64,000 nucleotides of DNA, taken from NCBI GenBank assembly GCA_001464455.1, contig LNEI01000010.1, positions 186,001-250,000 on the forward strand. Direction: 5' to 3'. The notes beneath the pieces were generated by a model. It was not told the DNA's origin and did no database searches. It saw nothing but the letters and a program-made list of their open reading frames with translations. The stretch comes from Acidobacteria bacterium Ga0077534 (GTDB lineage Bacteria; Acidobacteriota; Blastocatellia; Pyrinomonadales; Pyrinomonadaceae). Below, piece after piece: positions 1 through 64,000 of this stretch. The position numbers and the translations under genes were made by a program. Positions within the stretch are counted from its first letter, which is position 1, and every line of letters starts with the position of its first letter.

Positions 1-78
1 TATCTTGCCGTGCGGGTCGAGAGCGTAGGCGGCGTCCGCCGTTCCGTCGACCAGGCCGTTGATATCGCGAAGGTTCAT
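1..78 (-). CDS. N-terminus of a PAS-like protein (partial)
   Basis: The reverse strand opens with an ATG at 78 and reads MNLRDINGLVDGTADAAYAL and on through DPHGKI to the window edge, 26 residues in all. The stretch DAAYALDPHGKI resembles the start of PAS sensor domains, where it is usually followed by a Trp-Asn. Only this start is visible, so the output domain is unknown. The call rests on a short motif and is tentative. Confidence 0.4.
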   Translation of the reverse strand, partial: MNLRDINGLVDGTADAAYALDPHGKI

Positions 79-206
79 AGCGTATTCACATCATAAAAAT
101 GATGTAAACAGATTATTGTCCGAAATGCGGCAGATAGCCAAATATATATCTAACGCGGCGGTTCGCAGACAAGCGAAAACGCCCGAAACTACTGGAGGAT
201 TTCGTT

Positions 207-395
207 ATGCCCTTAAAGATATATGCTGGTGTTTGGCTGCTTGGGATCGTTGCCGTCTTTATCACTTACCTGACCGGGAATTTCACCCCGCCGGTCGCCG
301 TGTTCTTCGGATTCTTATCTTTTGGAGCGATCTTTATGGGGATCATGGGTGTGTTGCCGATGACGGTTTCCCCGCATCATACACACCACGAATGA
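207..395 (+). CDS. small two-helix membrane protein
   Basis: This 62-residue protein has a good Shine-Dalgarno (GGAGG about 8 nt before the ATG). It has two hydrophobic segments at roughly residues 4-23 and 28-52, and a His-rich tail (HHTHHE). The short polar turn between the helices suggests a hairpin in the inner membrane. I recognise no family. The longer overlapping frame from 59 has no such signals and is taken as a shadow. Confidence 0.6.
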   Translation: MPLKIYAGVWLLGIVAVFITYLTGNFTPPVAVFFGFLSFGAIFMGIMGVLPMTVSPHHTHHE

Positions 396-412
396 TCGGC
401 TGAACTTGCAGC

Positions 413-667
413 CTAGACGACGACGGCCGGGAGGAGCGAACCCTTCGGATCAGAAGCAAAGGCCTGGCCGTCCTCGATCTTTCCAATAATTCCGTGAAAC
501 GTGATATCACCCCCCGGTGTCACCACGACGACGACGTCACCTGGACTATAAAGTTTCTCGTCGATGGGAAACTTTACGATGGTGGCGTTGCCGTTTTCTG
601 AAGAAACGACGTCGTATTCAAATGTATCGGCGTTAAAACTGATAGTTTGGCAAAAGGCTACTTCCAT
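413..667 (-). CDS. conserved hypothetical protein, 84 aa
   Basis: This is a small acidic, beta-rich protein without a signal peptide or membrane helix. It reads as a regular alternation of hydrophobic and charged residues (for example SPGDVVVVVTPGGDITF), which suggests a small beta barrel or cofactor-free fold. It stands alone, convergent with the membrane protein gene before it. Function unknown. Codon use looks like a real gene, but support is modest. Confidence 0.5.
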   Translation of the reverse strand: MEVAFCQTISFNADTFEYDVVSSENGNATIVKFPIDEKLYSPGDVVVVVTPGGDITFHGIIGKIEDGQAFASDPKGSLLPAVVV

Positions 668-826
668 AACTCAAGATTAAATCACAAATAACGCCGCAAC
701 GCACAGATGCTAGCCCAAACCACGATAAAATGGGGAAGAAAAACCCTTGGTTGAGGCGGCTCCGGGCGTTTTTTTGTCTGATATTAGGCGGTAAATGCGT
801 GATCTGTCACGAAATTAAGGCGGGCC

Positions 827-975
827 GACCCCTTAACCCAGCGGGCTGACCCCTCAACCCAGCGGGCTGACCTCTCAACCCAGCGGGCTGACTGCTCAAC
901 CCAGCGGGCTGACCTCTCAACCCAGCGGGCTGACTGCTCAACCCAGCGGGCTGACCGCTCAACCCGGCGGGTTTA
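827..975. repeat. 21-bp minisatellite, about 7 copies
   Basis: About seven head-to-tail copies of a 21-bp unit close to CAGCGGGCTGACCNCTCAACC, differing mainly at two or three positions (cct, tgc, cgc). The unit is a multiple of three, so on the minus strand it reads as open heptapeptides PAGLSGQ / PAGLRGQ. That frame starts at a GTG that overlaps the stop of the EEP gene at 1037. No spacers or CRISPR-like dyads are present. The rest of 668-1036 shows no gene I can support. Confidence 0.85.
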
Positions 976-1036
976 TCACTTGGAAGTACTGGAAAAGTGC
1001 TGATCTCTTGCCTGCGGATCGAGTTTGCGGCGGCGA

Positions 1037-2278
1037 TCACGCTTTTGCTTTGGCAATTAGGTCGACGGCGATCGCGTCGTGATCGGAAAGCGGCGAGCCG
1101 TCTTTATCGGCCAGGTTTTGGACGGTCCGCGGCTCCGTACCGGGAGCTAACTCGAGCCCTTTTACCGCAAACCAGTCCAATCTTGTCGAGACTTTGCCGC
1201 CGACACGTCCCGCCGCCCAAAAAATGAACGGAAAGCACCACGCCGGCACCCAATCGGCGAGATTTGTGTTCTTTTCGATGCTGCCGATGTCGTAATGCAG
1301 CGTTCCCTGACCGATGTTATTGAGTTCGCGGAAGCGGTAACCGCGGGTTTCGAGCATATTGAACAGCGGCCTCTCGAAATATCGCTCGGGATGCGGCAGG
1401 TGGTTCAGGGCGACGTTCTTCGGCCCCATCATTACGCGTCGCCAATAGCCGAAGATCGCACGGGTTCCGCTCTGCGAGTTAAATCCGGTGGTGTTCCAGT
1501 CGCCGCCGATGATCGTCGGAAGAGGTGCGAGCGTCTCGAGATGGTCGAGGATCAGCTGCATCTGCATTTTGCGATGCTTTCGCGAACAGTGAGCGTCCAG
1601 ATGCACCGTCACCGCACGCAGATCGCCCGCCGGGTGCTCTATGTCCGCGACGATAGCACGCAGATAGCCGATCCGCTTCTCTTTGCCCCACATTTTGTCC
1701 TTGCCGTTCGGCAGAGGGACGGCGTGGACGTTCTTCAACGGAAAGCGTGAGAACATCGAGAGCCCATGGATCGAGACAGTGTTGTCGCCGGCCATCTCAG
1801 ATTCGACGCCGCTGCCTTTCTGCAGTGCGATGTATACGGGAGCGAAGGCGTAGTGGAGGCCCAGACGCTCGGCGATCTCCTTTGCAACAAAACGATTGCC
1901 GCTGCGGGCCATTCCGTAGTCGAGTTCTGTGAGGAGAAGCAGGTCGCGGTTTGCAAGTTGTTCGTGCGACGCGAGAGCATTAACGATGCCGTCGAATTTT
2001 ATACCGCGTTCGAGGTTCCAGGCCACAACGCTGATGGCTGCGGCCGTGCCACCTGCTGGTGACTTATCGCTATCGAATTCCACACCCGCTGCATCAGGTG
2101 GAGCTGACACCACGACGGCGTTCAAGATCCGCTCGACGTCGTCTCGGATCTTCGGATACAGAACAGACGCTTCCATCTCGGCCGTAGACTCAAAGGTCAG
2201 CAGCTCAGGAAAGTGTCTGTTAAGGTCGTGATCGAGTATCGATGGCGGGCCTGTGAAGCTGTCAGCGGCTGAAGGCAT
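1037..2278 (-). CDS. endonuclease/exonuclease/phosphatase family protein
   Basis: This belongs to the metal-dependent EEP superfamily (DNase I / exonuclease III / inositol phosphatase fold). The motifs appear in the expected order: WNLERG (Asn for metal), LLLTELD (catalytic Glu), VHLDAHCS, GGDWNTTGFN (the Asp/Asn pair) and, near the end, LSDHDAIAVDL (the SDH motif). The N-terminal 90 residues are not part of the domain. A GTG 33 nt further upstream is also open, but it lies inside a palindromic repeat, so the ATG giving MPSAADS is preferred. The substrate cannot be told: it may be nucleic acid, lipid or phosphoester. Confidence 0.82.
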   Translation of the reverse strand: MPSAADSFTGPPSILDHDLNRHFPELLTFESTAEMEASVLYPKIRDDVERILNAVVVSAPPDAAGVEFDSDKSPAGGTAAAISVVAWNLERGIKFDGIVNALASHEQLANRDLLLLTELDYGMARSGNRFVAKEIAERLGLHYAFAPVYIALQKGSGVESEMAGDNTVSIHGLSMFSRFPLKNVHAVPLPNGKDKMWGKEKRIGYLRAIVADIEHPAGDLRAVTVHLDAHCSRKHRKMQMQLILDHLETLAPLPTIIGGDWNTTGFNSQSGTRAIFGYWRRVMMGPKNVALNHLPHPERYFERPLFNMLETRGYRFRELNNIGQGTLHYDIGSIEKNTNLADWVPAWCFPFIFWAAGRVGGKVSTRLDWFAVKGLELAPGTEPRTVQNLADKDGSPLSDHDAIAVDLIAKAKA

Positions 2279-2284
2279 AAGATG

Positions 2285-2390
2285 ACTGGACCGCAAGCGT
2301 CCCGCTTGCACATGAATTGCTCGGCAAGTCGAATGGATAATCCTAGTAGTTTATCACCGCTGCTGGCAAGCGAGACGCTTGCGGTCCAGT
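2285..2390. repeat. palindromic intergenic repeat (GGACCGCAAGCG family)
   Basis: Two inverted arms, about CTGGACCGCAAGCGTCCCGC on the left and the reverse of the same (GACGCTTGCGGTCCAG) at 2374-2390 on the right, enclose a short AT-rich centre. Related copies stand at 16563-16633 and 57835-57858, where the core reads GGACCGCAGGCATCCTGCCTGCG and ACTGGAGCGCAGGCTTCCAGCC. The element looks like a dispersed REP/MITE-type repeat. Confidence 0.7.
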
Positions 2391-2396
2391 CGGACC

Positions 2397-3608
2397 TTAG
2401 TCATCATGGCGCTCTTTCACCGGAGCGATGGTCAGGTAATCGGCGGTGATCCGTGCGGTATATGTCGTTAGCAGCTCGTCGATCCGCTCCTGCGATTTTG
2501 ATTGAAAGATGAATCCGACGTGGCGTGGCTTCTTGACCGAGTAGACGATCTCGTCGTCAGTAAACGCGGAGGTGTCCGGGTGTTCGGTATTTGCGAGGGC
2601 GAGCGTGACGCCGGCGAATTCTTTGCGGAGTTTTGGCAGCTTGTAGGGCCGTTCGTCGCTGGCGATCTCCAGTTTTGCCCATTCGCGCCAGAGGTTGAAG
2701 TTGCAGGCGTATTCCAGAACGTTTGCAATATAAGCTCCGCCGACTCGACAGGCGACCTCGAGCAGAAAGAACTCACCCGTCTCTTCGCTCTGCAAAAACT
2801 CGGCATGAGCTACACCGCTTTCGTACTCAAAGGCCATCAGCAAGGCGCGATTCATAGTCTCGAGCTGCTTTCGCTCCTTCGATTTGTACGGCGTGATGGA
2901 CGAAGTGAAAACGCCGCCGTAATGCGAGACGTTGAACGGCGTCGTACCGTATTGACTCACCCCGCAGGCCGCGACCTTGCCGCCGTGGACGACAGAATCG
3001 ACGTGATAGACCTTACCCTCGATGAAGCGTTCGATCAGGAATTGCGATGGATGGTCGCGCCAGGTGTTGCGGTTGTCGAGCTCGGTCAGGATGCTCCACG
3101 CTTCGTCCGCCGTTTCGCACTTTCTGATGCCGAACGCCGAAACTTCGTTACGCGGCTTGATGATCCAGGGGGCCGGAACTGTCGTGAGGAATGTGTTTAT
3201 GTCTTCCGCATTGAACGCCGGGGTGAATTCCGGGCAGGGAATTCCGGCATCGTGAGCGATGTTTCGCATCGTCAGCTTATCGCGAAACCGCATAGCAAAC
3301 GAACGGCTCATCCCCGGCAGATTCAAGTGCTCGCGGGCCATCGCGGCGGTCAGCACGTCAAATTCGTCGAGCCCGACGACCTTGTCGATCCGACGCGAAC
3401 CCGCGAGATTGGTCACCGCTCGAATGTAATCGAGCATGCCCGCGTCGTCGTCAACAGTTCTTGCGTCGCCTATCGCTGTCCACGGCCACGCTTCATCAAG
3501 CAGCTTTTTTCGCGTAACGAGCGTCACGAGCCAACCGGCATTGTGGCATTCCTCGATAAACTCAGACCCCTTGTAATCGCTTGCGATGATCGCAATGTGC
3601 TTCTGCAT
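2397..3608 (-). CDS. ATP-grasp domain protein
   Basis: This is a 403-residue ATP-dependent ligase of the ATP-grasp superfamily, close in style to carbamoyl-phosphate-synthase-like or L-amino-acid ligase proteins. It has a Rossmann-like pre-ATP-grasp domain (MQKHIAIIASDYKGSEFI) and then the ATP-binding part with WIIKPRNEVSAFGI (nucleotide-binding Lys). The stretch FLIERFIEGKVYHVDSVV follows. The metal-binding LLEVACRVGGAYI corresponds to the usual E-x-N/A-x-R-xGG. The members of this group join a carboxylate to an amine through an acyl phosphate. The substrate here is unknown and no partner enzyme sits nearby. Confidence 0.82.
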   Translation of the reverse strand: MQKHIAIIASDYKGSEFIEECHNAGWLVTLVTRKKLLDEAWPWTAIGDARTVDDDAGMLDYIRAVTNLAGSRRIDKVVGLDEFDVLTAAMAREHLNLPGMSRSFAMRFRDKLTMRNIAHDAGIPCPEFTPAFNAEDINTFLTTVPAPWIIKPRNEVSAFGIRKCETADEAWSILTELDNRNTWRDHPSQFLIERFIEGKVYHVDSVVHGGKVAACGVSQYGTTPFNVSHYGGVFTSSITPYKSKERKQLETMNRALLMAFEYESGVAHAEFLQSEETGEFFLLEVACRVGGAYIANVLEYACNFNLWREWAKLEIASDERPYKLPKLRKEFAGVTLALANTEHPDTSAFTDDEIVYSVKKPRHVGFIFQSKSQERIDELLTTYTARITADYLTIAPVKERHDD

Positions 3609-3625
3609 AAAGTGGTATTTTCAGA

Positions 3626-3637
3626 TACGGTACCGTA
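3626..3637. promoter_or_regulatory. perfect 12-bp palindrome in a divergent promoter region
   Basis: TACGGTACCGTA is a perfect dyad between the divergent ATP-grasp and M50 protease genes, 18 nt upstream of the former's start. It could be a repressor site or simply chance. No regulator gene adjoins. Confidence 0.25.
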
Positions 3638-3756
3638 CCGGCTCTTTCCTTGGACCAGATTTTCTTTTGAAATAAAAGAATGGCACAATTTAGCTGCTGA
3701 AACAACAAAAAACCGTGCCATTGCGCGGGAATTTTGAGAAAGCTGGCGACCGTAAT

Positions 3757-4449
3757 ATGGAAAATTTTGATCTAGTTAATCTACTCAGCAATCTCATCCC
3801 TTACATCGTAGTGCTGCTGCTCGCGATCTCGTGTCACGAGGCCGGCCACGCGTGGATGTCGATGAAATATGGCGACGACACAGCTTACATGCTCGGACGC
3901 GTCACGATCAACCCGGTCGCCCATACCGATCCGATCGGAACTCTGTTGATCCCGATAGCAACTTTTGTGCTCACATTTACGACCGGAACCAGAGTCCCGT
4001 TAATTGGCTGGGGAAAGCCCACGCCGGTTAATCCGCGTAACTGGACCAAATACAAAGAAGCCAATGTAATGGTCTCTATCGCGGGAATTTTGGCAAATCT
4101 GATCCTCGCGACAGCCGGCTTCATCATTTTCAAGACGCTTATCGAGACCGAGGTAATAAACGGGGTAAACATCCGCGAGGGGATAGTCAAAGTCGTCGCC
4201 ACCTTCTTAAGTTATCTGATCTTTTTGAACGTCTCGCTGGCAGTCTTTAACCTGCTGCCCTTCCCTCCGCTCGACGGCAGCAAGGTTTTGTCGACATTCT
4301 TACCTGCGAGCTTTCAGCCGATCTTCGATATGCTCGAGCAGTACGGGTTTTTGATCCTGATGCTGCTGGTCTACGTCGGAGTTATCGGCCTGATAATGTA
4401 CCCGTTTTACATGATCGTCGATTATTTGCTTTATACGCGGTGGTTCTAG
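3757..4449 (+). CDS. site-2 protease family (M50) membrane metalloprotease
   Basis: This is a polytopic zinc protease that cleaves substrates within the membrane. The zinc motif HEAGH lies in the first hydrophobic helix (about residue 28 from this start). The second M50 motif, LLPFPPLDGSKV, which carries the third zinc ligand Asp, is near residue 170. At 230 residues with about five helices and no PDZ domain, it matches the short YwhC/YdiL-like branch of M50. A GTG at 3715 extends the frame by 14 polar residues. The ATG giving MENFDLVN is a better start for a membrane protein. Confidence 0.85.
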   Translation: MENFDLVNLLSNLIPYIVVLLLAISCHEAGHAWMSMKYGDDTAYMLGRVTINPVAHTDPIGTLLIPIATFVLTFTTGTRVPLIGWGKPTPVNPRNWTKYKEANVMVSIAGILANLILATAGFIIFKTLIETEVINGVNIREGIVKVVATFLSYLIFLNVSLAVFNLLPFPPLDGSKVLSTFLPASFQPIFDMLEQYGFLILMLLVYVGVIGLIMYPFYMIVDYLLYTRWF

Positions 4450-4457
4450 TGTGAGCT

Positions 4458-4702
4458 ATGCCCGTAGTTTTTTATTTTCAGGGAATTAAATTTTTCTTCT
4501 TCTCGAACGAAGGTGATCCGAGAGAGCCAGCACATGTTCATGTGAGAAAGGAACTAGCCTGGCAAAGTTTTGGCTGCATCCCCTTGTGCAACTTGCCGAA
4601 TCGTACGGCTTTTCTTCGAGAGAGCTTAACAAGATCGCAAAAATTGTCGAGAATAGGAAATCTGAGATCGAGGCGACATGGAATGAACACTTTGAATCTT
4701 GA
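4458..4702 (+). pseudogene. DUF4160 protein with a one-base frameshift
   Basis: The frame starts MPVVFYFQGIKFFFFSNEGD and reaches AHVHVRK, the typical DUF4160 opening. The family's continuation (AKFWLHPLVQLAESYGFSSR, then ELNKIAKIVENR) is encoded intact, but in another frame, running to a TGA at 4700-4702. Adding one G to the GG at 4550-4551 would restore HVHVRKGTSLAKFWLHP across the joint. Everything else about the gene is normal, so this is either a recent single-base deletion or a sequencing error. It overlaps the DUF2442 gene by 20 nt, the usual arrangement for this pair. Confidence 0.8.
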
Positions 4703-4964
4703 GGCACTGGCAGCAGCGGTTACATTTGATACCGACAATATGTGGGTAGAGCTGACGGATGGCCGCCAACTCGGGGTGCCGCTTGTTTATTTTCCGCGCT
4801 TGGCCAACGCCTCTCCCGCCGAGCGGAATAAGTGCATGATAAGCGGCGGCGGACGAGGTTTGCACTGGGACGAACTTGACGAAGATATATCGGTTCCAGC
4901 ACTCCTCGCCGGAAAGGTGGACCGCACCGTGAAAAGCATAGATAAGCTAAAAGAAGCCGCCTAG
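4683..4964 (+). CDS. DUF2442 protein
   Basis: This is a 93-residue protein. The segment FDTDNMWVELTDGRQLGVPL followed by YFPRL and the late GRGLHWDELDEDISV are the hallmarks of DUF2442. Family members commonly sit next to DUF4160 genes, as here, and the pair has been suggested to be toxin-antitoxin-like, although the function is not established. The start is the ATG inside the end of the DUF4160 gene. The in-frame upstream extension is a product of the DUF4160 frameshift. Confidence 0.8.
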   Translation: MNTLNLEALAAAVTFDTDNMWVELTDGRQLGVPLVYFPRLANASPAERNKCMISGGGRGLHWDELDEDISVPALLAGKVDRTVKSIDKLKEAA

Positions 4965-4998
4965 AGTCCTGCCCCAGATCTGCACTTTCCTTGATGTT

Positions 4999-5979
4999 AT
5001 GAAGAAACGTATATTTAGCGGTGCTCAGCCCACCGGCAAGCTCCATATTGGAAATTATCTCGGTGCCCTCAAGAACTGGGTCGCGCTGCAGGACGATTAC
5101 GACGCGCTGTATTGCATCGTAAATCTCCACTCCATCACGCTGCCGCAGAACCCTGACGAACTGCGGCGGAATACGCTTGACCTCGCTCGAGTGTACTTGG
5201 CGGCCGGGCTCGACCCGTCTCGGTCGATCATTTTTGTCCAGTCGGATGTTCCGCAGCACGCGGAACTCGCTTGGGTCCTGTCGTGCATCACGCGCTTGGG
5301 CGAACTTGAGCGTATGACGCAATTTAAGGACAAGGGAAAGGGGAATACCGAGCGGGTCGGCGTCGGGCTTCTTACGTATCCTGTCCTGATGGCGGCAGAC
5401 ATTTTACTTTATCAAACCGATCTGGTTCCGGTCGGTCAGGATCAGAAGCAGCATCTCGAGCTCTGCCGTGATATTGCCGAGCGATTCAATCGTGATTTTG
5501 GTGAGACCTTTCGAATCCCCGATCCTTACATTCCAAAAGCTGGTGCGAGTATCAAATCGCTCCTCGACCCCGAACGTAAGATGTCAAAATCGGACGAAAA
5601 CGCGAATGGGTCGATCTTTCTGACGGACGATGCCGACACGATCCTCAAGAAATTTAAGCGGGCAGTAACCGATAGCGGAACGGCTATCACTTTCGACGAG
5701 TCGCGTCCTGCTATCAACAATCTGCTTACGATCTACCAACTCGTAACAGACAAGACCGCCGAGGAATGCGTTGTGCATTTCGAGGGCAAAGGCTACGGAC
5801 AGTTCAAGCCTGAACTCGCCGAGGCCGTGATCGAATTCCTTCGGCCGTTTCAGGAAAAGGTACAGCACTTTGACGACGAACATGTCACGAACATATTGAA
5901 AGAGGGGGCCGAAAAGGCTCGAGCTATCGCCGCGGTGACTCTTCAGGATGTTTACTCGCGTATGGGCATCACCAGATGA
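4999..5979 (+). CDS. trpS: tryptophanyl-tRNA synthetase
   Basis: This cytoplasmic class I synthetase charges tRNA-Trp with tryptophan. At 326 residues it has the length of bacterial TrpS. The HIGH-type motif is KLHIGNYLG near residue 15, preceded by SGAQPTG. The KMSKS loop is complete in ERKMSKSDENA near residue 195. The Rossmann segment MAADILLYQTDLVPVGQDQK is also characteristic. It stands alone, 34 nt after the DUF2442 gene. Confidence 0.97.
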   Translation: MKKRIFSGAQPTGKLHIGNYLGALKNWVALQDDYDALYCIVNLHSITLPQNPDELRRNTLDLARVYLAAGLDPSRSIIFVQSDVPQHAELAWVLSCITRLGELERMTQFKDKGKGNTERVGVGLLTYPVLMAADILLYQTDLVPVGQDQKQHLELCRDIAERFNRDFGETFRIPDPYIPKAGASIKSLLDPERKMSKSDENANGSIFLTDDADTILKKFKRAVTDSGTAITFDESRPAINNLLTIYQLVTDKTAEECVVHFEGKGYGQFKPELAEAVIEFLRPFQEKVQHFDDEHVTNILKEGAEKARAIAAVTLQDVYSRMGITR

Positions 5980-5988
5980 TTTGCTGAT

Positions 5989-6594
5989 CTAGTCAACCTT
6001 GCCTTTCCAAAAATACTGGATCGGGCTTCCGAGCACGATGATCGCGTGGAGAATTAGGAAAGGATAAACGAACAGCGATTCCGAAAACATTGCCAGAAAG
6101 AATCCGATAAACGTGGATAGAAAAATAACGAAGACACCGCCGAGGCTTTCGCTTAGAAAAAACTCGGCTTTTTTGAGCGTTAGCGGGCGCATAAGAAATA
6201 GATTCGAGAAGAACTCGAAAAGCTGAAATCCGCCGATCAGGACAAGCGCAAATTTTACCTCTTCAAAGTCGAACGGGGCTTTGAGTACTATGAATACGAA
6301 CGCGGTGACAAAGATCACGCAGCCGACTATAAATCCTGACGATATGAGCAAGAAACTCTTGATAAGGTCAGTCTTTCGGCCATAGTTCCCGATCTTTGGA
6401 GATTCCTGCGGCGGAGCAAGCAGCAAAACCGTTAGGATCGAGAGAAATACTGCGATGATCGCCTCGACCATGTACAGGAACATCAGCATTACTCCTGACA
6501 GGTCGTCGATGAACCACAATATCGCCGGGATCAGGTAGATCACGATCCCCGTTATCTCAGAAATTGCTAATTTAGCGAGTGAACGTTTTCTCAC
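5989..6594 (-). CDS. polytopic membrane protein, unknown function
   Basis: This protein of 201 residues has about six hydrophobic helices, starting with ISEITGIVIYLIPAILWFI, and charged loops between them. The pattern (a first pair of helices, a basic linker, then two more pairs) recalls the DUF6498 group, but I cannot confirm that by eye. It is convergent with trpS and separated from it by only 9 nt. No catalytic motif is visible. Confidence 0.65.
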   Translation of the reverse strand: MRKRSLAKLAISEITGIVIYLIPAILWFIDDLSGVMLMFLYMVEAIIAVFLSILTVLLLAPPQESPKIGNYGRKTDLIKSFLLISSGFIVGCVIFVTAFVFIVLKAPFDFEEVKFALVLIGGFQLFEFFSNLFLMRPLTLKKAEFFLSESLGGVFVIFLSTFIGFFLAMFSESLFVYPFLILHAIIVLGSPIQYFWKGKVD

Positions 6595-6766
6595 CTTTCA
6601 GATCCCTTGAAAACGGAATATCACATTTCCATCCAAACCGATATTGCCAACCAGTAGCAAAAGTTTCATCATCTATATGGAAACAAGCAAGTTAGAGATT
6701 ATAAATTGAGAGTCGTAGTGCCGCCAAAGATCTTTACGCATTGTGCTTGATCCGGCTTCTAGAATT

Positions 6767-7120
6767 ATGAACATCACAGTCTACGAAAAACCGACCTGTA
6801 CCACCTGCCGCAAACTGAACAAGCTGTTCACAGAAAATGGCGTCGAGTGGGAGAAGGTGAACTATTTCATCGAGCCGTTTACGGAGAAGAAGCTGACGGC
6901 CTTGCTAAAGAAGACGGGGCTGCGGCCGTACGATGTTTTGCGCCGAAACGAGCCGGACTACAAATTGGCGGGAATCGATAAAGATTCCAATGATGCGGAC
7001 GTGATCTCCGCGATGGTCAGATATCCCGCGATCATTCAGCGTCCTATCGTCGAGGTTGGAGATGAAGCGGTGCTCGCCCGGCCTATTGAGAAAGCTTTGG
7101 AGATCATTGGTAAGAAATGA
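6767..7120 (+). CDS. ArsC/Spx-type thioredoxin-fold reductase
   Basis: This is a 117-residue protein of the ArsC (glutaredoxin-linked arsenate reductase)/YffB family. It opens with ITVYEKPTCTTCRKLNKLF, so both cysteines of the CxxC are present. The family's arginine region appears as LRRNEPDY, and IIQRPIVEVGDEAVLARP carries the later arginines. No ars operon surrounds it, so arsenate may not be the substrate. Start: the ATG giving MNITVYEK fits family length. An upstream in-frame start adds eight residues. Its stop overlaps the following lipoprotein gene by 4 nt (ATGA), so the two are probably cotranslated. Confidence 0.85.
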   Translation: MNITVYEKPTCTTCRKLNKLFTENGVEWEKVNYFIEPFTEKKLTALLKKTGLRPYDVLRRNEPDYKLAGIDKDSNDADVISAMVRYPAIIQRPIVEVGDEAVLARPIEKALEIIGKK

Positions 7121-7608
7121 AGAAAATACTGCTGATCTTTCTCCTGTGTTCGATCGCCTCGACGTCGGCTTGTGATGTCCGAGGCGACACGGCAAAAAGG
7201 GGTGTGGAGAAATATCTGCCGACTCCTACGCCGCCATTTTCGCCCATCCCGACCCCAACGCCCATCGATCCCGCATATAACGTTGCGGCTGACACGAGTG
7301 TTGAGGGTGACACGATCCATAGCAACGGATCTGGTCAAAAGAAGGCAGAAACCTGCAAGAAACTTGACCGGGTGATGGTAAACGGCGACGATAATGTTCT
7401 GACGGTGAAAGGCGTTTGTCGCCAGATCATGATCAACGGCGATAGAAACAAGATATCAGCGGATGCTGCGATCGAGTTCGTTTTTAACGGAACCGAGAAC
7501 ACGCTGGAACATTCTCGCTTTGTAAATGGCAAGCTTCCCTTGATCACGCAGAGCACGTCGGGAAATCTTGTTGGACACGTTCCGGTCGCAGGGGACAAGC
7601 AGCGATAG
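7117..7608 (+). CDS. DUF3060 lipoprotein
   Basis: This is a secreted lipoprotein with a typical type II signal peptide: MKK, a hydrophobic core, and the lipobox STSAC with Cys near residue 19. A Pro/Thr-rich linker (TPTPPFSPIPTPTPIDP) follows. The second half, with repeats of V/I-NGDxNxLTV/KIS, is the short beta-helix-like DUF3060 pattern. Function unknown. It probably sits at the cell envelope. Confidence 0.75.
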   Translation: MKKILLIFLLCSIASTSACDVRGDTAKRGVEKYLPTPTPPFSPIPTPTPIDPAYNVAADTSVEGDTIHSNGSGQKKAETCKKLDRVMVNGDDNVLTVKGVCRQIMINGDRNKISADAAIEFVFNGTENTLEHSRFVNGKLPLITQSTSGNLVGHVPVAGDKQR

Positions 7609-7623
7609 ATAAAGTATTTCAAA

Positions 7624-8028
7624 ATGAGCTATACAAACGGCAACGGAAACGGACATCGTCCCAAACCTAAAAACGTCCTTGGTGGAGAACTTCAGAGTTG
7701 CTGTACTGACCCGATGACCGGGTTCTACCGCGATGGTTATTGCCGCACGGGTGTCGATGATACCGGCCGGCATACCGTCTGCATCGAGGCGACGGATGAG
7801 TTTCTCGCTTTCTCAAAGGCGGTCGGCAATGACCTCTCCACGCCAATGCCGCAATATGCATTTCCCGGCCTAAAAGAGGGCGATAAGTGGTGTCTCTGCA
7901 TGCTGCGTTGGCGCGAGGCTCTGAACGCCGGGATGGCTCCACGGGTTTATCTCGAGGCCACACACGAAGCCGCATTGACCGTCGTCTCGCTCGAAGATCT
8001 CAAGCGATTTGCAGTCGAGGCCGATTAA
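7624..8028 (+). CDS. DUF2237 family protein
   Basis: This is a 134-residue protein whose core, LGGELQSCCTDPMTGFYRDG then VCIEATDEFLAFSKAVGNDL and FPGLKEGDKWCLC, matches DUF2237. Several conserved Cys (CC, C, and C-x-C) suggest metal or redox chemistry, but no reaction is known for the family. The first 15 residues are Asn/Gly-rich and probably disordered. It lies 15 nt after the lipoprotein gene, so they may share a transcript. Confidence 0.85.
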   Translation: MSYTNGNGNGHRPKPKNVLGGELQSCCTDPMTGFYRDGYCRTGVDDTGRHTVCIEATDEFLAFSKAVGNDLSTPMPQYAFPGLKEGDKWCLCMLRWREALNAGMAPRVYLEATHEAALTVVSLEDLKRFAVEAD

Positions 8029-8034
8029 GCGATT

Positions 8035-8117
8035 TGCAGCGAAAGTTCGCGGGTTAGCAAGGGCGATACATTCCATCGTTGGATGTTCGCCCTCACTCGC
8101 GCGCAGGCTTTTGCATT
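8035..8117. repeat. palindromic repeat (AAGCCCGC...AGCAAGGGCG family), degenerate copy
   Basis: The left arm CGCGGGTTAGCAAGGGCGATAC and the right arm GTTCGCCCTCACTCGCGCGC then AGGCTTTTGCA are inverted, with a short centre. Better preserved relatives stand at 29844-29975 and 60807-60903. Confidence 0.6.
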
Positions 8118-8129
8118 TCGTATCCGCCG

Positions 8130-8213
8130 TTCCGTGTTTTTCCTTTCATTCCGTGGTTAAATCTAATCCGGAAAACCAACCACGGAGAACACGGAAGGAC
8201 ACGGGAAACGCAA
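8130..8213. repeat. palindromic repeat (AACCACGGA/ACACGG family)
   Basis: CCGTGTTTTTCC and TTCCGTGGTT on the left mirror AACCACGGAGAACACGGA and GGACACGGG on the right. A sister copy lies at 15050-15146. It is intergenic, upstream of the permease gene, and is not part of any likely coding frame. Confidence 0.6.
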
Positions 8214-8231
8214 TTCCGTTCATTTGCTTTA

Positions 8232-9539
8232 ATGGAAAACGCCAAAAAAAGCGAGATCGGGCTCTACGGCCTGACGATGATAGCTATCGGGTCGAGCATC
8301 GGTTCCGGCATCTTTCGGACCCCGTCGGAGATAGCCAGTTATCTTCCTAGCGAAGGGCTGATGCTGCTCGTTTGGGCAGTTGGCGGCGTGATCTCGCTCT
8401 GTGGGGCTCTAACGTTTGCGAAGATCGCGGCACAGTTTCCGCATGCCGGCGGCTTTTATGTTTTTTTGAAGGAGGCGTATGGCAAGCTACCGGCGTTTCT
8501 ATTTGGCTGGTCGATGCTGTTGGTTATCAATACTGGGTCGCTTGCCGCCCTTAGCCTTGTTTTCACGTCATATCTTTCCTCGTTCATACCGCTTTCTGAT
8601 GCGGGTCAACTCTCGGTTGCGATAGGTACGATCGTAGTGCTGACCGTAATGAACATTTTCGGCGTAAAGTTTGGGAATCTATTTGCCAGTCTTTTCACAT
8701 CGGCAAAACTTCTCGGCATTCTGATGGTCGTCTTTCTCGGACTATTTTTCGGGACGAATCAGGACGTCAGCTTTACGAACACAGCATATTCGGGCGGAGT
8801 TAATGGACTTCCGATGATCTCGGCGTTTGGACTTGCATTGATCGGAGTCACGTTTTCTTTTGGCGGATATCAACACGCAACTTTTGTCGCGGCCGAGGTG
8901 AAAGACGCCGCGAAGGTCGTGCCGAAGGCCCTCATCATCGGCATCCTGATCGTCTGTCTGGCTTATCTGACGATCAACGTCGCGTACCTTCGATTTCTGC
9001 CGATCGAGCAGATCGCTGCTTCAAAAAGTGTAGCGTCGGACGCGATAAACACGATCTGGGGCTTTGGCGGGAAATTTATTTCGTTCCTTATCATCGTCTC
9101 GGTTGTCGGAACGATCGGAATCTACATTCTTACCGCGCCGCGGATTTACTTCGCGATGGCCGACGATAAATTGTTCTTCAAGAAATTTGCCGAACTGCAC
9201 CCGAAATATGGAACGCCGGTCTGGGCGATCGCTTTTCAATCGCTCTGGACCATCGTGCTGCTAGTTTTTTGGCAGACATTTTCAAATCTGATCACTTTTG
9301 TGGTTTTTGTCGACAGCATTTTCTTTTTTGCGACTGCGGTGACCTTTTTCGTCCTGATCAAGGCGAAGAGAGTGTCTAGCATCGTAATCGCGATGATCTT
9401 TCTTGCGATGACCGGCTTTATCGTGCTGAATACGCTCTATGAAAAGCCAGGCGAAGCCGTCGCCGGGCTTATTTTTCTTGTGATCGGCAGTCTTTTCTTT
9501 CTAGTCTTCCAAAAAATTCAGGCGAGAACTGCATTATGA
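8232..9539 (+). CDS. APC-family amino acid permease
   Basis: This is a 435-residue inner-membrane transporter with about 12 helices. The first helix carries the APC signature GSSIGSGIFRTP, where backbone around Gly-Ser-Gly binds substrate amino and carboxyl groups. Helix 6 has LALIGVTFSFGGYQHA. It most resembles the LAT/SteT exchanger branch. The upstream in-frame extension runs through a palindromic repeat, so the ATG giving MENAKKSE is the start. Its end overlaps the PLP enzyme start by 4 nt, suggesting a linked amino-acid uptake and breakdown unit, perhaps for a sulfur amino acid. Confidence 0.88.
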   Translation: MENAKKSEIGLYGLTMIAIGSSIGSGIFRTPSEIASYLPSEGLMLLVWAVGGVISLCGALTFAKIAAQFPHAGGFYVFLKEAYGKLPAFLFGWSMLLVINTGSLAALSLVFTSYLSSFIPLSDAGQLSVAIGTIVVLTVMNIFGVKFGNLFASLFTSAKLLGILMVVFLGLFFGTNQDVSFTNTAYSGGVNGLPMISAFGLALIGVTFSFGGYQHATFVAAEVKDAAKVVPKALIIGILIVCLAYLTINVAYLRFLPIEQIAASKSVASDAINTIWGFGGKFISFLIIVSVVGTIGIYILTAPRIYFAMADDKLFFKKFAELHPKYGTPVWAIAFQSLWTIVLLVFWQTFSNLITFVVFVDSIFFFATAVTFFVLIKAKRVSSIVIAMIFLAMTGFIVLNTLYEKPGEAVAGLIFLVIGSLFFLVFQKIQARTAL

Positions 9540-10684
9540 ACGAGTCCTTTATCATCAACCAGCTCGGCGAAGATCGAGAGCAGTATTTCAATGCGGTGGC
9601 ACCGCCGATCGTTCAGACGAGCAATTTCGCCTATCCAACAGTTGATGAATTCGCATCGGCAGTGGCAAATGAAAAGGATATGCCGATCTACACTCGCGGC
9701 AATAATCCGACGGTAAACATGCTCGCTCAGAAGATAGCCGCGCTCGAAGGTGCGGAGGATTGCCTTATGGTTGGCAGTGGAGCGGCTGCGATCACCAACG
9801 CGGTAATGTCGCAGGTAAATGCCGGCGAGCACATCGTTTCGGTAAAAGATCCGTACACCTGGGCCAATCATCTGCTAACCGGGATCTTACCGCGATTTGG
9901 TGTGGAGACGACCTTTGTCGATGGAACCGAGGTTGAGAACTTCGAAGCCGCCGTTACGGACAAGACAAGATTGATCTATCTCGAATCACCAAATTCATGG
10001 ACATTCGAACTGCAGGACCTCGCCGCCATTGCTAGCTTTGCAAAGCATAAAGGTATTACGACCGTCATCGACAACAGTTACTGCACCGCGCTTTGTCAGC
10101 GGCCTATCGATCTCGGTATCGACCTCGTTGTTTACTCGGCGACCAAATACTACAACGGTCACAGCGACGTCGTCGCGGGAGCGATCTGTGGTTCTCGTGA
10201 AAAGATAACGCAGATATTCCACAACGAGTTCATGACCTTCGGCAACATCCTCGCACCGCAGAATGCATGGCTAATGCTGCGCAGCCTGAGAACTCTTCCG
10301 CTAAGGCTCAGGCAATCGTCTGAAACCACATCAAAGGTTCTGGATCTATTGCGGAACTCTTCAAAGGTCGAGCGCATCTGGTACCCGTTCGACGAAGAAA
10401 ACCCGCAGATCGATCTCGCCCGCCGCCAAATGAAGATGCCGATGGGGATGTTCACTATTTCTTTAAGAACAAAAGATGTGGGCGCGATAAAACGCTTCTG
10501 CGAATCATTGAGGTACTTTCTGATAGCCGTTTCATGGGGCGGCTACGAGTCGCTCATTATGCCAAAGTGTGCATTTGTTCCAGCGGACGATCCGAGGGTA
10601 AGCATGATCCGCTTTTATATTGGGCTCGAGGATGCCGAGGTCCTGGTCGATGACCTTGCTTCCGCTCTGGACCGTTTGCCGTAG
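9536..10684 (+). CDS. Cys/Met metabolism PLP-dependent enzyme
   Basis: This is a fold-type I PLP enzyme of the trans-sulfuration group (cystathionine gamma-synthase, beta- or gamma-lyase, methionine gamma-lyase), 382 residues. It shows YTRGNNPTVNMLAQKIAALE, the PLP-holding VGSGAAAI, the Asp of VIDNSYCTA, and the Schiff-base Lys in YSATKYYNGHSDV near residue 204. By eye I cannot tell synthase from lyase. Translation is coupled to the permease by an ATGA overlap, which favours a catabolic lyase using an imported amino acid. Confidence 0.88.
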   Translation: MNESFIINQLGEDREQYFNAVAPPIVQTSNFAYPTVDEFASAVANEKDMPIYTRGNNPTVNMLAQKIAALEGAEDCLMVGSGAAAITNAVMSQVNAGEHIVSVKDPYTWANHLLTGILPRFGVETTFVDGTEVENFEAAVTDKTRLIYLESPNSWTFELQDLAAIASFAKHKGITTVIDNSYCTALCQRPIDLGIDLVVYSATKYYNGHSDVVAGAICGSREKITQIFHNEFMTFGNILAPQNAWLMLRSLRTLPLRLRQSSETTSKVLDLLRNSSKVERIWYPFDEENPQIDLARRQMKMPMGMFTISLRTKDVGAIKRFCESLRYFLIAVSWGGYESLIMPKCAFVPADDPRVSMIRFYIGLEDAEVLVDDLASALDRLP

Positions 10685-10712
10685 AGAAACGCATTGACAG
10701 CACTGCGGGCCG

Positions 10713-12980
10713 ATGAATAAACTAAAATTTCGGGTTGACCAGGAGGGTTGTGTGGCAAGATCATTTTCTCGCGAAAGCCGCGTTCTAGTTTTATTGGTTG
10801 CTGTGCTGGTAGTTGCGGGGGCGATGATCGTTGCTCCGGACAGCGAGGCTCGGGAAAGCCAAGTTTCCCGGGAGCCTTTTTCGGGCCTCCTGGCTGCGAA
10901 CTCGAAAACCATCCATACCTTTGGAATTGCTCCGGAAGACAAGATATCCCGTACGGTAATGGCGGAAACGGCGGACGGGAAATCAGCTTCCGTTGTCATA
11001 ATGCTTGCTGATCAGGCGGACGTAAGCGCGGCCTATTCGATCTCGAACGAAGACGAGCGCGGTTGGTTTGTTTACAGGACACTCACAAGCATTGCTGAAA
11101 GAACGCAGGCAAGCCTTAAGAATCTGCTTGATAACGAGGGGCGAAAGTATCAGTCTTTCTGGGCGGCGAATATGGTTGTTACGACTGCCGACCGCCGACT
11201 TCTGTCGATAATTGCAGCCCGCCCCGACGTAGCCCGCATCGACTCAAACCGGCCCACGAAATGGATCGAAGACGAAAGGGTCGCGAAGTACGCGACCACC
11301 ACCGCCCGGCCTGATGCTCCCAACGTTGTTGAATGGGGCGTTACAAACGTAAATGCTCCACAGGTATGGGCGATGGGATTCACAGGGCAGGGAATCGTCG
11401 TCGGCGGGCTCGACACCGGCATTCGATGGACACATAACGTTCTCAAGTCGAAGTATCGCGGCTGGAACGGAACGACGGCGGACCATAATTACAATTGGTT
11501 TGACTCGGTCGATGCCGGCGGCGGAGTTTGCGGTCCGAATACGACCGCTCCGTGCGATGATAATGGCCACGGAACTCACACAGTCGGGACGATCGTTGGC
11601 GATGATGGCACCGGAAATCAGGTCGGAGTAGCTCCGGGTGCAAAGTGGATCGGCTGCCGCAATATGAACGTCGGCGACGGAACGCCAGCTACTTATGCGG
11701 AGTGTTTCCAGTTCATGATCGCGCCGACCGATCTCGCGGGCAACAACCCTAACCCGGCGCTTCGCCCGCATATTTTGAACAATTCCTGGAGCTGCCCGCC
11801 CAGCGAAGGCTGCACCACGCGAGCGGAACTCGAAACAATAGTCAACAACACGCAGGCGGCGGGGATCTTTGTCGCATTTTCGGCTGGAAATAGCGGTCCA
11901 AATTGCTCGACGGTCAGCACTCCCGGAGCGATCTATGATGCGGCGTTCTCGGTCGGGGCGTTCAACATCGACAATACGATGGCGAGTTTTAGCAGCCGCG
12001 GGCCGAGTACCTTTTACACGCCCAATCTGCTGAAGCCAAATATTTCGGCACCGGGCGTAAACGTCAGGTCCGCCACTCGTTCGAGCGATACGGCCTTTTC
12101 GAGCCTGAGCGGTACTTCGATGGCCGCCCCTCATGTCGCTGGCGTGGTTGCTTTGTTGTGGTCCGCTAGTCCTGGCCTTGTTCGTAATATCGCAGCGACG
12201 AGGACATTGCTGCAAAATACCGCGAATCCGTTGGTCACGGTAAACGCTCAAACCTGTGGAGGCATCCCTTCGACGCAGATACCGAACAACTCTTTCGGTT
12301 ACGGGCGAATCGATGCCCTCGCCGCCGTGAACGCCGCTAATGGTGCGACTCCAACACCAACGCCAACACCAACGCCAACACCAACACCAACGCCAACACC
12401 AACGCCTACACCAACACCAACGCCAACACCAACGCCGACACCAACGCCGACACCAACGCCGACACCAACGCCGACTCCAACACCGACGCCAACGCCAACG
12501 CCGACGCCAACGCCGACGCCAACGCCGACTCCAACACCGACGCCAACGCCGACGCCGACGCCAACACCGACGCCAACGCCGACTCCGACTCCGACGCCAA
12601 CGCCGACGCCGACGCCAACCCCAACCCCAACCCCCACTCCGCCTATCGTGGGAGACTCAGTTGAAGGCGACATTATTGATGGAAACGGCGGTCCGTCAGG
12701 TGACGGCCTTGTTTTGGCCAACGACGTGACGGCGATCAGGCAGTTTATTCTTGGAACTGCATCGCCGGTGACGACGCCGAACCAATTCCAGCGCGCCGAT
12801 GTGAACTCGCCTTGCGGTAATGGAATCATCGATGCCGGCGATGTCACGGTTATCAGGCAGATGATTCTTGGAACAATGCCGAACAATGTCTTATCGTGCG
12901 GACCGTCGGCTCCAACGACCGGTTTCACAGCAACATCCTCATGGTTAGAGGACCTATTTGGGATCGATAGCTTGAATTAA
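10713..12980 (+). CDS. secreted subtilisin-like protease with Thr-Pro linker and dockerin-like tail
   Basis: This is a secreted S8 serine protease of 755 residues. Order of parts: signal peptide or anchor ([15 protein letters not shown]); an I9-like propeptide up to about residue 180; the catalytic domain; a Thr-Pro linker; and a C-terminal repeat pair. The catalytic triad is intact: Asp in [13 protein letters not shown] (about 233), His in [10 protein letters not shown] (about 286) and Ser in [13 protein letters not shown] (about 469). Residues 545-643 are almost pure Thr-Pro. The tail has two Asp-rich loops each ending in VTxIRQxILG, the form of type I dockerin repeats. No cohesin is seen here, so the tail may serve in binding to other surface proteins or as a calcium-stabilised cap. 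Confidence 0.93.
12346..12643 (+). repeat. 6-bp microsatellite encoding (Thr-Pro)n
   Basis: About 49 tandem copies of ACNCCN lie inside the subtilase gene. The third positions vary (a, g, t, c), so the repeat is under coding constraint rather than freshly amplified. It encodes the extended linker between catalytic domain and dockerin-like tail. Length polymorphism is likely. Confidence 0.95.
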
Positions 12981-13110
12981 GTCCTGATTGTCGCGCTTGA
13001 ATGCTGGCGAGGGTCGGGGGCGTTGCATTATCCAGACACGGAGGGTTCGAGTGAGCCTTCTGCTTGCGTTCCTTTATGCCCCGCCGTGTTTACGCTAGAA
13101 TGCTCTATTC

Positions 13111-13887
13111 ATGGAGCAAACGGTCGAACAGTTCAGTTTTGATTTTCATAACGAAAAGGCCCAGATCTTGGGTGGTTCAAGCGAAGATCTGAAGATCAAG
13201 CTAGGCGACTTTGCCGGGCCGCTCGATCTGCTTTTGTTTCTGATCAAGCAGGAACAGGCGAATATTTTCGACATCCCCATCGCCCGTATTACGCAGAAGT
13301 ACCTCGAATACATCCGGTTGATGAAAAAGCTGGACATTGCCGTCGCGGCCGATTTTCTCGTGATGGCGGCGACGCTGATCGAGATCAAATCGAAAATGCT
13401 GCTTCCGCGCGACCCGAAAGCCGAAGGCGGGGACGAGGAATTTGAGGACCCGCGAAAAGAGCTTGTCGATCGCTTGCTCGAATACGAGAAATTCAAATCT
13501 GCTGCGGGCATGCTCTATGAACGTTCGACCATCGAGCAGGCGATCTTCACCCGCGGCCCGATCGAATCTGACGACAACAACGCCGAGGTCAACGCCACCG
13601 TTTTTGACATTCTTACCGTTTTCCAGAAGATCGTCGCCCGCCATGTGGACGAGATCAAAATGGAGATCGAGCGCGAAGAGATATCGCTCGCCGACATGAT
13701 CAAAAACCTTACCCGACGGCTGAACGAGCAAAAGGAACTGAGCCTGCTCACCGTTTTTGAGGAAATGCTTTCAAAACGCGAACTCGTAACGGCGTTCATC
13801 GCCGTTCTGGAAATCGTTCGAACCGAAGGCGTTAAACTGATACAGCGGAAAACATTTGGGGATATCGTATTGAGAATAGTCGATTAG
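13111..13887 (+). CDS. scpA: segregation and condensation protein A
   Basis: This is the kleisin subunit that bridges the SMC heads in the bacterial condensin with ScpB. It has 258 residues, usual for the family. The N-terminal signature LGDFAGPLDLLLFLIKQEQA is followed by IPIARITQKYLEYI, and the Lys-rich IEIKSKMLLPR is present. The C-terminal winged helix ends the protein (TAFIAVLEIVRTEGVKLIQ). scpB lies downstream as usual but is separated from it by a toxin-antitoxin pair. Confidence 0.95.
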   Translation: MEQTVEQFSFDFHNEKAQILGGSSEDLKIKLGDFAGPLDLLLFLIKQEQANIFDIPIARITQKYLEYIRLMKKLDIAVAADFLVMAATLIEIKSKMLLPRDPKAEGGDEEFEDPRKELVDRLLEYEKFKSAAGMLYERSTIEQAIFTRGPIESDDNNAEVNATVFDILTVFQKIVARHVDEIKMEIEREEISLADMIKNLTRRLNEQKELSLLTVFEEMLSKRELVTAFIAVLEIVRTEGVKLIQRKTFGDIVLRIVD

Positions 13888-13952
13888 CGGGCGTTTCTTG
13901 ACCGACTTTTGAGTCATTCAAAATCCGGCTCATCGTATGGTAATCTTTAATT

Positions 13953-14186
13953 ATGGAAATCACCTTTGAACAGATCGCCGAACAAGCAAAGACGTTATCG
14001 GCCCCGGATCGTGCCCGGCTTGCCGATTATCTTGTGATCAGCCTGGACGAAGAAAAACCATCTGAAATCGATATTCTTTGGGCCAACGAGGTGCTACGGC
14101 GTAGGGATGAGGTGCGGGATGGTAAGGCACGAACTATTCCCGGACCCGAGGCTCTGCGGCGTGTTCGTGAGTCAATATCCAAATGA
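13953..14186 (+). CDS. addiction-module antitoxin (Unstab_antitox type)
   Basis: This 77-residue protein matches the putative addiction module component family. It has an N-terminal helix, QAKTLSAPDRARLADYLVIS, then a central SLDE and W-NEVLRRRDEVRDGKA. The protein neutralises the ParE/RelE-like toxin encoded next, and the two genes overlap by 4 nt (ATGA). It begins 65 nt after scpA. Confidence 0.85.
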   Translation: MEITFEQIAEQAKTLSAPDRARLADYLVISLDEEKPSEIDILWANEVLRRRDEVRDGKARTIPGPEALRRVRESISK

Positions 14187-14476
14187 GATTTGAGTTTCAC
14201 GAGGAAGCTTTTGAGGAATACAATCATGCTGCGAGTTATTATGCCGGACTTGGCGAAGGCATCTGGCTTCGATTTGTCGATGCGGTCGAGCAGACGATCG
14301 ATCTTATTTTGCAGCACCCGATGGCCGGTCGAGTAATCTTGGGCGATGTCCGCCGCTGTTTAACGTCAGCTTTTCCGTACGGTATCTTTTACACGATCGA
14401 ACCGGACCATATTTTAATTGCCGCTGTAGCTCATCATAGTCGCGAACCTTTCTATTGGAGAGGTCGAATCGGCTGA
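14183..14476 (+). CDS. RelE/ParE-family toxin
   Basis: This is a 97-residue toxin of the RelE/ParE superfamily. The pattern F-HEEAFEEYNHAASYYAGLG, then FVDAVEQTIDLILQHPMAGR and the strand pair RRCLTSAFPYGIFYTIEPDH then IAAVAHHSREPFYWR, is typical. The C-terminal HHSREPFYWRGR pattern is more like ParE than mRNA-cutting RelE, so gyrase poisoning is a fair guess. It ends 7 nt before scpB. Confidence 0.85.
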   Translation: MRFEFHEEAFEEYNHAASYYAGLGEGIWLRFVDAVEQTIDLILQHPMAGRVILGDVRRCLTSAFPYGIFYTIEPDHILIAAVAHHSREPFYWRGRIG

Positions 14477-14483
14477 TCTTCGT

Positions 14484-15041
14484 ATGGAAGAAGAAAAGCA
14501 TGAAAAACCTCACCGATCCCCGGTCGAGCTTATGGCTCTCGTCGAGGCTTTGATCTTCGTCGCGGATGAACCGGTGACTTCAAAATTGCTGGCCGAGGTT
14601 TTGGGGGAAGAAAAAGAAAGCATTGACGCGGCGGCTGAGGAGCTTGGACGCGAATACGAAGAGCGCGGCAGCGGCCTGCAAGTCCGAGCAATCGCCGGTG
14701 GTTGGCAACTGGCGACGCGAACCGAATTTCACGAGGAAGTTCGCCAGTTCCTGAGAACGCGTCCGTCGGCTAAACTTTCGCTCGCCTCGCTCGAGACACT
14801 CGCGGTCATCGCCTACAAACAGCCCGTAACCGTTCCCGAAATTCTCGAGATCCGCGGCGTCCAATCAGCATCAGCAATAAAAACGCTGCTCGACAAACGC
14901 CTCATCGTCGCCAAAGGCCGGAAGGAAGCCGTCGGCCGGCCGATGATGTACGGCACATCGAAGGAGTTTTTGGTTCAGTTTGGATTAAAGGATCTCTCAG
15001 AGCTTCCAAGCATCGAAGATTTCGAAGACTTGGTTACCTAA
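14484..15041 (+). CDS. scpB: segregation and condensation protein B
   Basis: This is the dimeric winged-helix partner of ScpA in the SMC complex, 185 residues. Signature features are LMALVEALIFVADEPVTSK, then a first winged helix, and the well-conserved TLAVIAYKQPVTVPEILEIR with GVQSASAIKTLLDKRLIV. The C-terminus GRPMMYGTSKEFLVQFGL is also diagnostic. The start codon is 7 nt after the toxin stop, so its translation may depend on the toxin gene transcript. Confidence 0.95.
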   Translation: MEEEKHEKPHRSPVELMALVEALIFVADEPVTSKLLAEVLGEEKESIDAAAEELGREYEERGSGLQVRAIAGGWQLATRTEFHEEVRQFLRTRPSAKLSLASLETLAVIAYKQPVTVPEILEIRGVQSASAIKTLLDKRLIVAKGRKEAVGRPMMYGTSKEFLVQFGLKDLSELPSIEDFEDLVT

Positions 15042-15049
15042 CGTTTCTT

Positions 15050-15146
15050 GTTCCGTGTCGTAACCGTGTGTTCCGTGGTCGACCCTTCCTGATGAAGAAA
15101 ACCAGAGAATTCTAACCACGAAACCCACGGAATAACACGGCAAAAA
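15050..15146. repeat. palindromic repeat (AACCACG/ACACGG family)
   Basis: CCGTGTCGTAACCGTGTG and TTCCGTGGT on the left mirror AACCACGAAACCCACGGAAT and AACACGG on the right. It fills the gap between scpB and the TyrA-like gene and is related to 8130-8213. Confidence 0.6.
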
Positions 15147-15151
15147 AAGAA

Positions 15152-15754
15152 ATGAAGATACAAATCATCGGCGAAGGCTCTTTCGGCAGCTTTCTTCACG
15201 AACTGCTCGGCCCTATCTTTGAGATCGACAAAGCGGCGGACAGCGTTATTCTGGCTGTTCCTATTTCCGCGTACGACAGCCTGGCATCGGGTCATCGCGA
15301 CCGGCATTTGATAAATGTTTGTAGTGTGCAAAAGCCTAGCACCGAAGCGGTTTTGCGTTACACGCCGAACGTAACGTCGATCCATCCGCTTTTCGGAGCC
15401 AGAACGCCAGCCGAGAAACGAAACTCGATCCTGACCCGGGAAGTAGACGCGGGCACTCCGTTTGCTGAAGCCGAACGGGAATTTCTGGCTAGGTTTTCTA
15501 CTGTTTCAAGCATCAAACGTACAGACCCTAGCGGAGCGCCGTTCACGCCAGATTCGCACGATCAGCTGATGGCAAAAACACATGTTGCCGCAGTCGTTGC
15601 CGCTCGACAAATGAAAGTTTTCGTCGATCGAGCCAGTGACGTTCCTGATGAGTATATTCCAAACAGCTTCCGCCTGATGCGCGATTTTGTAAACACGCTG
15701 GAAGACATGCCCCAGGGCACGATGGAGAGCATTCTCGCAAACCCTTATTTTTAG
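15152..15754 (+). CDS. prephenate dehydrogenase-like (TyrA family) protein
   Basis: This is a 200-residue protein. The N-terminal nucleotide-binding motif IIGEGSFGSFL fits GxGxxG, and SVILAVPISAY is followed by NVCSVQKP and SIHPLFGART, where the His-Pro-x-Phe-Gly is the TyrA active-site pattern. Members oxidise prephenate to hydroxyphenylpyruvate with NAD(P). The protein is shorter than usual (about 280), and the first loop after the Rossmann motif is compressed, so its activity is not certain. It lies within the scp-rluB cluster. Confidence 0.75.
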   Translation: MKIQIIGEGSFGSFLHELLGPIFEIDKAADSVILAVPISAYDSLASGHRDRHLINVCSVQKPSTEAVLRYTPNVTSIHPLFGARTPAEKRNSILTREVDAGTPFAEAEREFLARFSTVSSIKRTDPSGAPFTPDSHDQLMAKTHVAAVVAARQMKVFVDRASDVPDEYIPNSFRLMRDFVNTLEDMPQGTMESILANPYF

Positions 15755-15801
15755 GCTCGATTCGCTGAATCACTCCAAATGCTGTACAATCGCACGTTCG
15801 C

Positions 15802-16551
15802 ATGTTGGAGAGATTACAAAAATTAATAGCTCAAGCCGGTATCGCTTCGCGACGGGCTTCTGAAGAATTGATCAAGGCCGGTGAGGTTGCTGTAAATGGC
15901 GAGATCGTGACCGAGCTCGGCACGAAAGCCGACCCCGAAAAAGACCACATCAAAGTTCGCGGGAAGCTCATTAACGCTAAGCTCCAAAACCGCGAGAACG
16001 TCTACATTCTCGTCAATAAACCCAAGGGCTATCTCTCAAGCGCGGCCGACCCCGAAGGCCGCAAGCTGGTCGTCGATCTCGTGAAAGGCCACGGCCGCCT
16101 GCATCCTGTTGGCCGTCTCGATTACAACACCGACGGCCTGATCATCCTGACCAATGACGGCGAATTCACGAATCATGTCGCGAACTCGAAAACGATACCA
16201 AAGGTTTACGAGGTAAAGGTAAAAGGCTTACCCACACCCGTCGCGATCAACAAATTGCGCCGCGGCGTGGTACTCGAGGACGGATTTAAAACCGCTCCGG
16301 CAGAGATCAAAGATCTGAAACCGACCGAAAAAAATGGCTGGTACGAGGTGATCCTTTACGAAGGCCACAACCAACAGATCCGCAAAATGTTCGATTCCGT
16401 CGGCCACTCCGTCGTCAAACTAAAACGCGTCGCCATCGGATCCGTCCGCGATCCATACCTAAAACCAGGCATGAGCCGATCGTTGACCAAGGAAGAATAC
16501 GATATCCTGATGGGCAAGACCGCCCCGAAAAAGCCAGCGTTTCGTAGGTAA
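15802..16551 (+). CDS. rluB: 23S rRNA pseudouridine synthase RluB-type
   Basis: This is an RsuA/RluB-type pseudouridine synthase of 249 residues that modifies large-subunit rRNA. An S4 RNA-binding domain fills the first 60 residues (LERLQKLIAQAGIASRRASE). The catalytic Asp is in VGRLDYNTDGLIILTNDG. The C-terminal GHNQQIRKMFDSVGHSVVKL is typical. The scpA-scpB-rluB order is common in many bacteria, which supports the call. Confidence 0.93.
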   Translation: MLERLQKLIAQAGIASRRASEELIKAGEVAVNGEIVTELGTKADPEKDHIKVRGKLINAKLQNRENVYILVNKPKGYLSSAADPEGRKLVVDLVKGHGRLHPVGRLDYNTDGLIILTNDGEFTNHVANSKTIPKVYEVKVKGLPTPVAINKLRRGVVLEDGFKTAPAEIKDLKPTEKNGWYEVILYEGHNQQIRKMFDSVGHSVVKLKRVAIGSVRDPYLKPGMSRSLTKEEYDILMGKTAPKKPAFRR

Positions 16552-16562
16552 TTCCCGATAGC

Positions 16563-16633
16563 CGGACCGCAGGCATCCTGCCTGCGTGTAATGCCCTAGA
16601 CGATACTGGCGGGCAAGATGCCCGCGCTCCAGT
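16563..16633. repeat. palindromic repeat (GGACCGCAGGC family)
   Basis: GGACCGCAGGCATCCTGCCT then GCGTG on the left and ACTGGCGGGCAAGATGCCCG then CGCTCCAGT on the right form two hairpins. It fills the gap between the convergent rluB and CoA-binding genes and ends at the latter's stop codon. Confidence 0.65.
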
Positions 16634-17073
16634 TACCGCATCAACGCCCGATGCTCCACCATCAGACACAGATCCTGCACAACCTTGATCCCGGCCTCGG
16701 CGAACCGTTCTGCGACCTCATCGTTGCGTATCCCTAGCTGAAACCACACCGATTTTGGCTTCTTGGCAAGTATCTCCAGCGTGTGTTTCGAAATATCCTC
16801 CGCCCGCCGGAAGACGTTCAGCATGTCGATCTCGACCGGCACCTGGGTCAGGTCGCGATAAACGGGTTTGCCGAGTATCTCGGTCACATCCGGATAATAG
16901 ACTGGGACCGGAATGATGTCGTAGCCGGCATCTGACATGTATCTTGCAACGTAATGCGCGGGCTGCCCGGCATGTGTCTCAGGCTTGATGCCGAGGACGG
17001 CGATCGTCTTGGTTTCGCGGAGCAATTCTCTGATCTGATCGTCCGTTGTCAGGATGTTTTCTTTCCAGTTCAT
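16633..17073 (-). CDS. CoA-binding protein (YccU-like)
   Basis: This is a small Rossmann-fold protein of 146 residues. It shows TKTIAVLGIKPETHAGQPAHYVARY, the nucleotide-binding start of the CoA_binding domain, then PVPVYYPDVTEILGKPVY, NVFRRAEDI and KSVWFQLGIRNDEVAE. The domain is like the alpha subunit N-terminus of succinyl-CoA synthetase. Single-domain forms are widespread and of unknown role. It is convergent with rluB. Confidence 0.87.
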   Translation of the reverse strand: MNWKENILTTDDQIRELLRETKTIAVLGIKPETHAGQPAHYVARYMSDAGYDIIPVPVYYPDVTEILGKPVYRDLTQVPVEIDMLNVFRRAEDISKHTLEILAKKPKSVWFQLGIRNDEVAERFAEAGIKVVQDLCLMVEHRALMR

Positions 17074-17150
17074 AAGCCAATTTTAATGAGAACCTCAGGC
17101 TGCCCGCAAGCAAATAATTTAATGCTCAAAAGTTTGCCCGATATCGTTCT

Positions 17151-17166
17151 ATTATGTCATCATAAT
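17151..17166. promoter_or_regulatory. dyad ATTATG-N4-CATAAT upstream of acyl-CoA dehydrogenase
   Basis: ATTATGTCATCATAAT has perfect 6-bp arms 21 nt upstream of the acyl-CoA dehydrogenase ATG. It could be an operator for a TetR-like fatty-acid regulator, but no regulator gene is close, so this is weak. Confidence 0.3.
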
Positions 17167-17186
17167 CGTTTGTTATACAGACACTT

Positions 17187-18332
17187 ATGAACTTTGAATT
17201 ATCTGAAGAGCAATTACAAATAAAATACAGCATCCGCGAATTTGCCGAGAGCGAGATCAGGCCGCATGTGATGGAATGGGACGAGTCGCAGCATTTTCCA
17301 GAGGAATTGCGGCCAAAGCTGGCTGAGCTTGGGCTGATGGGCATTCTTTTTCCTGAGGAATACGGCGGTGCCGGGATGGGTTATGTTGAGTACGCGACCA
17401 TTATCGAGGAACTCGGACGCGTTTGCGGTTCAGTCGGGCTGTCCGTCGCGGCGCATAATTCGCTTTGTTCGAACCACATCTACATGTTCGCCAATGAAGC
17501 CCAAAAGCAGAAATATCTCGTCCCGCTCGTCACGGGCGAGAGCTTTGGAGCGTGGGGCTTGACCGAATCTCAGGCCGGATCGGATGCGTCGGGAACAAGG
17601 ACTTATGGCATCAAGGAGGACGGCGGCTGGAAGGTGAATGGCTCTAAAAATTTTATCACTCACGCTCTAGCCTGCAACACGCTCGTCGCGGTTGCGGTGA
17701 CTGACAAGGAAAAAGGAAATCGCGGCATTTCGGCGTTCATCTTTGACAAATCAATGGAAGGCTTCAAAGGCGACAAGAAGGAAAACAAGCTCGGAATGCG
17801 GGCCTCGGAGACGGCTTCTGTAGTATTCGAAGATTGTCACGTGCCTGATGAGAACCTTCTGGGTGTCGAAGGTGAAGGCTTTCTTCAGGCGATGCAGATC
17901 CTCGACGGTGGGCGCATTTCGATCGCGGCGTTGTCGGTCGGCATTGCTCAGGGAGCTTACGAAGCTGCGGTCAAATACGCAAAAGAGCGGCAGCAATTTG
18001 GTAAACCTATCGCCGATTTTCAGGCGATCCAGTTCAAACTAGCCGACATGGCAACGCAGATCGAGTGTGCTCGTCTTCTTACCCTCCAGGCAGCCGCGAC
18101 AAAGGATGCTAAAAAGCCGGTCACGCAAAGATCGGCAATGGCAAAGCTTTACGCCTCAGAAATCGCCGTTCGAGTTTCCGAGGAATCTGTCCAGATCCAC
18201 GGCGGCTACGGCTACACAAAAGATTACCCGGCCGAAAAATACTGGCGCGACTCAAAACTCTGCACCATTGGCGAAGGCACCAGCGAGATCCAACGGATCG
18301 TCATCGCGAAGAATTTGCTCAAAGCGATGTGA
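17187..18332 (+). CDS. acyl-CoA dehydrogenase
   Basis: This is a FAD-dependent acyl-CoA dehydrogenase (short-chain/butyryl type), 381 residues, the usual length. It introduces the alpha-beta double bond in fatty acyl-CoA. Visible: the N-terminal helical domain, [19 protein letters not shown] (the FAD/substrate signature), then [16 protein letters not shown]. The C-terminal [20 protein letters not shown] is followed by [15 protein letters not shown], whose Glu in GEGT is the catalytic base. No thiolase or ETF genes adjoin. Confidence 0.95.
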
Positions 18333-18350
18333 TTTCGTTGTGGCTGTGTG

Positions 18351-19004
18351 TTACAGCGAGTATTCCTCAACGTACAACGGAATCTTTATCTTTGGATCGA
18401 GGAGCGGGTCGGGAACAGCCTTACCCGCTCTTGATCCAAGAGGAATCACCCCGGCCCAGAATTCCGACGACATATCATCGTCATCGTCGACCGGCGGGCC
18501 CGTTCGGATCTTAGCGGACGCCTCGGAGATCGGTAGTCGAAGAACACTCGTTGCTTTCAGCTCTTTCGAGCTTGGTAAACGACAGTCTGCCCAGCGGCCG
18601 GGGATTATTTGTTCCGATATCGCTTCGAGGGCTTCGAGCTTCTCCTGCGGATCGACCACTAGTTCAGCCTGGCCGAGAATAACGGCCGAGCGGTAATTCA
18701 TAGAATGATTAAACGCCGAACGGGCCAGCACTAATCCATCAAGATGAGTTACCGTAACGCATACGCTGATCCCTTCAGCCAAATTTCGCAGCATCCGGCT
18801 CGCGGCGGAGCCGTGGATATAGATACGATCCCCGATCCGTCCGAAGCTTGTGGGGATGACATACGGCTGACCGTCTACTACAAAACCTACGTGGCATAGG
18901 AAGGCACTATCCAGGATCGAAACAACGCTCTCGCGATCATAAAATCCTCGCTTGGGAATTCTCTTGACTTTTGTTCGGCTCGTTAACAGGGGGCTGCGTT
19001 CCAT
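18351..19004 (-). CDS. pyridoxamine 5'-phosphate oxidase-family (split-barrel flavin) protein
   Basis: This is a 217-residue protein with the split-barrel FMN-binding fold. It shows SILDSAFLCHVGFVVDGQPY then VIPTSFGRIGDRIYIHGSAA. This is the NimA/PNPOx-like form in which the flavin is bound between two barrels. Related single-gene proteins include flavin reductases and nitroimidazole resistance proteins. The substrate is unknown. It is convergent with the acyl-CoA dehydrogenase gene. Confidence 0.8.
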   Translation of the reverse strand: MERSPLLTSRTKVKRIPKRGFYDRESVVSILDSAFLCHVGFVVDGQPYVIPTSFGRIGDRIYIHGSAASRMLRNLAEGISVCVTVTHLDGLVLARSAFNHSMNYRSAVILGQAELVVDPQEKLEALEAISEQIIPGRWADCRLPSSKELKATSVLRLPISEASAKIRTGPPVDDDDDMSSEFWAGVIPLGSRAGKAVPDPLLDPKIKIPLYVEEYSL

Positions 19005-19232
19005 ATTTCATCGATTCTAACGAGCCGGCTTCTGTATCCAAAATCGGCATTTGGAGATGCCAAAAATTCCCCGGCTCCTACTGTTTTTTTCGCGCCTGCA
19101 TTGCGTGCCAGTTCTTCTTGTATCCTTGTAAACCCCACCGTTTCAATAAGATGCCATTTTTGACGTGCGTGGCGACTGTCGGAATGATTGTTGCATTTGA
19201 ACATGGTGATACTCGAAGGAGCAGGAGGATAT

Positions 19233-20048
19233 ATGCTCATATTCATTTATTCAATTGTGATGATCCTCGGTGGATTGTTCGTGTTCGAGACACCGCTGTC
19301 GCAGGAACGTGTCATTTTTACAAACGGAAATATATACACAGTCTATAACCGGCCGACCAAGCCTACGCGATTTGTTCTGCCGCGGGCGATGGTGGTTACG
19401 ACGATCGCGAATTATCACTGGAATAATGCCAAAGGCGCTCGGCCCGGAACGATCGCACTTCGCGACGCCAGCGGGAGGACGTTTGGGCCATGGTCGGCTA
19501 GTGGTTCGCCCGGCATGAATGGCGTTCCAAATGCCAATTGGACAGTCACTGCCAACGTTAGGCTCGAACCGGGCGAGTACACAGTGATCGATTCAGATAT
19601 TCCAACTTGGTCGCACAACTCGCAGTCCGCCAACGCGGGAATGACCACGGTTAAGGGCTATGTCGCCGGTTCTCCAACGCCGCCGCCCACTCCGAAACCA
19701 ACGCCTACGCCCGGAACGGGTTCTGTGTCAAAAGTAACAGCACTTACCGAAAACCGAGCGAAATACAAGGTGCTGATCTGGGTCGATGGCAAGCCGCCCA
19801 AGACGCCGATGGATGTTCTGAATTACCACCTTGAACCTGGCTGGAAGGGTTCACTTCCGGTAACGATACCGGCGAATGGACAAGTAAAATTCGTTGCCGG
19901 TGATGGACGAGGCGGGCCGGGCAGCATGTATGACAACGTACTAACTACGTGTGTGTGGACCGGAGATCCTAAAAATGTAAAGCGGTATCCGCACATAATT
20001 TTCGAACCCGGAGGAACGCTGACGTGCTCAACCGGTACGAAGCCTTGA
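19233..20048 (+). CDS. secreted or anchored hypothetical protein with Thr-Pro linker
   Basis: Start: an AGGAGG at 19223-19228 precisely before the ATG, giving MLIFIYSIVMILGG. The hydrophobic N-terminus is a signal peptide or anchor. Residues 25-140 form a beta-rich domain (NGNIYTVYNRPTKPTRFVL...EPGEYTVIDSD). A linker PTPPPTPKPTPTPGTG joins a second short beta domain ending in GGTLTCSTGTKP. The family is not recognised. The extracellular location follows from the signal and linker. Confidence 0.65.
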   Translation: MLIFIYSIVMILGGLFVFETPLSQERVIFTNGNIYTVYNRPTKPTRFVLPRAMVVTTIANYHWNNAKGARPGTIALRDASGRTFGPWSASGSPGMNGVPNANWTVTANVRLEPGEYTVIDSDIPTWSHNSQSANAGMTTVKGYVAGSPTPPPTPKPTPTPGTGSVSKVTALTENRAKYKVLIWVDGKPPKTPMDVLNYHLEPGWKGSLPVTIPANGQVKFVAGDGRGGPGSMYDNVLTTCVWTGDPKNVKRYPHIIFEPGGTLTCSTGTKP

Positions 20049-20188
20049 TGCGGTAGCGGGTACTTCATCGAATGCCGGCCGGTTAACCCAACGATCACCG
20101 GATGCTTTTCAAAAGGCGTTATCTTAGGTACTTGGAACAAAGGCCCTAACTACCGCAAAGGATGTTTTTAGGACCGAGAGGAAATGAC

Positions 20189-20629
20189 ATGATCACCCGA
20201 ACGATCACAATTTTTACCGTCTTATTTATTTCGGTATTGGCAGCGAACGCACAATCGGGCCAGGTCACGGGTAGGTTGACCTATCCCGGTGAGGGGATTC
20301 CGCCCGATTTGGTGCTTTGCATCACTTCCAGCGGAGCTGCCAATAAGGCAACATATTGTTCAAATTCAAAGGCCTCGACTTTGCGTGCGGCCCGCATTAC
20401 TTTCAGGGTAGATCGTCGGCGAGCTAACTACCAGATCACTTTGCCGCCCGGAGCATATCTTCTCTACGCCACGACGCGGGAAATGCCTGGGCATAAAGCG
20501 TACTACAATGAATTTGTGAGATGCGGAATGGAATCCACCTGTCAGTCGCAGAAACCGATAGTCCTGACCGTACGGGCGAGCCGAACGATAAAAGGCATAA
20601 CTGTCGGAGACTTTTGGAACGTGGGCTGA
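20189..20629 (+). CDS. secreted protein with carboxypeptidase-regulatory-like fold
   Basis: GAGAGGAAATG precedes the chosen ATG, giving a signal peptide MITRTITIFTVLFISVLAAN ending at AQS. The mature 125 residues read GQVTGRLTYPGEGIPPDL... and YQITLPPGAYLLYATTREMPG, the pattern of a CarboxypepD_reg-like beta sandwich. Four cysteines could form disulfides. It is followed directly (0 nt) by the convergent polA stop. Function unknown. Confidence 0.65.
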   Translation: MITRTITIFTVLFISVLAANAQSGQVTGRLTYPGEGIPPDLVLCITSSGAANKATYCSNSKASTLRAARITFRVDRRRANYQITLPPGAYLLYATTREMPGHKAYYNEFVRCGMESTCQSQKPIVLTVRASRTIKGITVGDFWNVG

Positions 20630-23362
20630 CTACTTAGCGTCCATCCAGTTGTCGCCGATCCCGATCTCAACTACGAGCGGGACGTCGAGCTTCGCTGCGG
20701 CTTCCATTTCGTGTTTGATAATGGCTGTAACGGTTTCGACTTCGCGTTCCGGGGCTTCGAACAGGAGTTCATCATGCACCTGCATGATCATCTTCGTTTC
20801 TAGGGCGGCGTCTTTAAGTGCCTTGGCGACACGGATCATCGCGATCTTTACAATGTCGCTGGCAGTGCCCTGGATGGGCATGTTGATCGCTTCGCGTTCA
20901 GCTCGAGAGCGGACGGCGAAATTGCGGTCGTTGATCGAAGGGAAGTAACGTTTTCGACCGAAAAGCGACTCAATATAGCCCTGCTGGCGGGCTTGTTCGG
21001 GCGTTCGATCCATGTATTCGCGGATGCCTTTGTAGGTCGCAAAATAGTCATCGATCACCTTTCGAGCCTCGGCCCGACTGATCCCGACTCGCTGCGATAG
21101 ACCAAATGCTTCGACCGCGTAGGCGATGCCAAAGTTGACGATCTTGGCAAGACGCCGTTTTTCCTTAAGGTCTTTTTCATCGGTCGCGCCAAAAACGAGC
21201 CGGGCAGTTTGTGAGTGAATGTCCTCGTTATTTTTGTACGCCTCGAGCATTCGCGGGTCTTGGGTGATGTGAGCCAGGATGCGGAGTTCGAGCTGAGAAT
21301 AGTCGGCAGAGATTAGCTTGTTTCCCTTCTCGGGAATGAACGCCCTGCGTATCTGTTGACCGAGCTCGGTCCGGACGGGGATGTTTTGTAGATTGGGTTC
21401 GGTCGAGCTGAGTCGGCCAGTGGCTGCGACGGTTTGATTGAGAGCTCCATGGATGCGGCCGTCTTCGGCGATCATCTTCGGCAGTGCGTCGGCATATGTT
21501 GCACGCAGCTTGTCGAGTTCGCGATAGTCGATAATGTGTTGCGCGATATCGTAGGTCGCCGCCAACTCGACCAGGACGTCGTGGCTCGTCGATATCTGTC
21601 CAGTTGCTGTCTTGCGGCCGGTTTCAATGTTCAGCTCGCCAAATATCTCGCCAACTTGTTTCGGTGATCCAATATTAAACTCGCGTCCGGCGATCGCGTA
21701 GATCTTCTTCTCCAACTCTGCGAGTTCGGTAGAAATAAAATCCGAAAAGGTTCTTAAACTCTCGCCGTCCACCTTCATGCCCGTTTGCTCGATCTCAGCA
21801 AGGATCGGGATGAGCGGCAGTTCGATCTCGGTGTACATTCGATCGAGGCTGTTTGCTCGGATCTTTTCGCGTAAAACCGGAGCGAGTCGTGCTATGAGAT
21901 CTGCCTTTTCCGCGACCCGAAACGCGATCTCCTCGAAACCGACGGGGATACTAAGAGCCAGGTCAGCATCGAGATAAGCTTGAGCCAAAAAATCAACCGG
22001 ATAACTCGCTCGCGTCGAATCGAGCAAATACGCGGCGATCAAAATATCTTCTTTCACGGAAACAGGCTCGATATCAAGTGCGAGCAACGGGCCGAGATTC
22101 CGTTTTTGGTCGTAGGCGACCTTTTCCATATAGGGATTGGTCAAAATATCATGAAGCGGCCGTCGAGCGGCGTCGACCCCGCCGTCAAAATTCTCAATAT
22201 CGATATAAAAAGCTTCGCCGTTGCCGAGCCCGATGCCAATGCCGTGAGGCGCCGGCTTGGCGTAGCAGCTCGCCCTTTCATTCGCGTCGTTTACCAGATA
22301 GCTCCAGCCCTCGATCTCGAACAGGCGACGGATCAATTTGTCCAGATCTTCGCGTTTGTTTATGACTGCGTAACTCGTTGTAACAGCGGCGGTTCCAGGG
22401 TTCAGGCTGTCAAATAAACCACCGCCGCTGCTCGCTGCGGCCGTCGCCGCCTGGGCGGCCGCCGCACCGGCAAATTCGGTCATCAATGCCTTAAATTCAA
22501 GCTCGCGGAACAAATCGTATGCAAATGCACGATCCGAGTCGCGTCGTTTCAAGGCTTCAAGATCAAGATCGATCGGGACCGACGTGTGAATGGTAGCGAG
22601 TTCGAGCGACTGGCGGATGATGTCCTGATTATTTTGCAGGCTTTCCCTATAGGTCTTATGAGAAATTTCGTCCGCCCGCTGCATCGCCGCTTCGGCTGAG
22701 CCGTAATCGAGAACGATCTTCAAAGCTCCTTTCGCCCCGATCCCTGGAGCTCCCGGAATGTTATCAACCGCGTCACCCATTAGGCCGAGCAGGTCGATTA
22801 TCTTGTTAGGAGGCACGCCAAACTTATTGATCACCCAAGCCTCGTCGCACCATTCGATCGGCGGGACCGGGACTTTTCGCTTAACATTTGTCGAATTTTG
22901 CCGCATCGCGATCACATGTGGGTCTTCGACGAGCTGGCATAGATCCTTGTCATTCGAAACGATCACGGCCTGCATCCCTTTTTTTGCACATTCTTTTGCG
23001 AGCGTCCCTATGATATCGTCGGCCTCGAAACCATCCATCCGCATATTACTGACGCCGAAGGCCTCGCAAACCCTTTCGACGTAAGGGAGCTGGTCAAGCA
23101 GGTCCTGAGGCGTTTCCTGACGGTTGGCTTTGTAGTCGGCAAAGGAATCATGACGAAATGTCGGTGCAAAGGTATCCCAAACCGCCACTATGTACTCCGG
23201 CTTTTCGTCGTTGATCAGCTTTCGCAGCATATTCGTGAACACAAAAACCGCTTGCGTCACCTGTCCCTTACTATTACGCAAAGGCTCCTGCTTCATGCCC
23301 ATCGGGGCAAAGAATGCGCGGTATATATGCGACATTGCGTCGATCAGAAATACTCGTTTCAT
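20630..23362 (-). CDS. polA: DNA polymerase I
   Basis: This protein of 910 residues combines a 5'-3' exonuclease domain (1-300; MKRVFLIDAMSHIYRAFFAP, then GFEADDIIGTLA and IVSNDKDLCQLV), a 3'-5' exonuclease-like domain (about 310-500) and the polymerase domain. Polymerase motifs A (DYSQLELRILAH), B (RRLAKIVNFGIAYAVEA) and C (MQVHDELLFE, about 862) are intact. In the middle domain I do not find the DxE that binds the catalytic metals, so proofreading is probably lost, as in Taq and Bst enzymes. It acts in Okazaki fragment maturation and repair. Confidence 0.97.
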   Translation of the reverse strand: MKRVFLIDAMSHIYRAFFAPMGMKQEPLRNSKGQVTQAVFVFTNMLRKLINDEKPEYIVAVWDTFAPTFRHDSFADYKANRQETPQDLLDQLPYVERVCEAFGVSNMRMDGFEADDIIGTLAKECAKKGMQAVIVSNDKDLCQLVEDPHVIAMRQNSTNVKRKVPVPPIEWCDEAWVINKFGVPPNKIIDLLGLMGDAVDNIPGAPGIGAKGALKIVLDYGSAEAAMQRADEISHKTYRESLQNNQDIIRQSLELATIHTSVPIDLDLEALKRRDSDRAFAYDLFRELEFKALMTEFAGAAAAQAATAAASSGGGLFDSLNPGTAAVTTSYAVINKREDLDKLIRRLFEIEGWSYLVNDANERASCYAKPAPHGIGIGLGNGEAFYIDIENFDGGVDAARRPLHDILTNPYMEKVAYDQKRNLGPLLALDIEPVSVKEDILIAAYLLDSTRASYPVDFLAQAYLDADLALSIPVGFEEIAFRVAEKADLIARLAPVLREKIRANSLDRMYTEIELPLIPILAEIEQTGMKVDGESLRTFSDFISTELAELEKKIYAIAGREFNIGSPKQVGEIFGELNIETGRKTATGQISTSHDVLVELAATYDIAQHIIDYRELDKLRATYADALPKMIAEDGRIHGALNQTVAATGRLSSTEPNLQNIPVRTELGQQIRRAFIPEKGNKLISADYSQLELRILAHITQDPRMLEAYKNNEDIHSQTARLVFGATDEKDLKEKRRLAKIVNFGIAYAVEAFGLSQRVGISRAEARKVIDDYFATYKGIREYMDRTPEQARQQGYIESLFGRKRYFPSINDRNFAVRSRAEREAINMPIQGTASDIVKIAMIRVAKALKDAALETKMIMQVHDELLFEAPEREVETVTAIIKHEMEAAAKLDVPLVVEIGIGDNWMDAK

Positions 23363-23401
23363 TTGATCGCAATTTTATCACGGCAAAGTCAGACGACTAA
23401 G

Positions 23402-23430
23402 TTGACGATGTATATGACAATATGTCATAT
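23402..23430 (+). promoter_or_regulatory. higBA promoter with overlapping operator
   Basis: TTGACG (-35, 23402-23407), 17 nt, then TCATAT (-10, 23425-23430) lie 14 nt before the toxin start. The palindrome ATATGACA-ATA-TGTCATAT (23412-23430) is perfect and covers the spacer and -10. It is well placed as the site through which the HigA antitoxin represses its own operon. Confidence 0.7.
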
Positions 23431-23443
23431 TTAATTTGGCTCC

Positions 23444-23755
23444 ATGCGAATCATTACCGAAAAAAAACTTCGAGATTTTTGGGCCGTCAAAGATGCGACC
23501 GAAAGCCGAAGGCGGGAAAAGGTGATGCGAGAATGGATCACGGTTGTAAGGCGTGCCAGATGGGATAATTTTCTAGCCGTTCGGGCGACCTTCAATCACG
23601 CCGATGTTTTTGGCAAATGCACTATCTTTGATGTGGGCGGAAACAAGTACCGGATCATTGCTAAGGTTGCTTTTGGCATAGGGGTCATTTTCATCAGAGA
23701 TGTGTTAACGCATGCCGAGTACGATAGGACTGACTGGGAGCACGATTGTAAATAG
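23444..23755 (+). CDS. higB: HigB-type mRNA interferase toxin
   Basis: This is a 103-residue toxin of the HigB family (PF09907-like) in the RelE superfamily. It shows LRDFWAVKDATESRRREKVM then WITVVRRARWDNFLAVRATF, and later VFGKCTIFDVGGNKYRIIAK with RDVLTHAEYDR. The basic patch and terminal Tyr-Asp fit ribosome-dependent mRNA cleavage. The toxin precedes the antitoxin, as in higBA. Confidence 0.88.
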   Translation: MRIITEKKLRDFWAVKDATESRRREKVMREWITVVRRARWDNFLAVRATFNHADVFGKCTIFDVGGNKYRIIAKVAFGIGVIFIRDVLTHAEYDRTDWEHDCK

Positions 23756-23758
23756 AAC

Positions 23759-24169
23759 ATGAGCAATAAAAAATACGATCCAAACATTTACGCGTCTCTC
23801 CTTTCGCAAACCTTGCCCGGTGTGATCGCGGACAAAGCGGACTACGATCGGACTGAACAATTCTTCAATCGCCTGATGGATAAAGGCGAAGACTATCTGT
23901 CGCCGGAAGAATTTCGTCTGTTTGAGTTGCTTGGCAATTTGCTCGAACAGTATGAGAGCCAAACGTTGGAACCGCTTGAAACCGTTTCCCCCGCCGAAGC
24001 CCTTCGGTTTCTGATGGATGAGAACGGTCTGAAACAGAAGGATCTCGTCAGCGTCTTTGGATCGCAGGCAGTTGTCTCCAAAGTTCTCAACGGCCGGCGG
24101 TCGATCAGCAAGGCTCAAGCAAAGCTCCTTGCTGAACGGTTCAGACTGTCGGTCGATCTTTTCATTTAG
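23759..24169 (+). CDS. higA: HigA-type antitoxin, HTH
   Basis: This is a 136-residue antitoxin. An N-terminal helical part interacts with the toxin. The C-terminal HTH (ALRFLMDENGLKQKDLVSVFGSQ and VVSKVLNGRRSISKAQAKLLAERF) is an XRE-type DNA-binding domain. It starts 3 nt after higB. It likely binds the palindrome at 23412-23430. Confidence 0.88.
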   Translation: MSNKKYDPNIYASLLSQTLPGVIADKADYDRTEQFFNRLMDKGEDYLSPEEFRLFELLGNLLEQYESQTLEPLETVSPAEALRFLMDENGLKQKDLVSVFGSQAVVSKVLNGRRSISKAQAKLLAERFRLSVDLFI

Positions 24170-24175
24170 CTCTAA

Positions 24176-24205
24176 TTGACAACCGAGCTGTTGCTTCGAT
24201 ATTCT
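24176..24205 (+). promoter_or_regulatory. likely promoter of tRNA-Glu
   Basis: TTGACA at 24176-24181 is a consensus -35. A -10-like TATTCT or ATATTC lies 17-18 nt downstream (around 24199-24205). It would start transcription about 50 nt upstream of the tRNA, in a leader removed by RNase P. Confidence 0.4.
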
Positions 24206-24259
24206 TCTTGTTCGCCTTTTCGGCGGCGGAGCGATATTTGTAAGTTTCGATTCCCCTGT

Positions 24260-24334
24260 GTCCGGTTCGTCTAGGGGTTAGGACACCGCCCTTTCACGGC
24301 GGCAACACGGGTTCAAATCCCGTACCGGATACCA
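24260..24334 (+). tRNA. tRNA-Glu (anticodon UUC)
   Basis: This is a cloverleaf of 75 nt including a CCA encoded at the end. The acceptor arms GTCCGGT/ACCGGAT pair (G-U at the first position). The D arm is followed by the anticodon stem CCGCC/GGCGG with loop CTTTCAC, so the anticodon is TTC. The T arm ACGGG-TTCAAAT-CCCGT is standard. A discriminator A precedes CCA. Confidence 0.97.
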
Positions 24335-24371
24335 TCTTTATTTGCAATTTTTGCATCTTAACGTTTTAACG

Positions 24372-24407
24372 AATTCGCTCAGACCCATCTGAGCGAATTT
24401 TTATTTT
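24372..24407 (+). terminator. intrinsic terminator after tRNA-Glu
   Basis: AATTCGCTCAGA and TCTGAGCGAATT form a perfect 12-bp stem with loop CCCA, followed by TTTTTATTTTT. It ends the tRNA transcript just before the TPR gene. Confidence 0.85.
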
Positions 24408-24418
24408 TGGAGAGAATG

Positions 24419-26215
24419 ATGCAAATAAGATCGATCGCTGGATTGCTGCTACTAATGATGTGCTCGCTTACAGCCATCGCACAGGCCCCGCAAACCGCGA
24501 ATGATGTCGCCCTCGTGCTTCCGTTCGAAAATACTTCGGGAAAGAGTGAGTTTAACTGGGTCGGCGAAAGTTTTGCCGATTCGCTGACCGATCTCTTGAA
24601 GGTTCCGACGCTCAACGTGATCTCGAACGAAGAGCGCAAGATCATTCAACAGCGGCTTCGAATACCGCTGACAAACATCCCGAGCCTCGCGACGTCGCTA
24701 AAGCTAGCGCGCGAAAGCGGTTCGACCTTGCTGATCTCGGGTCGCTACAACATCGTTCCGGCCGGAGCGGACACTGCTGCGACCATCAACGTCACGTCGA
24801 AGATCATTCGCGTAAGCGAAGGCCGCTTTATGAGCGAGGTGATCGACGGGCGGCAGGTTACCCGCGATATCAACGTTAACGATGCGCTGGGAAATCTGCA
24901 GACAATTCAGGGCCAGATCGCCTACCAGATCCTCTACCAGCGCGATAAGGCGCTTCCGTACTCGCAGAATCAGCTGATCGAGGCGGCCAACAAAGTCCCG
25001 GGCCGTGCTTTCGAGGCGTATATAAAAGGCCTTCTTACGCCTGTGTCCGAGGCTCGCGAGAATTTCTTTAAGAACGCATCGAGGCTGTTTGTCGAGGCAA
25101 CGCCTGATGGGATCTATTCGGAGTCCGAACTCGAACTCGGCCATCTTTACCTGGGCCAACGAAAATTTGCCGACGCGATCGGAGCATTTGAAAAGGTTGT
25201 GAGCGCTGCTCAAAAATGCCGCGACAAAGCGAAAGCCGAAAATAAACCGGCTCAGTGCAGCGACGAGAATTATGCCGAAGCTTCGTTCTACATCGGTCTC
25301 ATCTTTTGGCAGCAGGGAAACTACGAACGGGCCCTTGCGACGCTTCGTCCGTTGACCGAGGACCTCAAACTGACCACAGTTTACAACGCCCTGGGTGCGA
25401 TCGCCGTCCAGGCTTCGAGGGCTGAGAAGAAGAATCCTAATAATGCAGCCGCCCTTTTGAACGAGGGAATGGAGTTGCTTAAAAAGGCTTCAGATTCGGC
25501 TCCGGATGATGCAAACGTTAGATTTAACTACGCGACGACCCTCTTTTTGAACGGGAACATGCCCGATGCCGCTCGCGAACTTCGTTCGTCGATCGCTGCC
25601 AACCCACGCGATGGCGAGGCGTATTTCGTTCTATCAAAAGCCCTCGAATCGCTAAAAGATGAGACGACAGCCGACGTGACAAATCAGGCACAGCGATTTT
25701 TGACCGAGAACAATCGTTACGCCAAGCTCGAGACCGAGTGGCAAAAGTCGAAGAGTTTCCCCGACATTCCCATGCGCGTTAACCAGCCGGCGAGAAAGGA
25801 CTTCGTCGCGGTAGTTCTTAGCCGCAAGCCGGCCGCAACGCCCGTCGCCCAGGTCAGCGAGAGCGAAGCTCTGCTTGCAACCGCCCGCACGCTCATAAAG
25901 AACGGAAGCGACGACGAAGCGATGACCACGCTTCGCCGCGTTTTGGCGAGCGAACCGATGAGCGCTGAAAGCTATTTGCTACTAGGCAAGATACATCTCC
26001 GTCGCGGCGATATCGATCAGGCGATCAGTTCGTTCAAAACGTCCGTATTTTGGGATAACCGGCTCATCGACGCACACGTCAGTCTGGGCAAGATCTATGT
26101 CGAACGCGGCGACTGCCTGCAGGCAAAAAGCTACGTTGCTTCCGCAATGCAGATAAACTCCGAAAACCCCGACGCCGTTTCACTACAAAGATTGTCGGAA
26201 CGGTGCTCGAAATGA
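24419..26215 (+). CDS. secreted TPR-repeat protein
   Basis: This protein of about 598 residues starts with a signal peptide (IAGLLLLMMCSLTAIAQA). Residues 25-160 form a domain like those that assemble or bind envelope components (VALVLPFENTSGKSEFNWVG; TolB-like N-terminus/CsgG-like style). TPR repeats follow at about 235-420 (ELELGHLYLGQRKFADAIGA; SFYIGLIFWQQGNYERALAT) and again at 485-590. Of the two adjacent ATG codons, the second is 4 nt from GGAGAG and the better start. Role unknown, probably a periplasmic scaffold. Confidence 0.8.
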   Translation: MQIRSIAGLLLLMMCSLTAIAQAPQTANDVALVLPFENTSGKSEFNWVGESFADSLTDLLKVPTLNVISNEERKIIQQRLRIPLTNIPSLATSLKLARESGSTLLISGRYNIVPAGADTAATINVTSKIIRVSEGRFMSEVIDGRQVTRDINVNDALGNLQTIQGQIAYQILYQRDKALPYSQNQLIEAANKVPGRAFEAYIKGLLTPVSEARENFFKNASRLFVEATPDGIYSESELELGHLYLGQRKFADAIGAFEKVVSAAQKCRDKAKAENKPAQCSDENYAEASFYIGLIFWQQGNYERALATLRPLTEDLKLTTVYNALGAIAVQASRAEKKNPNNAAALLNEGMELLKKASDSAPDDANVRFNYATTLFLNGNMPDAARELRSSIAANPRDGEAYFVLSKALESLKDETTADVTNQAQRFLTENNRYAKLETEWQKSKSFPDIPMRVNQPARKDFVAVVLSRKPAATPVAQVSESEALLATARTLIKNGSDDEAMTTLRRVLASEPMSAESYLLLGKIHLRRGDIDQAISSFKTSVFWDNRLIDAHVSLGKIYVERGDCLQAKSYVASAMQINSENPDAVSLQRLSERCSK

Positions 26216-26230
26216 GGCGGTTATTGGCGA

Positions 26231-26350
26231 CAGGTGACAAGTGACGAGGCACCAGTGTAAGACCTTACAATAATTTACATTTCGAAAGGCCCGTTAATTC
26301 GGGCTTTTTTATTGATTTGGACTTCTCATTCGTCACTTGTCACCGTTCAC
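26231..26350. repeat. inverted repeat GACAAGTGACGA / TCGTCACTTGTC
   Basis: TGACAAGTGACGA (left, near 26236) and TCGTCACTTGTCACC (right, near 26330) face each other around the terminator. It may be another intergenic palindromic element. The right arm lies just upstream of the first sigma-54 promoter and could equally hold an activator site. Confidence 0.4.
26285..26310 (+). terminator. intrinsic terminator of the TPR gene
   Basis: GGCCCG-TTAATT-CGGGC followed by TTTTTT, 70 nt after the stop codon. Confidence 0.8.
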
Positions 26351-26358
26351 TCATTCCG

Positions 26359-26375
26359 TGGCACGCTATGTGCTT
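26359..26375 (+). promoter_or_regulatory. sigma-54 promoter of small RNA A
   Basis: TGGCACGCTATGTGCTT matches the -24/-12 consensus TGGCACG-N4-TTGCW. The invariant GG (26360-26361) and GC (26372-26373) are exactly 10 nt apart. It predicts +1 at G26385, which is where similarity to element B begins. Confidence 0.72.
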
Positions 26376-26384
26376 TATACATAT

Positions 26385-26534
26385 GCGGCCAGCTTGGTCA
26401 GGAAGTTAGATCAAGACCCGTCGCCACCACTACAACGAAGCCAGTTTGCCGCTGTGCTTTTCAACCTTCCGAGCGTTCCACCAGTTATCCAACCTATCGA
26501 GCCCGGCTGAGATCAGCCGGGCTCCTCGCATTTT
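26385..26534 (+). ncRNA. putative sigma-54-dependent small RNA A
   Basis: This predicted transcript is about 150 nt, from the -12/-24 promoter to the T-run of the terminator hairpin at 26499-26524. A 5' stem CTTGGTC (26393-26399) / GATCAAG (26409-26415) closes a 9-nt loop. The conserved CU-rich segment ACCTTCCGAGCGTTCC is at 26464-26479. There is no ATG in the transcript. About 350 nt downstream lies a homologue (element B) with its own promoter and terminator. The architecture resembles paired regulatory sRNAs that base-pair with mRNAs. No known RNA family was recognised. Confidence 0.7.
26499..26534 (+). terminator. intrinsic terminator of small RNA A
   Basis: GAGCCCGGCT-GAGATC-AGCCGGGCTC, a 10-12 bp GC-rich stem, then CTCGCATTTT. 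Confidence 0.85.
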
Positions 26535-26713
26535 AAGAGTCTCGAGTCTGGAGTTCTAAGTCTTGAGAGTTTCTACTCGGCCGCCGAACACCATTGCTCC
26601 CGCTCAGATGTGCATCTATCGGATGTCTTGCAACCTAAATACCCCGTTATTTACTGAGCCGCTGGTCGTTCTTGACTCAAGACTCGAGACTCCGGACACC
26701 AGACTAAAGAGAG
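26535..26713. other. spacer between the two small RNA elements
   Basis: No gene is seen. The ends mirror each other (AGTCTCGAGTCTGGAGTT on the left, GACTCAAGACTCGAGACTCC on the right). Upstream of promoter B there is a dyad AGATG-TG-CATCT near 26606-26618, a candidate enhancer-binding site for the activator a sigma-54 promoter requires. This last point is inference. Confidence 0.4.
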
Positions 26714-26730
26714 TGGCACGCCAAGTGCAT
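26714..26730 (+). promoter_or_regulatory. sigma-54 promoter of small RNA B
   Basis: TGGCACGCCAAGTGCAT fits the -24/-12 consensus, with GG (26715-26716) and GC (26727-26728) 10 nt apart. It predicts a start at 26739-26740. The sequence between -12 and +1 differs from promoter A while the promoter elements are kept. Confidence 0.75.
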
Positions 26731-26738
26731 TAACAATC

Positions 26739-26884
26739 GTGGCCAGCTTGGTCGCACGATCAAGACCCCGCCGCCATCACTACACCGAGCGCGGTTTGCC
26801 ACTGTGCTTGAACACCTTCCGAGCGTTCCTTCAGTTGTCCTACCTTTACAAAGCCCGACTCACCGAGTCGGGCTTTCCTCTTTT
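26739..26884 (+). ncRNA. putative sigma-54-dependent small RNA B
   Basis: This predicted transcript of about 146 nt is homologous to element A from its first base (G-Y-GGCCAGCTTGGTC). The stem CTTGGTC (26747-26753) / GATCAAG (26758-26764) is kept although the loop shrinks to GCAC. ACCTTCCGAGCGTTCC recurs at 26814-26829. The shared blocks are interrupted by indels that are not multiples of three, and the transcript has no ATG, so it is not a protein gene. A frame that starts at a GTG at 26739 is not conserved in A. Confidence 0.72.
26850..26884 (+). terminator. intrinsic terminator of small RNA B
   Basis: AAAGCCCGACTC-ACC-GAGTCGGGCTTT, a perfect 12-bp stem, then CCTCTTTT. The stem sequence differs from that of A but the form is the same. 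Confidence 0.88.
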
Positions 26885-27252
26885 AAACCCCATGTTTTCA
26901 GGGTTTCCAGTAAACACGGGCCTTTCGTTCAATTTGAATCAAAATCGTTCAATCTGCCACACGCCATTCACGCATTCTGAATGAAACTGACCCACCGTGA
27001 AGGTTCGTGACAGAATTTGTCACCAAAAGATGACGCAAATTGTTCTTTTGGTCAAAATGAACGGTCAGATTGGTCGGACACAGGCGGACTTCCGCGGTCG
27101 CGGCAAAACACGTTCGGCCATTCACGCATTTTGCATCATTTTACGCATTTTGTGACGTTCCGTGCGAAAGTGGGTATCTTTTTCGACAGATCTCGTGTAG
27201 CGTTGTACGCATGAGTATCCGTATCATCTGCGAATTCGCACACGGCCTGCCT
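26885..27252. other. non-coding stretch with short AT-rich direct repeats
   Basis: I see no gene. The stretch contains a small hairpin AAACCC...GGGTTT (26884-26906) and the repeated motif CATTCACGCATT (near 26966 and 27119) with TTACGCATTTTGTGAC (near 27139). The frames that span it do not look like proteins. Confidence 0.4.
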
Positions 27253-27497
27253 GAAACTCTAATCGACTTCTGCTCCAGACTCTCCTTCTGGACAGGAGGG
27301 GGGGGTTGGAACGAGCACCAACTCCCCTCCTGGACAGGAGGGGTGGCCCGGCTCTGCGGGCCGGGGTGGTTGAAGATCTCGCGCCACCGCGCATTTTGGG
27401 ACGCAAAGATCAAACTTCACTTTATGAAGCTTCTACGCCCGGGCCATCAACCACCCCGTCAGCCGAAGCGGCTACCAGCCCAGGAGGAGAGTTTCGG
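27253..27497. repeat. folded palindromic repeat element upstream of lnt
   Basis: Outer arms GAAACTCT...CTCCTTCTGG and CCAGGAGGAGAGTTTC face each other. Inside, CCGGGGTGGTTGAAG mirrors CATCAACCACCCCGTC, and CTCCTGGACAGGAGGGG folds on itself. A non-autonomous, MITE-like element is the most likely reading. A 155-residue frame crosses it, but is repeat sequence. Confidence 0.55.
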
Positions 27498-27555
27498 AAT
27501 CTTGGGACGCAAAATGGGCTGGGCTTTTGTAGAATGATTAGTTAAGAGCAACGAC

Positions 27556-29214
27556 ATGCGTTTATTGAGGAAAATTCTGCCTTCGTGGACCAACCTTCTG
27601 CTCGCGATACTCGCGGCGGTTTTGCTGGTGTTGGCGTTTCCTGATTTTGAATTCTGGTTTCTGGCCTGGTTCGCACTCGTGCCGCTGATGTGGGCCATCG
27701 AGCGCGAGACCAAAATGCAGAGGCCCGCACGCAGTAAGGGCTCTGACGAGGTTCCGCGAACACCGCTAGCACGATGCTTCGTCATAGGCTGGATCTTTGG
27801 GACGCTTTTCTTTTTCGGCACCTGCTGGTGGCTCGCCTACGCACCGATCCACTACGCCGGCTTCCCGCCGATCCTTGCCTATTCGCTCGTCCTCATCGCC
27901 TGCCTCGGAGCCGGCATATTCCCCGCCATCTTCGCCGCGATCCTCGCCTTCCTGCTCAAACGCCTCGGCCCGTGGGCCTTCCTCGCCGCCCCGTTCGTAT
28001 GGGTTTTCACCGAGTTTTTGCGGTACTGGCTGACGGGGAATAATTGGAATGCGATCGGGTATTCGCAGGCGTTTCGTCCGACGATAATTTCAATTGCGGC
28101 AACAGGTGGCGTATTGCTCCTTTCCTTCGCAGTCACCGCACTAGCCGGTTTCGTTTTACTGCTCCTTTCGAAGAAAACGAAAGGGCAAGTCATCGTTCAT
28201 CTGAGCATTCTCGTTGGATTGCTTTGCGTGTTCGTCGGTCATGAGCTATGGAATCTCGCCATGATTTCACACGGAAAGCCAGGCATTACAACCATTATCG
28301 CGATTCAGCCAAATGTGCCGATGAGCGGCGTTGATTCTCAAAGGCTCGACAAACTTCGCGATCAACAGTTCGCGGTTTCAGAACGAGAGGTGTCGAAAGT
28401 TGATATCAAACGGATTAGCTTCGACCGCACGGTGATCGAGAGGACTAACCCGGTGATCGTCATCCTCCCCGAATCCCCAATGAACTTCATGTACAACGAC
28501 GACCCCGAATTTCAGAAGTTCGTGGGTGATTTCGCCCGGCGGACTAACGTCAGCGTGCTGTTCAATTCGGCAGAGCCTGACCCGACGAATAAGAAATATT
28601 TTAATTCGGCTGTGATGGTCGGGCCGGATGGTAAACCAGTCGCGCAGTATGACAAGGTCTACCTTTTGCCGTTCGGCGAAGCGGTGCCGCCGCCGCTTGA
28701 TGGGATCTTGCCGGGTTTTGTTGGGAATTTCTCGTACGGCCGCGAATACGACATTTTGCCAGTTGGCGACGCGAAGGCGGGCGTGATGATCTGTTTTGAG
28801 AACCACTTCGGCCAGCTTTCGCGTGAGTACGTCCGAAACGGTGCCGACGTGATCATCGAAATGACCAACGACGGCTACCTCGGCCCGACGCCTGTTCTGA
28901 GACAGCATCTCGCCAACGCCGTCTTCCGGGCAGTCGAAACTAATCGACCCGTTCTGCGCGTCACAAACGTCGGAATAACTGCCTACATCACCGAAAAAGG
29001 TACCGTTTTAGACCCCGCTCCGGTGTATCAAGAGGACACACGCGTCTGGACCGTGTCAAAAAGCGACGGCTCGCAGACGTTTTACGTGCGATATGGCGAT
29101 TGGTTCGCGTGGCTTTGTTCGGTGGTGACGATCGGGCTGTTGATATTCGGAATAGCGACGCGTACGAGATCTCGCGAGCTGCAGATAGAGGTCGCCAACG
29201 GCGACGAACATTAA
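27556..29214 (+). CDS. lnt: apolipoprotein N-acyltransferase
   Basis: This inner-membrane enzyme transfers an acyl chain from phospholipid to the N-terminal Cys of lipoproteins. It has 552 residues with six to eight helices at the N-terminus and a periplasmic nitrilase-like domain. The triad is visible: Glu in VILPESPMNF, Lys in AQYDKVYLLPFGE and Cys in AGVMICFENH. Two repeat-derived parts are odd: residues about 55-72 after the second helix (QRPARSKGSDEVPRT) match a palindromic repeat, and the last residues and stop lie in the left arm of a 39-bp inverted repeat. Confidence 0.93.
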   Translation: MRLLRKILPSWTNLLLAILAAVLLVLAFPDFEFWFLAWFALVPLMWAIERETKMQRPARSKGSDEVPRTPLARCFVIGWIFGTLFFFGTCWWLAYAPIHYAGFPPILAYSLVLIACLGAGIFPAIFAAILAFLLKRLGPWAFLAAPFVWVFTEFLRYWLTGNNWNAIGYSQAFRPTIISIAATGGVLLLSFAVTALAGFVLLLLSKKTKGQVIVHLSILVGLLCVFVGHELWNLAMISHGKPGITTIIAIQPNVPMSGVDSQRLDKLRDQQFAVSEREVSKVDIKRISFDRTVIERTNPVIVILPESPMNFMYNDDPEFQKFVGDFARRTNVSVLFNSAEPDPTNKKYFNSAVMVGPDGKPVAQYDKVYLLPFGEAVPPPLDGILPGFVGNFSYGREYDILPVGDAKAGVMICFENHFGQLSREYVRNGADVIIEMTNDGYLGPTPVLRQHLANAVFRAVETNRPVLRVTNVGITAYITEKGTVLDPAPVYQEDTRVWTVSKSDGSQTFYVRYGDWFAWLCSVVTIGLLIFGIATRTRSRELQIEVANGDEH

Positions 29215-29451
29215 AGCCTAGGGTGCAGCCGCTTCGGCGGAACCCTAGGTTAGCTGCGAACGGGGTGTTCGCTCGCTGAAGGCGAGCAACAATGGACGGC
29301 GTCTTTGTTCGTCCCGTTCTGGCACAAAAAAACGTGCCAGTGTTGCGGTAGGCCCGCAACCGCAGGGACGGTTTCGGCTATCAACTCGACCTAGGGTTTC
29401 GATCGAAGGCTTGCTGCACCCTAGGCTTTATTGTTTGTCGCCGTTGGCGAC
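29191..29451. mobile_element. MITE-like element with 39-bp inverted repeats
   Basis: The arms at 29191-29229 and 29413-29451 are inverted and agree at 37 of 39 positions. Each contains GTCGCCAACGGCGAC and CCTAGGGTGCAGC. The 261-bp element holds further hairpins (TGGCAC...GTGCCA, GTTGCGG...CCGCAAC) and no open frame. The left arm supplies the C-terminal codons and TAA of lnt. The right arm ends just before the VOC gene's start. Confidence 0.75.
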
Positions 29452-29467
29452 AAGAAAGGTGAAGAAA

Positions 29468-29836
29468 ATGGCTATTACACTAACACGCCTGATCCCAATG
29501 CTTCCGGTCGCGGATATTGGCCGGAGTATCGAATTTTACGAGAAGCTTGGTTTTGAGGTTGAATCCCGTCGGGACGAATGGCGATGGGCGATGCTGCGGT
29601 TTGGGGAGTGTCGTTTGATGGTCGATCAATCGATCAACGGACACCCGGGCTTGCCGCGTCAGGGCATCATTTATCTCTACCCTGACGACATCGCCGCATA
29701 TCACGCAAGCGTCAGAGCTAAGGGGGTAGAGATCCCCGATCTCGAGACCACGTTCTACGGCCTGACCGAATTTCGCCTCGACGATCCGGATGGGAATCAC
29801 CTTTGGATCGGGCAGGACACAAGGTCGGTAGCATAG
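29468..29836 (+). CDS. VOC-family (glyoxalase/bleomycin-resistance) protein
   Basis: This is a 122-residue protein of the vicinal oxygen chelate fold: LIPMLPVADIGRSIEFYEKL then GFEVESRRDEWRWAMLRFGE in the first module, and LTEFRLDDPDGNHLWIGQD in the second, with Glu and His positions for a metal. AAGAAAGGTG precedes the ATG at a good distance. It could be a drug-binding or lyase protein. The substrate is unknown. Confidence 0.87.
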   Translation: MAITLTRLIPMLPVADIGRSIEFYEKLGFEVESRRDEWRWAMLRFGECRLMVDQSINGHPGLPRQGIIYLYPDDIAAYHASVRAKGVEIPDLETTFYGLTEFRLDDPDGNHLWIGQDTRSVA

Positions 29837-29843
29837 AACGAAA

Positions 29844-29975
29844 TGCAAAAGCCCGCTCGTTAGCAAGGGCGATACCCGCACGTTATATTCATTTCAACAA
29901 AAGTAGCGCAGTATCGCGAGGTAGTTTTCTCCTTCAAGTGCGCGTATCGCCCTTGCTGACGCGCGGGCTTTTGCA
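29844..29975. repeat. palindromic repeat (AAGCCCGC...AGCAAGGGCG family)
   Basis: The arms at 29844-29875 and 29944-29975 agree at about 30 of 32 positions when inverted. Each holds GCAAAAGCCCGC and AGCAAGGGCGATAC. This is the best-preserved copy of the family also at 8035-8117 and 60807-60903. It sits between the convergent VOC and SnoaL-like genes. Confidence 0.75.
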
Positions 29976-29998
29976 TTGCAGTCTTTTGTAGCCGATCC

Positions 29999-30385
29999 TT
30001 ACGCCGACGCCGACGAACCAGATGCGTCGTCGCTCTTTTCTTTCACGACGTATGATCTAAGTTCGGCGACCTTTCCGTCTGCAAAGACGTAGATGTCGCA
30101 GTACGAGTAGTCTTCTTCCGAGCCCTCGGCACCTTTCATCGTCATATCGCCGAAGCAGACTACCGAATCGTTCGTCGAGATCATTCGGTCGACGCCGATC
30201 TTAGGCGGGTCGCAGCCTTCCATTTGTTTCATCCATTCGCGGATGGCGGGCTTACCCGACGTCTTGCCATGACCGGCCATTGTCCAGACCAGGTCTTCGG
30301 AGCAGAAGCCGAGAAACTTCTCCATGTTGTTCTCTTCGAAAGCCGCGTTGATCTCGCGAACGATGTTTTCATTTTCCGTTGACAT
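29999..30385 (-). CDS. SnoaL-like (NTF2-fold) protein
   Basis: This is a 128-residue protein. IVREINAAFEENNMEKFLGF followed by VWTMAGHGKTSGKPAIREWM and YCDIYVFADGKVAELRSYV is the SnoaL-like cone. Such proteins are isomerases, hydrolases or simply ligand-binding. It starts at the base adjoining the stop of the PhnB-like gene, so the two form an operon. The Ser/Ala-rich tail is probably disordered. Confidence 0.78.
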   Translation of the reverse strand: MSTENENIVREINAAFEENNMEKFLGFCSEDLVWTMAGHGKTSGKPAIREWMKQMEGCDPPKIGVDRMISTNDSVVCFGDMTMKGAEGSEEDYSYCDIYVFADGKVAELRSYVVKEKSDDASGSSASA

Positions 30386-30826
30386 TTAGTTTTCCTCCGT
30401 AGGAGCGGTCTGATGATGGATCATCCAATTGACGCCGTATTTGTCTGTAAACGACCCGAAATACGCGCCCCAAAACGTGTCCGCCATCGGCATTTCTGCC
30501 TTGCCGCCCTCGGACAGGGCATTGAAAAGGCGGTCGGCCTCTTCGCGGGTTTCAGGGTTTATCATGATCTGAGAGTTGTTGCCGACAACGAAGTCGCCGC
30601 CGAAGCCCGGCATCGTGTCGGACGCCATTAAAAATGTATCGCCGACCGGCAGGGTCACGTGCATTACGCGATTCTTGACATCATCCGGCAACTGATCGCT
30701 GTCCGGCATTCCGCCAAATCGCATAAACCCTTCGCCCATGAATTCGCCCCCGAAAACGGAGCGGTAAAAATTAAAAGCTTCCTCAGCATTCCCGTCGAAA
30801 TTGAGGTATGGAATAAGTGTAGGCAT
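30386..30826 (-). CDS. VOC-family PhnB-like protein
   Basis: This is a 146-residue protein. The opening TLIPYLNFDGNAEEAFNFYR and VFGGEFMGEGFMRFGGMP are the PhnB/3-dmu-9_3-mt pattern, and FWGAYFGSFTDKYGVNWMIH closes it. AAAGGAGAT precedes the start. It probably forms an operon with the SnoaL-like gene. Members of this group are rarely linked to a defined reaction. Confidence 0.87.
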   Translation of the reverse strand: MPTLIPYLNFDGNAEEAFNFYRSVFGGEFMGEGFMRFGGMPDSDQLPDDVKNRVMHVTLPVGDTFLMASDTMPGFGGDFVVGNNSQIMINPETREEADRLFNALSEGGKAEMPMADTFWGAYFGSFTDKYGVNWMIHHQTAPTEEN

Positions 30827-30988
30827 GGTTGAAGATCTCCTTTAGATAAAGTTTGAAATATTAGTACATCCGAAATGCACTCTATTACAAATCGCTGTCA
30901 ACGAAAGTACGCCAGTCTACCTTCCAAAGAGCTCGAATTGATGGATGTTTCGGCAGTAAACCTCTTATGCGGCGGAGCCGACAAAAGA

Positions 30989-31147
30989 ATCTAGCCAGAG
31001 GTGAAACCTCTGGAAACTTCTCACCTTTCCAGACGTTCCACGTCTGGCTCGAATCTTTTAGGCCGCTCCACGGCCAAGAAAAGGCTCTAGCCATCGGCTA
31101 AAGCCTTGTTCAGTTAGTGAAGTTAACCGCCGGCTGAAGCCGACGGC
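30989..31147. repeat. array of five consecutive hairpins
   Basis: In about 155 bp: CCAGAGGT-GAA-ACCTCTGG (30996-31014 region), CCAGACG-TTCCA-CGTCTGG, GGCCG-CTCCA-CGGCC, AAGGCTCTAGCC-ATC-GGCTAAAGCCTT, and a CCGGCTGAAGCCGACGG dyad. The stems differ but loops (GAA, TTCCA, CTCCA) recur. The 30827-31157 gap has no supported gene. The frame at 30885-31094 is repeat sequence. Confidence 0.65.
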
Positions 31148-31157
31148 AATAGATGAA

Positions 31158-32969
31158 TTACTTCTTCGGCCGTTCGTTAGCTTTCAGAACGCGTTTACGC
31201 AGGCGGATGGCTTTTGGGGTTACCTCGATCAGTTCGTCGTCAGCGATGAACTCGAGCGCACGTTCGAGCGACATCTCACGTTGCGGGACGAGGCGCATGG
31301 CTTCGTCGGCGGACGTTGTTCGCATGTTCGAGAGCTTTTTCTCTTTGATCGGGTTTACGTCGAGGTCGACGGCACGAGCGTTTTCACCAACGATCATGCC
31401 TTCGTAGACCTTGACTTGCGGCTTAACGAAAAGGGTGCCGCGTTCCTGGAGGTTGTAGAGTGCGTACGTGTTTGTCTCGCCCATTCGGTCGGAGACGAGC
31501 GAACCGGTCTGGCGATTTTTCATCTCGCCCTGGTGCTTGTCGAAACGCAGGAACAGCGTATTGAGCAAGCCGGTTCCCTTTGTTTCCGTCAAAAATTCAC
31601 CGCGGAATCCGATCAGACCACGTGATGGAACTTCGAATTCCAAACGCACACGGCCCGAGCCGTTGTTGATCATCTTGGTCATCTGGCCTTTGCGGCGGCC
31701 CATTGCTTCGGTTACAACGCCGATGAATTCCTCAGGAACGTCGATCACGACGAGTTCGATAGGCTCGAGCGTTTCGCCTGTTGTCTCATCCTTTTTCGTG
31801 ATGACCTGCGGTTTGGAAACCTGTAGTTCATAGCCCTCGCGGCGCATCATTTCGATGAGGATGGCGAGCTGGAGCTCGCCGCGGCCTGAGACTTTGAACT
31901 GCTCAGCAGCCTCGGTCTGTTCAACCCGCAATGCCACGTTGCCGAGCAATTCGCGGTCGAGGCGTTCCTTGATCTGACGCGAGGTGACGAATTTGCCGTC
32001 AATGCCCGAGAACGGTGAGGTATTAACGCCGAATATCATAGCGATCGTCGGTTCGTCGACGTTGATGATAGGCAAAGCTTTGGGATTGTCGATCGATGTG
32101 ATCGTTTCGCCGATCTCGATCTCGTCAAAGCCTGCAAGTGCGACGATCTCGCCAGTTCCGGCTTCAGCAACGGTGGTTCGTTCCAGCCCCTCGAAAACGA
32201 AGAGTTCTTTTACACGGGTCTTGCCGATGGTGCCGTCACGCTTGGCAACCGCGACTTCCTGATTCTTGGCAATCGCACCCGAGAAGATACGGCCAATTGC
32301 AAGGCGTCCGACAAAGGGGTTGTAGTCGATGTTGGCGACCAGCAACTGCAGCGAATCATCACGAAGGGCCTTAGGTGCGGGAATGCTCTCGATGATCTGA
32401 TCGAAGAGCGGGATAAGGTTTTTTCCTTCGTCTTCGAGGCTCTTTTTCGCTACGCCGTCGCGTGAGATCGAATAGAGAACCGGGAATTCGATCTGCTGGT
32501 CATTCGCTCCGAGGTCGATGAACAGGTCATAGATCTCGTCCAAAACTTCCTCAGGACGCGAATCCTGACGGTCGATCTTGTTTACGCAAGCGATGCAGGG
32601 GAGTTTGAGTTCGAGAGCTTTACGCAAAACAAAACGTGTCTGCGGCAAACAGCCTTCAGCAGCGTCGACCAGCAGCACGATGCCGTCGACCATCTTCAAA
32701 ACACGCTCGACCTCACCGCCAAAATCCGCGTGGCCCGGTGTGTCCAGAATGTTAATTTTGTAGTCGCCATAGCGGACCGAAGTATTCTTCGCCATGATCG
32801 TGATCCCGCGCTCACGCTCGAGATCCATCGAATCCATCACTCGGTCAACAACCGTTTCGTTGTCACGGTGAGTCCCCGATTGAGCAAGCATGGCGTCCAC
32901 AAGCGTTGTTTTACCGTGGTCAACGTGTGCGATAATTGCGATGTTACGTATCTTGTCGTTTGCGATCAT
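31158..32969 (-). CDS. typA: translational GTPase TypA/BipA
   Basis: This is a ribosome-associated GTPase of 603 residues from this start. It shows [20 protein letters not shown] (G1), RGITI in switch I, DTPGHADF (G3) and NKIDRQDSR (G4). Later domains include RIFSGAI and the C-terminal [20 protein letters not shown] specific to TypA. It takes part in ribosome assembly and stress adaptation. Start: the ATG giving [12 protein letters not shown]. The 20 residues upstream look non-coding. Confidence 0.96.
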
Positions 32970-33092
32970 ATTCAAAGCTCCCGCCCGAAGGCAAACGAGT
33001 ATGATGACGGATTGGCGGGCGAAAGGCAATGTGTCGACGTAGGAACTATGAATCGTAGGCTGAATGATCTATCAGTTTCGCTGGCTTAGGGG

Positions 33093-33365
33093 ATGAGTCT
33101 ATCACCGATACCGACGTTGATCAGTATTGTTCTCACGTTTGTTATCGGCCCGAGCGGTTCCTGGCCGATAAAACTGCTCATTTGGAATGTTGAACTTACC
33201 GCCTACATAGCGTTTCACCGCCTCGTTCCTCTTCCTGACGGGCATCTCGCAGAGGCCCTTGCAGGTCTGGCGTATGCTTCATTATTCGGAGTCGTTGGTT
33301 ATTCATTGATCGTCGCCAGCGGCATCTTTGTCATAAGGTCAATTAGAAGCGTGAAGACCACTTAG
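33093..33365 (+). CDS. small membrane protein, unknown
   Basis: This 90-residue protein has two hydrophobic segments (about 3-20 and 56-82), with a central amphipathic part. It ends in a basic tail (RSIRSVKTT). No strong Shine-Dalgarno is seen. A terminator follows at 33390, consistent with a transcribed gene. Family unrecognised. Confidence 0.5.
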   Translation: MSLSPIPTLISIVLTFVIGPSGSWPIKLLIWNVELTAYIAFHRLVPLPDGHLAEALAGLAYASLFGVVGYSLIVASGIFVIRSIRSVKTT

Positions 33366-33389
33366 TTTTCAAATTTCAGTATGCAAGCC

Positions 33390-33419
33390 AAAAGCCGGAC
33401 ATCGCTGCCCGGCTTTTTT
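33390..33419 (+). terminator. intrinsic terminator
   Basis: AAAGCCGG-ACATCGCTGC-CCGGCTTTTTTG, 25 nt after the small membrane protein gene. Confidence 0.75.
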
Positions 33420-33486
33420 GTGTTTTTGGTTGATGAGTGAACCGTTGGTAATTGACCGCCCGCTTACGCAGGCGGTTCTGACATTT

Positions 33487-34044
33487 TTAGGACCTTCGCG
33501 AATCGCGGCCGACGACGAGGTTATTTGTTACCTCGAAAACGCCGGGGATGCCGTTGGCGAGAAGGTTCATTAGGTTAGCGTCGCTCTCGCGTGCAACGAA
33601 GCCTTCGAGCGTGATCCTGCCGTTTTTGACGATGATCCTGACGTCAGGATTTATCGAATTAAAATACTGTGCAGGGCCGCGGTCTACGAAGCTACGGAGC
33701 ACGGAGTACCGAATTCGGTTATCGAAGGATCCAACCGGGAGTTCCTCGATGTTGTTCACGACATTTTTGATACCCGGAACGTCCTTGACGACCTCGGCGG
33801 CTGCACGCTTGGTGCCGAGCGTGATCGTCTTTCCGCTGAGAACGACGGTGTCGCCATTTACCTGATAGGTAATGTGGTCAAACACGTTATAATTCGGCAG
33901 CCGAAGAAGCTTTTTGTAGATCTCCTGCTCGACTGTCCGAGCCGGCTTTACCTCGCTAGCGGCAAACGACTCACCGCTAAAACCGACGAATGAAAATGCA
34001 AAAACTGCGAATGAAAGTGCGAATAATTTCTTAATTCTGTTCAT
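33487..34044 (-). CDS. periplasmic BON-domain protein
   Basis: This is a 185-residue secreted protein with an AAGGAGG Shine-Dalgarno and a signal peptide ending SFAAS. Two BON domains follow: residues about 40-105 (IYKKLLRLPNYNVFDHITY then GDTVVLSGKTITLGTKRAA then VPGIKNVVNNIE) and about 112-180 (DVRIIVKNGRITLEGFVARE then IPGVFEVTNNLVV). BON domains bind phospholipid or peptidoglycan-associated surfaces and often act in osmotic protection of the envelope. Confidence 0.88.
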   Translation of the reverse strand: MNRIKKLFALSFAVFAFSFVGFSGESFAASEVKPARTVEQEIYKKLLRLPNYNVFDHITYQVNGDTVVLSGKTITLGTKRAAAEVVKDVPGIKNVVNNIEELPVGSFDNRIRYSVLRSFVDRGPAQYFNSINPDVRIIVKNGRITLEGFVARESDANLMNLLANGIPGVFEVTNNLVVGRDSRRS

Positions 34045-34178
34045 AACTCACGTCTCCCTCCTTAGAAGAGATATGTCACCTCAAGTGACGGTGTTATGAC
34101 GAAATGCGGGGCAGAAAGGGTGTCCGCAATCGCGGGCCGTGAATGTAAAAAAATGTAAATGGCCTGCTGCGAACGTTA

Positions 34179-34628
34179 TCAGTATTTGAGTTGCCGCAGG
34201 GCTTCGTACAAAACGATCGCTACGCTGTTCGCGAGGTTTAGGCTTCGTACCTTTGGGTTTGGCATAGGTATTGTGAGGCAGTGATCGGCGTTTTCGGCGA
34301 GGACGTTTTCGGGCAAGCCTCGCGTTTCGGGGCCGAAGACGAGGCAGTCGTCAGGTCGGTAAGCCCAATCGGTGTATTGCCGTTCGACTTTGGTCGTGAA
34401 ATAAACGAGGCGTGAAGCGGGAAGTGCGGTTTTGAGCCCGTTGAGATCGATATGCCGGTGGAGATCGACCTCGCTCCAATAGTCGAGGCCCGAGCGCTTC
34501 AATGTCCGATCGTCCATGCGAAAACCGGTCACTCCTACGATGTGCAGGGAAGTAAACGTCGCCGCACAAAGCCGGGCGATGTTGCCGGTGTTGGGCGGTA
34601 TCTCGGGTTCATAAAGGGCGACGTGCAT
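34179..34628 (-). CDS. trmL: tRNA (cytidine/uridine-34-2'-O)-methyltransferase
   Basis: This is a small SPOUT methyltransferase of 149 residues, the usual TrmL length. It shows HVALYEPEIPPNTGNIARLC at the start, DDCLVFGPETRGLPENVL, and the SAM-binding trefoil knot segment MPNPKVRSLNLANSVAIVLY. It methylates the wobble ribose of tRNA-Leu species. Confidence 0.95.
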   Translation of the reverse strand: MHVALYEPEIPPNTGNIARLCAATFTSLHIVGVTGFRMDDRTLKRSGLDYWSEVDLHRHIDLNGLKTALPASRLVYFTTKVERQYTDWAYRPDDCLVFGPETRGLPENVLAENADHCLTIPMPNPKVRSLNLANSVAIVLYEALRQLKY

Positions 34629-34784
34629 CAGAAAGTTGTCATTCGCCTCCCGGACGTGACCGTCAATGATTGCATCTTTTCGGCGATACCGCTCATCAAT
34701 AAGTTTGGGTTTTAGGGCGAAATACGGTGCATATGCTACAATCGCCCATTAAATAGTTAACGGTAATTTAGGAGAATTTTCCTT

Positions 34785-35636
34785 GTGGCATTGCGTTTAC
34801 GGTCGATTTTTGCGGTTTTAACAGTTGTATTTGCTTCGATGTCTTCGCTAGTGGCAAAGACGGCAGCTACGCCGTCTCCGACACCGGCCGCAACGCCAAC
34901 CCCAGCTGCTGCTGCCTCCCCAACTCCAGCGCCCGGCGCTAAATTCGACATCAAGAATATCACCGCTGAGCAGGTCATCGAAACGTCGCTGGTTTTTGCT
35001 TACGGCCTCGGCGGCGGACGAGCACTTCTTAATCAGATCCGCAAGACCGCCCTCGAACGCGGGCGAGCAACCTATACGGCCGCCGATGGCAAGATAGAGC
35101 AGGCGAATTATCAGAAATTTGTTATCCGGGGTGAGTCGATCGGTAAAGAGAGGATCAGACTCGACCAGGAGTTTCCGAACGCTCGATATTCACTGGTTTT
35201 TGCCGACGAAAAGATCTTCGGGGTCTATAACAACACCGTTTTTACGCCTCGTGAGGACGCGGCTAAGGGCTTTGAGAATCAGATAGTTCGCGGGCTTGAA
35301 GGGTTTCTGCGTTATAAGGAAAACGGTTCGACGATAGAAATGGGCCCGCGCGAGAAACACATGGGCGTCGATTTTTACGTGATCGATGTGACGGACACGC
35401 AAAGTAGAAAGACTCGTTATTTCGTGAGTACCAAAAGCTGGCGCGTGATGATGCTCACCTACGAGGAAGCCGGGGTCAAATTCAAACGCAAATTCTACGA
35501 TTACAAATACGCCCAGGGCACGCTCGTCCCATATCGCACCGTCCTGTGGGCCGACGAAAAGATCGTCGAAGAAACCGACATCGGCACCGTCACCTATGGT
35601 CAAAAGGTCGACGAAGAGCTTTTCAAAGCGGGATAG
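34785..35636 (+). CDS. secreted hypothetical protein
   Basis: This 283-residue protein starts at GTG (TTTAGGAG 11 nt upstream). A signal peptide is followed by a low-complexity TPSPTPAATPTPAAAASPTP segment and a globular domain of about 230 residues. The domain has strands such as YQKFVIRGESIGKERIRLDQ and TRYFVSTKSWRVMMLTYEEA. This pattern of long antiparallel strands is like periplasmic lipoprotein-carrier folds (LolA/LolB-like), but no family signature is recognised. Confidence 0.65.
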   Translation: MALRLRSIFAVLTVVFASMSSLVAKTAATPSPTPAATPTPAAAASPTPAPGAKFDIKNITAEQVIETSLVFAYGLGGGRALLNQIRKTALERGRATYTAADGKIEQANYQKFVIRGESIGKERIRLDQEFPNARYSLVFADEKIFGVYNNTVFTPREDAAKGFENQIVRGLEGFLRYKENGSTIEMGPREKHMGVDFYVIDVTDTQSRKTRYFVSTKSWRVMMLTYEEAGVKFKRKFYDYKYAQGTLVPYRTVLWADEKIVEETDIGTVTYGQKVDEELFKAG

Positions 35637-35669
35637 AACTGGTTCGAAAATTTCCCGTAAATTTCTTGA

Positions 35670-35713
35670 CCCCAGCGTTTAGGTATTACCGAAACGCTGG
35701 GGCATTTTAGTTT
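35670..35713 (+). terminator. intrinsic terminator
   Basis: CCCCAGCGTTT-N11-AAACGCTGGGG with T-rich CATTTTAGTTTT after it, 34 nt beyond the previous stop codon. Confidence 0.8.
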
Positions 35714-35810
35714 TGCTGCGATCTGTTGCAAAAGATTTGCAACTTTCCCGTTCTTCGTCAGTTTAACGCATTGCTGCTCCCCGAAAAACTGATCTATTAG
35801 GAGACTATTG

Positions 35811-36407
35811 ATGAAACAGATAAAGTCACTGTTTGTAGGTATTTGTGTGTCCGTCGTGCTGCTTGTCGGTGCGGGGGCGAGTTTTGGCCAGGGTGCGGTT
35901 GAGCCGAGTTATGAGGTTTCGATGCATATTTTGATGGGCTCGGACGAGAGCGGAACGAAGTCCGATATCCCGTCGAGTTTGAACCCCGTAACCCAGCAGT
36001 TGAGGTCAAAGGTAGGTTATTCTAACTTTCGCCTTGCCGGCACGATCATCGGCCGGATGGCGAATCAGGGGAATTTCGAGTACAAGAGCTACTCCGACCT
36101 TTTCGGGCAAGACCCGAAGTTTCGGAGCTTTATTGAGTTGACGCTTCGCGATCTGCGGCCAGGAGCTGTGGATGGGGCATTGAAGTTCGACACGCTGCGG
36201 TTTGGAGCCCGCATTCCTATCGTCACCGGTTATCGAAAGGACGACGCCGGAAAGGAACAGCCGATAGTGAACTACGAACAGATCGGGCTTACAGCGGGCA
36301 GAGTCGGTGTCTTTGAGAACACACCAACTCTGCTCGGAACGCTTGACGTTCCGAGCGGAACGGAAATGATCTTCCTTATAATGACGGTCAAACCGCTCGA
36401 CCGGTAA
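35811..36407 (+). CDS. secreted hypothetical protein
   Basis: A good AGGAG lies 9 nt before the ATG. A signal peptide (LFVGICVSVVLLVGAGASFG) is followed by about 170 residues (YEVSMHILMGSDESGTKSDI... to GTEMIFLIMTVKPLDR) that alternate strands and loops. I recognise no family. It is cleanly bounded, with a terminator upstream and the sigma factor gene 100 nt downstream. Confidence 0.65.
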   Translation: MKQIKSLFVGICVSVVLLVGAGASFGQGAVEPSYEVSMHILMGSDESGTKSDIPSSLNPVTQQLRSKVGYSNFRLAGTIIGRMANQGNFEYKSYSDLFGQDPKFRSFIELTLRDLRPGAVDGALKFDTLRFGARIPIVTGYRKDDAGKEQPIVNYEQIGLTAGRVGVFENTPTLLGTLDVPSGTEMIFLIMTVKPLDR

Positions 36408-36521
36408 CAACAATTCGCACCGCCGCCGAGATTTTCGCAACAATTTCGGCGGCCGTGCGTGTCGTAATCTGGGAGCCGATTTTGTGTTTCTGCAAGATTG
36501 AGTTTTTAATTGTATGAATGT

Positions 36522-37163
36522 ATGGCTTTCGACAATGTCAGATCTCAGGGTATGGAGGTCAATCGCGTCCGTATGCCTGAAGGAAAACTCTCTGACCATG
36601 AACTGGTCGAGGCTACGAAAGCAGGCGACGAATCGGCTTTCGCCGAGATAATGACGCGTTATCGTAACCCGATAACTAACTATCTCTATAGATTTTTGAA
36701 TGATTACGAAGAGGCGGTCGATCTGGCTCAGGAGACGTTCGTCAGGGTGTATTTTGCCCTCGATAGATATCACACGCAATACGCATTTTCGACATATATC
36801 TATCGAATCGCCACCAATCTTGCGATAAGCGAGATCCGCAGGCGAAAACGGCGAAAGCTGTTGTCGCTGACCGGATTGTTTCAAGGTGAAGACGAGACGG
36901 CGACGGAATTTCAGCCGCCTGACCAGCGAGCCTTGCCCGATGAAGAACTGCTCGACGACGAACAAAGCCGCACGATCAGCCGGGCGATAGCTGCTCTGCC
37001 GGAAAAGTATCGCATTCCAGTGATCTTACGCGACGTCGAAGGGCGTTCTTATGACGAGGTGGCCGCCATCATGGAACTCGGCCTTGGCACAACAAAATCA
37101 CGCATCAGCCGAGGGCGGGCGTTATTAAAAGAAAAGCTGCAAAGCTACCTAATTAATGGTTAA
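36522..37163 (+). CDS. ECF-type RNA polymerase sigma factor
   Basis: This is a sigma-70 family protein of about 213 residues. Region 2 is YRNPITNYLYRFLNDYEEAV then DLAQETFVRVYFALDRY. Region 4 is ALPEKYRIPVILRDVEGRSY then DEVAAIMELGLGTTKSRISR. The form is that of group 4 (RpoE-like) sigma factors. Alternative starts at 36552 and 36573 are possible, and a GGAGG lies before the latter. It overlaps the next gene by 8 nt, which is the normal position of its anti-sigma factor. Confidence 0.9.
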   Translation: MAFDNVRSQGMEVNRVRMPEGKLSDHELVEATKAGDESAFAEIMTRYRNPITNYLYRFLNDYEEAVDLAQETFVRVYFALDRYHTQYAFSTYIYRIATNLAISEIRRRKRRKLLSLTGLFQGEDETATEFQPPDQRALPDEELLDDEQSRTISRAIAALPEKYRIPVILRDVEGRSYDEVAAIMELGLGTTKSRISRGRALLKEKLQSYLING

Positions 37164-37905
37164 CGAAGAAAAATTTCAAATTGAACCTGAAAATGATGAC
37201 GTTCATCGTCTGCTTTCCGGTCTAAAAAGGGTCGAAGCACCAAAGGACTTTGATTTTCACGTTCGAGCACGGATAGCAAAAGGCAAGCCAGCCGAGAGGC
37301 CGGTTTCCTGGCTGCCGTCGGTCGTACGGTATGGCGTTCCGCTCGGATTGGCGCTGGTTGTCGCGGGGTATTTCGGGGTGGTTACCATGAATGCCCCGGC
37401 TGACAGTACGATCGCGGCTGTTCCTCAGGTCGAAACTTCCGTGAGTCAACCCGCTCCGATCACCCCTATCGAGGAGTCTCAGCCATCGAACGAAACACAG
37501 GCAATCGCTTTGCCGGACGTCGCTTCGGCCGATACACCTGAGAAACTCAACCCAAAACCGGTTGTGAAAACTGCTCCGACGACAAATCCGAAGACCGACA
37601 AACCGGGTGGCGGTTCGTATGACACAGGTGCGGGAGCCGGAGCGAATATCCGGCCGATCGGCGATGTCGATGACAACGCTCCTGAGCCGCAGGGAAGAAG
37701 GATACTGATCTCTTCGCGTGAGTTTCTGACAAACTCAGGAGTTTCCGCGACCTATCCGTCAGCGGGCGGGCGTATTACCTCGGTCGGCGGAGCCGCTGCC
37801 TCGGCCGGTATCATCGCTGGCGACGTGATCGAATCGGTCAATGTTCAATCGGGGACCATCCGGGTCACGCGTGATGGCAAGTCGATGACCTTTAGGATCA
37901 GGTAG
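37156..37905 (+). CDS. probable anti-sigma factor with C-terminal PDZ-like domain
   Basis: This 249-residue protein starts with a cytoplasmic part (VHRLLSGLKRVEAPKDFDFH, about 50 residues, with no visible HxxxCxxC zinc motif) and a single helix (PLGLALVVAGYFGVVTM). A periplasmic Pro/Thr-rich linker then leads to a C-terminal PDZ-like segment (ATYPSAGGRITSVGGAAASA then GIIAGDVIESV). The arrangement suggests a membrane anti-sigma that senses unfolded or misrouted peptides. The position after the sigma gene is the main evidence. Confidence 0.65.
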   Translation: MVNEEKFQIEPENDDVHRLLSGLKRVEAPKDFDFHVRARIAKGKPAERPVSWLPSVVRYGVPLGLALVVAGYFGVVTMNAPADSTIAAVPQVETSVSQPAPITPIEESQPSNETQAIALPDVASADTPEKLNPKPVVKTAPTTNPKTDKPGGGSYDTGAGAGANIRPIGDVDDNAPEPQGRRILISSREFLTNSGVSATYPSAGGRITSVGGAAASAGIIAGDVIESVNVQSGTIRVTRDGKSMTFRIR

Positions 37906-37921
37906 TACTTTTTCATCTTTC

Positions 37922-37980
37922 ACTGGTCACTTTTTTCTGAAGATCTCTCATTTCTTCAGTTAACAGTGACCAGTTTTTAG
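37922..37980. terminator. bidirectional terminator-like hairpin
   Basis: ACTGGTCACT and AGTGACCAGT are inverted around a CTGAA...TTCAG inner stem, with T-runs on both sides. It lies between the anti-sigma gene and the convergent membrane-protein gene. Confidence 0.6.
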
Positions 37981-37988
37981 TTGAGAGT

Positions 37989-38723
37989 TTATCGACGAAG
38001 CGAGCGTGGCAGAAGGAATAGGCCGATCAGGTAGAGTGAGAGCGTGAAGAATTGAATATATCCTGTTCCGGCCGAGTATCTAGGCAGATCGAGCAGCCAC
38101 GTGAAGGCTTCCTTGCCAGGGTTTTCGAATAGCCGCTGCCACCAGCTTCCTTCAGGTGCGGCTGTTAGATTTGTAAGGACGAGATACTTCACGACAAACG
38201 CGAGCCCGAACAGCCCGACCATGCTGCGTAGCAGTCGTTTAGGATCGAATTCGGCAAACAGGTTGTTCCAAATCGTCCAAAAAAAGCAAAACCCAACCAC
38301 CCAGAACGTCAATCCCTGTTCGGGCAGCAGCGAACTATATAGCTGAACGGTGGCGGTAAAGAGCGTGATCAAGATCGCGATGCTTGATGCGTTTGTAAGC
38401 ATCGGCTGATCCTGCGATATCCAGCCTTCGATGTCGATCAGTCCCGATCTCGCATACAGAACCAGCGTCAGGGCCGAGAAAACAAGGCAAACCAGTGCTG
38501 GTTTGAGGAAGATAAAGGCACTGTCCACCGCCCCAAGCCTAAACCCACCGAGCAGAGTGACAGCAAGAAATATAGCCGGAACAATCAGGTAATTCACCCA
38601 TGACGCGGTTTTAACCTCTGACGATGAGCGCTTCGGAGCACGGATGATCGTTTGCTCCTCGATCTCAATTATTTCAGCGTCGGTGACATCGCTTTTGTCG
38701 ATCGACTCTTCAGTTTTCGTCAT
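37989..38723 (-). CDS. polytopic membrane protein, unknown
   Basis: This 244-residue protein has an N-terminal cytoplasmic tail rich in Asp/Glu (about 40 residues) and then about six helices, for example LIVPAIFLAVTLLGGF and FWVVGFCFFWTIWNNLF. No motif is recognised. It is followed by the next gene on the same strand after 13 nt, so the pair is likely an operon. Confidence 0.65.
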   Translation of the reverse strand: MTKTEESIDKSDVTDAEIIEIEEQTIIRAPKRSSSEVKTASWVNYLIVPAIFLAVTLLGGFRLGAVDSAFIFLKPALVCLVFSALTLVLYARSGLIDIEGWISQDQPMLTNASSIAILITLFTATVQLYSSLLPEQGLTFWVVGFCFFWTIWNNLFAEFDPKRLLRSMVGLFGLAFVVKYLVLTNLTAAPEGSWWQRLFENPGKEAFTWLLDLPRYSAGTGYIQFFTLSLYLIGLFLLPRSLRR

Positions 38724-38736
38724 CTTCTTACGATCC

Positions 38737-39231
38737 TTATTTCCGCTCGCGGGTCAGCCTCATGGGGTTAAAGTCCGACGCTGTGATCTTTAGCCCTTCT
38801 TCGAATTCAGTTTTCAACTCAGTCGCAGTTTTTATACCCAACGCCGCATCCGTAGTCCGAAAATTCGGGTCGAGCACGACCACGCTATTCGCGACCGCGA
38901 GTCCGCTGGTAAACAACGCGTCGTCATTCGAAAATCGTCCCCAGCCCTGGCGGTAATAGCTGTAGGCGACGTAAAACTGAGTGCCCGCGTCCCGCTTTTC
39001 CGGGTCAGCACGGTCAAAAGCGGCGCGTGCTCCGGCAAAATCCTCGGCCCGAAACTGCGTCAGGCCGCGGGCTTGTTCTTCTTTATTGATCTCGTAGGTG
39101 CCGACAACAACCTGGCTTTTGGTCGCGACTTCAGCGAAGGTTTTTGGCTCCGTGGTGTAAAGAAACGAAATGAATATCAGACCCGCGACTACTAGCGCAA
39201 TGCATAGGATCTGTGAGTAATTTTCGTTCAT
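38737..39231 (-). CDS. membrane-anchored TPR-like protein
   Basis: From the ATG giving MNENYSQI there is one N-terminal helix (ILCIALVVAGLIFISFLY), then about 135 residues with a TPR-like pair (EEQARGLTQFRAEDFAGARA then AFDRADPEKRD, and AYSYYRQGWGRFSNDDALF). The longer frame upstream crosses the divergent promoter region and is rejected. It is probably transcribed ahead of the membrane protein gene. Function unknown. Confidence 0.65.
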   Translation of the reverse strand: MNENYSQILCIALVVAGLIFISFLYTTEPKTFAEVATKSQVVVGTYEINKEEQARGLTQFRAEDFAGARAAFDRADPEKRDAGTQFYVAYSYYRQGWGRFSNDDALFTSGLAVANSVVVLDPNFRTTDAALGIKTATELKTEFEEGLKITASDFNPMRLTRERK

Positions 39232-39277
39232 TGATGGTATTATACACCTCAAAGAAACCTTTATTTTTTCAAGAGCT

Positions 39278-40924
39278 ATGAAATTTACCGCATCGTTTGT
39301 CCTTACCGTTTTGTGTTCGGTTCTCTCGTTCGCCCAAGCCGATCTCGTCGTAAACAACGCAAACATTCGCACGATGGATGCTAAACGGACGGTCGCGCGT
39401 TCGGTTGCTGTTTTGAACGGAAAGATCGTCGCGATCGGTTCCGAGGCTCAGACCAAAAGCATGATCGGGCCGCAGACGAAGGTGATCGATGCGGGCGGCA
39501 AAACCGTGATCCCGGGTTTTAACGACGCTCACGTCCATTTTCTCGAGACGGGGCAGCAGCTTTCGTCTGTGGATCTGCGTGACGCAAAAACTCCGCAGGA
39601 ATTTGCGGCGCGCATAAAGGCGTTCGCCGCTAAACTGCCAAAAGGCCGTTGGATACTAGGCGGGAAATGGGACCATGAGAACTGGACGCCGAACGCTCTG
39701 CCTACGGCTGCCCTGATCGATGCCGTCACGCCTGATAACCCCGTATTTATCGACCGTCTCGACGGCCACATGGCCCTCGCCAACAGCCTCGCGATGAAAC
39801 TGGCGGGCGTTAACAAGGAGACAAAAGACGTAGCGGGCGGCGAGATCGTTCGCGACGCGAGCGGCAATCCGACCGGCGTTCTCAAAGACGCAGCTATGAG
39901 CTATGTCGGTCGTGTTATTCCCGCGCCATCGTGGGAAGAACGCATGGATGCAGCTCAGGCGGCGACTGATCATGCTGCGAGCCTCGGCATCACGAGCGTT
40001 CAGGATATGTCGACGGGAACTGACGTTGGTGTGTTTCAGGAGTTGATGAGAAAGGGCAGCCTGAAGACACGTTTGTACGGCTGTTCACCGCTGGCCGATT
40101 ACAAACGCTGGCAGTTGACCGGCGTGCATTATGCTTTCGGAACGCCGATGCTTCGGGTCGGTTGTTTGAAGGGATACGCTGACGGCAGTCTAGGTTCGAC
40201 GACCGCATGGCTCTTTGAGCCATATCTTGACGATCCACGTTCGAGCGGCCTGGCGGGTGAGGATATTCCAAAAACTCCGGAGTATGTCATCGGAGCGGAC
40301 AAAGCGTATCTGCAGATCAACATTCACGCTATCGGCGACCGTGCAAATGACGAGATACTCGATATTTTTGAACGTACGATCGCCGCCAATGGTGCTCGTG
40401 ATCGGCGTTTTCGCATCGAGCATGCTCAGCACCTGCGTCAGGAAGACATTGCGCGATTTGGCAAGATCGGCGTGGTTGCCTCGATGCAACCGTTTCACAT
40501 CATCGACGACGGACGTTGGGCCTGGAAACGTTTGGACGAGAAGCGGCTGAAAGGAACCTACGCGTTTAGAACTCTGCTAGACACGGGCGGCGTTCTTGCT
40601 TTCGGCTCTGATTCGCCTGTCGCTCCGCTCAATCCTCTCTGGGGCGTGTATTCAGCGGTCACCCGACGCACACTCGACGACAAAAACCCGAACGGCTGGA
40701 TCCCCGAACAAAAGATCTCGGTCGACGAAACCGTCCGTGCCTTCACCTGGGGCTCGGCCTATGCCGAGTTTCAGGACAACGCAAAGGGCACGCTAGAGAT
40801 CGGAAAACTGGCCGATATGGTCATTCTGTCAGATGATATTTTCACGATCGATGCGCCTAAGATAAGAGATGTTACGGTTTTGAAGACCATCGTTGACGGG
40901 AAAGTGGTGTACGAGCGGAAGTGA
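39278..40924 (+). CDS. secreted amidohydrolase (YtcJ-like)
   Basis: This is an amidohydrolase-superfamily metal hydrolase of 548 residues with a signal peptide (FVLTVLCSVLSFA). The metal ligands are in place: HxH in IPGFNDAHVHFLETG, His in NIHAIGDRANDE and in RIEHAQHLRQED, and Asp in AFGSDSPVAPLNP. YtcJ-like proteins are related to the N-substituted formamide deformylase group, but substrate is usually unknown. It overlaps the second copy by 4 nt, and the two are clearly paralogues. Confidence 0.88.
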   Translation: MKFTASFVLTVLCSVLSFAQADLVVNNANIRTMDAKRTVARSVAVLNGKIVAIGSEAQTKSMIGPQTKVIDAGGKTVIPGFNDAHVHFLETGQQLSSVDLRDAKTPQEFAARIKAFAAKLPKGRWILGGKWDHENWTPNALPTAALIDAVTPDNPVFIDRLDGHMALANSLAMKLAGVNKETKDVAGGEIVRDASGNPTGVLKDAAMSYVGRVIPAPSWEERMDAAQAATDHAASLGITSVQDMSTGTDVGVFQELMRKGSLKTRLYGCSPLADYKRWQLTGVHYAFGTPMLRVGCLKGYADGSLGSTTAWLFEPYLDDPRSSGLAGEDIPKTPEYVIGADKAYLQINIHAIGDRANDEILDIFERTIAANGARDRRFRIEHAQHLRQEDIARFGKIGVVASMQPFHIIDDGRWAWKRLDEKRLKGTYAFRTLLDTGGVLAFGSDSPVAPLNPLWGVYSAVTRRTLDDKNPNGWIPEQKISVDETVRAFTWGSAYAEFQDNAKGTLEIGKLADMVILSDDIFTIDAPKIRDVTVLKTIVDGKVVYERK

Positions 40925-42393
40925 AGTTTTTTAGGGTTTTGTTTCTTTTCATGTTGGGTGCTGCTGCAGGTAGCAGTCAAATACCACCCGACACGATCCT
41001 GATCAATGGCGTCATCCGAACAATGGATGACAAAAGACCATTGGCGGAAGCGATAGCCATCTCAGACGGGCGGATCGTCGCGGTAGGGACGTCAAGGCAG
41101 ATAAAGGCTCTTTCGTCTCCAGGAACGACCGTTATTGACGCACGCGGGCGGCTCGTTCTGCCGGGTTTTAACGACGCCCACGTTCATTTCATCGGTGTTG
41201 GCAATTGGTTTTCGCACCTCGATTCAAAAGACATTTCGAATACCACCGAGCTGCTTGAGAAGGTTCGACACTTTACCCGTCATTTGCCAAAAGGCCGTTG
41301 GCTGATCGGGGCGAGACTTGATCTCGCTAAGTGGAAAGGCCCAATGCCGACGCTTGAGCGACTCGATGCGGTCAGTCCGGACAATCCCATTATCCTCTAT
41401 CTTTCCGATCCGACTTCTGCTGTGGTCAACTCGGCTGCTCGAAGCCGTGCTCGTGTCGCTCCGGAAGGGCTTATACTTTCCGGGCCGCAAGTCGCGCGGA
41501 TCCGCTCGGCTATCCCGGCCGATCACGGTACAAACTGGGCGGAGATCGCAGAAACGGCCAGCAATTATGCGGCATCGTTCGGTGTGACGAGCGTGCAGGA
41601 CGTTCATTCTGACAACCTTCTCGACACGTATCGGCAGATGGCAAAAGCCGGGCGGTTGAAGACGCGTATATACGAATGCGTCGGGATGCCGGGCTGGTTA
41701 CTGGACAATTCGATCGCTCCGAGGGCAGCAACAGGCGACGATACGGTCCGCGGGGGCTGCATCAAGACCTTTTCGGATGCTTCCGTCGAAGAAAAGCCCG
41801 AGCTGGTCGACCGCATTACGCGGGCTGACAAAGCCGGTCATCAGGTGCTGATCCACGCGATCGGGCGGCGGGCGAATGCAAATGTTGTCGCAGCTTTTGC
41901 GGCGGCGATCGAGAAGAACGGCCCTCGCGACCGGCGATTCCGGATCGAGCACGCCCATAATATCGATGGCCCCGAGATCGCCCGGCTTCGAGCGCTCGGC
42001 ATCATTCCGTCTATGCAGCCGGCACTTTTTTATGACGGCGGCGATGTTGGGGACGATTATCCGTTGCTATTAAGGTCAGGGGCTAACGTGGCTTTTGGCT
42101 CGGATGCGTCGATGATCGACATCGACCCGCTGATGGGGCTTCACGCCTCGGTGAATTCGGGAGCGAATTCGATATCAGTCGAAACCGCCGTACGAGCGTA
42201 TACGTTAGGTTCGGCGTATGCTGAGTTTCAAGAGAAGCAGAAAGGCTCAATAATGGTCGGCAAGCTCGCCGACCTCGTTATACTTTCTCGCGATATTTTC
42301 TCGATACCCAAACATGAGATCCGGAATACAAAGGTCGAGACAACAATACTCGGAGGAAGGATAATCTATTCTACCGACCGCGGCGCAAAATGA
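40921..42393 (+). CDS. secreted amidohydrolase (YtcJ-like), paralogue
   Basis: This is a 490-residue relative of the preceding gene, with a short signal-like N-terminus. The same motifs recur: LPGFNDAHVHFIGVG, LIHAIGRRANAN, RIEHAHNIDGPE and AFGSDASMIDIDP. Some loops are shorter. The translational coupling (ATGA overlap) suggests they act in the same degradation path or as a heteromer. Divergence is large enough that this is not a recent duplication. Confidence 0.88.
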   Translation: MKFFRVLFLFMLGAAAGSSQIPPDTILINGVIRTMDDKRPLAEAIAISDGRIVAVGTSRQIKALSSPGTTVIDARGRLVLPGFNDAHVHFIGVGNWFSHLDSKDISNTTELLEKVRHFTRHLPKGRWLIGARLDLAKWKGPMPTLERLDAVSPDNPIILYLSDPTSAVVNSAARSRARVAPEGLILSGPQVARIRSAIPADHGTNWAEIAETASNYAASFGVTSVQDVHSDNLLDTYRQMAKAGRLKTRIYECVGMPGWLLDNSIAPRAATGDDTVRGGCIKTFSDASVEEKPELVDRITRADKAGHQVLIHAIGRRANANVVAAFAAAIEKNGPRDRRFRIEHAHNIDGPEIARLRALGIIPSMQPALFYDGGDVGDDYPLLLRSGANVAFGSDASMIDIDPLMGLHASVNSGANSISVETAVRAYTLGSAYAEFQEKQKGSIMVGKLADLVILSRDIFSIPKHEIRNTKVETTILGGRIIYSTDRGAK

Positions 42394-42451
42394 GTCTGGG
42401 CGAAATGTCCACAAAGTTATATAATTTAGGCTTTGGTAAGAAAATAAAGTT

Positions 42452-43006
42452 ATGAAAAAATCATTATTCACTGCAACTCTTGTTTTTTGTTTCGCCGTAA
42501 TTTCGTACGGACAAACGGCTCCTGCCCACGACAAACCTGAACTCAACAGCAAAGGCGAACCGGTCGTTAAGATCAAGGACAACGCCCCGGTCGAGTTAAA
42601 GATCGGTGAGTCTATAACCCGCGGCGACGCGATGGCTTCGGGAGTTACGAAGGTTTCGGTCGCAAAAGTCCTCGCTTCGCCAGACAAGTACGCCGACAAA
42701 ACCGTCGCCGTCGAGGGCGTCGTCGTCCGCTCGTGCAAAAAGGAAGGCTGCTGGATGGAAATGGCCGACAAAGCGGACGGCAAATCGGTTCGAGTTACAT
42801 TTGGCGATCACAAATTCTTCATCCCGCTCAACGCAGCCGGCCTTAAGGTCAAAGCTCAGGGAACTTTCAAAACAAAGGTTCTGCCTAAAGACCACGTCGA
42901 CCACCTGATCAACGACGACGGCGCCAAATTCGATAAGCGAAACGCCGACGGCACGGTCACGGAAGTGTCGTTTGACGCGACTGGAGTTGTGCTAACCAAA
43001 AGATAG
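42452..43006 (+). CDS. secreted DUF4920 protein
   Basis: This is a 184-residue protein with a signal peptide ending SYGQT. The conserved part is GESITRGDAMASGVTKVSVA then DKTVAVEGVVVRSCKKEGCW then MEMADKADGKSVRVTFGDHK and FFIPLNAAGLKV. This matches DUF4920, a nucleic-acid-type beta barrel with conserved Cys pair CKKEGCWM. Its role is unknown, perhaps metal-related through those Cys and Met. Confidence 0.82.
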   Translation: MKKSLFTATLVFCFAVISYGQTAPAHDKPELNSKGEPVVKIKDNAPVELKIGESITRGDAMASGVTKVSVAKVLASPDKYADKTVAVEGVVVRSCKKEGCWMEMADKADGKSVRVTFGDHKFFIPLNAAGLKVKAQGTFKTKVLPKDHVDHLINDDGAKFDKRNADGTVTEVSFDATGVVLTKR

Positions 43007-43025
43007 GCTTTGCCTCGAAACCAAC

Positions 43026-43060
43026 TAAAGGCCTGCCGATCGCTGATCGGCAGGCCTTTA
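43026..43060. terminator. bidirectional terminator
   Basis: TAAAGGCCTGCCGATC and CTGATCGGCAGGCCTTTA form a near-perfect 16-bp stem between the convergent DUF4920 and TonB receptor genes. Confidence 0.85.
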
Positions 43061-43077
43061 GAAATTAACGGTTCCAT

Positions 43078-45948
43078 CTAGAATTTAAACCTAACCCCAA
43101 GCTGTGCCTGTCGCGGTTCACCAAATCCGGCCGAAACCGTTCCATCGAAGTTGAAGGTCAAGGGCCTCGGCAAACTCCGTTGATTTCGGCTGTTGGTCAA
43201 GTTAAATGCCTCGAAAATTCCTTCGAGTTCCATTCGCTCGCCAAATTTGAAAGATTTTGACGCCCGGATATCGAACGTAAAGAACTTGTTATCGAGGCGA
43301 ATGGTGTTTCGCTGGATGATATTCGGGAACGTGCCTCTGTTTGCGACCGACGTCGGCTGGGCCGAGCGTATTTGAACGATTGGCGAGAGATTGATGTCGT
43401 ATGGCAGTAGGAACGTCGCAAACGCATTGAATCTGTGTCGCTGATCGCGGTCCGAGTAACCATATTCCGGCGTCAGATTTCGCGGGTCGACATAACGAAA
43501 CGTGAACGGATCGCGTTCGTTATCGTCGTCGGATTTATCCGATGAAAGGAGATAGTTCATCTGGAACTGATAGCGGTCTGAAAAGCGTTTGTTGAGCGTA
43601 AGCGTCAACCCATTGTAAACCGAACGAGCCGAACTTTCGGTCGAACGAATCTCACCGATACCAGAACCGTTTGCCCGTTCGAAGATCGCAACGCCGTTGT
43701 AGAGCCGAGCATCGTTGCGATTGACAAACCTCGTCAAACGAGTCGACTTTGCAAAATTGTAAGCGACCAGAAACGAAAGGTTCTTCGCGATCTCTCGTTC
43801 GACACTGGCTGAGTATTGGATCGTTCTCGGATTCTTGAAATTTCGTTCAAAAACGGCCACACCAGGATTAAAAGGCGTGAATCCGGCCGTCGGAAAAATA
43901 CCTGGATAAGCCGGACAGCCGCCAAGTCCGGCACCGCTGCAAAGGAAGCTGGCTGAAAAGATGTTACCGGCGATCACACCATCTGTATTTCGCGGTCCGG
44001 CAACGACGAGGCCGGGAATTCGCGCATAATAGAGGCCGGCCCCTAGGCGGATCGCGGTCTTTCCGTCGTCGCCCGGTGACCATGACATCGCAAGCCTCGG
44101 CGAATAACCGTCTGTGAAATCAGGGATGGTGCCATCGGACGGGAAACGCGGGTCGCTGAGGAACTGTCCATAACGCGTTTGAGCTGGCGCCGTTATCGTG
44201 TCAGGTTGATACTGGCCTTCCCAACGGAAACCTAGGTTGAACGTTAGATTCCTTCGCACCTGCCAGTTGTCCTGAACATAAAGGCCCGGTTCAAAATTCG
44301 TATATGCCTGCGTACCCGCTTCCTCGACGGTTCGATTGCCGATCGGAGCAAACTGCAGATAAAGTTGTAGAGCGGCAGGACTAGTTCCGTTGATGTAGTT
44401 GATGAAACCATTTATCGCGTCATTTATTGTTCCAGCGGCGAAGATATAACGCCCGCGGGCAAACCCAATAAATGTCTGTGATACACGCGTGCGATTCAGA
44501 TCAACCCCGAACTTAACGGTGTGATTACCGCGAATCACGGTCATATTATCGGTAAACTGATATCGGATATCGTTCGACGGCGTCGGTAAAAAGAACGGGC
44601 GACCAAACCGGTATGAGATCGATCCGTCGAAGGTTCCAATAGTCGTATCTGGCAAATCGGGCCCGTCGTAGAATCGCGGTCGTTCCTCTTTCGCAACCTG
44701 AAAACGGAACTCGTTAAGAAAATTCGAGGAAATATTCGAGACCAGGCTCGTTATGAAGGAGTTTGAATTGCTTGTCTCGCGACCGTTTGCGCTGGAGCCC
44801 CACGTCGGGACGTCGAACGTGCCGTTCACCTGCTCTGCACGGCTGTAGTTGTGGCGGAACGTTAGGATATTATTTCGAGTCAAGTTGATGTCGACCTTGC
44901 CCAACAGGACGTCGGCAACGTTTGTGCGGTCGATTATCCGCTGTTCATTTGGCGAGTTAAAGCGCGTCGCGAATATATTTACGAGCCTCGGGTCGATTGA
45001 GTTCGGCTTGCTGCTATCGCCATCATTGCGCTCGTAAGCCACGAAGAAGAAGGCTTTATCCCGTTTAAGCGGGCCGCCGATGTTGCCGCCGAATTGATAA
45101 TTCCGGAAGTCTTCGATCGGGAGGTTCGCTGCGACCGCATCAGGATTCTGGCTCGAAAGGCTCTGGTTTCGGAAGAACAGGAATGCGGCTCCGTTAACAT
45201 CATTTGTGCCGGACTTGGTTACTACATTGATAAAGCCACCAGAGCTTCGTCCGAACTCTGCCGAAGCCCCCACGGGAACGACCACAAACTCCTTAACTGA
45301 CTCCAGGCTGATAGTGAATGCCGGCCGCTGGCCACCCCTCTGCTCTCCAAAAAAAGGATTGTTCGCGTCCGAACCGTCGATCGAGACATTGTTTTGGATA
45401 CCTTTTTGGCCGTTAATCGTGATCTCGTCTCCATCCGGGCCCTGGACGATCGAAACGCCGGGGGTAAGCAGAGCAAATCGTGAAAAATCACGCCTATTGA
45501 TCGGAAGATTCTCGACCGATCGTTCGTTAAGCTGTGTCGAAAGCTCGGTACGAGCCGTTTCAACGCCTTCTGCGTCGCTTGTAACGTCAACTGTGACTGC
45601 CGTGTTCCCGACTTTCATATCGATGGTAAAAGATGCTGTTTGACCGATCGTTACATCAACATTCTCAAGGATCGAGTCAGCAAATCCGCTGGCCTTCGTC
45701 GTTATTCGATAACGGCCGAGTGGCAGAAGCGGGGCGCTGAAAAAGCCGTCGGAGTTTGTTGATACGGTTCGTTGAAATCCCGTACCAACGTTTTGGACAG
45801 TAACCGACGCACCGGCGATGGAAGACCCGTTTGCATCAAGTACGTTTCCCTGTATTAGACCGGTAGTTGCCTGCGACTGGGCGAATATCGAGCTACTTAA
45901 AAGTAAAGTACTCAGAACAATAGTAGTTAGAGCAAAGACTCTCTTCAT
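43078..45948 (-). CDS. TonB-dependent receptor with carboxypeptidase-like N-domain (Oar-like)
   Basis: This is a 956-residue outer-membrane protein. A signal peptide (MKRVFALTTIVLSTLLLSSS) leads to a CarboxypepD_reg domain at about 30-115 (GLIQGNVLDANGSSIAGASV; RITTKASGFADSIL), a plug from about 130-240 (LPINRRDFSRFALLTPGVSI), and a beta barrel that ends in QLGVRFKF with terminal Phe. Oar-type receptors of this kind are multiplied in Acidobacteria and Bacteroidetes. The ligand cannot be deduced. Confidence 0.92.
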   Translation of the reverse strand: MKRVFALTTIVLSTLLLSSSIFAQSQATTGLIQGNVLDANGSSIAGASVTVQNVGTGFQRTVSTNSDGFFSAPLLPLGRYRITTKASGFADSILENVDVTIGQTASFTIDMKVGNTAVTVDVTSDAEGVETARTELSTQLNERSVENLPINRRDFSRFALLTPGVSIVQGPDGDEITINGQKGIQNNVSIDGSDANNPFFGEQRGGQRPAFTISLESVKEFVVVPVGASAEFGRSSGGFINVVTKSGTNDVNGAAFLFFRNQSLSSQNPDAVAANLPIEDFRNYQFGGNIGGPLKRDKAFFFVAYERNDGDSSKPNSIDPRLVNIFATRFNSPNEQRIIDRTNVADVLLGKVDINLTRNNILTFRHNYSRAEQVNGTFDVPTWGSSANGRETSNSNSFITSLVSNISSNFLNEFRFQVAKEERPRFYDGPDLPDTTIGTFDGSISYRFGRPFFLPTPSNDIRYQFTDNMTVIRGNHTVKFGVDLNRTRVSQTFIGFARGRYIFAAGTINDAINGFINYINGTSPAALQLYLQFAPIGNRTVEEAGTQAYTNFEPGLYVQDNWQVRRNLTFNLGFRWEGQYQPDTITAPAQTRYGQFLSDPRFPSDGTIPDFTDGYSPRLAMSWSPGDDGKTAIRLGAGLYYARIPGLVVAGPRNTDGVIAGNIFSASFLCSGAGLGGCPAYPGIFPTAGFTPFNPGVAVFERNFKNPRTIQYSASVEREIAKNLSFLVAYNFAKSTRLTRFVNRNDARLYNGVAIFERANGSGIGEIRSTESSARSVYNGLTLTLNKRFSDRYQFQMNYLLSSDKSDDDNERDPFTFRYVDPRNLTPEYGYSDRDQRHRFNAFATFLLPYDINLSPIVQIRSAQPTSVANRGTFPNIIQRNTIRLDNKFFTFDIRASKSFKFGERMELEGIFEAFNLTNSRNQRSLPRPLTFNFDGTVSAGFGEPRQAQLGVRFKF

Positions 45949-46154
45949 AGATTTTCTCCAAATGGTGTGTTAACAGGCAGTAAAGCTAGGCTTAACTGAG
46001 TGTTACGTGTATAAAGCTTGGGCGGATTATAGACCTATAATGACCCGTGACAAAGCTCAGTCATGTTAAATCTTCGTGTTTATATCATCGCCCCTGCGGT
46101 TGGCCGATCATCACGATATCCTAAGGGCCCGTGGTATTATTTAAGCTTAAGTTT

Positions 46155-47249
46155 ATGATGCCTTTTTTGATAAGGAATATTCCGATCGATCCCCCGCTCA
46201 TCCTCTCGCCGATGGCGGGCGTGACGGACTATACCTTTCGTCGTTTGATAAAGCGGCGGGGTGGTGTGGGGTTGGTTGTTTCGGAGTTTATTTCGGTCGA
46301 GGGTTTGACGCGGGGGAATCCGAAGTCGAAGCGGCAGATGCGTTTTGATGAGGAAGAGCGACCATATGCCGTTCAGATCTTTGGCGGTCGGCCTGAGCGA
46401 ATGGCGCTGGGGGCAGAAATGGCCGAGGAAGTCGGGGCCGACATTTTGGACGTAAATTGCGGGTGTCCAGCACCTAAGGTGGTAAAGAACGGCGGTGGGT
46501 CCGGGCTGCTCCGTGATCCGAAGCTTCTCGAAACCATCCTAAAAGAGATCAAAAAAACGATCACTATCCCGCTAACTCTCAAACTGCGAACAGGTTACAG
46601 CGATGCGTCGATCAACGTCGTCGATGTCGCTAAGATGGCTGAGCAATGCGGTGTCGAGCACATTCAGGTGCACGGCCGTACGCGTGAGCAGGGTTATAAG
46701 GGCCTCGCGAATTGGGATCTGATCCGACAGGTCAAAGAGGCGGTTTCCATCCCCGTTTCGGGTAATGGCGACATCACGACCATCGAATACGGCATGAATA
46801 AATGGCGTGAAACGGGCGTCGACGGCATCCTGATCGGCCGCGGTGCGATGCAGAACCCTTGGATATTTCGCCAGTTTGCTGACGTGCTCGCAGGCCGCGA
46901 GCCCTATCAGCCGGATCTCGCGGAAAAGAAGGACGTTCTGCTGGAATTCTTTTCAATGTGCCGCGAGGAAATGCCTGAGATCGTATCTCTCGGCAAGATG
47001 AAACAGCTCGCGGGCCAGTTCACAAAGGGCCTTGTCGGTGGTGCTCAGTTTCGCCAAACTCTCTATCATTCGCATTCGGCCGAGGAGATATTGGATAACA
47101 TTACAACGTACTTTGAAACGCTCGAATCCCGAAGCACCTTTGGTGATGGATTTGTAGAAGCCGATGCCGATCTCGTGCTCGACTCCTGCGACGCGGCGAT
47201 GCCCGACAACTTACCGTATGGTAAAACTTCGGCTTCCATCGCTGCTTGA
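46155..47249 (+). CDS. dusB: tRNA-dihydrouridine synthase B
   Basis: This FMN enzyme reduces uridines in tRNA. It has 364 residues from this start (adjacent ATG codons at 46155 and 46158). It shows LILSPMAGVTDYTFRRLIKR, the catalytic Cys in DVNCGCPAPKVVKNGGGSGL, then VEHIQVHGRTREQGYKG and VSGNGDITTIEYG with GVDGILIGRGAMQNPWIF. The order of these motifs matches DusB. Confidence 0.95.
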   Translation: MMPFLIRNIPIDPPLILSPMAGVTDYTFRRLIKRRGGVGLVVSEFISVEGLTRGNPKSKRQMRFDEEERPYAVQIFGGRPERMALGAEMAEEVGADILDVNCGCPAPKVVKNGGGSGLLRDPKLLETILKEIKKTITIPLTLKLRTGYSDASINVVDVAKMAEQCGVEHIQVHGRTREQGYKGLANWDLIRQVKEAVSIPVSGNGDITTIEYGMNKWRETGVDGILIGRGAMQNPWIFRQFADVLAGREPYQPDLAEKKDVLLEFFSMCREEMPEIVSLGKMKQLAGQFTKGLVGGAQFRQTLYHSHSAEEILDNITTYFETLESRSTFGDGFVEADADLVLDSCDAAMPDNLPYGKTSASIAA

Positions 47250-47292
47250 TGATGTCAAGGGGAAATTCGGGATCTAGAGGAGGAAATCTAGA

Positions 47293-48135
47293 ATGAAAGC
47301 CCAGACCTTAAGTCGACTTCTTCTTATCTTGTTGCTGTGCTCTCCGGTCGCGGCACAGAATCTTAAGCCCGAGGAGATCGTTTCAAAACATCTCGCTGCG
47401 GTCGGCACGCAAGAAAAGCGAGCCGCCCTTAAGACTATAATGGCGCTCGGTGCGAGCGAATTTGAGTCAAACGTGCCGGTCGTAAAAGGGAATGGCCGAG
47501 TCGTTGTCGTTTCTGATCCGGGCAATCTATTCTTCCTGATGAGCCTGAATTCAAAGGACTATCCGTTTGAGAAGATCGGATATTTTAACGGGAAACCTAG
47601 TCTGCCATTTATCACTGCCGGGGTCCGCTCGCTGCTCGGAGCATATATTGCGGATCATTCATCGATCCTTGGCGAGGGCTTGTTCGGCGGGGCCATGTCA
47701 CTGCGGTGGCCCTTGTTCGATACTCAAAAAAACAAGCCTCGGCTTAGTGGAGGCGGTACCAAAAAGATCGAGGATAAAAAGTGCTACGTGGCCAACTATG
47801 TTCCCGCCGGTGGTGGTTCGGATGAGTTTACGATCAAGCTCTACTTCGATGCCGAAACCTTCGATCACGTTCGAACCGAGTACCGATACGAGGTGACGCC
47901 TCGCGACGCGACCTTTGGGCAGCAGAACCGGCGAGCATCGGCGGTTGCTACTCTAACCGAATTATTTTCTGATTTCAGAACTATCGATGGGCTGCGGCTG
48001 CCGCATTATCATCGAGCCGAGCTGGCGAATAACGGTAATTCCGGAATGTTTAAGAATATTTGGGGGGTGCGGGTCGTTGAGTATCGTTTGAACCAAGCCC
48101 TTCAGCCGGATTTCTTTACTTTTGACGCAAAATAA
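47293..48135 (+). CDS. secreted hypothetical protein (lipoprotein-carrier-like)
   Basis: AGAGGAGGAAATCTAG precedes the ATG, a strong Shine-Dalgarno. A signal peptide ends at VAAQN. The 260-residue mature part has EEIVSKHLAAVGTQEKRAAL followed by beta strands (NGRVVVVSDPGNLFFLM; ELFSDFRTIDGLRLPHYHRA), the general style of LolA-like or outer-membrane lipoprotein-sorting proteins. Family not certain. A terminator follows. Confidence 0.7.
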   Translation: MKAQTLSRLLLILLLCSPVAAQNLKPEEIVSKHLAAVGTQEKRAALKTIMALGASEFESNVPVVKGNGRVVVVSDPGNLFFLMSLNSKDYPFEKIGYFNGKPSLPFITAGVRSLLGAYIADHSSILGEGLFGGAMSLRWPLFDTQKNKPRLSGGGTKKIEDKKCYVANYVPAGGGSDEFTIKLYFDAETFDHVRTEYRYEVTPRDATFGQQNRRASAVATLTELFSDFRTIDGLRLPHYHRAELANNGNSGMFKNIWGVRVVEYRLNQALQPDFFTFDAK

Positions 48136-48155
48136 GATCACGGGCGAACGAAATC

Positions 48156-48189
48156 AAAACGGCCGTCCCTTATCCGGGACGGCCGTTTT
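48156..48189. terminator. bidirectional terminator
   Basis: AAAACGGCCGTCCC-TTATCC-GGGACGGCCGTTTT, a perfect 14-bp stem with A and T runs on both sides, serving convergent genes. Confidence 0.9.
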
Positions 48190-48216
48190 CCAATACAGGA
48201 AAACTGATCTCCGATG

Positions 48217-49269
48217 TTACTTGGCTGGCTTATCCTTCCGTTCGTCCGCAAAAAGGATCGGGGCGACCAGCGGGCGGTAGGTTTCGTTGATCCTGATGTA
48301 AGAATCTTCACGAAGCTTCGACATGAACTTCTTCTGCTCGGCAGGGAACTTTTCATTGAGGATCGCCATACGAACGGCATTCTCGTCAAAGGTCGATTCC
48401 TGGCTTGCCAGCTGACGTTCATCGACGCGAAGGATAGCGACACCAAGCTTCTCCACGTCAAAAGGTTGGGTGTATTCGCCGACCTTGAGGCCCGCAAGCG
48501 GTTTAGAGATGACCTCGACCATGTCTTTCACCTTTATCTTTTCAGATTTACGGGTTTCGCCTGCGATGACGCCTTTATCCGAATTCTCAGCCGCGATCTT
48601 GTCGAAATCGCCGCCCGCTTTGAGCTGAGCATACAACTGTTTCGCCTTTTCCCTGACGGCAGCCTCATCACGTCCAGCAAAGCCTAAGAAAAGCTCGCTG
48701 AAAACAACTGTTTCGGGCGTCGTGAACTTGCTCTTATTCTTATCGTAATAGTCTCGAACCTCTTTGCCATTCGCTCCCCAGTACACCTTCATCTGAACTT
48801 CCCGTTCTATCACGCGGTCGCGGGTGGCCTGTTTGCGCCAGTTCTCACGCAGCTGTTTTGGGTCGACACCGCTTTTCTCCATCTGGTCATAGAGCTCTTC
48901 GACGGTTTTCAGGCCGTACTCTTTCATGATCTCGACGAAGCGTGTGTTCAGACTTGCTTCGATGTTTGAGTCGAGGCCGCCCTCTTTGGCTTTCTGAACA
49001 AGCAACTCTTCATTGATGAGATTGGCTATGAGTTCGCCCTGTTTCTCATCGACCATTTTCTGGGCTTCCTCGCGGGTCTTGCCTTCCTGAACAAAACTAT
49101 CTACCGCGCTTTTGGTTTCGCGTTTGACCCTTGAAAGCGTGATAACGCCGTCATTTACAACCGCGACAACCTCGTCGATAACGCGGGTCTGGGTTTCCTG
49201 TGCAAAGGCTGCTGCGGCCATCAACGCCGTAACAAAAAAAGCAGAAATAAAGCGACCGATAATACTCAT
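48217..49269 (-). CDS. SurA-like periplasmic peptidyl-prolyl isomerase
   Basis: This 350-residue protein has a signal peptide (FISAFFVTALMAAAAFAQE). The SurA N-domain starts VIDEVVAVVNDGVITLSRVK and runs through NLINEELLVQKAKE. One parvulin-type (PpiC) domain lies at about 190-300 (PETVVFSELFLGFAGRDEAA ... VKDMVEVISKPLAGLKVGEY then TQPF). It helps fold outer-membrane proteins. The ATG giving MSIIGRF is used. The 20 upstream residues are not signal-like. Confidence 0.88.
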   Translation of the reverse strand: MSIIGRFISAFFVTALMAAAAFAQETQTRVIDEVVAVVNDGVITLSRVKRETKSAVDSFVQEGKTREEAQKMVDEKQGELIANLINEELLVQKAKEGGLDSNIEASLNTRFVEIMKEYGLKTVEELYDQMEKSGVDPKQLRENWRKQATRDRVIEREVQMKVYWGANGKEVRDYYDKNKSKFTTPETVVFSELFLGFAGRDEAAVREKAKQLYAQLKAGGDFDKIAAENSDKGVIAGETRKSEKIKVKDMVEVISKPLAGLKVGEYTQPFDVEKLGVAILRVDERQLASQESTFDENAVRMAILNEKFPAEQKKFMSKLREDSYIRINETYRPLVAPILFADERKDKPAK

Positions 49270-49455
49270 CGAAAAAAACTCCTTATTGCCGTAACCCAAA
49301 ATCATATATTTACGGCCCAAATTACGCAAACTGCTGAGTTTGATGCACGAAATCCGTCTCGCGTTTATCGTGGGCGTTACGGGAAACGCCGCTAGATTAA
49401 GCTTTTGTTTTAACTAAGCGGTCCGCTCCGCACTCCCTTCGCCCATCGAAACCTG

Positions 49456-50112
49456 ATGACAAAGAAGTGTCCAAACTGCCGGCTTGTTAATTACGCCGAG
49501 GCCAACCAGTGCGTCCGCTGCAATGAAGAAATTTCGGACGGCTCAAGGGTCGTGTCTGCAAAGCCGCGACGCCCGTCTATCGGCCTGCGGATCGCCGTCT
49601 GTCTCGGTCTATGCGTCGTATCGCTAACGATATTTTATTTCTCCCTCGTAGCCAGTTCGCGGTCGTTGAGCATTCAGCAGCGTCAGATGGTCGACGAGGC
49701 TGTAGCCTTGGTCAAAGCAAAAGGGTTTGATTCCGAGGCGATGTTCCTCGAACGATTCTCCGTTTATCGCTCGAGCGACAACTGGCTAAATTCCTTAACT
49801 CCAAAGGAAAATGCCTTTGCCGCGACAAATTTTCCGTTCCTGATAATGACGCTCTATCCTGACTTCTTCACCTACCCGGCGGATGATGTCGAGCGGGCAG
49901 CGATCCTGCTGCACGAAGCCCGACATCTGCGGGGCGGTGATGAGATGGACGCGTACAAGTTCGTATGGCAAAACCGGACGAAACTTGGCTGGACCAAAGA
50001 CAAATACGCGAATTCGCCAGTCTGGAAAAACGTCCGCCGCCAGACCCGTGAATACGCGCCGGAGATCTTCGGCTGCCCGGACAAGGAATTTGACGACTGC
50101 ACGGAATTCTAA
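49456..50112 (+). CDS. membrane-anchored zinc-ribbon protein with HExxH motif
   Basis: This 218-residue protein opens with a zinc ribbon (KKCPNCRLVNYAEANQCVRC), then a membrane helix (IAVCLGLCVVSLTIFYFSLV) at about 50-70. A domain of about 140 residues follows whose AAILLHEARHLRGGDEMDAY contains HEARH, an HExxH zinc-protease motif, with Glu downstream. A third ligand is probable in the DEMDAY part. The whole looks like a membrane-tied metallopeptidase of unknown family. Its end overlaps mfd by 4 nt, tail to tail. Confidence 0.6.
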   Translation: MTKKCPNCRLVNYAEANQCVRCNEEISDGSRVVSAKPRRPSIGLRIAVCLGLCVVSLTIFYFSLVASSRSLSIQQRQMVDEAVALVKAKGFDSEAMFLERFSVYRSSDNWLNSLTPKENAFAATNFPFLIMTLYPDFFTYPADDVERAAILLHEARHLRGGDEMDAYKFVWQNRTKLGWTKDKYANSPVWKNVRRQTREYAPEIFGCPDKEFDDCTEF

Positions 50113-53100
50113 TCCCCGATCGCGAGTATCGCCTCGATCGCTGATTTGATCGGGTCGGCGGTTTTGACCGGGACGCGTAGAATGCCGTTCGGCGAGAAAC
50201 TCGTCCCCTCCGCATCTGCGAGGAACTGCATCAGCTTTTCGGGCGAAACGCGAGCTTGTTCGCCGAGCTTGATCGCGACCACATCGGTCGTTCGATCGAT
50301 GGAAACGATCGCAGCTGACTCTGCCAGCTTTCGAAGTCGGGCGTACTCGAAAAGATTATCGACCGACCGCGGAATGCGGCCATAGCGATCTTCGATCTCG
50401 GCGTGGATCGCCACCAATTCCTCTTCTGAACCCGCCGACGAGATCCGTTTGTAAGTTCGCAGCCGCTGGCTCGTGTCTGAGATGTAATCTTTCGGGATCG
50501 CAACATCGATGCCGAGATTGATCGAAACGCTGGTCTCGTCAGCGATCTCGTCGCCTTTCAGTTCAGCGATAGTCCGCTCCAGCATTTTTGTATACAGGTC
50601 GAAGCCGAGCGCGTCGAGATGGCCCGATTGCTGGCCGCCGAGGATGTTTCCGGCACCTCGCAATTCGAGGTCGAGAGCAGCCAGGCGGAATCCGGCGCCG
50701 AGATCGGAGAATTCGCGAATCGCGCTCAGACGCCTGCGGGCGATCGGCGTTAATTCGAGTTCGCTGGGAATCAGCAGATACGCGTAGGCACGGCGATTTG
50801 AACGGCCGACGCGACCGCGAAGCTGATAAAGCTGCGACAGGCCGTAGTTGTCGGCACGGTTGATGATGATGGTATTTGCTCGAGGAATGTCGATGCCGTT
50901 CTCGATGATGGTCGTCGCGACGAGGATATCGTATTTGAACGCGATGAAATCGAGCATCACGTCTTCCATATCTTTTTCATTCATCTGCCCATGACCGATC
51001 GCGACGCGGGCGTTTGGCACGATCTTTTTGATAAGAGCGGCGATCGCTTCGATCGATTCGACGCGATTGTGAATAAAAAACACCTGCCCGTTGCGGCTCA
51101 GTTCAAGCTCGATGGCAGAGCGGATAACGCCTTCGCTAAACTGAACAACCTGCGTATTGATAGCCAGACGATCTCGCGGAGGCGTTTCGATCACGGACAT
51201 GTCGCGCATCCCGAGCAGCGACATGTTTAGCGTACGCGGTATCGGCGTGGCGGAGAGCGTCAGGACATCGACCTTTTTCTTAAGCTGCTTTAATTTCTCT
51301 TTGTGCCCGACGCCGAAACGCTGTTCTTCGTCGATGACGACTAGGCCGAGTTTGGGCATTTTTACGTCGTTTGAAAGAATTCGGTGAGTTCCGATCAGGA
51401 CGTCGACCTCGCCTTTCGCCGCCGCTTCGGACACCAGCTTTTGTTCTTTCGAGGAACGAAAACGTGAAAGCAGATCGACCTTAACTGGAAACGCGGCGAA
51501 ACGTTTCTTGAAGCTCTCAAAATGCTGATACGCGAGCACTGTTGTCGGCGTGAGGATCGCGGCTTGTCTGCCGTCCATCACTGCCTTGAATGCGGCACGC
51601 ATCGCGACCTCAGTTTTGCCGTACCCAACGTCGCCGATGATAAGACGGTCCATTGGGACGGCTGTTTCCATGTCGGTCTTTACATCTTCGATGGCTGAAG
51701 CCTGATCGACCGTAAGGTCGTACGGAAAAGCGTCTTCAAACTCATGCTGCCACGGAGCGTCGGGCGAGAAGGCGTGGCCGCGAACCAGCTTTCGTTCGGC
51801 GTAAAGCTTCAAAAGCTCGTCCGCCATGTCGCGCATGGCTCGTTTAGCTTTGGCTTTCGTCTTCTGCCAGCCGAGTCCGCCGAGTCGGTCAAGGGTCGGA
51901 GCCGTCGATTCGCCTGATGAGTAGCGAGAGACGAGGTCCATTCGTTCGACCGGTACGAAAAGTTTCGCGTTATCGGTGTAAACGAGCAGCATGAACTCGC
52001 GTTCCGAACCGGCCGAAGCTATCGTCTGCAAGCCCTCGAAACGCCCGATGCCGTGGTCAACATGGACCACAAAATCGCCTGCTTTCAGGTCGCGAAAGTC
52101 GGAAATAAACGCCCCAAGCTTGGTCTTTGACTTTCGAACCTTTTCACGCGGCCCTCTCTGGTCGGCTTCGGCCGTTTCGCCGAAGATATCGACCTCGGTA
52201 AACGTGATCAACTTTTCGGACGGCATCTCGAAACCGCTCGACAGGCTGCCGAGCTTTATCGCTTCAAGCGGCACGTACTTGTCGTAATCACGCAGCAACT
52301 CCGCGATCCTCTCCGACATTCCCGGTGTTCGGACAACGATTTCCGCCGCCTGGTCAAACTCGGCGACAAAGCCTGCAAAATCACCATGAAACTTCCGCGT
52401 CGAACGCGACTGAAGCTCGATCTCGACCGCTTTCTTCGCCGTAGAGAACAGAAACAGCGGCTTAGGGGCTGAGACACGACCGGTAGGGAGTGTGTTCGCC
52501 GCTGCGGAGTCATCTTGAGTGCCGTCGGAGCTACTCGCATATCCGAATTCCTCGTCGGTCGCCGCTGCCGTACGGCCCAGACCGCGCATTTCGATCGCTC
52601 GGAACGATTCGAGTTTTTTCCTCAACTCCGCCGCTTCGACAAAAAGCTCTTTCGGCTTCAAACCGACATCGCCATTTGCGATCACGGCTTTGTAGTTTCT
52701 ATCTAGATGATCGTAGAAAGTGGCGAGGGTATTTTCGACTGACGACGGTTCGTCAACGATCAGAATGTGGTCGTCGAGGTGGTCGAAAATGGTCGCGGTT
52801 AGTGGTTTTGTAAGCGGGATGAGAAATTCCCAACCCGAAAATGTTTCGCCTGCGGCGGCAAAATCGGTGCGGTCTCGCAGATTTCGAATAAATTTCGTCT
52901 GACCAAAACGGTCATCGGCAAAAAATGCCCAGTCTTTCAGATCCTGCGGCGTGAGGGTAAACTCACGCATCGGAGCGATCGAAATCTCGGTCAAATGCCC
53001 GGTCGAGAGCTGCGTTTCGGGGTCGAACGAGCGGATCGAATCGACCGTGTCGCCAAAAAACTCGATCCGGACGGGCGACTCGGCATCAGGCGACCAAACG

Positions 53101-53636
53101 TCGACGATACCGCCGCGAACCGAAAGCTGTCCGGGCCCGGCGATAGGATCTTCGCGGACGTAACCCACTGAGAAAAGCCGCTCGACTAGCTTTTCGGGAG
53201 CAAAGTCTTCGTCACGGCTCAGTTCGCACCCGAGCGTCGCTACATCTTCTTTCGAGATGAGCCGCTGAATAATCGAACGGGCGGAAACGATAACGACATC
53301 GCTCGTCCCGGCCCGCATCTGCCACAGGGCGAGGGCACGTTTCTCCTGCGTCTCGGCGTGCGGGGAAACACCTGAATACGGAGCCGTTTCAAATGACGGC
53401 AAGGTCGTCACGACGGTTTCGCCCGCAGGATGTTGATCGAGGAAAAATCCCAGATCACTCGCCCAGACCTCTACTTCGTTATTCGTATCGGCGAGGATCG
53501 CAAACCGCTTTCCGGTCTCGACAACCAGCCGTGCAACGACGTAGGCCTTCGCCGAGATCGACGTGAGGCCGCTGATACTTACGACGCGAGCCCCGCTCAA
53601 AACTTCCCGCTTAAATTGCTCGAAAGCAGATTCCAT
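50109..53636 (-). CDS. mfd: transcription-repair coupling factor Mfd
   Basis: This 1175-residue ATPase removes stalled RNA polymerase and recruits UvrA. It has an N-terminal UvrB-like part (residues 1-320), the RNA-polymerase-interacting domain near 510-580 (AGDFVVHVDHGIGRFEGLQT) and the translocase with Walker A DVGYGKTEVAMRAAFKAV, the DEEQ box in VVIDEEQRFGVGHKEKLK, and LRGRVGRSNRRAYAYLL. The C-terminal domain follows. A GTG two codons upstream is also possible. Confidence 0.97.
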   Translation of the reverse strand: MESAFEQFKREVLSGARVVSISGLTSISAKAYVVARLVVETGKRFAILADTNNEVEVWASDLGFFLDQHPAGETVVTTLPSFETAPYSGVSPHAETQEKRALALWQMRAGTSDVVIVSARSIIQRLISKEDVATLGCELSRDEDFAPEKLVERLFSVGYVREDPIAGPGQLSVRGGIVDVWSPDAESPVRIEFFGDTVDSIRSFDPETQLSTGHLTEISIAPMREFTLTPQDLKDWAFFADDRFGQTKFIRNLRDRTDFAAAGETFSGWEFLIPLTKPLTATIFDHLDDHILIVDEPSSVENTLATFYDHLDRNYKAVIANGDVGLKPKELFVEAAELRKKLESFRAIEMRGLGRTAAATDEEFGYASSSDGTQDDSAAANTLPTGRVSAPKPLFLFSTAKKAVEIELQSRSTRKFHGDFAGFVAEFDQAAEIVVRTPGMSERIAELLRDYDKYVPLEAIKLGSLSSGFEMPSEKLITFTEVDIFGETAEADQRGPREKVRKSKTKLGAFISDFRDLKAGDFVVHVDHGIGRFEGLQTIASAGSEREFMLLVYTDNAKLFVPVERMDLVSRYSSGESTAPTLDRLGGLGWQKTKAKAKRAMRDMADELLKLYAERKLVRGHAFSPDAPWQHEFEDAFPYDLTVDQASAIEDVKTDMETAVPMDRLIIGDVGYGKTEVAMRAAFKAVMDGRQAAILTPTTVLAYQHFESFKKRFAAFPVKVDLLSRFRSSKEQKLVSEAAAKGEVDVLIGTHRILSNDVKMPKLGLVVIDEEQRFGVGHKEKLKQLKKKVDVLTLSATPIPRTLNMSLLGMRDMSVIETPPRDRLAINTQVVQFSEGVIRSAIELELSRNGQVFFIHNRVESIEAIAALIKKIVPNARVAIGHGQMNEKDMEDVMLDFIAFKYDILVATTIIENGIDIPRANTIIINRADNYGLSQLYQLRGRVGRSNRRAYAYLLIPSELELTPIARRRLSAIREFSDLGAGFRLAALDLELRGAGNILGGQQSGHLDALGFDLYTKMLERTIAELKGDEIADETSVSINLGIDVAIPKDYISDTSQRLRTYKRISSAGSEEELVAIHAEIEDRYGRIPRSVDNLFEYARLRKLAESAAIVSIDRTTDVVAIKLGEQARVSPEKLMQFLADAEGTSFSPNGILRVPVKTADPIKSAIEAILAIGD

Positions 53637-53803
53637 AAACACACCTAGCCGCAGAAAACATGTCGCGGGGCGGGTTCGCCTGTCGCATACGTTCTCTTGC
53701 GGTAGATTTATTTTGGCATATTTATAAGAAGTTTGCCGTGGCGAAAGCGGTTAACTATAATCAAGCACTTAAATCGCCCCGCCTTTGGTGTGGAGAAAGA
53801 AAT

Positions 53804-55510
53804 ATGAGCATTCCTGAATTCCAAGAGATCATCGTTCCCAATGACCAGACTGAGGCGCGTGCCGAGCATTTGGAAAAGCTGCGCGAGCTGGTGGGCAATG
53901 TCTATCCGAACAAATTTGACCGCAGCACGCTGTCGGGCGGCGAAGATACTATCACGGCGATCAAGAATTGGGAACCAGTCGTCGCGATTGAAACCGAAAT
54001 GGCTGCGATCAAGGCGGATCTAGCCCCGGGCGAACGTCCGCCGGGGGAAATGAAGGATGCGATGAACGAGAGCTTGAAAGCTCTCGGAACGGTGAGGATC
54101 GCGGGAAGATTGACGACGACGCCGCGGGGCAATTTTGTTCATCTGACCGATGGAATTTCAAAACTGCAGATCTACTGCAATAAAAAAGGCCCGCTCGCAT
54201 TGATCCGTAATGATGCGGAGAACATGCTCGATGCAGAAAACGGATGGGCGATGTGGCAGCTCGTCGATCACGGAGATTTTATCGGAGCCGAAGGCTATCT
54301 TTTTGTCACGAACACCGGCGAAGTCTCGGTCCACGTCGAAAAGCTGCAGTTCCTCGCGAAAGCGATGCTCCCAATGCCCGACAAAATGCACGGCATCGCC
54401 GATCCGGAATTGCAGCGGCGTTTTCGATACGCTGATCTAATTGCATCGACGCTACAGGTCGAACACGATGGTTTAACGACCCGCGAGGTTTTCGAGCGTC
54501 GTGCGAAATTAATTTCGGGAATGCGTCGGTTCCTTGACGACGACGGTTTCATCGAAGTAGAAACCCCGATGCTGACGCCAAAAGCTACAGGGGCTGCTGC
54601 AAAGCCTTTTGAGACGCATCACAACGCCCTCGACATCCCTCTCTACGCACGCGTCGCTCCCGAGCTTTATTTAAAGCGTCTGGTCGTCGGCGGGTTCGAA
54701 AAGGTCTACGAACTAAACCGAAATTTCCGCAACGAAGGCCTTTCACAGCGTCACAACCCGGAATTCACCATGCTCGAGTTCTACGTCGCCTACATGGACG
54801 TCAACGGAATGATGGATCTGGCCGAAACCATGATAAAAGACGCCGTAGTGAAGGCCAATGACGGCAGTTTGGTCGTGAGATATGGTGAGAATGAAATAGA
54901 CTTTTCGACTTTCCGGCGAATTTCGATGCTGGATGCCGTAATGCCTTCTCTAGTGGATGCCGCGTTAGAAGACGAAAGAAATTCGCAACTCGCCAATGAT
55001 ATGCCGGATGGAAAAGAGGGGCTTTCATTTGGAATTTACAACGTTAGAAAAGGGCCTAACATTGTCGAAGTATTCGAAGAAAAAGTTGAATCTACTCTGA
55101 TACAACCAACCTTCATCGTTAATTATCCAAAATCGATCTCGCCGCTCTCAAAAGCTTCGCCGGAGAATCCGAACGTCGCGGAGCGGTTCGAATTGTTCAT
55201 AAACGGAATGGAAGTGGCCAATGGGTTTTCTGAATTGAACGATCCAAAGGAACAATACGAACGCTTTGTCGATCAAATGTCCGAGCGCGAACGCGGCGAC
55301 GAGGAAGCGATGGTTCTGGACGAAGATTATATCCGTGCTCTAAGCTACGGAATGCCTCCGGCGGCCGGAATTGGCATCGGAATCGACCGCCTCGTCATGC
55401 TTTTAACCAACAAACACTCGATCCGCGACGTAATATTGTTCCCACACATGCGGCCGGAGAAGCGAGAAGGGGAGAAAGGGAGCGAGGGAGAAGCGGAGAA
55501 CGGGAATTAG
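53804..55510 (+). CDS. lysS: lysyl-tRNA synthetase (class II)
   Basis: This protein of 568 residues from the ATG preceded by GGAGAAAG has an OB-fold anticodon domain ([20 protein letters not shown]) and a class II core with motif 2 [20 protein letters not shown], then [11 protein letters not shown] and motif 3 [20 protein letters not shown]. It is longer than average because of an N-terminal extension and an inserted loop. A longer frame from 53660 has no support. Confidence 0.96.
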
Positions 55511-55578
55511 CCTCAAATAAGGCGAGTCTGACCCGCTTTCGTTCGACTCCATCCGTGTTCATCTGTGGTTTCTTTCGT

Positions 55579-55806
55579 AAAGCCCCGCTAGGGGCGGACT
55601 GTTTGTAGAAAAGAAATCGAAATACCTAATAAAGCTCCGTAAGAGCGACCTGAGGTCGCCCCGAAGGGGCTTTTGGGTTTTATGACAACGCTTTCTACAG
55701 ACAGGTCACTCCTACGGAGCTACACTAATAAGCCCCGCTAGGGGCGGACTGTTTGTAGAAAAGAAGTCGAAATACCTGGTAAAGCTCCGTAGGAGCGACC
55801 CGAGGG
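55579..55806. repeat. direct copies of AGCTCCGTAGGAGCGACC-type repeat
   Basis: Two direct copies of about 76 bp (55579-55655 and 55729-55805) share AAGCCCCGCTAGGGGCGGAC then TGTTTGTAGAAAAGAA and AAAGCTCCGTARGAGCGACC, with about six differences. Between them lies an inverted fragment (TTTCTACAGACAGGTCACTC, CTACGGAGCT). Units of this kind occur as dispersed repeats in several phyla. This is non-coding. Confidence 0.75.
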
Positions 55807-55851
55807 GCGTCCCGTTGGAGTTTTCGGTCTCTCTTGACGACGTATTCTCCG

Positions 55852-56130
55852 GTCTCCCGGCAAAGTAGCCCAAACTCCCGGCAAAGTTGTCAAAACTCCC
55901 AGCCAAGTAGCCCAAACTCTCAGCCAAGTTCTTTAAACTCCCAGCCAAGTAGCTCAAACTCCCAGCAAAGTTCTTTAAACTCCCAGCCAAGTAGCTCAAA
56001 CTCCCAGCAAAGTTCTTTAAACTCCCAGCCAAGTAGCCCAAACTCCCGGCAAAGTTGTTTAAACTCCCAGCAAAGTTCAGCAAACGCCCAGCGAAGTTGA
56101 CGAAACTCCCGACAAAGTTGACCAAACTAC
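55852..56130. repeat. 21-bp minisatellite, about 13 copies, alternating types
   Basis: The unit is AACTCCCAGCCAAGTAGCTC plus one base, 21 bp. Two sub-types, CAAGTAG(C/C)TCA and AAGTTCTTTA, alternate, giving a 42-bp higher-order period in the middle. On the minus strand all copies stay open as heptapeptides (NFAGSLG, YLAGSLK). That frame begins only at a TTG. With the repeats at 55579-55806, it fills the whole gap between lysS and the peptidase gene. Confidence 0.88.
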
Positions 56131-56155
56131 CATGTTTAGTCGTTCCCGATCAATC

Positions 56156-57601
56156 TCAACGAATATTCCGCCAGTTCTCCGAACCTAGTTTTTTCAGCAA
56201 ATCTTTTTGTTTCCCGCTCGGTTTTGCGACCGGTTTGATCGTTTCGGATGTTCCGGCTTTTGTGATTTCCAGTCCGGCGGCGTTCAGAAGATCGCTAAAA
56301 TCAAATCTCTCGCTACCGGTGATCAATTTATCGACGACCGCGACGAGTTCGGGGCGCGAGCGGAATTCGGCGAGGATCGCGGTGTTTGCGTCGGTTTCGG
56401 CGGCGGGCGGCGAGTGTTTGCGGACGATCGCGGCGATCAGATCGGTCACCGAACGCTTTCCGTTCGACGCACGGAGCATCGCGAGATCGGTTGCAAATGC
56501 CGCGAGCATGCCGCGGGCGTAAACTCGCGTGTTTCCGCCTGTCCAGCGTTCGCTCGAGAGATCGAGCAGGGACATTGTCCTTTCATTCCTGCTATCGATG
56601 GCTCTCGCACCCGAAAGCGTGTTGAGAAGATCTTCGAACCTGATCTGATTGCCCGCGATGCCGGTTTTCAGCGACTGATACAATGCGAAACCCTCGTAAA
56701 ACCAGTCGTAACGGCCCGACAGATTTAACCGTCCCGGCACCCAAAGGTGAAAAAGCTCGTGCCGAAGCTGCTCGTGCAGCCGCTGGATCGACTGATTCTT
56801 GAACGGCATGTCCGACGAAACGATCGTGACGCTTTTCCCACGCGTATCGGCTTCCCAATTTCCCACCGGCTGCGGCACCGGAAATCTGCCGATCTTTACC
56901 AGAGCGTTTGCCGGTTTAAGCGTGCCGAAAAGCTTGCCGTAGTCGTTCAACAGGGAACTGGCCATCGCCGCCGCCTCATCATCTGCGAACAGCCAATTGT
57001 CCCCGATCAGGATAAATTTAACTCTCTCGCTATTAACGACCCGCAGATGTTTCCCGAGATAGAAAACGCCCTCCTCCGTATTTTCGACGACGAAAACACC
57101 TGGCGAGACTTCGTTTTCGACACTCGCGACCGTCCATCCGGCAGGGAATTCGAACGTAATTTTAGCTTTCGTACCTTTTAATTGTGGCAAAAGATCGTCC
57201 AGCATCAGCAACGCTTCGGTTTCACTCGCCCACGAGGCGTGCGCCGCTGCAAACGGGCTTTCACGAGGTTTTAGATCCGCCGTGTAAGCAAACCCGCCGA
57301 CGTTCGTGGTCTTTACGATATCCGTGGGAGTCAAACGTTTCCGAGCGAAAAGGAATCCCTGTTTATCGTAAAAATAGATGGGCGACATCCTTTCGGAGAG
57401 AAGCCCCGAAAGTTCTCCATAGGTGTCCAGGAACCAAATTCCAGCCGGCGGATCGCCGGTGAACTTCCCTTTGATATCGGCGATCCCGCGTTCGATCTTT
57501 ATCGTTATTTCGACGTCCTGAGCCCGTGCAAATGTAAAGAATTGTAAAATCAGCACCAGAGCGGCGAAAACGTGGAATTTCGGTGCTAAAATTTTTGACA
57601 T
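56156..57601 (-). CDS. secreted M61/M1-like metallopeptidase
   Basis: This 481-residue protein has a signal peptide (FHVFAALVLILQFFTFARA). After an N-terminal beta domain, the zinc motif is LRHELFHLWVPGR (HELFH, about residue 285) and the third ligand Glu follows in YDWFYEGFALYQS, matching the gluzincin pattern HExxH-x18-E of M1/M61 peptidases. The rest is helical. It is probably an aminopeptidase in the periplasm or outside. The minisatellite lies immediately downstream. Confidence 0.83.
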   Translation of the reverse strand: MSKILAPKFHVFAALVLILQFFTFARAQDVEITIKIERGIADIKGKFTGDPPAGIWFLDTYGELSGLLSERMSPIYFYDKQGFLFARKRLTPTDIVKTTNVGGFAYTADLKPRESPFAAAHASWASETEALLMLDDLLPQLKGTKAKITFEFPAGWTVASVENEVSPGVFVVENTEEGVFYLGKHLRVVNSERVKFILIGDNWLFADDEAAAMASSLLNDYGKLFGTLKPANALVKIGRFPVPQPVGNWEADTRGKSVTIVSSDMPFKNQSIQRLHEQLRHELFHLWVPGRLNLSGRYDWFYEGFALYQSLKTGIAGNQIRFEDLLNTLSGARAIDSRNERTMSLLDLSSERWTGGNTRVYARGMLAAFATDLAMLRASNGKRSVTDLIAAIVRKHSPPAAETDANTAILAEFRSRPELVAVVDKLITGSERFDFSDLLNAAGLEITKAGTSETIKPVAKPSGKQKDLLKKLGSENWRNIR

Positions 57602-57665
57602 CGGTCGAAAGGCGGGAATAGACTACGAATCACCCCGAAACGTAAGCGACAGAATAGAGGAAATC

Positions 57666-57743
57666 ATGAGCGTAATCAAAATCATAATACTGGCAATGGT
57701 ATTCGTACTCGGCCTTTTATTTCTCGGGCGGTTCTTCTTTTAG
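57666..57743 (+). CDS. 25-residue single-helix membrane peptide
   Basis: ATG with GAGGAAAT just upstream, then MSVIKIIILAMVFVLGLLFL and GRFFF, stop. One continuous hydrophobic segment with a basic end fits a small inner-membrane protein. A terminator follows at 57791. The Shine-Dalgarno and the terminator are the evidence. No family is known to me. Confidence 0.5.
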   Translation: MSVIKIIILAMVFVLGLLFLGRFFF

Positions 57744-57790
57744 ATCGCATTTGTCGGCAGGTAGTTTTTACCATAAAATAGCTTTTGATG

Positions 57791-57820
57791 AAGCGGCTTT
57801 TGCAGCCGCTTTTTTATTTT
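57791..57820 (+). terminator. intrinsic terminator
   Basis: AAGCGGC-TTTTGCA-GCCGCTTTTTTATTTTTTT, with a 7-bp stem. Confidence 0.8.
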
Positions 57821-57834
57821 TTTAACTGGAGCGC

Positions 57835-57858
57835 AGGCTTCCAGCCTGCGTGTATTAC
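57835..57858. repeat. short copy of the GGACCGC palindromic repeat family
   Basis: ACTGGAGCGCAGGCTTCCAG and CCTGCGTG form one hairpin, directly before the purH start. It is related to 16563-16633. Confidence 0.6.
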
Positions 57859-57862
57859 TTAA

Positions 57863-59587
57863 ATGAGCGAAAACAGAAAGATAAAACGTGCATTAATAAG
57901 CGTTTCTGACAAAACCGGCCTGGCGGACTTCGCCGCGGCTCTGGGCGGTCACGGCGTAGAGATCATCTCAACCGGCGGAACGGCAAGATCGCTCCGCGAA
58001 GCCGGGCTGACCGTCCGCGACGTCTCCGACGTAACCGGATTCCCCGAAATGATGGACGGCCGCGTCAAAACGCTTCATCCGAAAATGCACGGGGCCTTTC
58101 TCGCTCTGCGTGACAATCCGGAACATATAGCTTCGATGCAAGAACACGGCATCGAGGCGATCGATCTGGTCGTTGTAAATCTTTATCCTTTTGAAGCGAC
58201 TGTCGCGCGTGACGGCGTTTCACTCGAAGAAGCGGTCGAAAACATCGACATCGGCGGCCCGGCAATGATCCGTTCCGCTTCGAAAAACTGGCGAGATGTC
58301 GCGGTCGTGACCGATTCGCGTTTGTACTCTGAGATAGTCAGCGAGATGGACGAGAACGACGGTTCGATCTCCCTCGAAACGCGTCAACGCCTCGCCGCCC
58401 TCGCCTACACAAGAACCGCCAGCTACGACCTCGCGATCTCGTCCTATCTAGCAAAACAACTCTCAAACGACGACCTCGATCGCCTCGAACCACTGAACCC
58501 GCTTGGGCATCTTGCGTTTATCGAATTTGAAGAAAGCGACGAGGATGAGTCAGTACCACCTGCGGTAGCGGGTGGGGTTTTGCCAACTCCCGACACCGCG
58601 ACCTTGCCCGAATACACCAGCATTGACCTCGCCAAAGTAACCGACCTGAGATACGGAGAAAACCCTCACCAACGAGCAGCTCTATACGTGACCGATGGCG
58701 AAACGGGAGGGATCGCGAGCGCCGAGCAACTTCACGGCAAGGAGATGTCCTTCAACAACTATGTCGACGCTGAGGCGGCGTGGAATCTTGTACAGGACTT
58801 CGAAGAACTTGCCGTCGCGATCATCAAACACACAAACCCTTCCGGCGTCGGCACCGGAGCGACCAATCTCGAAGCCTACAGCCGAGCCCTCGCAACCGAC
58901 CCGGTCTCAGCCTTCGGCGGAATTGTTGCATTCAATCAAACAGTCGATTGCGAAACCGCAAGATCAGTGATCGAGGTTTTCTCCGAGGTTATCATCGCTC
59001 CGGAATACGACGATGATGCACTGGAAGTGTTTAGGACAAAGAAAAATCTGCGAGTCCTGAAATGCTCCCCTCCTTACGACGGAAGCGTGGCCGCCGCTTT
59101 AGGCGAACGGGGTGGTTCTCTCTCGATCGAGTACAAGCAAATTAGCGGCGGGTTCCTCGTCCAGGACCGAGACATTCATCAATTGAACACCGATGAATTA
59201 AACATCGTCACGAACCGCAAGCCAACCGACGACGAGCTCGCCGCCATGCAGCTTGCTTGGACCGTCTGCAAACACGTCAAATCAAACGCGATCGTCTTCG
59301 CGAACGCCGAGCAAACCCTCGGCGTCGGTGCCGGACAAATGAACCGTGTCGATTCGGTCCGCATCGCCGCGATCAGAGCTGAAAGATTCGATCTCGATAT
59401 AAAGGGCTCAGCCCTCGCGTCCGACGCGTTTTTCCCATTCCGCGACAATGTCGACGAAGCCGCCAAATTCGGCGTGACCGCCATTATCCAACCCGGCGGC
59501 TCGATCAAAGACGAAGAATCCATCGCCGCAGCGAATGAACATGGCATCGCGATGGCGTTTACGGGGATCCGGCATTTCAAACACTAA
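57863..59587 (+). CDS. purH: bifunctional AICAR transformylase / IMP cyclohydrolase
   Basis: This protein does the last two steps of IMP synthesis. It has 574 residues, with an N-terminal MGS-like cyclohydrolase domain (SVSDKTGLADFAAALGGHGV then EIISTGGTARSLREAG, GRVKTLHPKMHGAFLALRDN) and the AICAR transformylase domain with KHTNPSGVGTG, NAIVFANAEQTLGVGAGQMN and DAFFPFRDNVDEAAK. A short insertion rich in acidic residues around 230-245 (EEFESDEDESV) separates the domains. Confidence 0.97.
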   Translation: MSENRKIKRALISVSDKTGLADFAAALGGHGVEIISTGGTARSLREAGLTVRDVSDVTGFPEMMDGRVKTLHPKMHGAFLALRDNPEHIASMQEHGIEAIDLVVVNLYPFEATVARDGVSLEEAVENIDIGGPAMIRSASKNWRDVAVVTDSRLYSEIVSEMDENDGSISLETRQRLAALAYTRTASYDLAISSYLAKQLSNDDLDRLEPLNPLGHLAFIEFEESDEDESVPPAVAGGVLPTPDTATLPEYTSIDLAKVTDLRYGENPHQRAALYVTDGETGGIASAEQLHGKEMSFNNYVDAEAAWNLVQDFEELAVAIIKHTNPSGVGTGATNLEAYSRALATDPVSAFGGIVAFNQTVDCETARSVIEVFSEVIIAPEYDDDALEVFRTKKNLRVLKCSPPYDGSVAAALGERGGSLSIEYKQISGGFLVQDRDIHQLNTDELNIVTNRKPTDDELAAMQLAWTVCKHVKSNAIVFANAEQTLGVGAGQMNRVDSVRIAAIRAERFDLDIKGSALASDAFFPFRDNVDEAAKFGVTAIIQPGGSIKDEESIAAANEHGIAMAFTGIRHFKH

Positions 59588-59670
59588 CAGTTTTCAGTTC
59601 GCAGTTTTTAGTTTTCAGTTTTTTCGGACTTAAGCTCCGAAGAAAATGAAAGCTGGTTTCTGAATTCCTG

Positions 59671-59676
59671 TATAAT
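59671..59676 (+). promoter_or_regulatory. possible -10 box of prfB
   Basis: TATAAT, a perfect -10, 28 nt before the prfB start. No clear -35 is visible. Confidence 0.4.
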
Positions 59677-59704
59677 GCTATTTTCGCTCTCGCAATCAAC
59701 CAAA

Positions 59705-60827
59705 ATGGAACTACAAGACCTGCAAACAAAACGCGAAGAGATCAAAGAAAAAGTTACCCAACTTGGGAGGTTTCTTTGACGCACCTGGCAAACAAGCGGA
59801 ACTAGACAAACTCGAACAGCAGATCTCGTCGCCTGGATTTTGGGATGACAGCGAAGCTGCGCAGAAAGTTGTTCAGCAGCGTTCGCGGCTCGAAAAGGCT
59901 TTGGAAAAGCAGAAGTCGTTTGAGACCGGCGTTTCCGATGCCGAGGTTTTGTTCGATTTTGCGGCGGAGGATGCCGATTCGGCGACGGAACTCGAAGCTC
60001 TTATTCTTCGTTTGGAAAAAGAGGTGGCCGAAGCCGAGGTTCAGTCGCTCCTTTCCGGCGAAACGGATGCGAACAACGCTATCTGCTCGCTTCAGGCAGG
60101 AGCAGGCGGTACGGATGCACAGGATTTTTGCCAGATGCTGCTGCGGATGTATCTGCGTTGGTGCGAAAAGAAAGGTTTCAAGGCCGAGGTCATAGATGAA
60201 CAGTCGGGCAGCGAAGCGGGCCTAAAATCCGCGACATTTCGGGTCGAGGGCGATTACGCTTACGGGTTGCTGGCGGCCGAGGCGGGCGTTCACCGGCTAG
60301 TCCGGATATCGCCGTTCAACTCGGGCGGCAGCCGCGAAACATCGTTTGCATCGATGTTTGTCAGCCCTGAGATCGACGAAACGATCGAGGTGAACATCGA
60401 GGACAAAGACCTGCGAATTGACACCTACCGCTCGTCTGGTGCCGGCGGCCAGCACGTAAATGTGACCGACTCGGCCGTAAGAATAACGCATATTCCGACC
60501 AATATTGTGGTAACGTGTCAGAATCAGCGGTCGCAGATACAGAACCGAGCGGTCGCGATGCAGGTTTTACGCTCGAAACTATACGAACTCGAACTAGAAA
60601 AACGCCGTGCCGGAGCCGCCGAACTGGAAGCCGGAAAGATGGACATCTCGTTCGGCTCACAGATACGAAACTACGTTCTTCATCCATATCGTCTCGTCAA
60701 AGACACGCGCACAAAGCACGAAACGTCGGACGTCGACGCGGTGCTCGATGGCGGGATCGACGAGTTTATTCAGGAGTTTTTGATGTTTCGGAAAGGCAGT
60801 CAGATTGCTGAAGCCCGCACGAAGTAA
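59705..60827 (+). CDS. prfB: peptide chain release factor 2 (programmed +1 frameshift)
   Basis: The frame from ATG 59705 reads 24 codons to CTT followed by TGA at 59777-59779, then C. The rest continues in the +1 frame from GAC at 59778. CTT TGA C, with GGGAGG (59765-59770) upstream, is the classical autoregulatory site: RF2 shortage at the in-frame UGA permits a slip. Domains: GGQ in SSGAGGQHVNVTDS, SPF anticodon-like in RISPFNSGGSRE. Total 373 residues or so. The last codons and TAA come from a palindromic repeat. Confidence 0.97.
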
Positions 60828-60903
60828 GGGCTCCGTCGCAGCCAAATGAACGGCTAGTATGAACAGAGGTCACGGGAGCCCTTACTGACGTGCGGGCTTC
60901 TGC
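60807..60903. repeat. palindromic repeat (AAGCCCGCACG...GTAAGGGCTCC)
   Basis: The arms 60807-60834 and about 60876-60903 are inverted: GCTGAAGCCCGCACGAAGTA then AGGGCTCC. The left arm encodes the prfB C-terminus (AEARTK) and stop. The right arm stands just before ftsK. It is related to 29844-29975, and its left arm matches a piece inside lnt (27722-27743). Confidence 0.75.
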
Positions 60904-60915
60904 AATTTGCGAAAC

Positions 60916-63297
60916 ATGAAAGTTTGCCCGACATGCAACGAGGTCTATAAGGACGACGACATTAACTTTTGTCTGTCGGACGGGACCACTTTGCTTAAAA
61001 AAAAGGGCGGGAAGGCGAAGGCTCATTCGCATTGGAACGACGTTCTGGCGATCATTCTCGGAGCCGTTGCAGTACTGGTTCTGTTATGCCTGATAACCAG
61101 CAGCACAGACGACCGTTCGCTGATATCGACCGGAGCCGGACTTCCAAAGACGAGGAACTGGATAGGCGTGGTTGGGGCAAATATCGCGGCCGTCTTGTTC
61201 AGCACGTTTGGGTGGACGGCGTATCTGATCCCGCTTTTGATCGCACTCATCGGGTTTCGCGTTTATCAATCTGACACGTTGATACCGCGAGCTTCGCGGG
61301 TCGCGGGTTACTTGTTTTTTGCCGTTTCGCTTTCGGGGTTGATCACGCTGCTTGGCGGTTACGGAGCGATCGTCGGTGAGGCGGCGGCTCAGGGTACGGC
61401 GTATTTTATCGGCACTATTGGTGCGGGCATTTTACTTACCGCGGTGTTTGCCAGTTCGCTGATACTGATAACCAATCTCACGCTTGATAGCTTCGTCAAC
61501 GCCTTTGGACTGGCGGGCGAGAATTTCAAAATTCGTTTCGAAGGCTGGTGGTCAAAACGCAGGCAGGAAGATGTTGCAGCGGCCCATAATCGGGCGAAGC
61601 AGAGAGGGGCGAGACGAGAACCCGAAAAAGTTCCTGATACGATTAGAATTTTGAATAGAAGTGAAGCCGTCGAGATCGTCGACATCGCCATCCCGGAGTT
61701 TCCGCAGGACTCCATCCCGACCTTGGATAAGAAGGGACGTCATAGTACCGGTAACGTGGGGGACGAAACTTTCGACGATGACGAAGACTCGTTTTTAGAG
61801 CAGTCTGTGATTTCGACGCCGACAGCGGAGCGTCCAACTCCCGAGGGATATCAACTTCCTGACACATCTCTCCTAACTCCCGCTTCCTCGAGAATTGAGC
61901 ATGACGATAGTGAATTCGAAAAGCTAAAGGAGTTGATTGAGAAAAAAGCGGCTGAGTTTAATGTTCCGGGTACGGTTCCGCAATTCTCTCCGGGGCCAGT
62001 CGTTACCACGTTTGAATTTAAGCCAAACGCGGGTGTTAAATATTCGCGAGTCACCGGACTGGTCGACGATCTTTCGTTGGCGTTGAAGGCCGAATCTATA
62101 CGTATAGATAGAATTCCCGGGAAAGCTCATGTTGGTATCGAGGTTCCCAACCGAAATCGCGAGATCATTTTTCTTCGTGAAGTGATTGAGTCACCGGAGT
62201 TTGCTCGTTCGGAATCCAAATTAACACTCGCCCTCGGGAAAACAATCGATGGGAAGGTGAAGATTGCCGACCTCGCTAAGATGCCGCACTTGTTGATTGC
62301 CGGAGCTACAGGCGCGGGGAAGTCGGTCGGTGTCAATACCCTTGTGATGTCTATCCTGTTGAAGGCGGGGCCTGCCGACGTAAAGTTCATCATGGTGGAC
62401 CCTAAGCAGGTAGAGCTTGGGCTCTACGCCGATATTCCGCATCTTGCGACGCCGATTATCACAGATCCAAAACGTGCGGCGACCGCTCTGCGATGGGCAG
62501 TTGTGGAGATGGAAAAGAGGTATAAAGATCTCGCTAAACAGAGTGTTCGAAATATTGCCGGATACAATGAAAAGATTGCCGGTTTTATTGCTCAAGAACG
62601 CCTCGACGATAACGGGGATGCGTATCGAAAATTGCCCTACATTGTCATAATCATCGACGAACTCGCCGACCTGATGATGGTCAGCGGTAAAGAGGTCGAG
62701 GAATCGATCACGCGTCTCGCACAGATGGCACGTGCCGTTGGCATTCACCTTATCCTAGCAACACAGCGGCCCTCGGTCGATGTCATAACCGGCATCATCA
62801 AGGCCAACATGCCAACGCGCATCGCATTTCGCGTGTCCTCGAAGGTCGATAGCCGCACGATCATTGACGGAAACGGTGCCGAAAGCCTTCTCGGTCAGGG
62901 CGATATGCTGTTTTTGCCGCCAGGACAATCGAACGTCATCCGCGTTCATGGTGCATTTGTTGATGAGGACGAGATCAACGGCGTTGTCGATTTTGTAAGG
63001 TCGCAAGGCGGCCCGGAATATGACGCCAATATCACTAAAACCGAAGAAGAACTAGACGACAGCGGCGACCTGCCCGGACGCCGCGATCCGCTGTTTATGG
63101 ACGCTCTTCGCTGTGTTGTTCAGGCAAAACGCGGGATCGGCTACGGCCGCGCCGCCGCCATCCTCGACGCCATGGTCCGCGAAGGCTACATCGGCGAAAT
63201 GGATGGCAGTTCCCGAGCCCGTCCAGTTCTTCAAAAAGCCAACGACGATGCTCAGGATCTCTCTGAAATGGAGCATGGCAGTGATCCGAACATATGA
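60916..63297 (+). CDS. ftsK: FtsK/SpoIIIE DNA translocase with N-terminal zinc ribbon
   Basis: This 793-residue protein moves chromosomes at the division septum. It starts with a zinc ribbon (MKVCPTCNEVYKDDDINFCL), unusual for FtsK, then four or so membrane helices (residues about 45-200), a linker and the motor: LIAGATGAGKSVGVNTLVMS (Walker A) and YIVIIIDELADLMMVSGKEV (Walker B), then LATQRPSVDVITGIIKANMP. The C-terminal winged helix (VQAKRGIGYGRAAAILDAMV) reads DNA polarity. It overlaps the next ftsK by 4 nt. Confidence 0.95.
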   Translation: MKVCPTCNEVYKDDDINFCLSDGTTLLKKKGGKAKAHSHWNDVLAIILGAVAVLVLLCLITSSTDDRSLISTGAGLPKTRNWIGVVGANIAAVLFSTFGWTAYLIPLLIALIGFRVYQSDTLIPRASRVAGYLFFAVSLSGLITLLGGYGAIVGEAAAQGTAYFIGTIGAGILLTAVFASSLILITNLTLDSFVNAFGLAGENFKIRFEGWWSKRRQEDVAAAHNRAKQRGARREPEKVPDTIRILNRSEAVEIVDIAIPEFPQDSIPTLDKKGRHSTGNVGDETFDDDEDSFLEQSVISTPTAERPTPEGYQLPDTSLLTPASSRIEHDDSEFEKLKELIEKKAAEFNVPGTVPQFSPGPVVTTFEFKPNAGVKYSRVTGLVDDLSLALKAESIRIDRIPGKAHVGIEVPNRNREIIFLREVIESPEFARSESKLTLALGKTIDGKVKIADLAKMPHLLIAGATGAGKSVGVNTLVMSILLKAGPADVKFIMVDPKQVELGLYADIPHLATPIITDPKRAATALRWAVVEMEKRYKDLAKQSVRNIAGYNEKIAGFIAQERLDDNGDAYRKLPYIVIIIDELADLMMVSGKEVEESITRLAQMARAVGIHLILATQRPSVDVITGIIKANMPTRIAFRVSSKVDSRTIIDGNGAESLLGQGDMLFLPPGQSNVIRVHGAFVDEDEINGVVDFVRSQGGPEYDANITKTEEELDDSGDLPGRRDPLFMDALRCVVQAKRGIGYGRAAAILDAMVREGYIGEMDGSSRARPVLQKANDDAQDLSEMEHGSDPNI

Positions 63298-64000
63298 AAG
63301 TTTGTCCGACGTGCAACGAGGTTTATAAGGACGACGATATTAACTTCTGTCTATCGGACGGAACGACTTTGCGCAAAAAGCGGGGTGGAGCAACGGCCGC
63401 GAAGCTTTCGCATTGGAATAGCGTGTTCGCGCTGATTTTGGTTGGGTTAGCGGTACTAATAGCTATAAGTTTGGTCAACGGTAGCTGGGATGATCGGTTG
63501 TTTGGGTCTGTGGAAATTTTACGTCTTCCGGGGGCATTTTTTAAGGGCGTCCTGGGCTGGTCCGCATATTCAATCCCGATTCTGATTGGTTTGATCGCAT
63601 GGCGGTTTTTTCAGTCGGATACGCTTGTACCGAGGGCTTCACGGGTCGCGGGATATGTGCTCTTCGCGGTTTCGCTGTCGGGGCTGGTCTCTTTGTTCGG
63701 CGGGTACGGGGCTACTGTTGGTGAAGCGGCGGCTCTGTGGACGGCTTACTTTATTGGGTCCATCGGTGCCGAGATCTTGCTGGCGGCGATCTTTATCGGT
63801 TCGCTTATACTGATCACAAATCTCACGCTCGACAGTTTTGTCAACGCCTTTGGCCTGGCGGGCGAGAATTTCCTGATGCGCTGGAACGAATGGCTCGACA
63901 AACGCCGCGAATCGCGGTCGGATGAGATTGCGGGGGCAAATGTAATTTCCTCCGAACTGATTTCTTTCCAGATCAGAGAAGCCGAAAGGATGAAAATCGA
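63294..64000 (+). CDS. second FtsK/SpoIIIE protein (partial)
   Basis: The gene begins at the ATG inside the first ftsK stop (ATGA overlap) and runs off the window end, with about 235 residues seen. The N-terminus is nearly the same (MKVCPTCNEVYKDDDINFCL) and the membrane region is clearly homologous (SDTLVPRASRVAGYVLFAVS; LILITNLTLDSFVNAFGLAG). The motor is not visible. The paralogue is diverged in loops, so this is not assembly duplication. Confidence 0.85.
   Translation, partial: MKVCPTCNEVYKDDDINFCLSDGTTLRKKRGGATAAKLSHWNSVFALILVGLAVLIAISLVNGSWDDRLFGSVEILRLPGAFFKGVLGWSAYSIPILIGLIAWRFFQSDTLVPRASRVAGYVLFAVSLSGLVSLFGGYGATVGEAAALWTAYFIGSIGAEILLAAIFIGSLILITNLTLDSFVNAFGLAGENFLMRWNEWLDKRRESRSDEIAGANVISSELISFQIREAERMKI

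Follow-up and report, generated by a model that had tools for sequence, protein, structure and literature searches.

A small RNA family behind sigma-54-type promoters in Pyrinomonadaceae and candidate partner units complementary to its conserved segment

The window, a stretch of 64,000 nt from a Pyrinomonadaceae MAG (Acidobacteriota), carries two copies of one element between a gene for a TPR-repeat protein and lnt, the gene for apolipoprotein N-acyltransferase. The TPR gene (24407..26215, + strand), which is the upstream neighbor in most loci of the family described below, was assigned from its ORF, Pfam TPR and synteny, and lnt (27556..29214, +) from its ORF, the Pfam domains LNT_N and CN_hydrolase, and synteny. 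By ORF positions, the gap from the TPR stop (26215) to the lnt start (27556) measures 1.34 kb, in line with the 1.3 kb given in the original prediction, which had placed two homologous small RNAs, A (26385-26534) and B (26739-26884), in this gap. Both positions are borne out on the + strand. In copy A, hairpin 1 (26385-26424) and hairpin 2 (26437-26460) are followed by a conserved, mostly unpaired segment (26463..26490, +) and a terminator stem (26499-26524); copy B is built in the same order from hairpin 1 (26739-26774), hairpin 2 (26786-26810), the conserved segment (26813..26840, +) and a terminator (26850-26876), with lnt starting about 670 nt further downstream. Both segments are complementary to a partner unit described below. 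Each copy ends in a terminator, as had been proposed: that of B was found by a terminator scan, and that of A is absent from the scan listing and plain in the fold. The scan, which also picked out a terminator-like hairpin upstream of copy A, past the end of the TPR gene (26284..26309, +), found two terminators in the region against 1.8 expected in shuffles. BLAST aligns copy A to copy B with 76% identity (E 9.9e-21), and no other place in the 4.2 Mb genome matches A over its full length. A plasmid-borne repeat was considered and rejected, as no plasmid record matches and the genome itself has two copies.

Both copies are preceded by a sigma-54-type -24/-12 box, recognized from its sequence and its conservation in the family: TGGCACGCTATGTGC (26359..26373, +) for A and TGGCACGCCAAGTGC (26714..26728, +) for B. 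The 64 kb window contains exactly two instances of the box pattern TGGCACRNNNNNTGC, which begin at positions 26359 and 26714, with 0.09 expected from shuffles. The similarity of A and B does restart at the predicted +1, as had been observed originally; the description of the stretches between box and +1 as unrelated is not wholly correct, since these read TTTATACATATGC and ATTAACAATCGTG. Among 65 box-aligned rows of the family (L151, L130, L131, L141, and L155 were left out of this promoter table), the information content is 1.67-2.0 bits at columns -26 to -21 and -14 to -12 and at most 0.95 bits in the spacer from -11 to -1. An exact GG-N10-GC is present in 67 of 70 copies, in 64 of these at 9-11 nt before the covariance-model start, and the three remaining copies are L131, the chance match L151, and L130, whose upstream sequence is masked. 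Of 60 genomes, 58 have a gene for RpoN, the source genome among them. No activator site was recognized upstream of the promoter, where the common k-mers that were traced belong to the end of the TPR gene. With the promoter kept while spacer and upstream DNA vary, a decayed repeat without promoter conservation, the alternative raised alongside the original prediction, is excluded.

Several species have, upstream of their sigma-54 box, inverted repeats that are imperfect and made of simple sequence (GAGTCTCGAGTCT.., CCAAGTTCC..); their letters differ between species and their arrangement is alike. In the window, positions 26537-26567 pair up with 26675-26705, and 26233-26247 with 26330-26344, and further cases lie in L020, L036, L018, L049, and L014. 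Directly upstream of the -24 element, a partly palindromic, TTCCAGAAAA-type sequence is found in several genera (L113, L115, L122, L132-L137, L147, L149).

Both RNAs fold better than their dinucleotide shuffles (z -2.63 and -3.86), and three helices covary in the family-level alignment. The alignments consist of chosen rows, 36 in one (A2) and 40 in the other (A6), and do not comprise all matches. In the 40 rows, 94.0% of cells pair and 17 of 25 pairs change on both sides, with 102 cells of such two-sided change against 29 in shuffles; sliding the partner strand destroys the signal. The outer helix of hairpin 1 shows no variation on both sides in these 40 rows. Hairpin 1 reads CUUGAU/AUCAAG in the genus of the source genome and CACGG/CCGUG elsewhere. 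The segment between hairpin 2 and the terminator (ACCUUCCGAGCGUUCC..) is CU-rich and nearly invariant within the genus, and its mean unpaired probability over 36 sequences is 0.73, compared with 0.40 for the preceding part. A small protein was considered and rejected, as no frame is open in more than 18 of the 36 sequences and length differences other than multiples of three occur. Taken from sequence, it is as good as certain that a structured sRNA family stands behind sigma-54-type promoters, and the reading of A and B as sigma-54 sRNAs gains support from the box, the covarying hairpins, the terminator and an unpaired segment that is kept across genera.

The search that had been proposed for this RNA was carried out with a covariance model of 36 sequences, which matches 104 of 118 family genomes and all 29 of 29 genera; at E 0.01, 66 of 69 good-quality family genomes match. 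One match (G091, L171; E 0.007) is promoterless and regarded as fortuitous, so that the family count is 103 rather than 104 genomes, and some matches are cut at contig ends (G016, G106). In a sample of the class, 105 of 162 genomes match; 43 of the 162 lie outside the family, with a single match among them (G039, L151). This candidate homologue outside the family is weak, lacks a promoter and was dismissed as chance. BLAST with B at E 0.01 finds 37 of 60 genomes including its own, all congeneric (G028 is counted on short motif matches alone), and 0 of 23 from other families, while at 1e-6 it matches 67 of 119 family genomes. As far as searched, the RNA family is restricted to Pyrinomonadaceae. 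Comparison with Rfam agrees with the original statement that no described RNA with this sequence was known: the only model to score above its cut-off is that of tRNA, at another place in the window, and the two copies gave no covariance-model match at the gathering score to Qrr, GlmY/GlmZ or any other Rfam family. A relaxed search of the region yielded at best a weak match of 24.8 bits against a cut-off of 55, and relaxed searches of stretches from five relatives returned nothing relevant.

Analysis of the genomic context revealed lnt downstream of the RNA in 44 of 54 loci, mostly from other genera, a TPR gene upstream in 42, both flanking genes in 40 and prfB downstream in 38. Among copies outside the lnt locus, five (L159, L165, L164, L150, L148) have a next downstream gene on the opposite strand and two (L129, L155) a co-directional one. 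The tandem arrangement that had been emphasized in the original prediction is recurrent, with two copies within about 400 bp in 12 of 104 matching genomes, but is not the general form of the family. Within the genus, it occurs only in the source genome and G034, where A and B match the G034 copies in order at 91 and 90%, vs. 82-86% crosswise. Another pair is shared by G123 and G111 (98 and 96%, vs. about 90% crosswise), and the copies of G141 and of G135 are 97 and 98% alike within each genome. By these identities, the tandem arrangement has had more than one origin. At L155:2137-2258 (G088:C46), away from lnt, there is a second, diverged sRNA that is preceded by a -24/-12-like box of its own.

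Beyond the original prediction, many relatives contain a separate short unit complementary to the best conserved stretch of the sRNA. It first showed up in nine congeners, where BLAST gave an additional short match some 9-12 kb away from the sRNA. On the opposite strand, the unit consists of TTGACA and a -10-like hexamer spaced by 17 nt and, after about 10 nt more, of AGGACAACUGAAGGAACGCUCGGAAGG and a hairpin, which is followed by a U-run in many congeners; in G020, the scan reported TTGACA-17-TATGAT (11/12) plus a terminator. TTGAC is present in 61 of 67 units tested (68 less G029), compared with a control rate of 0.10, a count to be read in view of model R2 itself favoring TTGAC, and in 12 of the 13 units of alignment A4, which were found without using the promoter. 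At E 0.5, the partner model matches 66 of 118 family genomes and 10 of 29 genera, including some genomes, e.g., G002 and G024, in which only the antisense of the sRNA is matched. The complementary stretch is the best conserved part of the unit and overlaps an arm of the unit's own hairpin, whose loop and 3' arm vary.

The genomic places of the unit are variable. Fifty-two of 68 adjoin purH and/or comEC, a DUF4440 lipoprotein gene is the sole such neighbor in the stretch examined in six more, five lie at the 3' end of an 85-aa gene, and five have none of these neighbors. In 21 of the 68 places, the unit is followed on its own strand by the lipoprotein gene, in three of these (G108b, G115, G103) at a distance of more than 500 nt. 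In the source genome, the unit (G000:C10:256023-256127, minus strand, 6 kb beyond the window; E 2.6e-7) forms the leader of the DUF4440 lipoprotein gene, and comEC is convergent beyond that gene. Among 20 stretches downstream of the sRNA, most of them from distant genera, 13 contain comEC and only that of G092, whose unit was already known, scored; in the other 12, no match stood out beside the comEC 3' end among the best three duplexes per stretch.

Complements of the sRNA segment also occur elsewhere. The 3' end of the 85-aa gene carries one in the source genome (L067:1480-1540) and in five genomes of other genera (L237, L238, L240, L241, L245), with a SpoIIE/GAF gene convergent in the source genome and in four of the five. 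A third complementary locus follows a gene ending in ..CGCGTSFSA, which we take to be an ErpA/HesB ending, in G000, G034, and G028; a similar match exists in G009, whose contig begins too late to show the gene. A CATACARGACAACTGAAGGA-like sequence is found there (L065 near 1500, +; L308 near 712, -; L058 near 1811, -; L307 near 79, +), and a TGGAA(C/T/A) box, possibly an ECF-type promoter, precedes it by about 30 nt. In the window, purH is located at 57866-59584 with a prfB-like gene adjoining, while purH of the relatives adjoins the partner unit and comEC; this separate position is a rearrangement in the source genome.

The predicted duplexes between sRNA and partner unit range from -29 to -51 kcal/mol. 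Both RNAs are present in 49 genomes, and in 45 of these, the source genome included, none of 200 shuffles pairs as well. The long complementarity between an unpaired segment and a second unit that would be expected of a sponge or antagonist pair is thus found in these 45, by a test that is partly circular because the units from which model R2 was built had come to notice via their complementarity. Dinucleotide shuffles were used in 31 genomes and single-base shuffles in the other 18; G016 was without a usable sRNA. The fit is poor in G123, G115, G103, and G110, where 22, 7, 6, and 99 of 200 shuffles, respectively, are as good; the unit is still recognizable in the first three despite this. In the source genome, copy A and the leader fold jointly at -99.9 kcal/mol, compared with -74.3 kcal/mol apart. 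The leader hairpin in this genome has no clear U-run, which makes premature termination there doubtful. Energies with own and with swapped sRNAs are nearly equal (-40.9 vs. -40.6; 171 of 2000 permutations as good) and hence indicate no significant coevolution. On visual inspection, the segment is changed (CCGCCCGCCGAGC..) in many of the genera in which no unit was detected, and most with a unit keep ACCUUCCGAGCGUUCC. There are exceptions in both directions, as g40 and g41 have units but changed sRNAs, and G060, G079, and G120 have GCGUUCC-type segments and no detected unit. A wobble-pattern search of 41 genomes gave 15 matches that are neither sRNA nor known unit, vs. nine with a reversed control pattern; three of the 15 lie at the erpA-like locus.

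These features would be best accounted for if A and B were sigma-54-dependent, stand-alone, trans-acting sRNAs that pair with sponge or target partners, a reading to which we give a probability of about 0.68. The sRNA is likely to work by pairing through its conserved segment, the unpaired CU-rich stretch being the presumed pairing site. Its counterpart would be the short unit, which has a sigma-70-type promoter and carries the complement of this segment in its 5' part. Where no gene follows the unit on its strand, its simplest role would be to titrate the sRNA, as a sponge or antagonist RNA. Where the DUF4440 lipoprotein gene stands close behind, as in the source genome, the complement would be part of an mRNA leader and the mRNA a likely target, since pairing would open the leader hairpin. 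This division into stand-alone sponges and lipoprotein-leading targets is favored here; an earlier view of the partner as purely a sponge was revised, as the lipoprotein gene follows on the same strand in the 21 rows mentioned. Two sRNA copies may provide a higher dose or separate control. More tentatively, the system could constitute an RNA-against-RNA switch, in which the sigma-54 sRNAs are opposed by a second sRNA family at three unlinked loci, sharing AGGACAACUGAAGGAACG near the 5' ends and using housekeeping and perhaps ECF-type promoters; in some lineages, one member would have become a lipoprotein leader, with a sponge turning into a target or the reverse.

Other explanations start from the same observations. 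The frequency of lnt downstream and the terminator at the end of each copy would suit tandem cis-regulatory leaders of lnt, that is, riboswitch-like attenuators each with an expression-platform terminator. A cis leader should, however, always lie directly upstream of a co-directional gene, and the five copies followed by an opposite-strand gene, set against two with a co-directional one, contradict this. Moreover, each copy has its own promoter in addition to its terminator, lnt begins far beyond B, and a conserved competing antiterminator was not noticed, though without a dedicated search; we consider leaders of this kind very improbable. A much more serious competitor, if itself only tentative, holds that the sRNA acts mainly on many mRNAs via purine-rich ribosome-binding sites (CCUUCC/GUUCCUUC), or holds a protein, with the purH-comEC unit as one target among several instead of a sponge. 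The CU-rich segment is indeed complementary to Shine-Dalgarno-like sequence and complements exist at three different loci, but the wobble search, with its 15 other matches against nine for the reversed control, speaks against this reading.

It is also conceivable, if unlikely, that the complementarity is a relic: part of the sRNA would have been copied in inverted orientation to give the purH-comEC unit, which would have been kept for its terminator only. The overlap of the matching part with the hairpin arm, the lack of significant coevolution and the poor fit in G123, G115, and G103 are in agreement with such an origin. A unit kept for its terminator is nevertheless hard to reconcile with a complementary stretch that is better conserved than loop and 3' arm, and with similar complements repeated at two unlinked loci.

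Qrr sRNAs are sigma-54-dependent, and GlmY and GlmZ are paralogous sRNAs with sigma-54 promoters that regulate glmS together with RapZ. The present family resembles GlmY/GlmZ in comprising paralogous sRNAs behind sigma-54-type promoters and gave no match to them in the Rfam searches. Trans-acting sRNAs with sponge or target partners would find their closest likeness in Qrr of Vibrio and its sponge QrrX, where a multi-copy sRNA set is paired by an antagonist RNA from its own locus and qrrX is activated by the LysR-type QrrT (PMC9732341). There is no Rfam relation to Qrr, and the phylum is different. CjNC110 and CjNC140 of Campylobacter jejuni likewise are two RNAs pairing via CU-rich and GA-rich parts, and CjNC110 is reported to be possibly under sigma-54 (PMC10470494); however, the possibly sigma-54-controlled RNA is the GA-rich one there, whereas it is the CU-rich one here. 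An understudied phylum gains a family-wide sRNA with a clear promoter, structure and candidate partners, and control by sigma-54 and sRNA in Acidobacteriota becomes directly testable. Text searches of the open-access literature, at the level of listings and abstract openings, brought up no described sRNA of this group. Partner units beside the same genes over several genera may, in addition, offer a way to trace the interchange of sponge and target in evolution.
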